Source of the DNA: Clostridiaceae bacterium
Lineage (GTDB): Bacteria > Bacillota > Clostridia > DSM-8532
Reading direction: 5' to 3'
NCBI GenBank assembly: GCA_012840245.1
Contig: DULR01000071.1
Span: forward strand, 1-42,478
DNA: 42,478 nucleotides
The translations under genes and the position numbers were made by a program. The notes under the pieces were generated by a model, which saw only the letters and a list, made by a program, of their open reading frames with translations, was not told the origin of the DNA and did not search any database. Each line of letters begins with the position of its first letter. The first letter of the stretch is position 1. Positions 1 through 42,478 of this stretch are shown in pieces.

Positions 1-367
1 ACAGGGCTTCTGTAATATCCTCAACCCGCCGTACCGATACACCTGCCAAGTACATTTCTATTAATGCTTCTTCTACTGAACTTTCACGGCGTCGATATCG
101 TTCAATTATGGCTGTTTCAAAGGCTATCCCCTTTAATTTTGGTATCTTTAACCTCACATCCCCTGATGTTGTTGTTAATTTCCTTTCATAATGGCCGGAT
201 CTATAGCCCTGCCTTTCTGATGTGCGCTCATAACGTTCTGCTTTAGTTAACTCTGCTGCTTCTTGCTCCAATAAATTGTTTAGAGTTTCCTCTACACTGC
301 TGCGGACTAGTTCTTTTAACTCCTGCTTTATTACTCCTTCGTTTAGCTGTATAATTTTATCTGACAT
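1..367 (-). CDS. IS256-family (mutator-type) transposase, N-terminal part, cut by the window edge
   Basis: The reading frame begins at an ATG (367-365) preceded by a clear AAAGGAGG ribosome binding site and stays open to the window edge. The translation starts MSDKIIQLNEG and contains the motifs RQGYRSGHYER and GDVRLKIPKLKG, then EMYLAGVSVRRVEDITEAL. These are typical of the N-terminal DNA-binding part of IS256/mutator transposases, which catalyse cut-and-paste or copy-out transposition with a DDE domain. The DDE domain would lie to the left of the window. Its relation to the C-terminal transposase fragment at 507-1259 is unclear. They do not form one frame and are in the wrong order to be one gene, so two separate insertions are more likely. 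Confidence 0.85.
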   Translation of the reverse strand, partial: MSDKIIQLNEGVIKQELKELVRSSVEETLNNLLEQEAAELTKAERYERTSERQGYRSGHYERKLTTTSGDVRLKIPKLKGIAFETAIIERYRRRESSVEEALIEMYLAGVSVRRVEDITEAL

Positions 368-506
368 GGTTCGTAACCTCCTTTGGTTGATTTTTGTGTG
401 GTAACTTAATTCTACCAAACGGGTACGGCCATGTCATTTTTATTGGGCCTTTATGAATTTGCGAAAAATATTATACTTTATCCTTGACAGAAGGCCGGCT
501 TTTCGG

Positions 507-1259
507 TTATTCAGGTATCCGGTCAGCGTAGAAAAGCTCAAGCTGGGAATGTATAATACTCCAGTCTTGCCGCCTTCCGGTCCACTTTTTTGTTATTTCC
601 ATGGTAACCAAATAAAGCATCTTGAAAAGACTATCATCTGTTTGAAATACGGACTTTGATTTAGTTACTTTCCGAAGCTGGCGATTAAATCCTTCAATTG
701 TATTCGTTGTATAAATCAAACGACGGATCTCCTGCGGGAACTTAAAATATGTGCTCAAATTGGCCCAGTTGCTTTGCCAGGAAAGAGAAATCTTCGGATA
801 TTTCTTGTCCCATTTCGCTGTAAAATTATCCAGAGCAGTCAGAGCGGTCTGTTCATCCACAGCAGAATAGACGGCCTTCAAATCGGCCATAAGGGCTTTT
901 AGATCCTTGTAGGATACATATTTCGTAGAGTTTCGTATCTGGTGAATAATACAATTTTGGATATCTGTCTTCGGGAATACCGCCTCTATAGCAGAAGAAA
1001 AGCCGGTAAGATTGTCCGTAAAGGCAATGAAAATATCCTGTACCCCGCGATTTCGTAGACTGTTCAGAACGGAGGCCCAGAATTTCGCGCTTTCGTTCTC
1101 GCCGATCCACATACCGAGAACATCTTTCTTTCCATCCAAATCTATACCAATAGCAATGTAAACCGCTTTTTTAACAACCTGTCCTTCACTGCGAACATGG
1201 TAGTGGATAGCATCCATAAATACCACTGCATAAACTGGGGTACGATTCTTTCTTGCCAT
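507..1259 (-). pseudogene. IS256-family transposase, N-terminally truncated remnant
   Basis: The 250-residue product is the C-terminal two thirds of an IS256 transposase of about 400 residues. It begins just before the first catalytic Asp (VFMDAIHYHVRSEG) and contains the second (AFTDNLTGF), the CIIHQIRNS motif, TTNTIEGFNRQLRK with the catalytic Glu, and the KKWTGRRQDW C-terminal region. The N-terminal helix-turn-helix region is missing. The frame has a stop (TAG) shortly upstream of the first Met, and the element's inverted-repeat-like end lies only about 35 bp further on. This suggests an internal deletion of the 5' third rather than a sequencing break. It is unlikely to be active. Confidence 0.8.
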
Positions 1260-1292
1260 ATCATGGTGCTTCTATTCTACACCGTAATGGAG

Positions 1293-1318
1293 GTTTACAC
1301 AAATTTCGGGATAGTCTC
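1293..1318. repeat. IS256-like terminal inverted repeat at the right end of the truncated element
   Basis: Read on the minus strand, this stretch starts GAGACTATCCCGAAATTTG and continues GTAAAC. It resembles the ends of clostridial IS256-family elements as I remember them. It lies upstream of the truncated transposase and ends two bases before the stop codon of the P-type ATPase gene, so the element inserted directly next to that gene. A matching left end is not clear. A weakly similar stretch (GAATTTGCGAAAA) occurs near 454-466. Confidence 0.5.
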
Positions 1319-1320
1319 CT

Positions 1321-3438
1321 TTACTCACTCTTATTAACCCTTGTAATCCTCATAGCGTTCAGGATTGCCATCAGTGCCACACCTACATCGGCGAATACGG
1401 CTTCCCAGAGGAGAGTTGCGACCCCTCCTGCGCCTAAAGCAAGTACGATTGCTTTTACAGCCATGGCAAGTACTATGTTCTGATAAACCACTGTTCTGGT
1501 TTTTCTGGCTATTACAATTGCTTCTGGTATTTTGCCCGGTTCGTCTGTCATTACGACTATGTCGGAGGCCTCTATTGCAGCATCAGATCCTGTGCCGCCC
1601 ATAGCGATCCCTACATCTGCTCTTGCTATTACAGGCGAATCATTAATGCCATCGCCAACAAAAGCCACTTTTCCTGACTCTTTCTTTTCATCAATTATCC
1701 TCTCAAGCCTATCCATCTTTTCATGTGGAAGAAGCTCAGAGTATACCGTACTAATGCCGAGCCTTTCAGCCGCAATATTTGCAGCATCCCTGCTGTCTCC
1801 GGTAAGCATGATTATGTCATCAACGCCAAGGCCCTTCAATGATTTTATGGCTTTGCCGCTGTCTTCTTTTACTGTATCCTCGAGAACTACAGAACCTGCA
1901 TAAACTCCGTCTATGGCAAGATACATCAGTGTTCCTGCGCTCTCTGTCTCCCCTGCATCGATTTTGAATTTATCGAACAGGGTCTTATTACCTAAAAGTA
2001 CTGTTTTATCTGATACCTTTGCTGAAACGCCCATTCCGGCATACTCGGCATAATCGCTCACTATATTCTTATCAGGCTCTTTGCCAAACTTCTTAATAAT
2101 TGAAACTGCCAGCGGATGTGTCGAAAAGGCTTCGGCATGGGCAGCGTAATAAAGAAGTTCGTCTTCGGTAAAGCTATTTTCGGCGCTTACTCCGGTAACC
2201 TCAAAAGAACCACTGGTCAGAGTTCCGGTTTTGTCAAATACAACAGTCTTCACCTTTGAAAGTACTTCCAGATAATTGCCTCCCTTAATAAGTATCCCGC
2301 GCTTTGAGGCGGCCCCGATTCCACCGAAAAAGCCTAATGGGATAGATATTACCAGAGCGCATGGACATGACACGACAAGGAATAGCAAAGCCCTGTATAT
2401 CCACTGGTGGAAATCCCCATTGAGAAAAAGCGGTGGGATCAAAGCCAGCAATATTGCAAAACCAACAACCACGGGTGTATAAATAGCTGCAAAACGAGTG
2501 ATGAAGCGCTCGGTATTAGCCTTTTTCTGTGACGCTGATTCAACCATATCAAGAATGCGGCTGACAGTAGAATTCTCAAATAATTTAGTCACCCTAACAG
2601 TCAGTACTCCTGACTGATTGATGCTGCCCGATAAGAGCTCACTACCGACATTGATATCCCTCGGAAGAGATTCTCCAGTCAAGGCTGATGTGTCAACAGC
2701 AGATACTCCTTCTGTCACAACTCCATCCAAAGGAACTCTTTCTCCCGGACGTATTATTATATGATCCCCTACGCGGATCTCAGAAGGATCGACCCTTTTA
2801 TATCCTTCCTCAGTTTTAAGGTTTGCATAGTCAGGCTTTATGGCAATAAGGCTTTTAATAGCCCTTCTTGAGTGATTTACAGCATAGTCCTGGAAAAGTT
2901 CTCCTACCTGGTAGAACATCATGACTGCAGCTGCTTCAGGATACTCACCTATTATGAATGCGCCGATGGACGCTATCGACATCAGGAAATTCTCGTCAAA
3001 AACCTTGCCCTTGAGTATGTTTTTTGCTGACTTTATGAGTACTCTGTTTCCGAATACAATATAGGTGAATACAAAAAGGATCGGCTTCATTGTTGGGTTC
3101 TGTATAATGAAGAAGCCTGTGAAATAGGCCGCAGCGGCAAGGATATATGTAAACAGGGTGAATTTTGAGAACCTGTTGTTATGATCATCTCCATCAGTCT
3201 CTTCATCTTTCTGAACCTTCAATTTTGAACCTTTTTCTATACTGTCCATTATACTTTGGATTTTTCTCTCAATTTCACCCAGAGGTTTATCCGCAGTAAC
3301 TTCGATGGACAGTTTTGACAAAGGATAATTGAGGCTGGCATATATAACCCCCTCTATGTTCCTTACACCTGCTTCTATTTTATTTGCACAGTTAACGCAA
3401 TCGATGCCTGTAAACTCATAGTCCCTTTTGATCGTCAT
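1321..3438 (-). CDS. cadA: Heavy-metal P1B-type ATPase (Cd2+/Zn2+/Pb2+ exporter)
   Basis: The 705-residue protein pumps divalent soft metals out of the cell using ATP. Visible in order: an N-terminal heavy-metal-associated domain with GIDCVNCANK (CxxC at residues 14-17), a charged linker (about 70-90), the actuator motif TGES (254-257), the transmembrane metal site SCPCALVIS (CPC at 358-360), the phosphorylation motif DKTGT with Asp402, the HP dipeptide (441-442) and GDGINDSP (595-602). A DxG motif in the last membrane helix (FADVGVAL) with an upstream Lys fits the Zn/Cd/Pb subgroup rather than copper. Length is normal. It is preceded by a GAGGTG ribosome binding site and lies 9 bp behind the ArsR-type repressor gene, so the two form an operon. 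Exact metal specificity is inferred. Confidence 0.93.
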   Translation of the reverse strand: MTIKRDYEFTGIDCVNCANKIEAGVRNIEGVIYASLNYPLSKLSIEVTADKPLGEIERKIQSIMDSIEKGSKLKVQKDEETDGDDHNNRFSKFTLFTYILAAAAYFTGFFIIQNPTMKPILFVFTYIVFGNRVLIKSAKNILKGKVFDENFLMSIASIGAFIIGEYPEAAAVMMFYQVGELFQDYAVNHSRRAIKSLIAIKPDYANLKTEEGYKRVDPSEIRVGDHIIIRPGERVPLDGVVTEGVSAVDTSALTGESLPRDINVGSELLSGSINQSGVLTVRVTKLFENSTVSRILDMVESASQKKANTERFITRFAAIYTPVVVGFAILLALIPPLFLNGDFHQWIYRALLFLVVSCPCALVISIPLGFFGGIGAASKRGILIKGGNYLEVLSKVKTVVFDKTGTLTSGSFEVTGVSAENSFTEDELLYYAAHAEAFSTHPLAVSIIKKFGKEPDKNIVSDYAEYAGMGVSAKVSDKTVLLGNKTLFDKFKIDAGETESAGTLMYLAIDGVYAGSVVLEDTVKEDSGKAIKSLKGLGVDDIIMLTGDSRDAANIAAERLGISTVYSELLPHEKMDRLERIIDEKKESGKVAFVGDGINDSPVIARADVGIAMGGTGSDAAIEASDIVVMTDEPGKIPEAIVIARKTRTVVYQNIVLAMAVKAIVLALGAGGVATLLWEAVFADVGVALMAILNAMRITRVNKSE

Positions 3439-3447
3439 GTTTTCACC

Positions 3448-3819
3448 TCATTGTCTTTCCAGGATGTGTTCCATGCCTAATTTAAATATCTGGTTTATAT
3501 GGCTGTCATCAAGTGAATAATATACGACTTTGCCGGATTTTCTGTACCGGACGAGTCTGGCTGCCTTGAGGACCCTTAGCTGATGAGATATTGCCGACTG
3601 TGTCATATTGAGAAGATATGCAATATCACAAACACACATCTCAGATTCAAATAACGCCCAGATGATCTTTATACGGGTGGTATCGCCCAGGACCTTGAAA
3701 AGCTCCGCCAGATCATACAGGTTATCCTCTTTTGGCATGTTATCCTGAACTTTTTTAACGATATCATCATGTATTATCAATTGTCCGCATGTAAGCGCTT
3801 TTTCTTTTTTATCTTCCAT
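3448..3819 (-). CDS. ArsR/SmtB-family metal-responsive repressor (CadC/CzrA-like)
   Basis: This winged-helix repressor of about 123 residues should release the cadA promoter when metal binds. It has the CadC-like alpha-3 motif EMCVCDIA (Cys62 and Cys64) and an N-terminal Cys11. It also has a full alpha-5 zinc signature near the C-terminus, where DSHINQ continues to EHILE with DxH-x10-HxxE spacing. Both metal-site types therefore seem present. The start chosen is ATG 3819-3817, with AGGAGG at 3829-3834 nine bases upstream. A longer frame opens at 3864, but that ATG lies inside the operator palindrome downstream of the -10 box and has no ribosome binding site. Confidence 0.92.
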   Translation of the reverse strand: MEDKKEKALTCGQLIIHDDIVKKVQDNMPKEDNLYDLAELFKVLGDTTRIKIIWALFESEMCVCDIAYLLNMTQSAISHQLRVLKAARLVRYRKSGKVVYYSLDDSHINQIFKLGMEHILERQ

Positions 3820-3840
3820 GACTATTGGCCTCCTGTATAC

Positions 3841-3872
3841 ATTAACATATGAACAATTGTTCATATGTTAAT
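3841..3872. promoter_or_regulatory. Perfect 32-bp palindromic operator of the arsR-cadA operon
   Basis: The 32 bases read identically on both strands around the centre TGAACAATTGTTCA. The form matches the inverted repeats bound by ArsR/SmtB dimers such as CzrA and NmtR. It overlaps the end of the -10 hexamer and the expected transcription start, and ends just before the ribosome binding site. A bound repressor would therefore block RNA polymerase directly. Autoregulation is inferred from position. Confidence 0.8.
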
Positions 3873-3899
3873 TATATGACTGGTCTTTTGATTATGCAA
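3871..3899 (-). promoter_or_regulatory. Sigma-A promoter of the arsR-cadA operon
   Basis: On the minus strand, TTGCAT (3899-3894) is followed after 17 bases by a consensus TATAAT (3876-3871). The -10 box overlaps the edge of the palindromic operator. The distance to the ATG at 3819 leaves a leader of about 45 bases. Confidence 0.7.
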
Positions 3900-3936
3900 T
3901 AGGTTTTTGAAAATTTTTCTTAAGATTTTTCACTAT

Positions 3937-4038
3937 GCTTCGCTTCGTTCTGAATGACATATGAGGAATGGCTTCACTTCGTTCTGAATAGCATATGAAA
4001 AATGGCTGCGCTACGATCAGAATGACACGAAGAAAAGC
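3937..4038. repeat. Three tandem copies of a 34-bp repeat related to the dispersed TCATTCTGAGCGAAG family
   Basis: Units run 3937-3970, 3971-4004 and 4005-4038. Each starts GCTTCGCTTCG or a variant and contains TTCTGAATGACAT or a variant, which is the reverse complement of the dispersed repeat core. They fill the gap between the arsR promoter and the end of the Crp-family gene. No coding gene is supported in 3873-4111. Confidence 0.75.
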
Positions 4039-4111
4039 CTTCGTGCATTTATCAGAGGCAGCCGATGGTTGTATCTGCATGACATTTGGAGCTATAAGAC
4101 GTCATCAAACT

Positions 4112-4804
4112 TTATTCACAATAGGATTTCAATCTTTCCATATCAAGGATCTTAACAGTTGACAGGTGGTAATCGATTATTCCCTCATCCCTCATCCTTG
4201 CAAGCTCGCGGGACATGGAAGGTCTTGATACATTGAGAAAATCGGCCAGCTGCGCACGATTCAGCGGCAGCATGACCGTCATAGTTTTGCTGTTCCGGAA
4301 TTGCTCATATATATAGGTGCAAAGCTTTGACCTCATGGTTTTGATGGATATATACTCCAGCTTTTTGCTGAGCATCAGAGCTCTTTGAGAAACCAGTTCC
4401 AGCATGTTGTTTATCATAGTATTATGCCATTTGCATGCATTTGAACATTGGGCCGTGATCCTGTCCTTTGGTATAAAGCAAACAGTAAGGGGTGTTATGG
4501 CCTGGACCAGTGCCGGCCAATCCTTTTTACCGGCAAATGCCGCAACTTCCCCGAATAATTCTCCCTCACCTATGTTTTTTATAAGCAGCCTGTTCCCTGA
4601 TATGCTTTCCTTAAAAATCACAGCTTCACCCTCAAGGATGATTCCCAGGCCTTCCAATGGGTCTCCGTTATGCACTACGATCGAATTTCTGGTAAAGCAT
4701 TTGAAAACCGGTTTGAGGCATGATACAAGGTCTTCCAGGTCATCGATCTCTATATTATTGAATAATTTGCATTTCAAAAGCGCCTTAATATAATTTTCAT
4801 TCAT
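4112..4804 (-). CDS. Crp/Fnr-family transcriptional regulator
   Basis: The product has about 230 residues. The N-terminal half is a cyclic-nucleotide-binding-type beta barrel (HNGDPLEGLGIILEGEAV, GEGELFGEVAAFAG). The C-terminal half is a Crp-type helix-turn-helix (LNRAQLADFLNVSRPSMSRE) with a wing ending in VKILDMERLK. The effector is unknown, and the FNR-type N-terminal Cys cluster is not evident. I place the start at ATG 4804-4802, behind GGGGTAG. A longer frame opens at 4849, but that stretch contains an extended -10 promoter and is probably untranscribed. It is divergent from the YkvI-like gene and could regulate it, which is inference only. Confidence 0.85.
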   Translation of the reverse strand: MNENYIKALLKCKLFNNIEIDDLEDLVSCLKPVFKCFTRNSIVVHNGDPLEGLGIILEGEAVIFKESISGNRLLIKNIGEGELFGEVAAFAGKKDWPALVQAITPLTVCFIPKDRITAQCSNACKWHNTMINNMLELVSQRALMLSKKLEYISIKTMRSKLCTYIYEQFRNSKTMTVMLPLNRAQLADFLNVSRPSMSRELARMRDEGIIDYHLSTVKILDMERLKSYCE

Positions 4805-4837
4805 AAAACTACCCCGAAAAAATATATTGCTGGAGTA

Positions 4838-4846
4838 ATTATACCA
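4838..4846 (-). promoter_or_regulatory. Extended -10 promoter of the Crp-family regulator
   Basis: The minus strand reads TGGTATAAT, an extended -10 element, about 33 bases upstream of the start codon. No good -35 is visible. Immediately upstream (4851-4875) is a copy of the dispersed repeat (minus strand: GTCATCCTGAGCGAAGCGAA), so the repeat abuts and supplies the spacer region of this promoter. Confidence 0.5.
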
Positions 4847-4931
4847 CAAGACCCTTCGCTTCGCTCAGGATGACAAATTGGATTCTTTCAGCCGTAATCA
4901 TCATTTATTTCATTAGTTTTGTAGTGCTATT

Positions 4932-4959
4932 TTGTTCTATTCGAAGATATGCTTATGAT
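4932..4959 (+). promoter_or_regulatory. Promoter of the ykvI-like gene
   Basis: TTGTTC (4932-4937) is followed after 16 bases by TATGAT (4954-4959). It lies about 28 bases upstream of the TTG start at 4987 and just ahead of the AAGAGGAG ribosome binding site (4971-4978). Confidence 0.45.
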
Positions 4960-4986
4960 AGGGTCAACATAAGAGGAGTTATTTTT

Positions 4987-6036
4987 TTGAAAGAAAAAAG
5001 AATCACAGTATTTCAGGTAGCCGGAACCTACATAGGAACCATAGTAGGAGCAGGATTCGCCTCCGGGCAGGAGATATTCCAGTTTTTTGTGAGCTTCGGC
5101 ATATGGGGAGTTGCCGGACTCATTACGATCACTGTTCTGTTTATATATTTCGGCTATATCATTATGGAACTGGGGTGGAAACTTGATGCTTCCTCTCACC
5201 TTCCTATAGTTGCAAAGGTGGGAGGCCGTATCCTGGGCAGTTTTTCGGATATGGTCATAACCTTTTTCCTGTTCGGTGCATTAACGGCCATGATCGCCGG
5301 TTCGGGAGCGCTTTTTCATCAGGAGTTCGGTCTGCACCCCATGCTGGGAAGCTTCTTTATGGCGCTGATCACCGTTATTACGGTACTTGGCGGATTCAAC
5401 AGCATTATCAACTCCATAAGCACGATAGCGCCCTTTTTGGTACTGTCAGCCTTGTTCGTCAGTATTTTTTCCATTCTTTCTGCTCCATCGCTGACAGGAA
5501 TCGATACCCGCAGTATTGAAAAGCCTGTAATGCTCAGAAACTGGCTCTGGTCAGCGATACTTTACATATCCTACAACATCGTTCCATCCATCTCTATTCT
5601 GGGCCCTTTGGGCCGCGAGACACAAAACAGGAAAATCATAAGGAAAGGTGCGATCATCGGCGGTCTCGGTCTTGGCATAGGCGCGACATCGATTTTTATG
5701 ACCCTTTTCATAAATGCTGAGACGGTAAAGAATCTGGAGGTTCCGATGATAATGATAGCCCGCCGCATCTCTCCGGTCGTACAGGTTTTATACTCCGTCG
5801 TTCTTCTGGCTGAGATCTATACAAGCGCGGTAGGGGATTTGTACGGGTTCGCTTCAAGAATATGTAACATGAAAACCAAAAAGGCCACATTCGTCATACT
5901 TATTTGCTCGGTCTTGGCTTTTTCGGCAAGCCTTGCGGGTTTCTCAAACCTGGTCAGATATCTTTATCCGTCTGTCGGATACTGCGGAGTGCTTACGCTT
6001 ATATGTCTGATCTATTATAGAGTAGCCCGGCACTAA
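4987..6036 (+). CDS. YkvI-like multi-spanning membrane protein (APC-superfamily transporter-like)
   Basis: About 349 residues with roughly ten hydrophobic segments. The first contains the motif GTYIGTIVGAGFASGQEI, a glycine-rich broken-helix signature shared with the YkvI family and with amino-acid/cation symporters of the APC/LeuT fold. The substrate is unknown. I prefer the TTG start at 4987 because AAGAGGAG lies eight bases upstream. The frame can be extended to an ATG at 4870, but those codons run through a dispersed repeat and a promoter-like sequence and lack a ribosome binding site. It is divergent from the Crp-family regulator. Confidence 0.75.
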   Translation: MKEKRITVFQVAGTYIGTIVGAGFASGQEIFQFFVSFGIWGVAGLITITVLFIYFGYIIMELGWKLDASSHLPIVAKVGGRILGSFSDMVITFFLFGALTAMIAGSGALFHQEFGLHPMLGSFFMALITVITVLGGFNSIINSISTIAPFLVLSALFVSIFSILSAPSLTGIDTRSIEKPVMLRNWLWSAILYISYNIVPSISILGPLGRETQNRKIIRKGAIIGGLGLGIGATSIFMTLFINAETVKNLEVPMIMIARRISPVVQVLYSVVLLAEIYTSAVGDLYGFASRICNMKTKKATFVILICSVLAFSASLAGFSNLVRYLYPSVGYCGVLTLICLIYYRVARH

Positions 6037-6102
6037 GGGTGAGCTTCATTTATGCATTACAATTATACATTCAGGACAGGATGATTACATATGTAACATG
6101 GG

Positions 6103-6131
6103 TTGACAAAATTTATTTTTCATCATATGAT
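6103..6131 (+). promoter_or_regulatory. Promoter of the T-box leader
   Basis: A consensus TTGACA (6103-6108), 17 bases, then TATGAT (6126-6131). It is about 350 bases upstream of the coding start, which gives the long leader that holds the T-box riboswitch. Confidence 0.85.
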
Positions 6132-6139
6132 ATTTTACA

Positions 6140-6450
6140 ACTGAAATTTATGGCAAATACGATGACGGGGAAACGCTTCGATAAGCGCAGGAATCATCCC
6201 ACGGCTTACAGGGAGAAACCATCATGGACTGAGAGTGGTTTTAAGAAACAGGATTTTTCTTGAGTTCTCCCCCGAGTACGCAAGCTAAACGCTTCAGCAA
6301 GTAGGCAAGCGCGTAAGCACCACGTTATAGGGGCAGGATATCGGCAGAAATAATGTGCCCGTATCTGTAATGAGCGCATCATTTGATGAATTTGGGTGGT
6401 ACCGCGGAGAATACAGTCTTCGTCCCTGTTGCTGGGATGAAGGCTTTTTT
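6140..6450 (+). promoter_or_regulatory. T-box riboswitch controlling the DAHP synthase fusion gene
   Basis: The canonical T-box sequence GGGTGGTACCGCGG is at 6394-6407. It is followed by an intrinsic terminator with stem CTTCGTCCC (6418-6426) and GGGATGAAG (6434-6442) and then a T run (6445-6450). Upstream are several helices, including CGCTT/AAGCG near 6176-6190 and AAACCA/TGGTTT near 6217-6242. Uncharged tRNA would pair with the T-box bulge and stabilise the antiterminator. The downstream gene suggests an aromatic amino acid. I could not fix the specifier: TTC near 6264 (Phe) and TAC near 6277 (Tyr) are both possible. Confidence 0.9.
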
Positions 6451-6481
6451 ATATTTATTTTGATTTTCAGGAGGAGGTAAT

Positions 6482-8044
6482 ATGATAATCGTACTTAAAT
6501 CCGGAGTCGATGAAGCAAAGGTCGATGTATTGAAAAATTGGCTGACAGAAAAGGGTCTGGTTATCTCCCCTATTTACGGAGCCGAAAAGACAGTCCTCGG
6601 ACTGGTAGGGGATACTTCCCATCTTTCAGTTGATGAAGTAAGCATGCATGAGGCTGTAGAAAAGGTTTTGAAGGTGCAGGAGCCTTTTAAGAAAGCAAAC
6701 AGGAAGTTCCATCCCGATAACTCTGTCATAAAAGTAGGCAATGTTCTGGTAGGAGGCAAGGATCTGATCGTAATAGCCGGTCCATGCTCAGTTGAATCAG
6801 AAGAACAGATCATTCAGATCGCCCATCAGGTAAAGAATTACGGAGCCAGCATACTCCGGGGCGGAGCATTCAAGCCAAGGACCTCTCCATACTCATTCCA
6901 GGGACTTAGGGTGGAAGGTCTCATGCTGCTCAAAAAAGCCGGCGAAGCTGCCGGACTTCCCATAGTTTCAGAGATCACCAATCCTGCCTATCTTGAAATA
7001 TTCGAGGAATATGTTGATTTCATTCAGGTGGGTGCCAGAAACATGCAGAATTTTGAGCTTCTGAAGGAGCTTGGCAGGATAAAGAAACCCATACTTCTGA
7101 AAAGAGGATTCGCCAATACTCTCGAAGAGCTCCTGATGGCCTGTGAATACATTATGAACGAGGGAAACCAGAATGTCATCCTGTGTGAAAGAGGAATAAG
7201 GACCCACGAAACATATACACGCAACACTCTGGATCTGAGCGCTGTTCCCGCGTTGAAGCGGATGAGCCATCTTCCTGTACTGGTCGATCCCAGTCATGGC
7301 AGCGGTCTTTCATGGATGGTGGAACCGCTGTCGAAAGCTGCTATTGCCGCAGGCGCTGACGGAGTCATCATAGAAGTCCATAATAACCCGGGCAAAGCTT
7401 TGTCAGATGGCCCGCAATCCATCACACCATCAGAGTTTTCGTATCTCATGCCAAAGCTCAGGGAATATGCTCGCCTTGAAGGAAAACACATATCAATCCC
7501 TCACACCGTTGCATATGCGGGAACACCGGGATCTTTTGCCAATGAGGCGGCAGAAAAGCTTTATCATACTCATGTGCTGACCGGATTTGAAAGGTTTGAG
7601 GATGTATTTGATGCAGTTTTAAGCAACAAAGTGGAGGTTGGTGTTGTGCCGGTCGAAAATTCACTGGCAGGCAAGGTGACCGAAGTCGTTGATCTTTTGG
7701 ATGACGACAGACTGGAGATCACAGACAGGATCAGGCTGCCTGTAAGGCAAATGCTTGTTGCCCCTCCCGGAACCGAGCTGTCCAGTATTCGTAAAATATA
7801 CTCTCACGAGAAGGCTTTTGAACAATGCAGGAAATTCCTTTCCACCATGCCTGACTGCCAATTGATCAAATATTCGACCACCTCTGCCGCCGCTTCAGCG
7901 GTTGCCGCTCTCAATGACAAGTACTCGGCAGCCATAGCCAGTGAAACGGCAGCCCGTCTCAACCGCCTTGAAATATTGAAGGATTCGATCCAGGATGATG
8001 AGAACAATTATACCGAGTTTGTCGTGTTCAGAAAGAGAAAATAA
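6482..8044 (+). CDS. Fusion of DAHP synthase (class I-beta) with a prephenate dehydratase-like domain
   Basis: The 520-residue protein would act at two points in aromatic amino acid synthesis. Residues 1-70 form a ferredoxin-like regulatory domain as in Thermotoga-type enzymes. Residues about 75-335 are DAHP synthase, with IAGPCSVES (98-106), GGAFKPRTSPYSFQG and VDPSHGSG; it condenses PEP with erythrose 4-phosphate. Residues about 343-517 resemble prephenate dehydratase: AGTPGSFANEAA, VGVVPVENSLAG, and SHEKAFEQC with the usual Ser and Gln. The strictly conserved TRF motif near the end reads T-E-F (511-513), an Arg to Glu change, and there is no C-terminal ACT domain. The second domain may be catalytically altered, or may act as a phenylalanine or prephenate sensor; this is inference. 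Start ATG follows AGGAGGAGG and a T-box leader. Confidence 0.9.
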   Translation: MIIVLKSGVDEAKVDVLKNWLTEKGLVISPIYGAEKTVLGLVGDTSHLSVDEVSMHEAVEKVLKVQEPFKKANRKFHPDNSVIKVGNVLVGGKDLIVIAGPCSVESEEQIIQIAHQVKNYGASILRGGAFKPRTSPYSFQGLRVEGLMLLKKAGEAAGLPIVSEITNPAYLEIFEEYVDFIQVGARNMQNFELLKELGRIKKPILLKRGFANTLEELLMACEYIMNEGNQNVILCERGIRTHETYTRNTLDLSAVPALKRMSHLPVLVDPSHGSGLSWMVEPLSKAAIAAGADGVIIEVHNNPGKALSDGPQSITPSEFSYLMPKLREYARLEGKHISIPHTVAYAGTPGSFANEAAEKLYHTHVLTGFERFEDVFDAVLSNKVEVGVVPVENSLAGKVTEVVDLLDDDRLEITDRIRLPVRQMLVAPPGTELSSIRKIYSHEKAFEQCRKFLSTMPDCQLIKYSTTSAAASAVAALNDKYSAAIASETAARLNRLEILKDSIQDDENNYTEFVVFRKRK

Positions 8045-8137
8045 TGTTTGATGAGTCATTAGGACACACCACGGCTACGCGGATCCGGCTTTCTGCGGAA
8101 TGTCTCCATCACCCACACATTTTACATTTACCCTGAT

Positions 8138-8190
8138 GTCATTCTGAAGCGCAAAGCGATGAAAGATCCTTCGCTTCGCTCAGAATGACA
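8138..8190. repeat. Inverted pair of the dispersed TCATTCTGAGCGAAG repeat
   Basis: GTCATTCTGAAGCG at the left and CGCTTCGCTCAGAATGAC at the right are opposed copies and can form a hairpin. The element lies in the 282-bp gap between the aromatic biosynthesis fusion and the serpin gene. The rest of 8045-8270 shows no gene. Confidence 0.65.
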
Positions 8191-8267
8191 CGGGATATGA
8201 ATCCGGATGCTGAGCAGACAGTTCATTCAGGGTAAAGAACGGTTTTCGAATACAAGTGAACTAAATT

Positions 8268-8296
8268 TTGCATATTCCGTCTAATATTTATAAAAT
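8268..8296 (+). promoter_or_regulatory. Probable promoter of the serpin gene
   Basis: TTGCAT (8268-8273), 17 bases, TAAAAT (8291-8296), about 30 bases upstream of the serpin ATG with its GGAGGA ribosome binding site. The hexamers are imperfect. Confidence 0.4.
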
Positions 8297-8326
8297 AATA
8301 CTTATAAATAAGACTTTGGAGGAAGT

Positions 8327-9532
8327 ATGAAAAGGGTTATTATATTTTTATGGGCCGTCCTGATATTGTTTATTTCGGTTGCCTGCAGCTCACAGCCTGC
8401 ATTTGAGGCAGTCAATGTAAGTTCCTACGTGGTCGACGGAAACAACCAGTTCGCCTTTGACATTTTCAGGACTTTGAATACAGAAGATACAAAAAATAAC
8501 ATATTCATCTCCCCACTAAGCATATCTTCGGCCCTTGCCATGACCTATAACGGAGCAGAAGGCTTTACAAAAGAGGCCATGGAAAAAACGCTTGGCTTTG
8601 AGGGGATCGACAGAGCCCTTGTGAATGACAGCTTTAAAAATATGTTTGCTCATCTGGAGAAGCTGGATAAAAAAATAGATCTGAATATCGGCAATTCTAT
8701 ATGGATAAGAGATGGATTTTCGATTAACAAAGATTTTATAAAGAATAATGAAAAGAAATTTAAAGCCAGGGTAAGCTCTCTGGATTTTTCAAATCCTGCT
8801 TCTCTTGAAATTATAAACAAATGGATCAGGGAAGAAACAAAAGGAAAAATCGAAAAAATGATTGATTCGTCAAATCCTTCCAGCGCTTTGATGTACCTGA
8901 TCAATGCGATTTATTTCAATGGCAAATGGAGCAATCAGTTTGATCCTAAAAATACAAGGAACTGGATTTTCCACTCATATGACGGAACTGAACAAACAGT
9001 TGATATGATGTCCCGTAAAGGTGAATATGAGTTTACTAAGGGCGATGACTTCAAAGCGATCCGGCTTCCTTACGGAAACGGGAAAACATCGATGAACATC
9101 ATCCTGCCTGATGAGGGTGTTGATATAAATGAATTTATAAGCAGGTTCGACAGAAAAGAGTGGTACACCATAAGAAGCTCTTTGAAAGAGACCGAAGATA
9201 TCGAGGTAAAAATTCCTAAATTCAGTATGGAATACGGAATAAAGAACCTTAATGACAGTCTCATAACTCTTGGAATGGAGGTCGCTTTCAGCGGGCATGC
9301 TGATTTTTCAGGCATCAGCAACGGCTTGTTCATCAGCAGTGTCATCCATAAAGCGGTTATCGAGGTCAATGAGGAAGGCAGCAAGGCGGCTGCTGCAACC
9401 GTTGTTGAAATGACTTCGTCGGCGATCCTGAAAGACCCTGTGATCTTTATAGCCGACAGGCCGTTCATTTTCCTTATCACTGAGGATATTACAGGATCGA
9501 TATTGTTTATGGGAAAGGTATTAAATATCTGA
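8327..9532 (+). CDS. Serpin (serine protease inhibitor), predicted lipoprotein
   Basis: The 401-residue protein starts with a type II signal peptide and lipobox ending SVAC, with Cys20 as the lipidated residue, so it should be anchored outside the membrane. A full serpin domain follows: NIFISPLSISSALAMTYNGA, then LINAIYFNGKW in the shutter region, and the C-terminal DRPFIFLI. The reactive-loop hinge reads EEGSKAAAATVVEM, with small residues at P12-P9 as in inhibitory serpins. Counting from the hinge puts the scissile bond near TSS-A in MTSSAILK. The loop after it seems about three residues longer than in alpha-1-antitrypsin, so P1 is uncertain. Target proteases could be the cell's own or foreign. 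Confidence 0.93.
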   Translation: MKRVIIFLWAVLILFISVACSSQPAFEAVNVSSYVVDGNNQFAFDIFRTLNTEDTKNNIFISPLSISSALAMTYNGAEGFTKEAMEKTLGFEGIDRALVNDSFKNMFAHLEKLDKKIDLNIGNSIWIRDGFSINKDFIKNNEKKFKARVSSLDFSNPASLEIINKWIREETKGKIEKMIDSSNPSSALMYLINAIYFNGKWSNQFDPKNTRNWIFHSYDGTEQTVDMMSRKGEYEFTKGDDFKAIRLPYGNGKTSMNIILPDEGVDINEFISRFDRKEWYTIRSSLKETEDIEVKIPKFSMEYGIKNLNDSLITLGMEVAFSGHADFSGISNGLFISSVIHKAVIEVNEEGSKAAAATVVEMTSSAILKDPVIFIADRPFIFLITEDITGSILFMGKVLNI

Positions 9533-9540
9533 TCTTTTCT

Positions 9541-9571
9541 GGTATATTTTTCACTCCTTTTACCAATAATA
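9541..9571 (+). promoter_or_regulatory. Sigma-G-like promoter in front of the 47-residue peptide gene
   Basis: GGTATA (9541-9546), 18 bases, AATAATA (9565-9571). This resembles the forespore sigma-G pattern (GHATR, then CATNHTA) at all but the first base of the -10. The match is short and might be chance in AT-rich sequence. Confidence 0.3.
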
Positions 9572-9598
9572 TGCTTAAACTACGAAAGGAGTGAGCCT

Positions 9599-9742
9599 AT
9601 GGCCAAAAATCAGCCGCCAAACAACACAAATTCCAATCCCAACTCAAAACAAACAAAGACCGGCGAAAATGAAAAGCGCTTGAATCAAGTACCTAACAGC
9701 AAAAATCCAAAAGTACCCGGTAATGAAGCGCCTTATCGCTAA
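9599..9742 (+). CDS. Small hydrophilic Asn/Pro/Lys-rich protein (47 aa), possibly a small spore protein
   Basis: An ATG follows AAAGGAG at good spacing. The frame encodes MAKNQPPNNTNSNPNSK at the start and VPGNEAPYR at the end. The product has no hydrophobic segment, no Cys and no Trp, and about half of its residues are Asn, Lys or Pro. Length and composition resemble minor small acid-soluble spore proteins such as SspN, SspO and SspP of Bacillus, but I do not recognise the family from sequence. A sigma-G-like promoter and a downstream terminator at 9898-9935 support a real, separately expressed gene. It is absent from simple long-ORF lists. Confidence 0.6.
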   Translation: MAKNQPPNNTNSNPNSKQTKTGENEKRLNQVPNSKNPKVPGNEAPYR

Positions 9743-9897
9743 AATTATGCAACTGGCCAAATGAATAATTTTCGTCCCCTTGAAAAAAAATAAATGAGGA
9801 CGACAGGAAGAACCAAATGAGAAAAGCGCCCTAAAAATCATCAAGCGTCGAAGCAATAACCAAACTATTATATGAAGTCGGAAGGGGCGCACCAGGT

Positions 9898-9935
9898 AAG
9901 AAACGGATATCGGCATCAGCCGATATCCGTTTCTT
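9898..9935. terminator. Bidirectional intrinsic terminator
   Basis: A perfect 16-bp stem (9898-9913 and 9920-9935; inner part GGATATCGG/CCGATATCC) with a six-base loop and T-rich flanks on both strands. It separates the rightward small gene from the leftward membrane-protein gene. Confidence 0.85.
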
Positions 9936-9937
9936 TA

Positions 9938-10615
9938 TCAATGCCTGTTGTCGTTAAAATCTCTTGGGATCGGTTTCTTCAGGATCGTACCTATTCCTGC
10001 GAGAATAAGAACTCCTCCCGCAATATACTTAAAGTATCTGCCAAGATATCCAAGAGCAAAAATCGAGAAGAATACGAGCGATATCCCTGAAAGTATGAAT
10101 ATGGGCACCAGAAGCCCAGACCTGCGGTTGTTTTCCGCAATATACAGCAGGAATAATCCCACAGCAGGAGCCATGATAAAACCGGGCCACAAAACACCCC
10201 ACAGATTCAGAAGCTCCGAGAAAAAGCATGTCGCTGTGATGGTCATTAGTATGCCTATAGGCACCAGCAATCCCGGGCTTTTTTCACCTAACAAATACAG
10301 AAGCAAAAGCCCTACGGCCGGTGAGGCAATGAAAGCAGGCCATATGAATTCATACATGAAGGGAAACATTTCGCCGATCAAAAGTGTTGCGCCTATTGTA
10401 AACAGTGTCCCTGCCGGGACCAGAAATCCTGCCCCCTGAGGTTTTTTGGACAGGTAACCCAGAAAGAAGAACAAGGATATCATTATGATTATGGTCGGCC
10501 AGGTCAGCTTGAAGACCCATGAAAATGTCAGAAATCCAATATCCCCGAATATGGCCAGGATTCCGAATATGACCAGTACTGCACCTACTATATATTTGGA
10601 TGTATTATTTCTCAT
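9938..10615 (-). CDS. Multi-spanning membrane protein with internal repeats, unknown function
   Basis: The 225-residue protein is almost all hydrophobic, with about eight membrane segments. The N-terminal part (YIVGAVLVIFGILAIFG) resembles LiaF/DUF5668-type membrane domains. Residues about 62-180 contain repeated units: GFLVPAGTLFTIG...WPAFIASPAVGLLLLYL, then GLLVPIGILMTIT...WPGFIMAPAVGLFLLYI, then a partial GLLVPIFILSGIS. The two full units are about 50 residues and clearly duplicated. The C-terminal tail is short and charged. There is no enzyme motif. It ends against the shared terminator and is not in an operon with queA, which is 110 bp away on the same strand. Confidence 0.7.
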   Translation of the reverse strand: MRNNTSKYIVGAVLVIFGILAIFGDIGFLTFSWVFKLTWPTIIIMISLFFFLGYLSKKPQGAGFLVPAGTLFTIGATLLIGEMFPFMYEFIWPAFIASPAVGLLLLYLLGEKSPGLLVPIGILMTITATCFFSELLNLWGVLWPGFIMAPAVGLFLLYIAENNRRSGLLVPIFILSGISLVFFSIFALGYLGRYFKYIAGGVLILAGIGTILKKPIPRDFNDNRH

Positions 10616-10723
10616 TTAAAACGCCTCCGCTTGTTTTCTACCATGAATTATACCTGACCAATATGATAAAACAATAGGACGGCAATTAGAATTAGATTAG
10701 AAAAAATCATCGATCCCGATCCA

Positions 10724-11749
10724 TCACAGGATCAGCATGGCATCACCGAAGCTGAAAAACCTGTATCTTTCTCTGACGGCCTCCTGATAAGCCTCCATTA
10801 TCCTGTCTTTCCCCGCAAAAGCACTTACCAGCATTATCAATGTTGACTCGGGAAGATGGAAATTTGTCACCAGCGCATCCACCACTTTGAACTTATATCC
10901 GGGGTAAATAAAAATATCGGTCTCCCCTTCTCCCGGGAAAACTCTTCCTGATTCATCCGATATGGTCTCGAGCACGCGCACACTGGTCGTTCCCACCGCG
11001 ATCACACGGTTGCCTCTTGCTTTTGCTTCATTTATGGCTTCACAGGTTGCAGGACTGATATGGTAATATTCCTTGTGCATGTGATGATCGAGGATGTTAT
11101 CAGTTTTGACCGGCCTGAATGTTCCAAGTCCCACATGAAGTGTCAATTCAGCAACACTAATGCCCTTACGCTTAAGTTCATCAAATACTTCATCGGTAAA
11201 ATGGAGACCGGCAGTAGGCGCTGCTGCCGAACCCTCGATCTTCGAATATATGGTCTGATACCGTTCCTTGTCCTCAAGAGTGGCATGGATATAAGGCGGA
11301 AGCGGTATTAACCCGACCTTGTCTAGAACCTCTTCAAATACGCCTTCATAAAAAAACCTGACTATCCTGTTCCCTTCTTCGCCGATTCTAAGGATCTCGG
11401 CCTTAAGAAGTCCATTTCCGAAGACGAACCTGCTGCCCGGTTTTGCTATTTTCCCGGGACGTAATATGACTTCCCAGATATCGGCTTCGATCCTTTTCAA
11501 CAGTACAAACTCTATTTTCCCGCCCGTGTTTTCCTTCTCACCGAGAAGGCGTGCTGGAATAACCCGTGTATTGTTGATGACCAGACAATCTCCTGCCGAA
11601 AGATACCCGGGAAGATCTTTAAAACGTTTATGCTCAAGGCTTCCGGTTTTTCTGTTCAAAACCAGAAGCCTTGACATGTCTCTTTTTTCGGCAGGACTCT
11701 GGGCAATAAGCTCCTCCGGCAGGTCATACCAGAAATCCTTCAGTTTCAT
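10724..11749 (-). CDS. queA: S-adenosylmethionine:tRNA ribosyltransferase-isomerase QueA
   Basis: 341 residues over the full family length, from [17 protein letters not shown] to [14 protein letters not shown]. Motifs include [44 protein letters not shown] and [17 protein letters not shown]. It transfers and isomerises the ribosyl moiety of SAM onto preQ1-modified tRNA to make epoxyqueuosine in the queuosine pathway. Its ATG overlaps the stop codon of htpG by four bases (ATGA), which implies translational coupling to the chaperone gene. Confidence 0.96.
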
Positions 11750-13590
11750 AATAACCTCGTCAAAAGTTGATTGCTGCGCTCTATAAACCTGGCCATGGCT
11801 TCAGGCTCAAGCTGTCTGTGGTTGAGAAGAGCCAGATCGTATACATGGCTTGCTGCAAAAACAGCGTCTTCCTTCCTATTTTCCTCATCATACAGTTCCG
11901 CTATTCTTCTGATTATTTTGTTATTGCTGTTCAGGATCAGGGTTTCTTCAGCGGGGAAAAGCTCTGCTGCATTGATGCCGCTGCCGAAAGTTCTGCTCAT
12001 ATCCCTGAAACGTCTTGATTCCTCGGAAAGAAGTATAACTGCAGGAGTCGATTCATTCTTCAGGCCTTCGACCCTGACCTTCAGCTTGTCTGCTCCGGTT
12101 GCTTCCTTAATGATCTTTTCAAGCTTCTCCTGCAGATTCTTACTTTCCTCTTCGGTATTTGCCTTATCCTTCATGCTGTCAACAATATCCGCATCGACGC
12201 GCAGGAACCTGATATCCTTGTTCTGCATTTCCATGAAGCTTATAAAGTGGGTATCGATCAGGGTATTCAGTATAACGGCATCCATGCTGTTCTCTTTGAA
12301 CATGCGTATATATTGAGCCTGCTGTTTCTCATCGTTGACATAATATACCTTCTTGTCCGGACTGTTTTCAAGATACTCGTCCAAAGTAACATATTTGCCG
12401 TTTATGGTCTTGAATATAATGATATTTTTGATCTTTTCAAAGAATTTCGGCTCTTTCATGCAGCCATACTTGACAAAGGGATTTATATCATCCCAATACT
12501 TTTCATAGTTCTCTTTGTCCTTCTTGTACAGAAGCTGAAGCTTATCGGCTATTTTCTTTGTGATGTGGTTCGATATCTTTTCCACATATCCTTCATTCTG
12601 CAAAAAGCTTCTTGATACATTCAGGGGCAGATCAGGGCAGTCGAGGCAGCCTTTCAGCATAAGCATGAACTCGGGTATCACCTCTTTGATGTTGTCTGCC
12701 ACGAAAACCTGGTTATAAAACAGTTTTATTTTGCCCTCCATGGTTTCGAACTCAAACCTGAGCTTGGGAAAATAGATGATGCCCTTCATATTGAAGGGAT
12801 AATCCATATTTATATGGATCCAGAACAACGGGTCGTTGAAATCCTGGAACACTTCATGATAGAATTTCCTGTACTCCTCGTCTGTACAGTCCTTCGGATT
12901 TTTCAGCCAAAGAGGACTTGTATTGTTTATGGGCTTGTCCTCTTTCTTGTCCTTGTCGTTCTCATCTGTCAGATATATTTCATATTGCAGGAATGCAAAG
13001 TATTTCTTCAATATTTCGCGAAGCTTCCAGACATCCAGGAACTCCTTGCAGTCATCAGCGATAAACAGTGTCACTGTGGTTCCGATATCCTTTTTGTCCG
13101 ACCCGGCCATTGAGTATTCGGTATCGCCCGAGCTTTCCCACTGTACCGCGGCAGCTCCTTTCTGGTATGACAAGGTGTCGATCCTTACCCTGCTGCTTAC
13201 CATGAACGAGGAATAAAAGCCCAGCCCGAAATGACCTATGATCTGCTGGTCATCAGTTTTATCCTTATATTTTTCTATAAAATCCTTAGCTCCTGAAAAA
13301 GCTATCTGGTTTATATATTTTTTGACCTCTTCATCGGTCATGCCAATACCATTGTCAGTAATAGCTATTGTTCCTTCTTTTTTATTCACTGCGACATCTA
13401 TTCTCGGTTTGTATCCTTCAGGCAATTCCGCTTCGCCGATATCAGCCAGCTTCCTGAGCTTGCTTATGGCATCGGCAGCGTTCGATACCAATTCTCTCAT
13501 AAAAATGTCTTTTTCCGAATAAAGCCATTTCTTTATAATTGGAAAAATGTTTTCTGTCTGTATTGATATATTGCCCTTTTCGTTGATCAT
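11746..13590 (-). CDS. htpG: Molecular chaperone HtpG (bacterial Hsp90)
   Basis: About 614 residues, the normal length. The N-terminal GHKL ATPase shows [16 protein letters not shown] and GHFGLGFYS. The middle domain has [22 protein letters not shown] and [11 protein letters not shown]. The C-terminal dimerisation region contains [12 protein letters not shown]. It is a cytosolic ATP-dependent chaperone. The start is ATG 13590-13588 with GGGAGGG at 13601-13607; a Met 12 codons earlier (13626) lacks a ribosome binding site. The stop overlaps queA. Confidence 0.96.
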
Positions 13591-13666
13591 CCGTTTAAAA
13601 CCCTCCCATTTTTTCTGGATTATCATGGATTATGATAATATTATGGTCAGAGAATGTCAATACACA

Positions 13667-13692
13667 AGAAGTTTGGTTCATGCCAAACTTCT
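13667..13692. terminator. Perfect 10-bp hairpin between divIVA and htpG
   Basis: Stem AGAAGTTTGG/CCAAACTTCT with a six-base loop TTCATG. There is no T run on either side. It stands next to a second hairpin at 13704-13735. It may be a backup terminator or a protein-binding site near the htpG promoter region. Confidence 0.45.
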
Positions 13693-13703
13693 GATTTCTG
13701 ATA

Positions 13704-13735
13704 AAAGCGGCTATGGCACAGACCATAACCGCTTT
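13704..13735 (-). terminator. Intrinsic terminator downstream of divIVA
   Basis: Stem AAAGCGGCTATGG with CCATAACCGCTTT (one mismatch) and a six-base loop. On the minus strand it is followed by a short T run (CTTTTATC). It ends the division-gene operon. Confidence 0.65.
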
Positions 13736-13768
13736 CGTTCGTGATATATATCATTTATCGATCATAAG

Positions 13769-14245
13769 TCATACTGCCTTGACTTCGGCTCGCATACCGT
13801 CATCATCAAGATCGTCAAGAAGCTTTAACTGAGATTTTATCGTACTCTCTATCTTTGCCTTGTATGCAGTAAGATCACGTTTGATCCTTTCATATTCGAA
13901 CTTGACGCCCAAAACCTCTTTATGAGCTTCATCTATTATCTGCTGTGCCCTGAGTTCAGCTTCCTTCACTATATTTTCAGCGTTATCCCTGGCATTCGCG
14001 ATGATTTCCTCACTTGTCTGCTGGGCTATTATCAGACTGTTATGCAGATTATTCTCAATGGTCTTGTAATACTTGACCTTGTCCTGAGTCTCTTCCAGCT
14101 TCTCTTTAAGCTTGTTGTTCTCTTTTATCATTTCAGACAGGTCCTCTACGACCTTCATGAGCACATCCTCAACCTGCAGAATATTATAGCCCATAACAGC
14201 TTTTTTAAAGGCAATGTTTTGGAGATCATTCGGAACAAAATTCAC
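13769..14245 (-). CDS. divIVA: DivIVA-domain protein
   Basis: About 158 residues. The N-terminal part (FVPNDLQNIAFKKAVMGYN) is the membrane-curvature-binding DivIVA head, and residues about 30-140 are a heptad-rich coiled coil. It marks poles or septa and recruits division or cell-wall proteins in Gram-positive bacteria. The GTG at 14245 lies nine bases behind a GGGGGG ribosome binding site (14255-14260); another in-frame GTG at 14251 is only three bases from it, so I prefer the former. It is the last gene of the operon with sepF and yggT, the usual Firmicute arrangement. Confidence 0.92.
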   Translation of the reverse strand: MNFVPNDLQNIAFKKAVMGYNILQVEDVLMKVVEDLSEMIKENNKLKEKLEETQDKVKYYKTIENNLHNSLIIAQQTSEEIIANARDNAENIVKEAELRAQQIIDEAHKEVLGVKFEYERIKRDLTAYKAKIESTIKSQLKLLDDLDDDGMRAEVKAV

Positions 14246-14276
14246 AAACACACGCCCCCCATCGATATAATAAAAA

Positions 14277-14549
14277 TCAGGCCAACCTTTTTAACAAAAC
14301 GTTAACAAGGTATAGCAAAAAAATCAAAAACAACGGTGAAAAATCAAATCTAAGTGGTTTATCATCATGTTTACCAAGCAATTTTCTGACCGGTTCCAAA
14401 AGGGGCTCAGAGATGCTCAACAGAAATCTGAATGGCCAGCAATCCCTTCTAATCAGTCTGAACTCACAAGCAACCCTAAATACAAGCACAACCTGCATCA
14501 CGCTTATGACTGAACGTAAAGCTATTATAAATGCCTGTAAAACGCTCAT
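14277..14549 (-). CDS. YggT-family membrane protein
   Basis: 90 residues with two membrane segments (LRSVISVMQVVLVFRVACEF and a C-terminal LFLIFLLYLVNVLLKRL). Between them is the family motif PFRFLLSISEPLLEPVRKLL. YggT (YlmG) proteins are encoded beside sepF and divIVA in many Gram-positive bacteria and are linked to division or membrane organisation; the molecular role is not settled. It is three bases behind sepF, hence the same transcript. Confidence 0.92.
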   Translation of the reverse strand: MSVLQAFIIALRSVISVMQVVLVFRVACEFRLIRRDCWPFRFLLSISEPLLEPVRKLLGKHDDKPLRFDFSPLFLIFLLYLVNVLLKRLA

Positions 14550-14552
14550 GAT

Positions 14553-15011
14553 TTATTTGACCCAGGAAAATACGCCTTTGTTCCTCATCTCGTCCTTCAA
14601 ATCGCCTGTTATTTCAATGGACGCAGGTGTTGCAAGGAATATTCCGCTCGATATTTTCTGAATATCTCCGTCAAGGCAATAAACGGCACCGCTCAAGAAG
14701 TCCACCATTCTTTGGGCAAGTGGGGTATCAACACCTTCAACATTCATGATTACAGGCTTGTTTGATTTGAGATGATCGCAAAGCTCACGCGCTTCGAGAA
14801 TATTCTGAGGTGAAAGAACAACAACCTTCAGATTATTATTGTTGTTCATGTTCAGAACCTTGCCCTGAGGGTTCCTTCTGTGGGAAACGCCTCTTTCAGG
14901 TTTATGCTGCGGAACGCTTTCAGCTATTTCTTCCTCGTAAATGTCTTCTTCTCCGTCCACATTCGTTTCCCAACCCACAAAATCAAGGACTTTCTCCAGC
15001 AATCCTGCCAT
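14553..15011 (-). CDS. sepF: Cell division protein SepF
   Basis: 152 residues. An N-terminal amphipathic helix (MAGLLEKVLDFVGWE) can anchor to membrane. An acidic, disordered linker follows, then the globular SepF/DUF552 core from about residue 60 (KVVVLSPQNILEARELCDHL; VIMNVEGVD; RMVDFLSGAVYCLDG). SepF links FtsZ polymers to the membrane at the septum. The C-terminal stretch (GIFLATPASIEIT) is typical. Gene order yggS-sepF-yggT-divIVA matches other Firmicutes. Confidence 0.95.
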   Translation of the reverse strand: MAGLLEKVLDFVGWETNVDGEEDIYEEEIAESVPQHKPERGVSHRRNPQGKVLNMNNNNNLKVVVLSPQNILEARELCDHLKSNKPVIMNVEGVDTPLAQRMVDFLSGAVYCLDGDIQKISSGIFLATPASIEITGDLKDEMRNKGVFSWVK

Positions 15012-15047
15012 AGTATCTTCCTCCAGTTTTCATTAGTAAAAATTTTG

Positions 15048-15761
15048 TCAGCCCGGCTGGCTATATGCTCGTTCTCCATAGATAGCGCTTCCGATCCGTA
15101 CAATAGTTGATCCTTCTTCAACAGCTATCGTATAATCTCCGCTCATACCCATGGAGAGGACTTCCATACTGATATTTTCTACCCTTTCCCTTGCCATGTC
15201 AACCGATAATTTTTTTAATTTTCTGAATACAGGCCTTACAACCTCAGGATCCTCAGTATACGGGGCTATCGTCATTAATCCCCTTACACTGATATTACCC
15301 ATTTTTGAAAGGCTTAATAAAAAATTTTTTAAATTTTCCGGTTCTATTCCGGCTTTTGTACTTTCGCCGGATATATTTACCTGAACCAGCACAGGGAAAA
15401 CCCAGTCTATTTTCTCTCCTCTGGCCTGCAAAGCTTCGGCAAGCTCCATCCTGTCCAGCGAATGTATCAGGGTGATACGCTGATCAAGATACTTTACCTT
15501 GTTTGTCTGAAGCCTTCCTATAATATGCCAGTAACAGTCTCTCTTAATAATATCGGATTTTCCCAAGTATTCCTGAACCCTATTCTCGCCGAAATGGGTG
15601 ATACCATAGTCGTAGGACTTTTGCATGGTTTGAGGGTCAACAGTTTTTGTCACACCCAGGATCATTATTTCGTCCGGATTTCTGCCGACTTTTACAGCAG
15701 CTTCAGCAATTTTTCGTTTTACATGTTCAATATTCGACAGCAAATCATGATCGCTTATCAC
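15048..15761 (-). CDS. YggS-family pyridoxal phosphate homeostasis protein (PLPBP)
   Basis: 237 residues of alanine-racemase-type barrel without the second domain. Motifs: ILGVTKTVD, where the Lys binds PLP, GENRVQEYLGK, WHIIGRLQTNKVKYL, LVQVNISGESTKAGI and SMGMSGDYTIAVEEGSTIVRIG. The family buffers vitamin B6 and has no known catalytic role. Its start overlaps the end of the HlyD-like gene by four bases (ATGA). Confidence 0.95.
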   Translation of the reverse strand: MISDHDLLSNIEHVKRKIAEAAVKVGRNPDEIMILGVTKTVDPQTMQKSYDYGITHFGENRVQEYLGKSDIIKRDCYWHIIGRLQTNKVKYLDQRITLIHSLDRMELAEALQARGEKIDWVFPVLVQVNISGESTKAGIEPENLKNFLLSLSKMGNISVRGLMTIAPYTEDPEVVRPVFRKLKKLSVDMARERVENISMEVLSMGMSGDYTIAVEEGSTIVRIGSAIYGERAYSQPG

Positions 15762-17086
15762 TTGTCTATCACTTGTCCTTCCACTACGTTTTTAGGGTTG
15801 ACAAGATATATGTCAAAAATATTAACACTATTCTCTGTATCGGTCGTATCGATATTTTCAATAATAGCGTAATTATCCTGGCGCGCGGCTATCTGTACAC
15901 GGACAAACCTGACCTTGTTCATTTTCAAAATAGCAAGATCCGCTGTGTCGTCGACTTCGTTGATATTGAAAAGACTTCTGATGGGAATTTTCATGCCGGT
16001 TATGCTTTTTATCACAAGGTTCCCTTTTACTGCCCTGAAATCCATAGTGCTTTCAATAAGCTTTGACATCCTGGCGGTAAATACCTGATAATCATCATTC
16101 TTTTCACCGGTTTTCTCAATAATGACCGGTATCCTCTCATCGATACCTTCGATCTCTATTTCATAGGAAATCTCTTTTCCATTGAGCCTGGCTTTTTCAA
16201 ACTGCAATGATATCTCAGCTCCCTGTTTCTCAGGGATCCTGAAGGTTATCCAGCATTTGTCGTTCGATATTATTTTCCCGAAAGGCTCGCTCTCTTTGAT
16301 GCTTATTTCTGCCGGAGTCAGTGTCTTATCGGTATTGACAGGTCCTGCCACGGCTTTTTCAATATCATCCAACGTAATATCATATCGGGTGTCCGGAGTA
16401 TAGATTTCTTCAGAACCATCGCATTTATACAGAACAACTCCGGATTTTGATGATACTATGCTCTCGACCGATTTCTGGACATTGCTCCTCAGTCTTTCAA
16501 GCTCTTTCTTTTCTTCCTTGAACTTATCTTTCAGCAGATCATCTTCAAGCATGTACCTTGCTCTGGCTTCCAAAACCCTGTCAACGCGGCTTCTGATATC
16601 CTCCGCATCACTGAGGTCCCCTGAATTAGACAGGTCAGTAAGCCTTTTTATCTGAGTTTCGATGGCAGTTTTCCATAATTCGCGCTGTGTGCCCGAAGCG
16701 CTGTCGTATTCGGAAACAACACGCTTCAGGATCTCGATCTCCATTTGCCTGTAGTTTTCGACTACATCACGCATATTGGACTGGATAAATGAAGCCACTT
16801 CCTTATTTTTAGCAACACGCTCACCATTCTGAACTGTTGGTATTATGATACCTGTTCCCGGTGATTTAAGCGTGGTTTCGTTTCTTATAAAAATACCTTC
16901 CAGAGGGATTTTTACCTCAAGAGTGGCCGTTCTGACCACACTTATTTCATGATTGACCGAAAAAACCCATTTCCATATGGCAGGAATATAAATCAGCATC
17001 AGAATAAAGCCCAGAAAACTCAAAAGCCTTCTGCGATTGCGCTTTTTCTTCCTTTTCCTGATCCTTTCCTCAAGCTCGTTGGTCAT
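15758..17086 (-). CDS. HlyD-like membrane-anchored protein of the division cluster
   Basis: 442 residues. A very basic N-terminus (RIRKRKKKRNRRR) precedes one membrane helix (about 21-42), so the bulk lies outside the cell. Residues about 50-105 form a biotinyl/lipoyl-like half (GIFIRNETTLKSPGTG, VQNGERVAKNKEVA). A helical hairpin with Glu/Lys/Arg-rich coiled coil spans about 105-215. The remainder is a beta-rich adaptor-type domain. The layout resembles HlyD membrane-fusion proteins, but no transporter gene is near. Four-base overlaps on both sides tie it to the PLP enzyme and yggS genes. Confidence 0.75.
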   Translation of the reverse strand: MTNELEERIRKRKKKRNRRRLLSFLGFILMLIYIPAIWKWVFSVNHEISVVRTATLEVKIPLEGIFIRNETTLKSPGTGIIIPTVQNGERVAKNKEVASFIQSNMRDVVENYRQMEIEILKRVVSEYDSASGTQRELWKTAIETQIKRLTDLSNSGDLSDAEDIRSRVDRVLEARARYMLEDDLLKDKFKEEKKELERLRSNVQKSVESIVSSKSGVVLYKCDGSEEIYTPDTRYDITLDDIEKAVAGPVNTDKTLTPAEISIKESEPFGKIISNDKCWITFRIPEKQGAEISLQFEKARLNGKEISYEIEIEGIDERIPVIIEKTGEKNDDYQVFTARMSKLIESTMDFRAVKGNLVIKSITGMKIPIRSLFNINEVDDTADLAILKMNKVRFVRVQIAARQDNYAIIENIDTTDTENSVNIFDIYLVNPKNVVEGQVIDK

Positions 17087-18369
17087 AGGCTCAAAACCCC
17101 GTTATCAACAAGTTCCTGCACTGCGCACATCACGCCCAGTTTAACATGCTCATATACCAGACCGCCCTGCATATAAACCGTATAAGGAGCACGAATGGGC
17201 GCATCAGCGCTGAGTTCGATGGATGATCCCTGTATAAATGCTCCTGCAGCCATGATGACCGGCACATCATATCCTGGCATGTCCCAGGGCTCAGGTCTGA
17301 CAAAAGAATCGACAGGTGAGCCTTTCTGGATCCCCTGACAAAATGCGATCACTTCTTTTTCGTTATTGAATCTTATAGCCTGGATCAGATCACACCTCGG
17401 GTCAAATGGTCCCGGATGCGTTACGAATCCGAGGTCTTTCATGAATTGGGCCGCAAAAACAGCTCCCTTCAGGCTCTCAGCCACTACATGAGGAGCAAGG
17501 AAAAAGCCCTGGAACAGCAGTCTGTTTTGTCCCAGAGTAGCGCCAACCTCCCTGCCCAAGCCCGGGATCGTCATCCTGTATGAAATTTTCTCTACCAGAT
17601 CCTTTTTGCCGGCAATATATCCTCCCGAGGGCACAATGCCCCCTCCCGGGTTTTTGATCAATGAGCCGGCCATGATATCCACGCCCACTTCGGTGGGTTC
17701 CCTGTCCTCCACGAATTCCCCGTAACAGTTGTCCACCATCACAAGCACATCGTTCTTCCGGGACTTGACCAGCTTTACGACCCTTTCTATTTCATCAATC
17801 GTCAGAGCAGGACGCCAGGCATATCCTCTTGAACGCTGGATAAAAACCAGCCTGGTTTTATCATTGATAGCATTTATAACAGACTCGTCGTCGATGACTC
17901 CATTTTTTAGTTCGACCTGGGAATAAGTTATGCCATAGTCTTTGAGCGACCCGTCCCCTGCCCTGCCTCTGATCCCGATGACCTCTTCCAGGGTGTCATA
18001 GGGCTTGCCTGTAATGGAAAGAAGCTCGTCTCCGGGCCTCAGGATCCCGTACAGGCAAAGGGCCAATGCATGAGAGCCGCAGGTTATGCTGTGACGCACC
18101 ATAGCATCCTCTGCACCGAAGGCATGGGCAAAAACGGCATCAAGAACTTCTCTTCCCCTGTCGTTATATCCGTACCCGGTAGTTCCCGAGAAATGAGTAT
18201 CGCTAAGTTTTTCCATCTGCATGGCGCGAATGACCTTGAGCTGGTTTTGCTCCCTGATGCATTCTATATGTGAAAAGCTTTTTATGACGGTCTCTTCAGC
18301 TTTCTTTGCCTTTTCGATAATCGAAGGATTTATATTGAATGCATTGAAGTAATTTCTTTCGTTCACCAT
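17083..18369 (-). CDS. Methionine gamma-lyase-like PLP enzyme (YnbB / aluminium-resistance family)
   Basis: 428 residues of a fold-type I PLP enzyme. Visible are GTTGYGYNDRGREVLD, a region around VRHSITCGSHALALCLYG, VFIQRSRGYAWRP, VMVDNCYGEFVE (the Asp that pairs with the pyridine) and AGSLIKNPGGG with the likely Schiff-base Lys. The family is annotated as methionine gamma-lyase-like or aluminium-resistance protein; its true substrate is not certain. It lies at the head of the run leading into yggS-sepF, 31 bp behind the TPR gene. Confidence 0.9.
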   Translation of the reverse strand: MVNERNYFNAFNINPSIIEKAKKAEETVIKSFSHIECIREQNQLKVIRAMQMEKLSDTHFSGTTGYGYNDRGREVLDAVFAHAFGAEDAMVRHSITCGSHALALCLYGILRPGDELLSITGKPYDTLEEVIGIRGRAGDGSLKDYGITYSQVELKNGVIDDESVINAINDKTRLVFIQRSRGYAWRPALTIDEIERVVKLVKSRKNDVLVMVDNCYGEFVEDREPTEVGVDIMAGSLIKNPGGGIVPSGGYIAGKKDLVEKISYRMTIPGLGREVGATLGQNRLLFQGFFLAPHVVAESLKGAVFAAQFMKDLGFVTHPGPFDPRCDLIQAIRFNNEKEVIAFCQGIQKGSPVDSFVRPEPWDMPGYDVPVIMAAGAFIQGSSIELSADAPIRAPYTVYMQGGLVYEHVKLGVMCAVQELVDNGVLSL

Positions 18370-18400
18370 AATAACCTCTTCTTCATTCGTAAAGGGCTCC

Positions 18401-19297
18401 CTATATATTATTTATCGGCTCATTGGGTTCCTGATTTTCATGTTCTTCTTGTTTTTCCTGTTTTTCAGCTTCCATGGCCTTTTCTTTTACTTCCAGTTCG
18501 GCCAGATAGGCTTCAACTTCTTCCTTCTTTACTGTGCTTGTATTCCAGAAGCGCAAAGTAAGCGCATATCTCACCATATACAGAGCCTTTTCAAGATCGC
18601 CCTTCTTTTCAAGGACACGGGCATAGTTATAGAAGGCTTCAGGGAAATTGGGCTTGTTTTTCATCGCTTCCTGATATGTTTCAAGGGCGTTGTCATAATC
18701 GCCCAAAAGATAGTATGTGTATCCTAAATTGTCCAGTATGATGGCGTTGGTGCTGTTGAAATCCCTGGCTTTAAGGTTGAATTCCAGAGCTTTGCTGTAA
18801 TCGCCCTTCTCAATATAGAGGAATCCAAGGGTAGCATAGACATTGGTATTCTCATAGGTCATCAGAAGATCTTCCAGAACCTTTATAGCTTCGTCTGTTT
18901 TCCCCTGTTTCCAGAGGACAAGTGCCTTTGTGACCGTCAATGATTTCCTGTCGGTCTCAGTCACCGCATGTTCTATTGCTTTATCGATCTCTGCGGCGGC
19001 TTCATCGTTATATCCCATCTTGACAAGGAGAAAGGCATAGGTTCCGCGAGCATTTGGATTTTTGGGTGCACTGGCCACCGCTGCCTTCAAATCAGCCAAA
19101 GCGCCTTCATAATCGCCTTTCTGATATTTTTTGCCTGCTCTGTTCTGATAAATAAAAGTTCTGTTAAGAATCAGATATAATATGGCTAAGACAACCAGCA
19201 ACCCGATCCCTGCTGCAGGTCCCAAATAAGTGTACGCAGCATAAACAAGGATCGCGGGCAATATAACGCGAACTATTGACATCAACGGGTTGGACAT
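18401..19297 (-). CDS. Membrane-anchored TPR protein
   Basis: 298 residues. Two hydrophobic stretches at about 8-24 and 29-45 anchor it. Then come about six tetratricopeptide repeats (for example YQKGDYEGALADLKAAVASA; LGFLYIEKGDYSKALEFNLK; YTYYLLGDYDNALETYQEAM). The C-terminus is Glu/Lys/Gln rich (EKAMEAEKQEKQEEHENQ). It probably is a scaffold for protein contacts. It has an AAAGGAG ribosome binding site and lies just upstream of the PLP-enzyme/division operon on the same strand. Confidence 0.85.
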   Translation of the reverse strand: MSNPLMSIVRVILPAILVYAAYTYLGPAAGIGLLVVLAILYLILNRTFIYQNRAGKKYQKGDYEGALADLKAAVASAPKNPNARGTYAFLLVKMGYNDEAAAEIDKAIEHAVTETDRKSLTVTKALVLWKQGKTDEAIKVLEDLLMTYENTNVYATLGFLYIEKGDYSKALEFNLKARDFNSTNAIILDNLGYTYYLLGDYDNALETYQEAMKNKPNFPEAFYNYARVLEKKGDLEKALYMVRYALTLRFWNTSTVKKEEVEAYLAELEVKEKAMEAEKQEKQEEHENQEPNEPINNI

Positions 19298-19408
19298 GTG
19301 ATTTGCTCCTTTGTATTTATCTTAGTGCTTATAAAGACAAGACTATATTAACATTATTCCGGAACCATTTCAATTCTAAGCGGAAATACCCGTGCATCAT
19401 CCCAATTT

Positions 19409-19552
19409 TGTCATTCTGAGCGAAGCGAAGAAGCTATATAAAATTATTCACTACATAGCATTACGCTCAGGATGACATGCATAAACCAGTATTATACACG
19501 AAGGTTACTCCTGCATGTCAGATTCTTCGTCGCTGTGCTCGTCAGAATGACA
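19409..19552. repeat. Cluster of dispersed TCATTCTGAGCGAAG repeats
   Basis: A forward copy (GTCATTCTGAGCGAAGCGAA, from 19409) is followed by an opposed copy (TTACGCTCAGGATGACATG, about 19461-19479). A second, diverged pair runs 19515-19552 (GTCAGATTCTTCGTCG and CTCGTCAGAATGACAC). They fill the gap between the TPR gene and the histidine kinase gene; nothing else is visible in 19298-19588. Confidence 0.65.
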
Positions 19553-19588
19553 CTTTGAAAATGTCTGTAACAAGACTACCTATCTTTT

Positions 19589-20944
19589 TTATTCAACAGG
19601 AAAATATATTTTGAACCTTGTGCCCTCGCCGGGTTTGCTCGCTACTTTGATGCGGCCGCCATGGCGCAGGACAATGATCCTTGCTATCGAGAGGCCAAGC
19701 CCGTGACCGCCTTTATCGCGCTCTCTTGATGAATCGACCCTGAAGAATCTGTCGAATATGTTGGGCAAATGCTCTTCAGGTATCCCTATACCTGTATCCC
19801 TGACGGTAACGACTGCATAATCGTCTTCCACATTCAGCCATATAGTGATGGTCTGGCCAGGCTCGGTATATTTAATGGCATTATCGACGAAGATCCTAAG
19901 CGCCTGCTTTATCCTGTCCCTGTCTCCATGCAGCATGATTTCCGGCTCCACATGGCTTTCTATTTTGTGGCCTGTCTCAAGCAGGATCGTTTCCCTGACG
20001 AGTTCCTCAACAAGTTCACTCATGCTGAACCTGTTCTTTACAAGAACCAGGGTGTCCTTGTCGTTCCTTGCGATGAACAGAAGCTTGTCAACCAGGTCCT
20101 GCATGTTTTCAGATTCCTTCTTTATGGCTTGTATGGATTCCTGCAGTATTTCCTTGTCTTCTTTGCCCCAGCGGTCAAGCATCCTGGCATAGCCCTGGAT
20201 CACAGATATAGGTGTGCGAAGCTCATGGGAAGCGTCTGATACGAACTGATTCTGCTTCTCATAAGCTTTTTCTATCCTGTCCATCATCCTGTTGAACGTA
20301 AGGGCGATCTCGATAAGCTCATCGGTAGAATCGTTTACATTGAGTCTTAAATTAAGGTTTTGTGAAGATATATTGTTGGCTTTTTCGGTTAGTTCGTCAA
20401 GAACCCCGAATGCTTTTCTTGTAAGATAACTTCCCCGTAAATGGATAGTAAGGGTAGAAACACCAAAAAGCAGGATAGCAAGTGCTCCTATCACTATCGT
20501 TTCGAAGATCAGAACAGTGATATCATTATATACGATCAGTCCAAGAACAATGTTTTCGACTGTTAGTTGCCTTTTATACAGGAAATAAAGCCTGCTGTTT
20601 ATCACCCGGATATTAAAGTAATCAAAAATCAAAGGTTCCAGGTCATCATATCTGAAAGATGATGCCAGGATCTCGCCCTGGCTGCCTGAAAGGACGACTC
20701 CGGCTTCATTCATTGAATTCACTTTATCAATAAGCCCTTCAAGGGAGGATTGCCTATCAATTGCCTCCAATGAAGGCTTCGATTCATAATATATGGAATA
20801 AGCGGTGACTCCCAAAACAAACAAAAAAATTGCCACCAGCGATATGGCGAGCCAGGTGACAAACATTTTTGTGTATATTGAAGAAATCCTTGATGCAAGG
20901 GAAGAATTAAGCTTTTTGGTTGTATCTTTACTCCTGGCTTTCAA
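19589..20944 (-). CDS. Membrane sensor histidine kinase
   Basis: 451 residues. Membrane helix 1 spans about 27-50, then an extracellular sensor of about 95 residues, and helix 2 spans about 143-167. A HAMP linker follows. The HisKA motif is SDASHELRTPISVIQGYARM with the phospho-acceptor His240. The catalytic domain shows DNAIKYTEPG (N box), DTGIGIPEEHLPNIFDRFFR (G1/F box) and GHGLGLSIAR (G2). It is a typical EnvZ/OmpR-class kinase of the ArlS/CssS kind. Its start overlaps the response regulator by 17 bases. The signal is unknown. Confidence 0.93.
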   Translation of the reverse strand: MKARSKDTTKKLNSSLASRISSIYTKMFVTWLAISLVAIFLFVLGVTAYSIYYESKPSLEAIDRQSSLEGLIDKVNSMNEAGVVLSGSQGEILASSFRYDDLEPLIFDYFNIRVINSRLYFLYKRQLTVENIVLGLIVYNDITVLIFETIVIGALAILLFGVSTLTIHLRGSYLTRKAFGVLDELTEKANNISSQNLNLRLNVNDSTDELIEIALTFNRMMDRIEKAYEKQNQFVSDASHELRTPISVIQGYARMLDRWGKEDKEILQESIQAIKKESENMQDLVDKLLFIARNDKDTLVLVKNRFSMSELVEELVRETILLETGHKIESHVEPEIMLHGDRDRIKQALRIFVDNAIKYTEPGQTITIWLNVEDDYAVVTVRDTGIGIPEEHLPNIFDRFFRVDSSRERDKGGHGLGLSIARIIVLRHGGRIKVASKPGEGTRFKIYFPVE

Positions 20945-21617
20945 ATATATAACCTACCCCGCGTATTGTTCTGATATAGTTGATACCAAACCTTTGATCT
21001 ATCTTGCTTCTCAGGTAACGTATATAAACATCGGTCACATTTGTATCGCCTATAAAATCATAACCCCAGACATTTTCAATGAGTTTTTCCCTGTCCAGAA
21101 CTATCCCTCTGTTTTCCATAAGATAGAGAAGCAGATCATATTCTTTTTTGGATAAGTTTACTTCTTCTCCGTCAAAGGTGACCTTATGCTGCATCTTATT
21201 GAGTACAAGTTTTCCGGCTGTTATGACACCGTCAGAGCTGTCTTTCTCCGATCCGGCCTTTCTTTTCAAAGCAACTCTGATCCTTGCCAGGAGCTCTTCA
21301 ATGGCGAATGGTTTTGTAACATAATCATCTGCTCCGCTGTCAAGACCGGTGACCTTGTCGGATATATCATCCTTGGCGGTAAGCATTATGATCGGAACAT
21401 CGGAGAACTTCCTGATCCTTCTGCATACCTCTATTCCGCTCATCAAAGGAAGCATAAGGTCAAGAATGATAAGGTCTATGCCGTTATTCTGAGCTTTTTC
21501 CAGACCACTTCTGCCGTCATATGCGATCTCGACCTCATAGCCCTCGTGTTTGAGCTCAAGCTCAAGAAAACGCGCTATTCTGCTTTCATCCTCCACAACC
21601 AGGATCCGTTCCGCCAT
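20928..21617 (-). CDS. OmpR/PhoB-family response regulator
   Basis: About 229 residues. The receiver domain has acidic ED at 9-10, phospho-acceptor Asp53 (LIILDLMLPLMSG), MLTAK and DDYVTKPF. The C-terminal winged helix has LSKKEYDLLLYLMENRG and DVYIRYLRSKID with RTIRGVGYIFE. It pairs with the kinase encoded next. The start is ATG 21617, seven bases behind GGAGG; a longer frame from 21635 lacks a site. It lies about 55 bp behind two small UBA-like genes on the same strand, so all four may be one transcript. Confidence 0.94.
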   Translation of the reverse strand: MAERILVVEDESRIARFLELELKHEGYEVEIAYDGRSGLEKAQNNGIDLIILDLMLPLMSGIEVCRRIRKFSDVPIIMLTAKDDISDKVTGLDSGADDYVTKPFAIEELLARIRVALKRKAGSEKDSSDGVITAGKLVLNKMQHKVTFDGEEVNLSKKEYDLLLYLMENRGIVLDREKLIENVWGYDFIGDTNVTDVYIRYLRSKIDQRFGINYIRTIRGVGYIFESQE

Positions 21618-21672
21618 TTTATAACCTCCGGTCAATAAGCAGCCACTTTTATATAAGAGTGCTGTTGTAAAA

Positions 21673-22278
21673 TTACTCTATAGTGTATTCCTTATATCCC
21701 TCATCATTATCGGGATCGGATTTTTGCTCCAAAGCAGGATAATTTGCTGTTTCGGGTGATGCAGGTGTGTTCCCGGTATTTTCCGGTGTCCCGCCTGTTC
21801 CTGCCTCTCCGGTTCCGCTGTCGGACCATGCTTTGGAGGAACTCTTATTGCCTGCTTCCTTCATCTTTTCGTTGATGTTCCTGAAAATATCATTGACATT
21901 TACGTTCTTGCTCTTCACATCCCGTACCGAGAATCTGTATCCCAACACAAGAAGCAGTATTCCCGCAATAAGGATAGGTACCCATAACGGGATGAACAGG
22001 ATCAGCAAAATCACAGGTATGGAAAACAGGGTCGAGTTCTGGTCCTCAACGAATATCCTCGTATCAAAACCTTTCTGAAGAATATCTGCAAAGTTCTTTC
22101 CGAAATCCTCCTGATGCTTCTTGTTCTGATGCCGGTGAGCTCTGCCCGATTTCGTCCGCTCAAAATCGATAATTGCATCAAGTATATCCCCGTTATTCTT
22201 CTCAAGATAATATTTGGCATCCTCATAGCTTGAATTTGTACGTTTTCTGAATTCATCTATCTGTTCTATCGTGATCAT
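21673..22278 (-). CDS. UBA-like (DUF4342-type) membrane protein, longer paralogue
   Basis: 201 residues. The N-terminal 45 residues (IDEFRKRTNSSYEDAKYYLE, NNGDILDAIIDFER) look like the UBA-like helical domain of DUF4342 proteins. A basic stretch follows, then a hydrophobic hairpin at about 84-110 (IPVILLILFIPLWVPILIAG) with a short motif FSVRDVKS shared with the neighbouring paralogue. The C-terminus is a low-complexity Gly/Thr/Pro/Glu tail. Function unknown. It has GGAGGTGAG before the ATG. Confidence 0.7.
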   Translation of the reverse strand: MITIEQIDEFRKRTNSSYEDAKYYLEKNNGDILDAIIDFERTKSGRAHRHQNKKHQEDFGKNFADILQKGFDTRIFVEDQNSTLFSIPVILLILFIPLWVPILIAGILLLVLGYRFSVRDVKSKNVNVNDIFRNINEKMKEAGNKSSSKAWSDSGTGEAGTGGTPENTGNTPASPETANYPALEQKSDPDNDEGYKEYTIE

Positions 22279-22325
22279 TTTCTCACCTCCGTGATAAACA
22301 CCTGCAGATCCCTGCTGCCGCCCTG

Positions 22326-22745
22326 TCAGTTGCTTTCTCTCGCTTTGTTCTTTATTCTTTCAACAATGTTCTCCAGGTTCATATTAGGATCATGTATTTC
22401 CTGAAAACTGAACCTGTACCCCATGATAAGCATTAGGATCGCGACCAGCACGAGTATGTGCCATACAGGGCTCAAAAGTATCAGTAATAACAACGGTATT
22501 GGGAAGGCTTTAAAATCTTTATCGGTTATAACCAGCCTGATATCAATAAGCTTCTGGACCATTCTCATTATACCGTATAAAAACCTGTTCGCGCCAGTAT
22601 GAACTCCGCTCCCGCGTGTTCTTTCCCTTTCATAGGCGACGATTGCTTCAAGCAGATCTCCGTTGAACCTTTCCAGGTAATATTTGGCTTCCTCATAGGT
22701 TGCGTTTGTCCTTCTTCTGAATTCATCGATCAATTGAAAATTCAT
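22326..22745 (-). CDS. UBA-like (DUF4342-type) membrane protein, shorter paralogue
   Basis: 139 residues with the same plan as the next gene: UBA-like N-terminus (IDEFRRRTNATYEEAKYYLE, FNGDLLEAIVAYER), basic linker, hydrophobic hairpin (IPLLLLILLSPVWHILVLVA), then MGYRFSFQEIHDPN. It lacks the long polar tail. The two genes are a tandem duplication 47 bp apart. Both precede a two-component system and may be a membrane module that works with it; this is inference from location. Confidence 0.7.
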   Translation of the reverse strand: MNFQLIDEFRRRTNATYEEAKYYLERFNGDLLEAIVAYERERTRGSGVHTGANRFLYGIMRMVQKLIDIRLVITDKDFKAFPIPLLLLILLSPVWHILVLVAILMLIMGYRFSFQEIHDPNMNLENIVERIKNKARESN

Positions 22746-22910
22746 TTATGTGCACCTCCGTTCATTTTCGCTGACATAGCTTTGCATATCCTATTGTAAG
22801 ACGCAATCATTAGGCGCACATATCAGATAAATTAGAGTTCAATTAGAAACGGTGTAAGATAATATTAACCTTGCCAAACTGATTCCAGGAGTATTTGAAC
22901 CAAATAAAAA

Positions 22911-22938
22911 GGATGCTTATGCCAGGCATATAGCATCC
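22911..22938 (-). terminator. Intrinsic terminator of the MFS transporter gene
   Basis: Stem GGATGCTTATGCC with GGCATATAGCATCC (one T-T mismatch). The minus strand continues CCTTTTTATTT. It lies about 40 bases beyond the MFS stop codon. Confidence 0.8.
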
Positions 22939-22978
22939 AAAAGCAAAATTATTAAGACGATGATTTATGAATCAGAAA

Positions 22979-24160
22979 TCACGCTTTTTTTGCACTTTTC
23001 TTCGGAATCTTAAGGGCTGCCACCAGCATCAGTGTTATTACACAGCTTGCTGCCGCAACTACAAATGAATATGTAACAGACAGAGCATTGGACAATAACT
23101 GGAATATGAGCGCCGATGAGCCGAAGCCGACCATCACGCAGCCATAGTTAAGACCCATATGCTTTGTTCCGAAAAGATCGGCCGCAGTTGCTGCGAATAC
23201 GCTTGCCGAACCCCCGAAGCTGAACGCAATGGCCGCAATGCAGACCAGGAACAATACTCCCTGCGCGAATATCATCACCAGTGCCGCGATCAGGGTTATC
23301 AGTGATATGGTCGCGATGCCGGCCTTTCTGCCTACAAAATCTGAGAACCATGAGATGAGCAGACGCCCGCTGGCACTGGCTATCCCGGTAAGCATCACAC
23401 CAAATGTAGCCATGCTTTCTGAAAGTCCCCGTTCAACTCCAAGAGATATGAACAATGGATTTAATATGAAATATGCGGGCAAAAGGAAAAACATCGAGAA
23501 AGTAAGGAAATAAAACTCCTTCGTTTTAAGCATCTCTCCGGTGGTGTACTGCTTCTGGGTGCTTGCAGGTGTACCGCTCTGTTGCTTTACTTCCGGATTT
23601 TTGAGAAACAGCGAGCAAACCGAGCATATCACGATAAAAAGAATTCCGAAGAAAATGAAAGTCTTTGGCACTCCCCATTCTGCCAGCAGAATTTTGGTAA
23701 CGGGCGCAAATAAAACAAGAGAAAAGCCGAATGCTCCTACCATCATTCCTGTGGCAAATCCGCGCCTGTCAGGAAACCACTTCTGCACGACAGATACGGT
23801 GGTGGTATAAACACATCCTACACCGAATCCACCGATCACACCGTAGAATACATATATCAGCCATGGCGCTGATTTCGGCACGAAAGAGCTCAGAACCATT
23901 CCCAGACCGAGAAGAACACCTCCCGCAAGTGCTACAGGCGAAGGTGAATATTTGTCCTGCATACGTCCGCCGATTATAATACCAAGAACAAAAGTGGAAA
24001 GCATGATCGAGGATGTTATAGCACTTTTGGCCGGATCCCATGAAAGATGTGCTGATACGGGGCCTTTGAACACGCTCCACATGTAAATGATGCCTGCGCA
24101 AAGCTGAATGACCATCCCCATGGCAAGAATAAGATACCTGTTTTTGACTGCTACCTTCAT
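22979..24160 (-). CDS. MFS transporter of the oxalate/formate antiporter (OFA) family
   Basis: About 393 residues with twelve predicted membrane helices. The first is MGMVIQLCAGIIYMWSVF with the family-typical Gly and Trp pattern. Loop 2-3 has GGRMQDKYSP, helix 4 has GGFGVGCVYTTTVSVVQKWF followed by PDRRGFATGMMVGAFG, and loop 8-9 has SDFVGRKAG. OFA proteins exchange or import small carboxylates such as oxalate, formate, lactate or pyruvate; the substrate here is unknown. The ATG at 24160 is used because AAGGAG lies ten bases upstream; the longer TTG frame would read through that site. Confidence 0.88.
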   Translation of the reverse strand: MKVAVKNRYLILAMGMVIQLCAGIIYMWSVFKGPVSAHLSWDPAKSAITSSIMLSTFVLGIIIGGRMQDKYSPSPVALAGGVLLGLGMVLSSFVPKSAPWLIYVFYGVIGGFGVGCVYTTTVSVVQKWFPDRRGFATGMMVGAFGFSLVLFAPVTKILLAEWGVPKTFIFFGILFIVICSVCSLFLKNPEVKQQSGTPASTQKQYTTGEMLKTKEFYFLTFSMFFLLPAYFILNPLFISLGVERGLSESMATFGVMLTGIASASGRLLISWFSDFVGRKAGIATISLITLIAALVMIFAQGVLFLVCIAAIAFSFGGSASVFAATAADLFGTKHMGLNYGCVMVGFGSSALIFQLLSNALSVTYSFVVAAASCVITLMLVAALKIPKKSAKKA

Positions 24161-24307
24161 AACCGTACTACTCCTTAACAAATCGATTATTGCACTTCAG
24201 CCGACAGCTCCAGCCGTCCTTCTTCCATCTTCCCGCGAGCTGTCCATGCAAAAGGCTACTACCGTATTTTAGCATATTATTATGGGGCATACAACTTTAT
24301 GACAATT

Positions 24308-26038
24308 TTAAAATTCGATCTCATCATTATTGAACTTATTCCTGAAATCATCAAGAGTCAGTACGCCTCTTTTGATATAATCCGCGCCAAGCAGAAGGTG
24401 CTCCACACTGATCACGCCGCCCCTGACACCTGTATTCAGGCTGATCCTTTCGAGATGATTCCTGAAGTTGCCTTTAAAGAAACTGCTGACGAACAAAAAC
24501 ATATACTCTTTGACTGTCTCAGGGAAAATGCTCCACCACTTGTTAGGATTCGCCACTTCGTTTCTCTCTTTATTTTCCCGGACATATCTTTCCATCTCAT
24601 CTGCCTGGCTTATGGGCAGATTATAACCGTCCTTATATGCTTTAGTATCAACGATGACTCCGAATGTGTCGGTAAATATTGCGCCGTCGGGTCTTCTGCT
24701 GCCACCCAGATGACTTCCATTGAACCCATACTCTTTTATGAACAACTCAATTACTTTCATCTCGAACACCCTGTTCTGATCAGGATCCTGGGCGATCTCC
24801 ACAAGCTCGATATATTCATGCGGCAAAACCTTAAGATTTTCACGCAGCATAGCCTTTGTTTCTTCAATATCGCTTCTAACGACCTCAGTCACCTTGATGA
24901 CAGGAATCACAAAATCATTGATGGTGTCTCTCAGGGCATACCCGCGTGTAGACTCTTCGATATTCAGGCCAATATTTATCAGGCCCCTGATATCATCCCT
25001 GATGGTACCGACATCCTCATTGAATCCCATTTCCTTCAGTCTGTCTCTGATCTGCTCGGGTGTGATCATGCCGTTTGTCTTATCCAGAGATTTAAGAATA
25101 TATGCTCTTCTGGATCGTATATAATCTCTGTCCAGTTTCTTTGTGGCAAACATCTCCCAGCATACATGCTTCGTGATCCTGCGCGCGCCTGAAGCCGTAC
25201 CTTTTGCTCTCCTGAGCTGCCTCAGCCCCTCACCGGTTATTTTATATGCATGAGAAATACGCTCGACCTGTGACACATCACCCACTTTGAAAGTCTTATC
25301 TTCTTTTTTCACAAGGCCCAGCTTGGACAACCAGCCGGCTATCATTCTGGCATATTTGTCGGAAGAGCCTTCCCAGTCCTGGCGTATCTTATTCTTTTCG
25401 CTTTCATGGGCAGCTGACAGACTGCTGATGATTATCTCAAGCGGTAAAGATGTAAATCCTGGCTCTCCGTTGAAACCCAAATGCTTCCCGATATCGAACT
25501 TGGTAAGATGCCCTCCGTCGGACAAAAGATCCAGAACTCTAACCGCAGGAGGATATGTCAGCATGGCTTCGATCAGTACCTTTTTTTCATCGTCACTGTT
25601 TTCAGCCGTCCTGGAAAGATCGAAGCCAGACCTTGAAATATAAAAAGCATCTTCCAGATAGTCATACTCAATAAAGCCAAGAGCATAAGCCCAGCGGACA
25701 TAGCCGTCAGCTGTCCAGTTATCGGTAAAAGGCTTGCCCTGCCCCTTGATGATGGCCTGCGCTATACCGTTGCATCTGCCTTTGCTCCTGGGTATGAAGG
25801 AGGTCCCCACCAGATCGGCATATTTTATCTTCAGCGGTATTTTGTTCAGTATATTTATGAAACGGTCCCTTCCGTCATCCTTGTCTACGATTTTCGGTAT
25901 TATATTTGCTTTCAGGTCTGCATGGACCTCGGAGGTGTGGTCGAAGACCTGAACGAGCTTTTTCAGCTTCGAGAAATCACTGGGGTTCTGGATCCAGCCG
26001 AAGGTTCTGTTTGCAATGTCAGATATTTTTATTTCCAT
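24308..26038 (-). CDS. Type IIS restriction endonuclease, FokI orthologue
   Basis: The 576-residue protein aligns with FokI from end to end: RTFGWIQNPSDF, SDGGHLTKFDIGKHLGFNGE, DWEGSSDKYARMIAGWL, LPHEYIELVEIAQD, GGSRRPDGAIF, VIVDTKAY and the C-terminal FRNKFNNDEIEF. Residues 1-390 form the recognition subdomains. Residues 390-576 are the PD-(D/E)xK cleavage domain, with catalytic Asp451, Asp464 and Lys466 (FokI Asp450, Asp467, Lys469). The loop between the two Asp is four residues shorter. From memory of the FokI-DNA structure, Gln17, Asn18, Arg84, Trp108, Glu223, Lys228 and Arg231 match base-contact residues, while FokI Asn217 is Gln220. Recognition of GGATG is thus likely. The gene follows the methyltransferase by 31 bp. 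Confidence 0.95.
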   Translation of the reverse strand: MEIKISDIANRTFGWIQNPSDFSKLKKLVQVFDHTSEVHADLKANIIPKIVDKDDGRDRFINILNKIPLKIKYADLVGTSFIPRSKGRCNGIAQAIIKGQGKPFTDNWTADGYVRWAYALGFIEYDYLEDAFYISRSGFDLSRTAENSDDEKKVLIEAMLTYPPAVRVLDLLSDGGHLTKFDIGKHLGFNGEPGFTSLPLEIIISSLSAAHESEKNKIRQDWEGSSDKYARMIAGWLSKLGLVKKEDKTFKVGDVSQVERISHAYKITGEGLRQLRRAKGTASGARRITKHVCWEMFATKKLDRDYIRSRRAYILKSLDKTNGMITPEQIRDRLKEMGFNEDVGTIRDDIRGLINIGLNIEESTRGYALRDTINDFVIPVIKVTEVVRSDIEETKAMLRENLKVLPHEYIELVEIAQDPDQNRVFEMKVIELFIKEYGFNGSHLGGSRRPDGAIFTDTFGVIVDTKAYKDGYNLPISQADEMERYVRENKERNEVANPNKWWSIFPETVKEYMFLFVSSFFKGNFRNHLERISLNTGVRGGVISVEHLLLGADYIKRGVLTLDDFRNKFNNDEIEF

Positions 26039-26069
26039 ATTTCAACTCCTTCCCTGACAAAAACATCGA

Positions 26070-28028
26070 TCAGCCATGCTGATTTTCGGTCCGATAATTC
26101 GTGATAAGGACTTCCTCGCTTTTTCCTCTTCTTGTATTGTGCGATGAGTTTGAATAATCATGATCGAGGTAGTGGACATTATATTTTTTTGCCCAATCGA
26201 TCAGTATCGAATTCTCATCGCCCTTATGGGTAAGGACATTGGACAATGCGAATCTGATCCCGCGTTCATTCAGCGAATCCAGAAGATCCAGCAATTTTTG
26301 CTCCTGTTTGGCGTTCCAGTCCTTGAATCCTCTGTTCCCGTCATTATATGAACCGGTCGTTATGAGATAAGGCGGATCGCAATATACAAGATCATCTCCA
26401 TCGAAACCATCAAAGCTGAACATGTCGAACTCACAGGCTGAAAAAATGACTTCTTTGCTTTTCAAAGCTTCGATGAACCTTATGAGTTTTTGTTTCAGCT
26501 CATCGGAAAAATGGCTTCTGTTCCTGCCGAACGGATTGTTGTATTCATGGCTGTTGTTGAACCTCAGCTGATAATTGAAGGAATAACAGATCAATGTATA
26601 TAAGTCCAGAGGGTTTTTTGACCGGTTGTAAAAGTCCCTGAATCTTAAAAACCCCTCTTCATTGTACTTTGACAGGCTGAATTCTTTGATCCTTCTCTCA
26701 ATATGGCTCAGGATATCCTTAAGATCGTTTTTCCTGAAAGCCTTCAATATTTCTATCACATATGTGTTGATATCATTGGCGTAGATCACATCTGCGCTGA
26801 CATTTATTCCAACATTGAACCCGCCGGCGAACAGATCGACAAATTTATTTATTCTGGAGGGAAAAAGAGGCATTATCTGTTTGAGCAGCCTGTACTTTCC
26901 CCCGATATAGTTAAGAGGGCTCTTTATATATCCTTTCCCCTTATACGAACCGACGCTGGCTTTTATGTTTATGGGCTTGCTTTCCTTTGATTTGTTCACA
27001 TCCATGTCTTTACTAATATAAAACAGGTATTCATACAATTCGTCGGTTTCCTGCTTATGCTTGCTCTTATACTTTCTGTACGGCAGCTTATAGAATCGGT
27101 ATGTGCTTTCTGAGCCATGCCTGGTGAGAATGCTTCTGATTTCAGATTCGGAAAGCAGTCCGTCGGATGAGTAGCTTACTATGATATGCCTGAATCGGGC
27201 ATTCTTTATCAGATCTTCAAAGGAACCTGCAACTTCGCTTCTGATGCAGTATTTCGATTTCTCCTCTTCATATGTGCGCAGTCCCGTCTTGCCGTATAAA
27301 ACAGGATTATCGTATCTTGCGATGGTTTCGAGCAGATGATAGTTGGAAATGTATTGCCGGCCGTTATAGGGCGGATCAATGTACAGGATGTCACCTTCAA
27401 GTCTCTTTATGAGCTTGTTGGCATCCTCGTTATAGCAGTGGTTTTTCATTCCGTTATCGGTCACGTCAATGCTTCTGAGCTTCAGATCGCCCAGCGCTCT
27501 TTTGTCCCAGTGCTTCAGGTATGCGCCGTATGTACCGCTGATATTGGATATGAAAGGGACAGCCTCGATCAGGACCGCAAGCAGATAAGTGTACTCATTC
27601 TCATTCAGAAGGCCTTCATTTTTCCACTTTTCGATGGTGATCCTTATAAAATCGATCCTGCCTGCATTTTTAACAGTGAAGTACATTCTTTCATTGTCCA
27701 GATAAGGTGAAAAATTATGAGTTATAAAGTAACCGCTGTCGATCGAATAGCTTTCGTTCTCCAGATAGAACAAAGGATCTTCGATACCGGCAGCTTTGAG
27801 TTTTCTGAAATCGGGTATGGTATTGTTCTCGATTTTGGCTTTCTGGATTATGTAAGAAAAGTACAGCAAGTCATTTGAGATAATTCTGTAGTTCTTTTTG
27901 AAATATTCCCCCACAACGCCTGTTCCGGAAAAAATATCTGTAAAGCTTTTGACATCATCCTTGACATTCTCATTGATTACTTTTTCTATCTGACTGAGTA
28001 AATTGATCTTGCTGCCAATAAATCTCAT
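26070..28028 (-). CDS. Fused double DNA adenine methyltransferase, M.FokI-like
   Basis: 652 residues, two D12-class N6-adenine methyltransferases in one chain. The first has MRFIGSKINLL at its start, DIFSGTGVVG (31-40) and catalytic DPPY at 218-221. The second has NYIGGKYRLLKQIMPLFP, DLFAGGFNVG (398-407) and DPPY at 551-554, ending EEVLITNY. M.FokI has 647 residues with DPPY at 218 and 548, a near match of plan and spacing. Each half would methylate one strand of an asymmetric site, and both are needed for protection. I use ATG 28028, since MRFIGSK is the usual family start; a GTG at 28037 is also in frame. It is the first gene of the operon. Confidence 0.93.
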   Translation of the reverse strand: MRFIGSKINLLSQIEKVINENVKDDVKSFTDIFSGTGVVGEYFKKNYRIISNDLLYFSYIIQKAKIENNTIPDFRKLKAAGIEDPLFYLENESYSIDSGYFITHNFSPYLDNERMYFTVKNAGRIDFIRITIEKWKNEGLLNENEYTYLLAVLIEAVPFISNISGTYGAYLKHWDKRALGDLKLRSIDVTDNGMKNHCYNEDANKLIKRLEGDILYIDPPYNGRQYISNYHLLETIARYDNPVLYGKTGLRTYEEEKSKYCIRSEVAGSFEDLIKNARFRHIIVSYSSDGLLSESEIRSILTRHGSESTYRFYKLPYRKYKSKHKQETDELYEYLFYISKDMDVNKSKESKPINIKASVGSYKGKGYIKSPLNYIGGKYRLLKQIMPLFPSRINKFVDLFAGGFNVGINVSADVIYANDINTYVIEILKAFRKNDLKDILSHIERRIKEFSLSKYNEEGFLRFRDFYNRSKNPLDLYTLICYSFNYQLRFNNSHEYNNPFGRNRSHFSDELKQKLIRFIEALKSKEVIFSACEFDMFSFDGFDGDDLVYCDPPYLITTGSYNDGNRGFKDWNAKQEQKLLDLLDSLNERGIRFALSNVLTHKGDENSILIDWAKKYNVHYLDHDYSNSSHNTRRGKSEEVLITNYRTENQHG

Positions 28029-28042
28029 CTTTCGCACATCCT

Positions 28043-28083
28043 ATAACATCCTTGTCATATTATAAAATAAAATAGGATGTTAT
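28043..28083. repeat. Inverted repeat with GGATG motifs around the restriction-modification promoter
   Basis: Arms ATAACATCCT (28043-28052) and AGGATGTTAT (28074-28083) are perfect complements separated by 21 bases containing the -10 box. Each arm contains GGATG/CATCC. A third copy (CACATCCT on the plus strand, 28035-28042) is adjacent on the start-codon side. GGATG is the expected target of the encoded enzymes. Confidence 0.8.
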
Positions 28084-28087
28084 TCAA
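28059..28087 (-). promoter_or_regulatory. Promoter of the FokI-like restriction-modification operon
   Basis: TTGAAT (28087-28082), 17 bases, TATAAT (28064-28059) on the minus strand. One inverted-repeat arm overlaps the -35 edge and spacer, the other covers the expected start of transcription. The leader is about 25 bases. Confidence 0.75.
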
Positions 28088-28130
28088 TATAAATTGTTCT
28101 CATGATGCAAACATATCCGTCACGATCAAT

Positions 28131-28181
28131 AAAAAGTGCACCCAAATACCAGAAGCGTCTGACATTTGTGGTGCACTTTAT
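28131..28181 (-). terminator. Intrinsic terminator of guaA
   Basis: Stem AAAGTGCACCCAAAT pairs with ATTTGTGGTGCACTTT (one bulged base) around a 16-base loop. The minus strand continues into a T-rich run (TTTTTATTG). It lies just past the guaA stop codon and about 45 bases from the restriction-modification promoter. Confidence 0.75.
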
Positions 28182-28194
28182 TTCATATTTTATC

Positions 28195-29730
28195 TTACTC
28201 CCACTCGATTGTTGCCGGAGGCTTGCTAGTTATATCGTAAACTATACGATTTATATGACCTACTTCATTAATGATCCTGTTGGAAACCCGCTCAAGCAGA
28301 TCGTATGGAAGCCTCGCCCAGTCGGCAGTCATAAAATCGGTGGTGGTGACAGCCCTGATGGCCAGCGTATAGTCATAGGTCCTTTCGTCGCCCATGACAC
28401 CTACGCTCCTCATATTGGTCAGCACGGTGAAATACTGGTTGATCTCCCTGTCGAGACCTGCTTTGGCCACTTCCTCCCTTAGGATATAATCAGTGTCCCT
28501 GAGGATATCCAGCTTCTCCTTAGTTATATCACCAATGATCCTGATTGCAAGACCCGGCCCCGGGAACGGCTGGCGCCAGACCATCGATTCGGGCAGTCCA
28601 AGCTCGATTCCGACGGCGCGCACTTCGTCCTTGAAAAGGTCTCTCAATGGCTCGATTATGCCTTCGAAATCCACGTAATCCGGAAGCCCTCCCACATTGT
28701 GATGACTCTTTATTACAGCTGCATCGCCTACTCCGCTTTCAATGATATCCGGATAGATGGTTCCCTGAACGAGGAAATCGACTTTACCGAGTTTCTTGCT
28801 TTCATCTTCAAAGACTCTTATGAATTCTTCACCAATGATCTTCCTCTTGGTTTCAGGGTCGGTAACTCCTTTCAGGCGTTCCAGGAAACGATCCTGAGCG
28901 TCGACTCTTATCAGGTTTATCTTGAATTGCTTTTTGAATACTTTCTCGACCTGGTCAGGTTCTCCTTTTCTCAAAAGACCATGATCGACAAAAATACAGG
29001 TAAGCCTGTCACCCACGGCTTTATGGACAAGGGCGGCCGATACAGCCGAATCCACACCTCCCGAAAGGGCGCATAAGACCTTCTTGTCTCCGACCTTTTC
29101 CCTTATTGCTTTCACTGTTTCTTCGACAAAGGAGCTCATCTTCCAGTCTCCGGTCAACCTGCAGATCTTATAAAGGAAGTTTTTGATGATGTCATGGCCG
29201 TATGGAGTGTGCAGTACCTCAGGATGGAACTGGACACCATAAAAACTTCTCGTATCATCAGCCATAGCGGCTATGGGGCAATTTGATGAAGACGCTATCC
29301 CATGGAAATCATCGGGCAGCCTGCTGACATGGAACGTGTGGCTCATCCAGCAACTTGTTTCCTTTTCGATTCCTGAGAATAAAATATTGCTGTTGTCAAC
29401 AGTGATCTCGACTTTTCCGTATTCCCTGTTGACCGCTTTTGATACATCACCGCCGAGCATCACGCTCATCAGCTGCATACCATAGCAGATGCCGAGTATG
29501 GGTATCCCAAGCTCGAATATTTCTTTGCTGCATCTGGGTGCATTCTCTTCAAGGACCGAGGCAGGTCCTCCTGTAAAGATTATGCCTTTGGGATTCAATC
29601 CCTTGATTCTCTCCATCGATGAATTATAAGGAAGGACCTCACAGTATACACTGGCCTCCCTTACCCTTCTGGCTATCAACTGATTGTACTGTCCGCCGAA
29701 ATCAAGAATCAGAATCTTGTCATGCTTCAA
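28195..29730 (-). CDS. guaA: GMP synthase (glutamine-hydrolysing)
   Basis: 511 residues, the usual length. The class I glutamine amidotransferase has [17 protein letters not shown], catalytic Cys in GICYGMQLM and HPEV. The ATP pyrophosphatase domain has [13 protein letters not shown]; the C-terminal dimerisation domain has [17 protein letters not shown] and ends [11 protein letters not shown]. It converts XMP to GMP. It has its own leader with a nested hairpin and its own terminator. Confidence 0.97.
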
Positions 29731-29801
29731 AAACTATTCCACCTTTCAGTAATCTACAAGCTATTTTACCCTTTTCTTTAAATAAGTTGAACATATAGAG
29801 C

Positions 29802-29856
29802 AAAGCATCGTACCTATGTGATCCCTATCTGATGAATATCGGGATCTTCATGCTTT
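29802..29856 (-). promoter_or_regulatory. Structured leader element upstream of guaA
   Basis: Nested inverted repeats: an outer AAAGCAT (29802-29808) with ATGCTTT (29850-29856), and an inner GATCCC (29820-29825) with GGGATC (29841-29846). A putative -10 TATAAT lies upstream (29889-29884), so the element should be transcribed in a leader of about 145 bases. No T run follows it. It does not match the purine riboswitch consensus as I know it. Function unknown. Confidence 0.4.
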
Positions 29857-29920
29857 ACAGTCTTCAACCCATCGATTTTAAGAATTATAGAATCAATTAT
29901 AATGTAACTGGATAAAAATG

Positions 29921-29956
29921 AAAAGCCGGAATCAGAAAATCTGAATCCGGCTTTTT
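29921..29956 (-). terminator. Intrinsic terminator of the tRNA-Val gene
   Basis: Stem AAAAGCCGGAATCAGA pairs with TCTGAATCCGGCTTTT (one mismatch). On the minus strand it follows the CCA end of the tRNA directly and ends in a T run. Confidence 0.75.
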
Positions 29957-29957
29957 C

Positions 29958-30033
29958 TGGTGGGCGATAAGGAACTCGAATCCCTAACCTTCACTACGTC
30001 AAAGTGACACTCTACCAATTGAGTTAATCGCCC
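29958..30033 (-). tRNA. tRNA-Val (anticodon GAC), CCA encoded
   Basis: The minus strand folds as a tRNA: acceptor GGGCGAT/ATCGCCC, D arm ACTC-AATTGGTA-GAGT, anticodon arm TCACT-TTGACGT-AGTGA with anticodon GAC, T arm with GGTTCGA-like AGGGATTCGAGTTCCTT, discriminator A and encoded CCA. Total 76 nt. It is a lone tRNA gene. Confidence 0.93.
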
Positions 30034-30136
30034 ATGAACAATGCTATAATCAATAGCGCGATAATATTATAGCATCGTATTTTCGATTTGTAAATATCAT
30101 GTCTGCAACTATTTTTGCAAATATGTTCTCCTTATT

Positions 30137-31612
30137 TTACCAGTCTATTTCCAGGTATATGTCTCCAAGATCTATGTCTTCAGCCCAGCCGTCAGGCAGT
30201 ACGATCGCGTCATCCTCCATTATGGGCATGTATCCGTCAGCCACTACTATTACCGAGTATGAACCGCCACCCGGGATATAGTCGCATATGAACAAACCAT
30301 CGCGGTCTGCTTCTCCGTATGCCAGGATCATGTTGTCCTGAGGATCATTAAGAAAGTCGTAAACCGAAACGCCCGATTGCAGGACAACGAATGCGGCTCC
30401 GGGGATCGGGTCAAAAGTAAAGGAATCGATGATCCTTCCATAAATGGATATCCCCTCGCCATATACAGGATTTCCCGGAGTGGGCGCAGGTGTTGAGGGA
30501 GAAGGCATGTCAGGATTGTCTCCTGTGGCCAGAGCGTCGTTCAAAACAGGTATTGCCTGGTTGATAGGCTTAAGGTAAAACAGAACATCATTGTCCTTAC
30601 CCACCAGTTTAGCTGTCGGAACACCGATCATTTCACCGTTGCCGTTTATAGCAGTTCCGCCGCTGTTACCATGGTTTACGACAGCGTCTGTTTTGATCCA
30701 GTCGATCTCTGAATCGTTATCTTCATCGATAAAGCCCGAAACACGACCGGCGGTAAAGGTTATGGTCTCACCGCCCACACCGGGATAGCCGAGGATGTTT
30801 ATTTCGTCTCCCAGTTCGACAGTGTCGGAATCGGCCAGTTTAGCCGGTATAAGGTTTAAGTCGGCAGCATTGAGCTGATTCCAGTTAAGATCTGCCACTA
30901 TTTTTACGACTGCAAGGTCCAGCTCTTCTACTCCGTTTCTGTATTGCGCTATATACTGAGGCTGGATATTCTTTTTGATATCATCGGTGACAGCAATTGC
31001 AACATACCCGTCGGAATTGTACAGTCTGCCGTTTTCCCCGACGCAATGGAAATTGGTCAGGATATAACCGTTGCTGTTGACTATAGTACCCGAACCCATC
31101 GAGATAACATTGAAATTATCGTCAAGGGCATAGAGCTTGACGGTCGATCTGGACAGCTTCTGGATATTGATCCCGGTTTTGCTGCTGGTTCCTGGTTCTT
31201 CAGGTGTTTCGGAATTTTGCGGTCTTATTGGATCCCCGGGCTCACTGGCCACATAACCGGTAACCTTCACATTCTGTTTTACACTTCTGGAAGAACGGTT
31301 GCCGGCTTTATCGTAAGCCACCACATAATACTCGTATTCTTCCCCGGGCTCAACATCGTCATCCTTATATTCGGTTTTTCTCAGTTTTGCTATGACTTCA
31401 CCGTTCCGGTACAGCCTGTATTCATCTATACCATTGTCATCATAACTCTCGCTCCAGGCAAGAGAAACCATTTCCGAACTTACACTTGTCACCGTAAGCA
31501 AAGGAGCCGTCGGAGGAGTTTCATCCTCTCTCTCAAAAGAGCAGGAAGTAAACATCATTGCCAGCATTATCATGACGGTCAGAACAATAAGGCGTTGCTT
31601 GGATCTATACAT
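30137..31612 (-). CDS. Surface lipoprotein with Fn3, trypsin-like protease and C-terminal carboxypeptidase-regulatory-like domain
   Basis: 491 residues. The lipoprotein signal peptide ends MFTSC with Cys24. An Fn3 domain (about 34-118, with VSSEMVSLAWSESYDDNGID) is followed by a Pro/Glu/Ser linker. Residues about 150-360 form an HtrA/S1-type serine protease with triad His189 (TNFHC), Asp232 (ELDLAVVKI) and Ser317 (HGNSGG). A second Pro/Thr linker leads to a beta-sandwich repeat (about 390-491; GRIIDSFTFDPIPGAAFVV). There is no PDZ domain. It should act at the outer membrane-wall face, perhaps in protein quality control; the serpin at 8327 is a conceivable but untested partner. Confidence 0.87.
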   Translation of the reverse strand: MYRSKQRLIVLTVMIMLAMMFTSCSFEREDETPPTAPLLTVTSVSSEMVSLAWSESYDDNGIDEYRLYRNGEVIAKLRKTEYKDDDVEPGEEYEYYVVAYDKAGNRSSRSVKQNVKVTGYVASEPGDPIRPQNSETPEEPGTSSKTGINIQKLSRSTVKLYALDDNFNVISMGSGTIVNSNGYILTNFHCVGENGRLYNSDGYVAIAVTDDIKKNIQPQYIAQYRNGVEELDLAVVKIVADLNWNQLNAADLNLIPAKLADSDTVELGDEINILGYPGVGGETITFTAGRVSGFIDEDNDSEIDWIKTDAVVNHGNSGGTAINGNGEMIGVPTAKLVGKDNDVLFYLKPINQAIPVLNDALATGDNPDMPSPSTPAPTPGNPVYGEGISIYGRIIDSFTFDPIPGAAFVVLQSGVSVYDFLNDPQDNMILAYGEADRDGLFICDYIPGGGSYSVIVVADGYMPIMEDDAIVLPDGWAEDIDLGDIYLEIDW

Positions 31613-31646
31613 TTATAATCACTCCATTCCAACCTTCCGGTTGCCG

Positions 31647-33086
31647 TCAGTTTACATTGAACGAATAATTCACACTACTTAATGTATTACCGTTTAGGAT
31701 AAAATTTTCATAACAGGATGATATGGTAATTATATATAAATCGCTGCCGTAAACAGCCAGAATATCCCTTCCGTAACCTATGTCGGTCTTCCTTGCTCCG
31801 CTGAGCGCCGACTGGCTTTTTGGAATATAAACATAATTTATGACATATGTCTCTTTGCCCTTTGTGTCAAGATAATACCCATCCTCTGGCTGATAAAACC
31901 TGTAGCTCATGCCTGATCTTATCGACCATGCCGCGGCTGCATTCTGGAGCTTTTCCTCTTCAGAGCCGCCTTCCATGTTTATCAGACCTGACAGGGGCAA
32001 TTTTTTGACACATACGAATTCCTGCTCTCCGCCATTGACTATTTCAGCGGCCTTGAACAGCTCCGCATCATTTTTGAACTGGACCCAGTTCGAAGGATAT
32101 TGTATCACTATCGTATCATCGACAGTATAAATCTGGTTTGCAAGGGCCGGATTGCTGACAAACAACCCGATGGCGGCTGCAAGGACAAAAATGGCCCACA
32201 CCGGTAGGATGCCCGCTATGGCCTTCCTGCGCTCAAGAGGCTCATAAGCCTCATCCCCACCTGCTTTTTCATGGCGTAAAGAAATTATGACCAGTGTACC
32301 GAATACTATGATCGCTACCAGAGCGGCAGGAATAAGTCCTATTAAATAATTGACCCTGAATCCCTGTCTTACCACCGAGTTGAGCAAAAACTGGGTGATT
32401 GCGTTGAGGGCTGACGCAATGATCAGCGCGAACGGAAGCCTGAAAATATTGAATCTCTTCTGTTTGGAAACCCCTAGAATGTAGCAGCTCAGACCGGTTA
32501 TGCTGGCATGGGCAAAAGACTCAATGACGACCATAGATGTTACGTTCGTGAGCATAGCACCTCCGGTGGTGATTATGTTGTCTATACTGGTCATAGCGGC
32601 AAAACCTAGCCCCAGAGCTGACCCGTATATGATCCCGTCTATGTCTTCGTCAAACTCTCTGCTTGGATATACGCTGTATCTCACAGACAAAAGCTTGACA
32701 GCTTCCTGGATCACTGCAGTCAAAACTATGATGACGATCAGTTTACCGCTCAAGACAGTGATATTTCTGCTCCCCTGCGGGAAAATCAGCGCTATGATGG
32801 GAGCATATGCTGCCTTCTGCACCAGAGCGCCTAATATCAGTGTCTTGAACACAAGGCTCTTGGGCTCCGGATTGAGTCTGTCCTGTCTGTAAAAAACAGT
32901 GAGCCACAGTATGGGCGGAATGATAGCTATAAAAACAGATATGACTGTCAATAAGCTTTTGTTGAGATTAGGACTTACTGTATTTTCAAAAATGTATGCT
33001 ATCAGGACGATCAATAAAAGACCAATGATCGAGACAAAGGTAGAAAGCCACAGACCAGGCTTTGCTTTTTGGTTCCCGTTATGCAT
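31647..33086 (-). CDS. PrsW-like intramembrane metalloprotease with extracellular C-terminal domain
   Basis: About 479 residues. Eight or nine membrane helices (about 15-300) contain the PrsW-type motifs QEAVKLLSV (Glu and Lys), DEDIDGIIYGSALGLGFAAM and FAHASITGLSCYILG, which supply Glu and His residues for a metal site. PrsW cleaves an anti-sigma factor in Bacillus. After helix at about 300-320 there is an extracellular domain of about 165 residues (VDDTIVIQYPSNWVQFKND) not found in short PrsW proteins; its lipoprotein-like PsbP/DcrB-type start suggests a ligand or substrate-binding module. The start is ATG 33086 behind GGAGGT. Confidence 0.75.
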   Translation of the reverse strand: MHNGNQKAKPGLWLSTFVSIIGLLLIVLIAYIFENTVSPNLNKSLLTVISVFIAIIPPILWLTVFYRQDRLNPEPKSLVFKTLILGALVQKAAYAPIIALIFPQGSRNITVLSGKLIVIIVLTAVIQEAVKLLSVRYSVYPSREFDEDIDGIIYGSALGLGFAAMTSIDNIITTGGAMLTNVTSMVVIESFAHASITGLSCYILGVSKQKRFNIFRLPFALIIASALNAITQFLLNSVVRQGFRVNYLIGLIPAALVAIIVFGTLVIISLRHEKAGGDEAYEPLERRKAIAGILPVWAIFVLAAAIGLFVSNPALANQIYTVDDTIVIQYPSNWVQFKNDAELFKAAEIVNGGEQEFVCVKKLPLSGLINMEGGSEEEKLQNAAAAWSIRSGMSYRFYQPEDGYYLDTKGKETYVINYVYIPKSQSALSGARKTDIGYGRDILAVYGSDLYIITISSCYENFILNGNTLSSVNYSFNVN

Positions 33087-33183
33087 GGCATACCTCCATA
33101 TTCCCATAAAGACGATCTACCTGATAATCTTAACATATATTGGCTATAAAGTCTAAAAGAAATATGGAAATATCTGAATGGAA

Positions 33184-34869
33184 TCAAAACGGAGGAAGCA
33201 CATCGAGAACCACGAATGTAACATCGTCTGCCGGTTTTTCTCCGGCGAACTTCTTCACATCATGAACAAGAGCGTCAGTTATGCGGTCTGCTCCCCATTT
33301 ATTATATTTCTGGATTATTTTTTTCAGGCGGGAAATAGAGTACTTCTCACCCTCGGAATTGCGCGCATCAGTCAGTCCGTCGGTATATATAATCAGTTTA
33401 TCGCCTGGGAACAGCAGAACCTGATGATTGACAAATTTCGGTTTAAGCAGGTTGCCCAGCTTGCATATGGCGAAGCCGTCATTGTCGAGCTCCTGGATAG
33501 AGCCGTCAGGGCGGATCCTTATCGGAGTTGTGTTGAGTCCGCCGGATGCGTATGAGAAAATTCCGGACTGGATGTTGAAAACCCCGTACAGCATCACGAT
33601 ATACATATCGTCGTTGAAATTGGCGGCGTTGAACGATTCATAAATGTGCTGGAGCACCATGGATGGTATGGACATCCCCTGCGCTCCGGTCTCCTCCATC
33701 AGTGACTGCATCTTCTGGAATGTAAATATAGACAGCATTGCAGCCGAAACGCCATGCCCTGATACATCCCCTATGCAGATACCATATTGGTAATCGTCGA
33801 TTTTGAAGACATTGTAAAAATCACCACTTAAGTTTTCAGCAGGTATATAGCCTGAAGAAAAAGCAACATATTCATTGCCCGGCATCTCAGCCGGGAGCAT
33901 GGACAGCTGCATTCCCCTTGCTATTTCCTGATCGGCCAGGAGCTTTTCGTTTATGGATCTTAATTCGTTTGTCCTCTGGTCCACAAGATTGTCCAGCTCT
34001 GTAAGATATCCGTCCAGCTCCTCCTTTGCTTTTGTGAGTAAAAGGTAGGGTCTGCGGATGTTCTGGATGTAGAAAGCATAAAACATGAAAATATAAGAAG
34101 CTGTAAGAAACAATTGGCTCAGCAGGCTTTTATGATCATTTACATGCTTTATTGCTAGAACAGTGATCTCGCTGAAGAACATGAGCATGAATGCGTTGGT
34201 AAGGACCTTGTAAACTACATCGCCGGTTTTGATAAACACCATGAGCGCGCGAATGAATGCATAGACATAAAGCGCTGAAATGAACGATGTCGTTATCGCG
34301 CTTATCGTCGTAAGACCGTTCTCATCCATAATCAGGTCCGGAGAGACCGAAGGCATCTTGATAAAAATGTACCCTGAGACAACGACGACAGCGGCTGTCA
34401 CAAAAAGATATCTTCTCTTTATCAATGCTTTGCTGTCTGATTTCACCGAAAGCAATATGCTGAAGCATACTCCGTTAATAAAACGTATAAGAGACCATAT
34501 AAGCAAAGTGTTTTTGGGACAGTCGGCAGTTTCGACAGCAATCAGATCTGAAGGAAAGCTGACGACCATGATCCAGTAGAAAATTCCTCCGGCCAGAAAA
34601 GTGAATCCCGCAATAAGCGAATGATTATGATTAGTCTGTGGATAAGTGAAATACGAGATGAAAAAGACAGAAAATGAAACAATAAGCAAGAAAACCTCTA
34701 AAACCCTGTTGCAAACCCTGTTTATATGAATCATACCTGTGACGGAAGGAAGATCGTCGATGATGATAACGAGGGAAAAAATGATAATGCTGACAAGAAA
34801 AGTCGCAAACATCTGAAAGAACTGACCTTTCACGGCTAAAAAGGACTTCTTGGTATCAACGAGATCCAT
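33184..34869 (-). CDS. Membrane-anchored SpoIIE-type (PP2C) serine/threonine phosphatase
   Basis: 561 residues. Residues about 15-275 contain about eight membrane helices. A helical linker (KAKEELDGYLTELDNLVDQR, about 285-330) leads to a PPM/SpoIIE phosphatase domain with GDFYNVFKID, GDVSGHGVSAAMLS, YASGGLNTTPI and IYTDGLTDARNSEG, which hold the metal-binding Asp and Gly residues. Such RsbU-like proteins act on anti-sigma-factor antagonists or, in sporulation, on SpoIIAA. No anti-sigma partner is encoded nearby, so the target is unknown. The membrane part may sense a signal. Confidence 0.88.
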   Translation of the reverse strand: MDLVDTKKSFLAVKGQFFQMFATFLVSIIIFSLVIIIDDLPSVTGMIHINRVCNRVLEVFLLIVSFSVFFISYFTYPQTNHNHSLIAGFTFLAGGIFYWIMVVSFPSDLIAVETADCPKNTLLIWSLIRFINGVCFSILLSVKSDSKALIKRRYLFVTAAVVVVSGYIFIKMPSVSPDLIMDENGLTTISAITTSFISALYVYAFIRALMVFIKTGDVVYKVLTNAFMLMFFSEITVLAIKHVNDHKSLLSQLFLTASYIFMFYAFYIQNIRRPYLLLTKAKEELDGYLTELDNLVDQRTNELRSINEKLLADQEIARGMQLSMLPAEMPGNEYVAFSSGYIPAENLSGDFYNVFKIDDYQYGICIGDVSGHGVSAAMLSIFTFQKMQSLMEETGAQGMSIPSMVLQHIYESFNAANFNDDMYIVMLYGVFNIQSGIFSYASGGLNTTPIRIRPDGSIQELDNDGFAICKLGNLLKPKFVNHQVLLFPGDKLIIYTDGLTDARNSEGEKYSISRLKKIIQKYNKWGADRITDALVHDVKKFAGEKPADDVTFVVLDVLPPF

Positions 34870-34985
34870 CCCTAATCCTCCGGTTTTATCCTTTTGTACT
34901 TCTGCATACAGCTTTAAAAACGTAAAAAAATGCGATTTATCAGTATTATTTTAACATATTCTGTCGAAGAAAGACAACCGGAGAT

Positions 34986-35906
34986 TTATTTCGCAAAAAC
35001 ATCAATGAGATTAAGAACGACCGGTCCCAGAAGTACGATAAAAATGGCGGGAAAAATAAAGATCACCATGGGAATCAACATCTTTACCGGAGCTTTCATG
35101 GCTTTTTCGGATATGCGCTGTTTTCTGTTCTGTCTGATCTGTTCGGATTGAATCCTCAATACTTTACCCAGGCTGACACCCAGCTGATCGGCCTGGATTA
35201 CCGAGCTTACGAAGTTTCTCAGATCCTGGACGCCTATCCGGTCAGCCATCTGATACAGAGCTTCTTTTTTCGACTTGCCGACCTTTATCTCCTGAAGCAC
35301 TGTCTCAAACTCTCGAGCCAGTGTGCCGGGCATTTTTTCCACTACCTTTGAAAGCGCCGAATCAAAAGTCAGACCGGCCTCAACGCTTACTGTCAGGAGA
35401 TCCATGATATCCGGAAGGCTCCTGCCCACTTCTGACTGACGCTTGCGTATCCTGCTGTTGAGCAGCATATTCGGGAAAAGCAGCCCGATCAGTGCCATGC
35501 AAACGGCAAGCAGAATGAACTGCTTTATGTCCATTCGAAACCGCAGGTAAAATATCAGCATCATAAACGGCAGGCCGAAGATCAGAAAAGCCTGAAAGCC
35601 GAGCCAGTTTTTCACGCCCCAGTTGTTGGGCTTACCCGCCATGGATATCTTTTCCTCCATATTGGAGATCATTTCATGGGGAGCAAGCCGGAGCATAGCC
35701 TTTCCTACGTTTTCAAGCATCGGCTTTATAACGCGTTCTTTAAAAGAAAGGCTCAGTTCGTCAGAGGGCACATCAGGCTCATCCTGGTTTTTAATATATT
35801 CCAGGCGCCGGGAAATATTTCCCTTCCGGCGCTCCTTTAAAGTAAACAGATTATATGCCAGGCAAGTAAATGAGAAGAACATGAGCAACAGCAGCAGTAT
35901 TTCCAT
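34986..35906 (-). CDS. tadC: Tad pilus assembly membrane protein TadC (type II secretion F family)
   Basis: 306 residues with membrane segments at about 3-20, 95-140 and 275-300. The F-domain has SLPDIMDLLTVSVEAGLTFD, LQEIKVGKSKKEAL and FVSSVIQADQLGVSLG. It should form, with TadB, the inner-membrane platform on which the ATPase drives pilin polymerisation. It is the last gene of the tad operon. Confidence 0.9.
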   Translation of the reverse strand: MEILLLLLMFFSFTCLAYNLFTLKERRKGNISRRLEYIKNQDEPDVPSDELSLSFKERVIKPMLENVGKAMLRLAPHEMISNMEEKISMAGKPNNWGVKNWLGFQAFLIFGLPFMMLIFYLRFRMDIKQFILLAVCMALIGLLFPNMLLNSRIRKRQSEVGRSLPDIMDLLTVSVEAGLTFDSALSKVVEKMPGTLAREFETVLQEIKVGKSKKEALYQMADRIGVQDLRNFVSSVIQADQLGVSLGKVLRIQSEQIRQNRKQRISEKAMKAPVKMLIPMVIFIFPAIFIVLLGPVVLNLIDVFAK

Positions 35907-35916
35907 CGCGATCCCC

Positions 35917-36888
35917 CTAAACCTCTATATTTATTATCTTGCGGACAAACATAATGCCCATTCCTTCCATTATAAGAGCCAGCACGATCATGAATATACC
36001 TATCGGATTAGATACCAAAGCGCTCATATGCTCAGGATTGATCGTAAAAACAGCCATTGCCAGGAAAAAAGGCAGCAAAGAAATGATCCAGCCTGACATT
36101 CGTCCCTGGGCCGTTAAAGTCCGTATTTCCCCTTTAGCCTTGATCCTCTGGCGAATGGTTTCTGAAATATTGTCCAAAACTTCAGCCAGATTGCCTCCTA
36201 TCTGTCTTTGTATCAGAACAGCAGTTACCATAAGCTCCAGATCATCGCTTCCAACTCTGTCCACCATGTTTTCAAGGGCGGTTTCAGTATTGACCCCCAG
36301 GCTGATCTCCTTCTGGAGCTTCAGGAACTCATCGGCCACCGGACCTTTCAATTCCCTGGCTACAGAGTCGACAGCCTGAAAAAAACTATGGCCGGCTTTC
36401 AGAGAATTTGACATGACAGCAAGAGTTTCTCCCAATTGGTTGTTCAAAATCTTCAGCCTCCTGCTGATCTTTCTGTTGAGCACCATAAGAGGGATATACC
36501 AGCCAAGAACCGCCATTGCGACAGTGATCAGGGCATTTCTGAAAAAGACGGCCCCCAGAAAGGCGGAAGCGCACAAAATTATAAGGCTTATTGATATAAA
36601 CTCTTCAGGTTTCATTAAAATATTGGCCTTGACCAGCTTTTTCCTTATATTGCTCTTGTAGTTGTTGAGGATACCCGCCTTTTCGATGCCCTTGGCCAGC
36701 ATTCCCAATCCCTGGCGGTAATTCTCATGTTTTTTTTGTCTATCCTCTTTTTTGATATCCACCTGTCCCGTGTATAATCCGATACGGTTTATGTACTTTT
36801 CCTTAGCAAACGATCCTGCGATCTGATAGACCAATATCCAGACCGATATTCCAAAAATCAGCATTATGGCGACCATAGGCCATTCCAT
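35917..36888 (-). CDS. tadB: Tad pilus assembly membrane protein TadB (type II secretion F family)
   Basis: About 323 residues. The F-domain has LGETLAVMSNSLKAGHSFFQ, LQKEISLGVNTETALENMVD and LMVTAVLIQRQIGGNLAEVL; membrane helices lie at the N-terminus, in the middle and at the C-terminus. It is the partner of TadC, and the two are clearly related. The start is ATG 36888 with AGGAGG six to seven bases upstream; an earlier frame start at 36936 would overlap the end of the ATPase gene. Gap to tadC is 10 bp. Confidence 0.9.
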   Translation of the reverse strand: MEWPMVAIMLIFGISVWILVYQIAGSFAKEKYINRIGLYTGQVDIKKEDRQKKHENYRQGLGMLAKGIEKAGILNNYKSNIRKKLVKANILMKPEEFISISLIILCASAFLGAVFFRNALITVAMAVLGWYIPLMVLNRKISRRLKILNNQLGETLAVMSNSLKAGHSFFQAVDSVARELKGPVADEFLKLQKEISLGVNTETALENMVDRVGSDDLELMVTAVLIQRQIGGNLAEVLDNISETIRQRIKAKGEIRTLTAQGRMSGWIISLLPFFLAMAVFTINPEHMSALVSNPIGIFMIVLALIMEGMGIMFVRKIINIEV

Positions 36889-36898
36889 GTTATCCCTC

Positions 36899-38254
36899 CT
36901 ATCTGGCCGAGAACAGGTCGGGTGAGATGGGAACACTTGTCTTTTTCAGCTTTTCAATAAAAGTTGGGATCAATCCTGTGGGCACCAGTTTTCCGGTTTT
37001 GCGTCCGGCATTGTCAGCATCCTCTTCGCGGTAAACAAAAATGTCCTGAAGAGTTATCACGTCACCTTCCATACCCGACACCTCGGTTATGTGCGTTATC
37101 TTCCTGCTTCCGTCCTTCAGGCGGGATTGCTGGACGATCAGGTCGATGGCGGAAGATATCTGTTCACGTATCGCCCGGACGGGAAGATCCATCCCGGCCA
37201 TCAGGACCATGGTCTCCAGACGGGAAAGCATATCTCTTGGCGAATTGGCATGACCGGTGGTCAAAGATCCGTCATGCCCGGTATTCATAGCCTGAAGCAT
37301 GTCAAGGGCCTCACCCGATCTGACCTCGCCGACCACTATCCTGTCAGGTCTCATACGAAGGGAATTCCTTACCAGATCCCGTATTGATATGGTCCCTTTC
37401 CCTTCCACATTGGGTGGTCTGGTTTCCAGTCTGACCACATGAGCCTGATGGAGCTGAAGCTCAGCCGCATCTTCGATAGTGATGATCCGTTCATCAGAAG
37501 GTATGAATGAAGAAATTACATTAAGTGTCGTAGTTTTTCCGCTGCCGGTACCGCCCGAGACTACGATGTTGAGCCGGGCTTCCACACATGCTTTCAAAAA
37601 CTGGGCCACTTCCGGAGTCAATGTTCCGAACTTTATCAGATCATTTACAGTAAAGGGTTTTTCAGCGAACTTCCTTATGGTGATGGTGGGACCGTTCAAA
37701 GCCAAGGGAGGAATTATGATATTAACACGGGAACCATTTGGAAGCCTTGCGTCTACCATAGGAGAGCTTTCATCGATCCTTCTCCCCAAGGGGGCGACTA
37801 TTCTCTCGATAATATGAAGAATATGGGCATTGTCTCTGAAAGTGACCCCGCTGAGCTCAAGCTTTCCGTTTCGCTCAACATAAACCTGTGTGGGTGAATT
37901 GACCATTACCTCATTTATCTGCGGATCGTTCAGCAGAGGAGTAATGGGTCCGTAGCCGATGGCTTCATTGATTATATCCCTGGTGATTATGCTTCTTTCA
38001 TTTCTTGTAAGATACTGAGCTTCGCTCTCTATAACATTGCTGACTACACTGCGGATCTCATCCTCGACCGCAGTCATGTCTCCGCTGTCATCCTGTGTTA
38101 TCTTTACCTCTTCAACAACCCTGTCGAATATTTTTGCCTTAAGCTCTTTATATGGATCGGCCTTATACTCTTCTTTTTGTCCTGAAGCAACGACAGTTGT
38201 TCCTTTTTTGTTTTCCTCTTCCCTGTCCATTGCCAGTCTTTCCAGAAGTCCCAT
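36899..38254 (-). CDS. cpaF: Pilus assembly ATPase CpaF/TadA
   Basis: About 451 residues, a VirB11-like secretion ATPase. Motifs: GYGPITPLLNDPQINEVMVN, RIVAPLGRRIDESSPMVDAR, Walker A GGTGSGKTTTLN, IITIEDAAELQL (Asp box), VVGEVRSGEALDMLQAMNTG (Walker B) and GSLTTGHANS (His box). It powers Flp pilus assembly. The start is ATG 38254 behind AGGAGG; the longer frame to 38332 runs into tandem repeats. A 350-bp gap filled by repeats separates it from cpaE. Confidence 0.95.
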   Translation of the reverse strand: MGLLERLAMDREEENKKGTTVVASGQKEEYKADPYKELKAKIFDRVVEEVKITQDDSGDMTAVEDEIRSVVSNVIESEAQYLTRNERSIITRDIINEAIGYGPITPLLNDPQINEVMVNSPTQVYVERNGKLELSGVTFRDNAHILHIIERIVAPLGRRIDESSPMVDARLPNGSRVNIIIPPLALNGPTITIRKFAEKPFTVNDLIKFGTLTPEVAQFLKACVEARLNIVVSGGTGSGKTTTLNVISSFIPSDERIITIEDAAELQLHQAHVVRLETRPPNVEGKGTISIRDLVRNSLRMRPDRIVVGEVRSGEALDMLQAMNTGHDGSLTTGHANSPRDMLSRLETMVLMAGMDLPVRAIREQISSAIDLIVQQSRLKDGSRKITHITEVSGMEGDVITLQDIFVYREEDADNAGRKTGKLVPTGLIPTFIEKLKKTSVPISPDLFSAR

Positions 38255-38306
38255 AATTTTTCCTCCTGTTCGCAGGTATACCGTCAAAATTTCGTATCTC
38301 CGGTTT

Positions 38307-38530
38307 TCATTCTGAGCGAGTCTCTGTGTCATTCTGAGTGAATTACCCGTGTCATTCTGAGCGAAGTACTCTTGTCATTCTGAGCGAAGTACTCTTGTCA
38401 TTCTGAGCGAAGTACCCTTGTCATTCTGAGCGAAGTACCCTTGTCATTCTGAGTTATTTCCCTATGTCATCCTGAGCGAAGCGAAGGATCTTTAAAGATT
38501 CTTCGGTCGCTTACGCTCCCTCAGAATGAC
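38307..38530. repeat. Tandem array: eight units of a 23-bp repeat of the dispersed TCATTCTGAGCGAAG family
   Basis: Units start TCATTCTGAGCG or a variant at 38307, 38329, 38352, 38375, 38398, 38421, 38444 and 38467, with spacing 22 then 23 bases. Four inner units are nearly identical (TCATTCTGAGCGAAGTAC plus CYTTG). The last is a full-length form (TCATCCTGAGCGAAGCGAAG) facing an opposed copy that ends CTCAGAATGAC at 38530. The rest of 38255-38604 has no gene. Confidence 0.9.
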
Positions 38531-38604
38531 AGTGAGTAAAATGCCGCTCCCTAAGAAGGACAGTGGCGTATAAAGCCGCTGCCCCATAATGACATGTTTA
38601 ACTC

Positions 38605-39807
38605 TTAAAACTGAAACACCTTCCATATGGGCCGTTTCTCCACAGAAGGAGATTCATCGTTGTTATGAAGCCTTTCAGCGATACGGAATACAGACCTGGC
38701 AACCTTCGTATCAACTCTTGACATAACGAAAGGAATGCCCTTGTTTGCGCTTGTTACAACTGTACTGCTGTCTTCGGGAATGCTTTCCCAGATCGGATAT
38801 CCGACTGTTTGCTCAAATTCTGAATGATTTACGCCGTATTGTTCATTTGCCTTGTTCAGTACTATATTGATCTTTTCCTTATATTTAAGGTTTTCCATGA
38901 TATTGAGACCGACCTTGACATTTTTTATGGTCGGAAGATCAAGGGTAGATACGACCAGTATCCTTTCGGAATTGTCCAGAGCTGCAAATACGATATCCTG
39001 AAAAGCGGCAGGTACATCGATTATAACATAGTGGAAATTCCCGCTTAAAAGATTCAATACCTTCTCCACATGCCTGCTGTCTATGAACTCGGCATACTCA
39101 GGTTTTACCGGAGCCGGAAGCACATGCACTCCGCTGAAATGGATGGTAAGATAATCGTTTACCAGATCCGAATCCAGACTGTTTATATCCTTCACCAGGT
39201 CATAAATTGTGTTCTTCACCAGCAGGTTCATCATAACGGCTACGTCACCGAACTGGAGATCCAGATCAAGAAGGCACACCCTTTTCCTGGTATTCCTTGC
39301 AATGGCAACGGCCAGATTAGTGGCTATAGTTGTTTTCCCAACGCCGCCTTTTGTACTGAACACCGTAATCACTCTTGTCTGAATGACCTGGTCCACCTGC
39401 TTTATATTGTGCTTTCTTTTGTTCTGTGCTTCGAATGTCCTTGTAACAGCCGATACCAGCTCATCGGCAGAAAAAGGCTTGATGAGGTATTCCCTTGCTC
39501 CTGCGAACATGGCTCTTTTCAGGTATTCATTTTCAGCCTGAACGGACATTATGATCACTCCGATATCGGGAAGAGTGCTTGTAAGAAGATTTGTTGCAGT
39601 CAGCCCGTCCATATCTGGCATATTGACATCCATCAGCACTATATCGGGTTTCAGCTTCTGGCACAGCTTGACTCCTTCTTTCCCGCCATAGGCTGTTCCT
39701 ACGACATGGATTGTTTTTTCGTGAAATTCCAGCAGTGTTTTTATATTTTTTACAGTATCAGCACTGTCATCTATTATTGCTACTTTTATTCTGCCGTTCT
39801 CGGTCAT
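38605..39807 (-). CDS. cpaE: CpaE/TadZ-like pilus localisation protein: receiver domain plus MinD/ParA ATPase
   Basis: 400 residues. Residues 6-125 form a receiver domain with acidic Asp13-Asp14, phospho-acceptor-position Asp60 (DIVLMDVNMPDMDG) and Lys110 (YLIKPF). Residues about 145-390 form a MinD-like ATPase with deviant Walker A KGGVGKTTIATNLA and LLDLDLQFGDVAVMM. CpaE/TadZ positions the pilus machine. Here the receiver has a complete acidic site, unlike many degenerate TadZ N-termini, so phospho-control is possible. The start overlaps the cpaB stop by four bases. Confidence 0.92.
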   Translation of the reverse strand: MTENGRIKVAIIDDSADTVKNIKTLLEFHEKTIHVVGTAYGGKEGVKLCQKLKPDIVLMDVNMPDMDGLTATNLLTSTLPDIGVIIMSVQAENEYLKRAMFAGAREYLIKPFSADELVSAVTRTFEAQNKRKHNIKQVDQVIQTRVITVFSTKGGVGKTTIATNLAVAIARNTRKRVCLLDLDLQFGDVAVMMNLLVKNTIYDLVKDINSLDSDLVNDYLTIHFSGVHVLPAPVKPEYAEFIDSRHVEKVLNLLSGNFHYVIIDVPAAFQDIVFAALDNSERILVVSTLDLPTIKNVKVGLNIMENLKYKEKINIVLNKANEQYGVNHSEFEQTVGYPIWESIPEDSSTVVTSANKGIPFVMSRVDTKVARSVFRIAERLHNNDESPSVEKRPIWKVFQF

Positions 39808-40592
39808 TGCTCTCCCTCCTCCTCCTGAAATTCTATAAATGCATCAAGACTGCTTCCCTTCAATAAATCATTCATGATGATACCGGGAGCTTCTACTGTG
39901 TTTTCATCCTTGTTGCCTCTGAGTGCAAAAGTGAAGCTTGCAAATGATGATGTGTATGATATTTTCTCAGCTTCTTCGGGAGTTACCAGCAATGTTACCG
40001 TGCGTGGCAGCTGATCGGTCTCTGCAGATCGGCCTGCTGCATCAGAGGTATTTACCTGAACCCGGCTTGAACCAATGGCCAGCACCCTGACATTTTGAAC
40101 TATGATCCTGCTGAACTCCACAGTATTGCTTTCTTCATCCTCAATTTTGTAATTGCCTATGATATCTACCCTGTCGCCGACTCTCAATTGATTTGTGAAT
40201 ATTGCATTCTCGTCTACATAAACCGAAATTGCACGTTTACCATCAGGAATGCTGAATGAAAGGGTCAGGTTCTCCCATTCGGTCAGCCTTTCGGCGCGGA
40301 ACGGCTCCCCCGTCATTATCCTTTCACCGGCATAATAGGAAACGATGCTGTCCCTGTCGTTGAGTATGCCTTCCGGAATAGCGTCCTCAGGAACTTCAAC
40401 GGTTTTTATGTCGCTCGCTTTTATCTGCTCTCCGACCATGATGTCCCTGGCGGCAACAAGAAGCTTTGCTTTTGGTTCTTCCTTTTCCACCGGTTTGTCA
40501 ATGGTCTTTATATAACTAAAAACAAGCCCGCATGATATGAGTGCGAAAATCATCGATACTATCAGGGCTTTTTTGTTTATTTTTCTCTCCAT
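39804..40592 (-). CDS. cpaB: Flp pilus assembly protein CpaB/RcpC (SAF domain)
   Basis: 262 residues. An N-terminal membrane helix (ALIVSMIFALISCGLVFSYI) precedes a SAF domain (AARDIMVGEQIKASDIKTVE) and the RcpC/CpaB region (VYVDENAIFTNQLRVGDRVD, VTLLVTPEEAEKISYTSSFA). In Gram-negative systems it works with the secretin; here there is no secretin and it probably contacts the cell wall or periplasm-like space. GGAGG precedes the ATG. Confidence 0.9.
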   Translation of the reverse strand: MERKINKKALIVSMIFALISCGLVFSYIKTIDKPVEKEEPKAKLLVAARDIMVGEQIKASDIKTVEVPEDAIPEGILNDRDSIVSYYAGERIMTGEPFRAERLTEWENLTLSFSIPDGKRAISVYVDENAIFTNQLRVGDRVDIIGNYKIEDEESNTVEFSRIIVQNVRVLAIGSSRVQVNTSDAAGRSAETDQLPRTVTLLVTPEEAEKISYTSSFASFTFALRGNKDENTVEAPGIIMNDLLKGSSLDAFIEFQEEEGEQ

Positions 40593-40627
40593 AAAACCTC
40601 CGGTCCGGTATCAGGCTAAGGACATAT

Positions 40628-41026
40628 TTATTCAGCTCTCATGACTGATTCAGCCTTCAGCTTCGCTGTGCCGTCGGCAAAGAACTTATCTATAAGCGGT
40701 GTTATCAGCCTGGAGTTATATGTTATTTTCACCTTGACCTGATCGCCGCGCTTTCTAAGGCTGGGTGACGGTGATATTTGGACAGACATTTTGGCTGAAT
40801 CCAGAGTAGGGGTCATATCATGAACAGCCTGTATTATTTCGCTGTCAGACACTCCTAGTGCAGCCAGTCTCGCTCCTTCTCTTGAAGCGTTGGTTATCAG
40901 TATATAGTTATTGAACAATAATCCGAAGTCAATAATTCCAAGAATGATCAGAAGAATAACCGGTATCATTATGGCTGTTTCCACCAGCGACTGGCCTTTA
41001 TTACAAGTTTTTTTGCATTTTATCAC
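40628..41026 (-). CDS. tadE: TadE-like pseudopilin
   Basis: About 132 residues. The TadE motif KGQSLVETAIMIPVILLIIL starts at about residue 10, with Glu after the prepilin-type site and a single membrane helix. The remainder is a small extracellular domain. It should be a minor pilin of the Tad system. The GTG at 41026 has AGGGGG eight bases upstream; the in-frame GTG at 41035 would touch that site and is less likely. Confidence 0.88.
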   Translation of the reverse strand: MIKCKKTCNKGQSLVETAIMIPVILLIILGIIDFGLLFNNYILITNASREGARLAALGVSDSEIIQAVHDMTPTLDSAKMSVQISPSPSLRKRGDQVKVKITYNSRLITPLIDKFFADGTAKLKAESVMRAE

Positions 41027-41052
41027 CGGACTCACCCCCTTTTGAAAAAATT

Positions 41053-41076
41053 TGCCCCTGCAAAATTACAGGGGCA
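41053..41076 (-). terminator. Terminator between flp and tadE
   Basis: Stem TGCCCCTG/CAGGGGCA with an eight-base loop; the minus strand continues AAATTTTTTC. Its place inside the operon suggests partial read-through, so that pilin is made in excess over the assembly proteins. Confidence 0.8.
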
Positions 41077-41110
41077 GTTTTTGTCCTTAATATTTTACTG
41101 GCTGACAGTA

Positions 41111-41302
41111 TTAATCACCCGCAGGGACAAAGCCCAGAGCGTCGTTGATATCATTAAAAATGCCTTCAAGGCCTCCGCCCAATGTTGTTAATGCGATTAT
41201 AACAACGATTGCGATCAGACCTATGATAAGCCCGTACTCAACCATGCCCTGGCCTTTCCTGTTATTCTTCATCTGTAAAAACATCTTTAACAAACTTAAC
41301 AT
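41111..41302 (-). CDS. flp: Flp/Fap-family type IVb major pilin
   Basis: About 63 residues. The leader MLSLLKMFLQMKNNRKG ends at Gly, followed by QGMVEYGLIIGLIAIVVIIA, which has Glu at +5 and Tyr at +6 of the mature protein as in Flp pilins. The tail is short (GIFNDINDALGFVPAGD). A prepilin peptidase (TadV/CpaA) must cut it, but none is in the window. The start is ATG 41302, seven bases behind AGGGGG. It is the first gene of the tad operon. Confidence 0.92.
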   Translation of the reverse strand: MLSLLKMFLQMKNNRKGQGMVEYGLIIGLIAIVVIIALTTLGGGLEGIFNDINDALGFVPAGD

Positions 41303-41309
41303 AAATAAA

Positions 41310-41371
41310 CCCCCTGTACATTTTTTCATTTACCTTGCGGTATCTGTTCCATGGTTTCATTATACAGGGGG
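41310..41371. promoter_or_regulatory. flp promoter with a perfect 9-bp inverted repeat
   Basis: CCCCCTGTA (41310-41318) and TACAGGGGG (41363-41371) are complementary and 44 bases apart. The second arm touches the -10 TATAAT (41364-41359, minus strand); the first includes the flp ribosome binding site. The -35 is poor, which fits an activated promoter. A regulator encoded by the adjacent NarL-type gene might bind here; this is inference. Confidence 0.4.
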
Positions 41372-41446
41372 GAAGCATCTATTAATATCAGCCATTGATC
41401 ACATTTTCAGAGGGGCTTATGATATGAGCTTTATAGGACATAAGGA

Positions 41447-42094
41447 CTACTCGACTATTCTGTTTTTTATTGCGTAAACCGCAGCCTGAGTGCGATCCTG
41501 GACATTGAGCTTGCGGAATATGCTCGATATATGGTTCTTTACGGTCTTTTCGCTTATATAAAGCACATTGGCGATTTCTTTATTCAGCATACCTTTTGAC
41601 AGCAGCTTCAGGACCTCAGTCTCTCTATCTGTAAGCTGGTTTCTTGGATCATCGGCTCCGCTCTTTATCCTCTTGTATTCATTGACAAGCTCTCTTGCCA
41701 TTATGGGCTGAATATAAGTCTGCCCTTCATAAACACTTCTGACCGCTTCGATAAGAGCACTTGCGTCAGCGTCCTTCAGGATATATCCTAATGCGCCGAT
41801 CTCCAGTGCCTTCAACAAATAATCCCTGTCCTGGTGTATAGTAAGCATTACAGCCCTTGCGTTCGGATCAAAAGTTTTGATTTCCTCAAGCGCTTCCAGT
41901 CCGTTTTGAACAGGCATGTTGATATCCATCAGGATAACATCAGGTTTGAATTCCTTATATTTTTCCACTGCCATTCTGCCGTCGGAGCAACCCGCTATTA
42001 CCTTTATATCGGGCTCCAGCTCAAGAAGCTGTTTAAGACCGTCTCTGATCATGGAATGGTCTTCTGCAATCATAACCCTAATCTGCTCAGACAT
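41447..42094 (-). CDS. NarL/FixJ-family response regulator
   Basis: 215 residues. Receiver: AEDHSMIRDG, Asp57 in DVILMDINMPVQNG, TIHQDRDYLLKALEIGALGY with Lys in YILKD. C-terminal LuxR-type helix-turn-helix: LTDRETEVLKLLSKGMLNKE, YISEKTVKNHISSIFRKL. It pairs with the kinase upstream (one-base overlap, TAATG) and lies directly before the flp operon on the same strand, so it is a plausible pilus regulator. Confidence 0.93.
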   Translation of the reverse strand: MSEQIRVMIAEDHSMIRDGLKQLLELEPDIKVIAGCSDGRMAVEKYKEFKPDVILMDINMPVQNGLEALEEIKTFDPNARAVMLTIHQDRDYLLKALEIGALGYILKDADASALIEAVRSVYEGQTYIQPIMARELVNEYKRIKSGADDPRNQLTDRETEVLKLLSKGMLNKEIANVLYISEKTVKNHISSIFRKLNVQDRTQAAVYAIKNRIVE

Positions 42095-42478
42095 TAAATA
42101 CCCCCTTGACTCTCATAGGGCAATCTTACCCTAACCGTAGTACCAATATTAATTGCTGAATCTATTATAAAATCGCCTTCAAGAAGTTCGATACGTTCTC
42201 TCATTCCAACGATACCGAATCCGCTTTCTCCCTTTCGGTCAATATCGTGCAATGTACTGACATCAAAGCCTTTTCCGTCATCTTTTATTCTCAGCAGTAC
42301 CGACTTTTCGGTGCATTCGATCTGTATACTGACATGAGTAGCATTTGCGTGCTTGCTGATATTATTAAGGCATTCCTGTACCACCCTGAAGAGCGCCAAT
42401 GCTATATTGCTGTCCTTGATACGGTTATCATCGCCTTTTACTCTGAAATCGATCCTGATTGAATGCTCTGTGCTGAAG
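42094..42478 (-). CDS. NarX/DegS-type sensor histidine kinase, C-terminal part, cut by the window edge
   Basis: The frame is open to the window end. The visible residues form a HATPase domain of the HPK7/NarX class: LFRVVQECLNNISKHANATH (N box), IKDDGKGFD (G1) and GFGIVGMRERIELLEGDFII (G2). The His-phosphotransfer and sensor parts lie beyond the edge. An internal TTG at 42399 is not the start, as coding continues upstream. It is the cognate kinase of the adjacent response regulator. Confidence 0.88.
   Translation of the reverse strand, partial: FSTEHSIRIDFRVKGDDNRIKDSNIALALFRVVQECLNNISKHANATHVSIQIECTEKSVLLRIKDDGKGFDVSTLHDIDRKGESGFGIVGMRERIELLEGDFIIDSAINIGTTVRVRLPYESQGGI

What the first reader, a model, noticed from the sequence alone, without database searches (positions are those of the whole stretch)
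24308..28028. Complete FokI-type restriction-modification system in a clostridial genome
The nuclease aligns with FokI over its whole length, and the methyltransferase shares M.FokI's fused two-domain plan and DPPY spacing (218 and 551 here; 218 and 548 in M.FokI). Gene order (M then R) is the same. Most remembered base-contact residues of FokI are kept, with Asn217 to Gln and Asn218 to Asp as changes in that cluster, so GGATG or a close variant is expected. FokI homologues outside Flavobacterium-like hosts are few as far as I know.
Basis: partly seen in the sequence, partly recalled or inferred. Interest (0 to 1): 0.8.

Follow-up and report, generated by a model that had tools for sequence, protein, structure and literature searches.

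The report
FokI-type restriction system, self-regulated methyltransferase
This is an ordinary, intact FokI-type DNA restriction-modification pair (a bacterial defence against foreign DNA), but its methyltransferase gene, like all FokI-partnered relatives found here, starts with two precisely spaced copies of the enzymes' expected target site, which suggests that the methyltransferase controls its own production.

Summary
Window 24308-26038 (-) encodes a full-length FokI relative (54% identity over 564 aa, all four FokI domains, catalytic residues kept). Window 26070-28028 (-) encodes an M.FokI-type fused double adenine methyltransferase, upstream in the same operon. The rarity claim is wrong: FokI's own host is a Bacillota; FokI-like genes lie on Lactobacillaceae, Lactococcus and Weissella plasmids; and clostridial examples (Csp12AI, Clo051) are published. 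The gene pair is a new member of a known kind.

This GGATG-N5-GGATG element is present in 11/11 distinct loci with a FokI-type nuclease, in 2 of 9 sister systems without one, and nowhere upstream of the nuclease genes checked. It is kept letter for letter in a sister species that lost the nuclease but kept the methyltransferase. Flanks are not conserved. This strongly supports GGATG specificity and suggests, as inference, R-independent autoregulation by the methyltransferase. Methylation-controlled methyltransferase promoters are known elsewhere (CfrBI, AhdI, LlaDII); I found none described for FokI-type systems in the open literature searched.

The parts
24308..26038 (-). R: FokI-type type IIS restriction endonuclease, 576 aa, intact
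   Evidence: phmmer 1FOK E 2e-192; 4 Pfam FokI domains; D451/D464/K466 = FokI D450/D467/K469, N18 = N13, D480/R484 = D483/R487
26070..28028 (-). M: M.FokI-type fused double N6-adenine methyltransferase, 652 aa (possible GTG start at 28037)
   Evidence: two D12 domains, DPPY at 218 and 551; PADLOC MTase_II profile over residues 1-648
28047..28051 (-). first GGATG of the tandem operator-like element
   Evidence: invariant in 13 of 13 aligned leaders and in G004
28037..28041 (-). second GGATG, 10 bp downstream of the first, overlapping the presumed ribosome-binding site of M
   Evidence: invariant with exactly 5 bp between copies in 13 of 13 aligned leaders
28059..28087 (-). promoter of M: TTGAAT (28087-28082), 17 nt, TATAAT (28064-28059)
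   Evidence: scan; both hexamers kept in sister species G004 while the spacer diverged; comparable promoters in all 14 leaders, mean 8.57/12 vs shuffled maximum 7.64
28075..28079 (+). third GGATG (CATCC on the M strand) inside the promoter spacer; not conserved
   Evidence: CATTCC in G004; extra sites in a few other leaders at other distances
28131..28178 (-). terminator-like hairpin with T run that closes guaA, so the R-M unit starts from its own promoter
   Evidence: read in the sequence: AAAGTGCACC ... GGGTGCACTTTTT
26046..26051 (-). ribosome-binding site of R (AAGGAG, 7 nt before ATG); R starts 31 bp after the M stop
   Evidence: sequence

Best explanation
It is a complete FokI-type (type IIS) restriction-modification operon, M then R, on its own promoter between guaA and an MFS transporter gene. 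Shown by sequence: both enzymes have all domains and catalytic motifs, and the M leader carries GGATG-N5-GGATG at the predicted transcription start, overlapping the ribosome-binding site, as in every FokI-type locus found. Inferred: R binds GGATG with its N-terminal part and cuts outside the site, roughly 9/13 nt away, through transient pairing of nuclease domains. Inferred: M methylates the adenines of GGATG and of CATCC, one strand per domain, and protects the host. Inferred: M also acts on the two sites at its own promoter, by binding or by methylating them. In an unmethylated new host M would be made at once; as M accumulates and the sites become occupied or methylated, transcription or translation of M (and of R where it is downstream in the same operon) is throttled. 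Sub-estimates: R-M identity 0.97; GGATG specificity 0.9; the tandem is a functional cis element 0.85; M-mediated negative feedback 0.6.
For: Identity. Tandem element: GGATG-N5-GGATG 5-9 nt before the M start in all 11 distinct loci with a FokI-type R, plus L027 and L169. All ten core bases have 2.0 bits; the 45 bases upstream average 0.45 bits; chance of the tandem in a 60-nt leader of the same composition is 4.5e-5. It tracks M, not R: present with M-R, R-M and convergent gene orders, and no GGATG within 150 bp upstream of R in seven loci. In sister species G004 (guaA 92% identical) M is intact (91%, changes mostly at third codon positions: 39/33/154), R is absent from a 99%-complete genome, and promoter hexamers plus leader are identical while the promoter spacer diverged. 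Control: scanning viral contigs for the DNA pattern alone gave only one listed locus with M. Precedents: CfrBI, AhdI, LlaDII (PMC12707154); LlaJI has two cognate sites in its promoter (PMC1459862).
Against: No methylome, expression or binding data were available. The second GGATG sits in a Shine-Dalgarno-like AGGATGTG(A), so part of the constraint may be translational. Sister systems with a different R and mostly split M (L028, L029, L031, L163, L164, L165, L167, L168) lack the element although their M domains are 41-55% identical, so it is not required by every M of this kind. FokI's, StsI's and Csp12AI's own leaders could not be read here. GGATG is only slightly depleted in the window (96 observed, 108 expected).
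Confidence: 0.8

Rival explanations
1. The tandem is only a duplicated Shine-Dalgarno region of M; GGATG resembles AGGAGG and has nothing to do with the enzyme's target.
For: The second copy usually reads AGGATGTGA, one base from an extended Shine-Dalgarno sequence (AGGAGGTGA), 5-9 nt before the start codon.
Against: All 26 cores in the 13 aligned leaders are GGATG, never GGAGG. In L005, L027 and L007 one copy is not preceded by A. GGATG brings an unwanted upstream ATG. The first copy is too far from the start codon. M relatives without the tandem use canonical GGAGG (L031, L165, L167).
Confidence: 0.15
2. The element is read by the nuclease: R binding or cutting at unmethylated leader sites destroys or silences the locus when methylation fails.
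For: FokI cuts 9/13 nt downstream, which would fall in the start of M; more than one site stimulates FokI cleavage (PMC4081073).
Against: The element is identical in G004, which has no R, and is never placed before R in the loci checked.
Confidence: 0.05
3. R recognises a close variant of GGATG because of Gln/Asp at FokI positions 217/218.
Against: The same columns vary (N/Q/T/S; N/D) among relatives that all carry GGATG leader sites, while Q12, N13, R79, W105, K225 and R228 are kept in this protein.
Confidence: 0.08
4. The tandem persists only by recent common descent of the leader DNA.
For: The systems are mobile, and all fused M proteins are homologous.
Against: M proteins are only 48-51% identical between the window and most loci and the upstream flanks show low conservation, while ten bases and one spacing are invariant.
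Confidence: 0.03

Closest known systems
FokI R-M system (Planomicrobium okeanokoites)
   Same: R domain plan, catalytic residues, fused two-domain m6A methyltransferase
Csp12AI, Clostridium sp. 12(A) (PMC4752239)
   Same: FokI-like R and M.FokI-like m6A methyltransferases in a clostridium; activity tested
   Different: There M1 and M2 are separate and R lies 1.2 Mb away; here M is fused and R adjoins it
Clo051 (Clostridium; nuclease of Cas-CLOVER, PMC13055120)
   Same: Clostridial type IIS restriction endonuclease with a C-terminal nuclease domain used as a dimer
   Different: Sequence not available here; specificity not stated in the source read
FokI-type systems on Lactobacillaceae, Lactococcus and Weissella plasmids (e.g. 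WP_081528907, WP_347450078)
   Same: Fused M, FokI-type R, GGATG-N5-GGATG leader
   Different: 29-41% identity in R; some have R first or convergent genes; on plasmids, whereas here the pair lies between guaA and an MFS gene
CfrBI, AhdI, LlaDII, LlaJI regulation (PMC12707154, PMC1459862)
   Same: Cognate target sites in the methyltransferase promoter serve as control elements
   Different: Other specificities and enzyme families; here two direct copies at a fixed 10-bp period at the transcription start, family-wide, effect not yet measured
Sister systems with a PDLC03445-type nuclease (Psychrobacter, Bartonella, streptococcal prophage)
   Same: Homologous M domains (41-56%); two of ten (L027, L169) share the tandem leader
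   Different: Nuclease of about 470 aa without sequence similarity to FokI; M mostly split; eight of ten lack the tandem

Membership tests
FokI-type type IIS R-M system | R with FokI recognition subdomains D1, D2, D3 and FokI cleavage domain in this order | tested here: met
FokI-type type IIS R-M system | single PD-(D/E)XK active site (FokI D450, D467, K469) | tested here: met
   D451, D464, K466; invariant in all nine full-length sequences aligned; D450A as catalysis-deficient from PMC4081073
FokI-type type IIS R-M system | M is two fused D12-class m6A methyltransferases | tested here: met
FokI-type type IIS R-M system | recognition of GGATG/CATCC | tested here: inconclusive
   indirect: conserved GGATG-N5-GGATG leader; N13, R79, W105 kept
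FokI-type type IIS R-M system | cleavage 9/13 nt downstream after dimerisation | not testable with these tools
   residues recalled as dimer contacts, D483 and R487, are kept; distance needs an assay
FokI-type type IIS R-M system | m6A on both strands of the site in the host | not testable with these tools
   no long-read data
MTase-promoter-methylation autoregulated R-M (CfrBI/AhdI/LlaDII/LlaJI kind) | cognate target sites within the MTase promoter or start region | tested here: met
   cognate only if specificity is GGATG
MTase-promoter-methylation autoregulated R-M (CfrBI/AhdI/LlaDII/LlaJI kind) | methylation or MTase binding changes transcription | not testable with these tools
   needs reporter or binding assay
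Controller-protein (C) regulated R-M | small HTH C gene next to R or M | tested here: not met
   no separate same-strand ORF of 60 aa or more between guaA and M or between M and R

The most novel reading that the evidence does not exclude
FokI-type systems across Bacillota and Pseudomonadota share an undescribed, R-independent autoregulatory switch: two target sites one helical turn apart at the transcription start of the methyltransferase gene, possibly occupied together by the two DNA-binding domains of the fused enzyme, which sets its own dose.
Probability: 0.45. Interest if true: 0.55.

Novelty: new member of a known kind. Interest (0 to 1): 0.42.

Why it matters
FokI supplies the nuclease of zinc-finger nucleases and TALENs, yet I found no account of how its R-M genes are kept in balance (open literature searched only). 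A conserved pair of target sites at the methyltransferase promoter makes that directly testable with a reporter. It also gives a sequence-only clue to the recognition site of uncharacterised FokI relatives. The R-less sister species offers a natural case of a solitary methyltransferase that kept the same control element.

Tried and rejected
Rarity outside flavobacteria: rejected. A variant site from residues 217/218: not supported. Third GGATG in the promoter spacer as part of the element: rejected, not conserved in G004 and irregular elsewhere. Cluster of three sites in this window by itself: not remarkable, since other 5-mers of similar abundance average 0.7 such clusters per window; only the comparison between loci makes it significant. 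GGATG avoidance in the window: weak, 96 against 108 expected. Upstream ATG-stop mini-ORFs created by GGATG (for example ATGTGA): seen in most leaders, taken as a by-product. Scan of viral contigs by DNA pattern alone: chance matches except L117. R in phage records: none. Genome contigs had one scan only, so Planomicrobium and Clostridium sp. 12(A) could not be fetched. No structure prediction was run, since R is 54% identical to a crystal structure.

Full report
Check of the observation. Both genes are real, intact and at the stated place. R (24308-26038, minus) matches FokI from residue 11 to its end with E = 2e-192, is 54.3% identical over 564 residues and carries the four FokI Pfam domains in order. 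Catalytic residues (FokI D450, D467, K469), the binding residue N13 and the residues D483 and R487 (recalled as dimer contacts) are kept (D450A and N13Y as loss-of-function mutants from PMC4081073). M precedes R by 31 bp and R has a good ribosome-binding site. A terminator-like hairpin separates the unit from guaA.

Distribution. The host species has one copy. In its genus, G002 has the full pair at another locus (R 64%, M 70%), and G004 has M only. One of 398 sampled genomes of the phylum, the window's own, has the FokI recognition domain. Plasmids of Lacticaseibacillus, Lactobacillus, Lactococcus and Weissella carry FokI-type systems, most of them already annotated as FokI-like, and staphylococcal plasmids carry R fragments, one seen truncated next to IS257. 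Oligella and several IMG/VR contigs carry further ones. FokI's host is Planomicrobium, Bacillota. Clostridial relatives are published: Csp12AI (PMC4752239) and Clo051 (PMC13055120).

The leader. Upstream of M stands TTGAAT-17-TATAAT followed by ATGACAAGGATGTTATAGGATGTGCGAAAGATG: two GGATG in direct orientation, five bases apart, at the predicted transcription start and over the ribosome-binding site. In this window alone that could be chance. Across loci it is not. All 11 distinct loci with a FokI-type R (window, L012, L002, L005, L006, L007, L008, L009, L010, L159, L161) have GGATG-N5-GGATG 5-9 nt before the M start, and so do L027 and L169, whose partner nuclease is of another family. The ten core bases are invariant while upstream flanks average 0.45 bits; the chance in one leader is about 4.5e-5. 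Promoter-like hexamers lie 6-16 nt upstream in all 14 leaders; their mean score exceeds that of every shuffled set.

Control loci. Seven M relatives of similar identity without a FokI-type R lack the element (L031, L163, L164, L165, L167, L168, L171), as do AlwI-type and other more distant ones. Two-sided Fisher test of FokI-type R against the tandem, 11/11 versus 2/9: p = 0.0005; the grouping was made after seeing the data. Most of these relatives pair with a nuclease of about 470 aa of the PDLC03445 family.

Which protein reads it. The element follows M in every gene order (M-R, R-M, convergent) and is not found before R in seven loci. The strongest test is G004, the species with the closest guaA (92%). 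At the same site it has an intact M (91% identical; substitutions 39/33/154 by codon position, so under purifying selection) followed directly by the MFS gene. R is absent from a 99%-complete genome. The promoter hexamers and the 30-base leader are identical to the window, while the 17-base promoter spacer has changed and the window's third, inverted site is not a site there. A control element that persists without R is most simply explained by action of M.

Mechanism, with what is shown and what is inferred. Shown: gene content, catalytic motifs, conserved promoter and tandem, independence from R. Inferred from FokI: GGATG recognition, cutting at about 9/13, one strand methylated per M domain. 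Inferred from precedent (CfrBI, AhdI, LlaDII in PMC12707154; LlaJI's two promoter sites in PMC1459862): M binding or methylation at the transcription start limits M, and limits R where R is in the same operon, after establishment in a new host. Whether binding or methylation is the signal, and its sign, cannot be told from sequence. The 10-bp period puts both sites on one face of the helix, which would suit one fused enzyme touching both; this is speculation.

Specificity. The leader gives independent support for GGATG.

Limits. Literature was searched only in open-licence PubMed Central papers. The original FokI and StsI sequence papers, and the leaders of fokIM, stsIM and Csp12AI, could not be read, so whether the tandem was ever remarked on there is unknown. 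IMG/VR contigs carry no host names. L160 is a near copy of L159, and L117 and L162 are the same contig as L005; these were counted once.

Noticed in passing
G004:C267:18283-20220 (locus L215/L220): Sister species keeps an intact M.FokI-type methyltransferase without R at the same chromosomal site: a solitary methyltransferase, probably left after loss of its nuclease.
   Followed up: yes
L011 (Staphylococcus haemolyticus plasmid), H6-H13: Staphylococcal plasmids carry only the DNA-recognition half of a FokI-type R (308 aa in L011), there beside an IS257 transposase; several product names still say FokI catalytic domain.
   Followed up: partly
L027:5293-6708, L169:1519-2916, L028, L029, L163, L164, L165, L167, L168: A nuclease family of about 470 aa without Pfam match (PADLOC PDLC03445) sits with M.FokI-like domains; by size and gene plan it may be the GGATG-methylating lineage of Prevotella Pin25611FI (PMC5608340). 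L028 and L168 carry two copies side by side.
   Followed up: partly
L031 (Streptococcus phage Javan105, 3001-6047): Streptococcal prophages carry split M.FokI-like domains followed by an N6/N4 methyltransferase, with a PDLC03445-like nuclease on the opposite strand.
   Followed up: no
window 26069-26083 (-): Terminator-like hairpin across the M stop codon, followed by CGATGTTTTT just before R; could lower R relative to M, but the scan count is not far above shuffles.
   Followed up: no
window 21673-22278 and 22326-22745: Two tandem paralogous small proteins with an N-terminal UBA-like stretch and a membrane segment, directly after guaA in several sister species (L019, L021, L024).
   Followed up: no
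G003:C220:1305-3207 (L222, L223): Another species of the genus has a split, more distant pair of related methyltransferase domains (43% and 39%), without the tandem.
   Followed up: no
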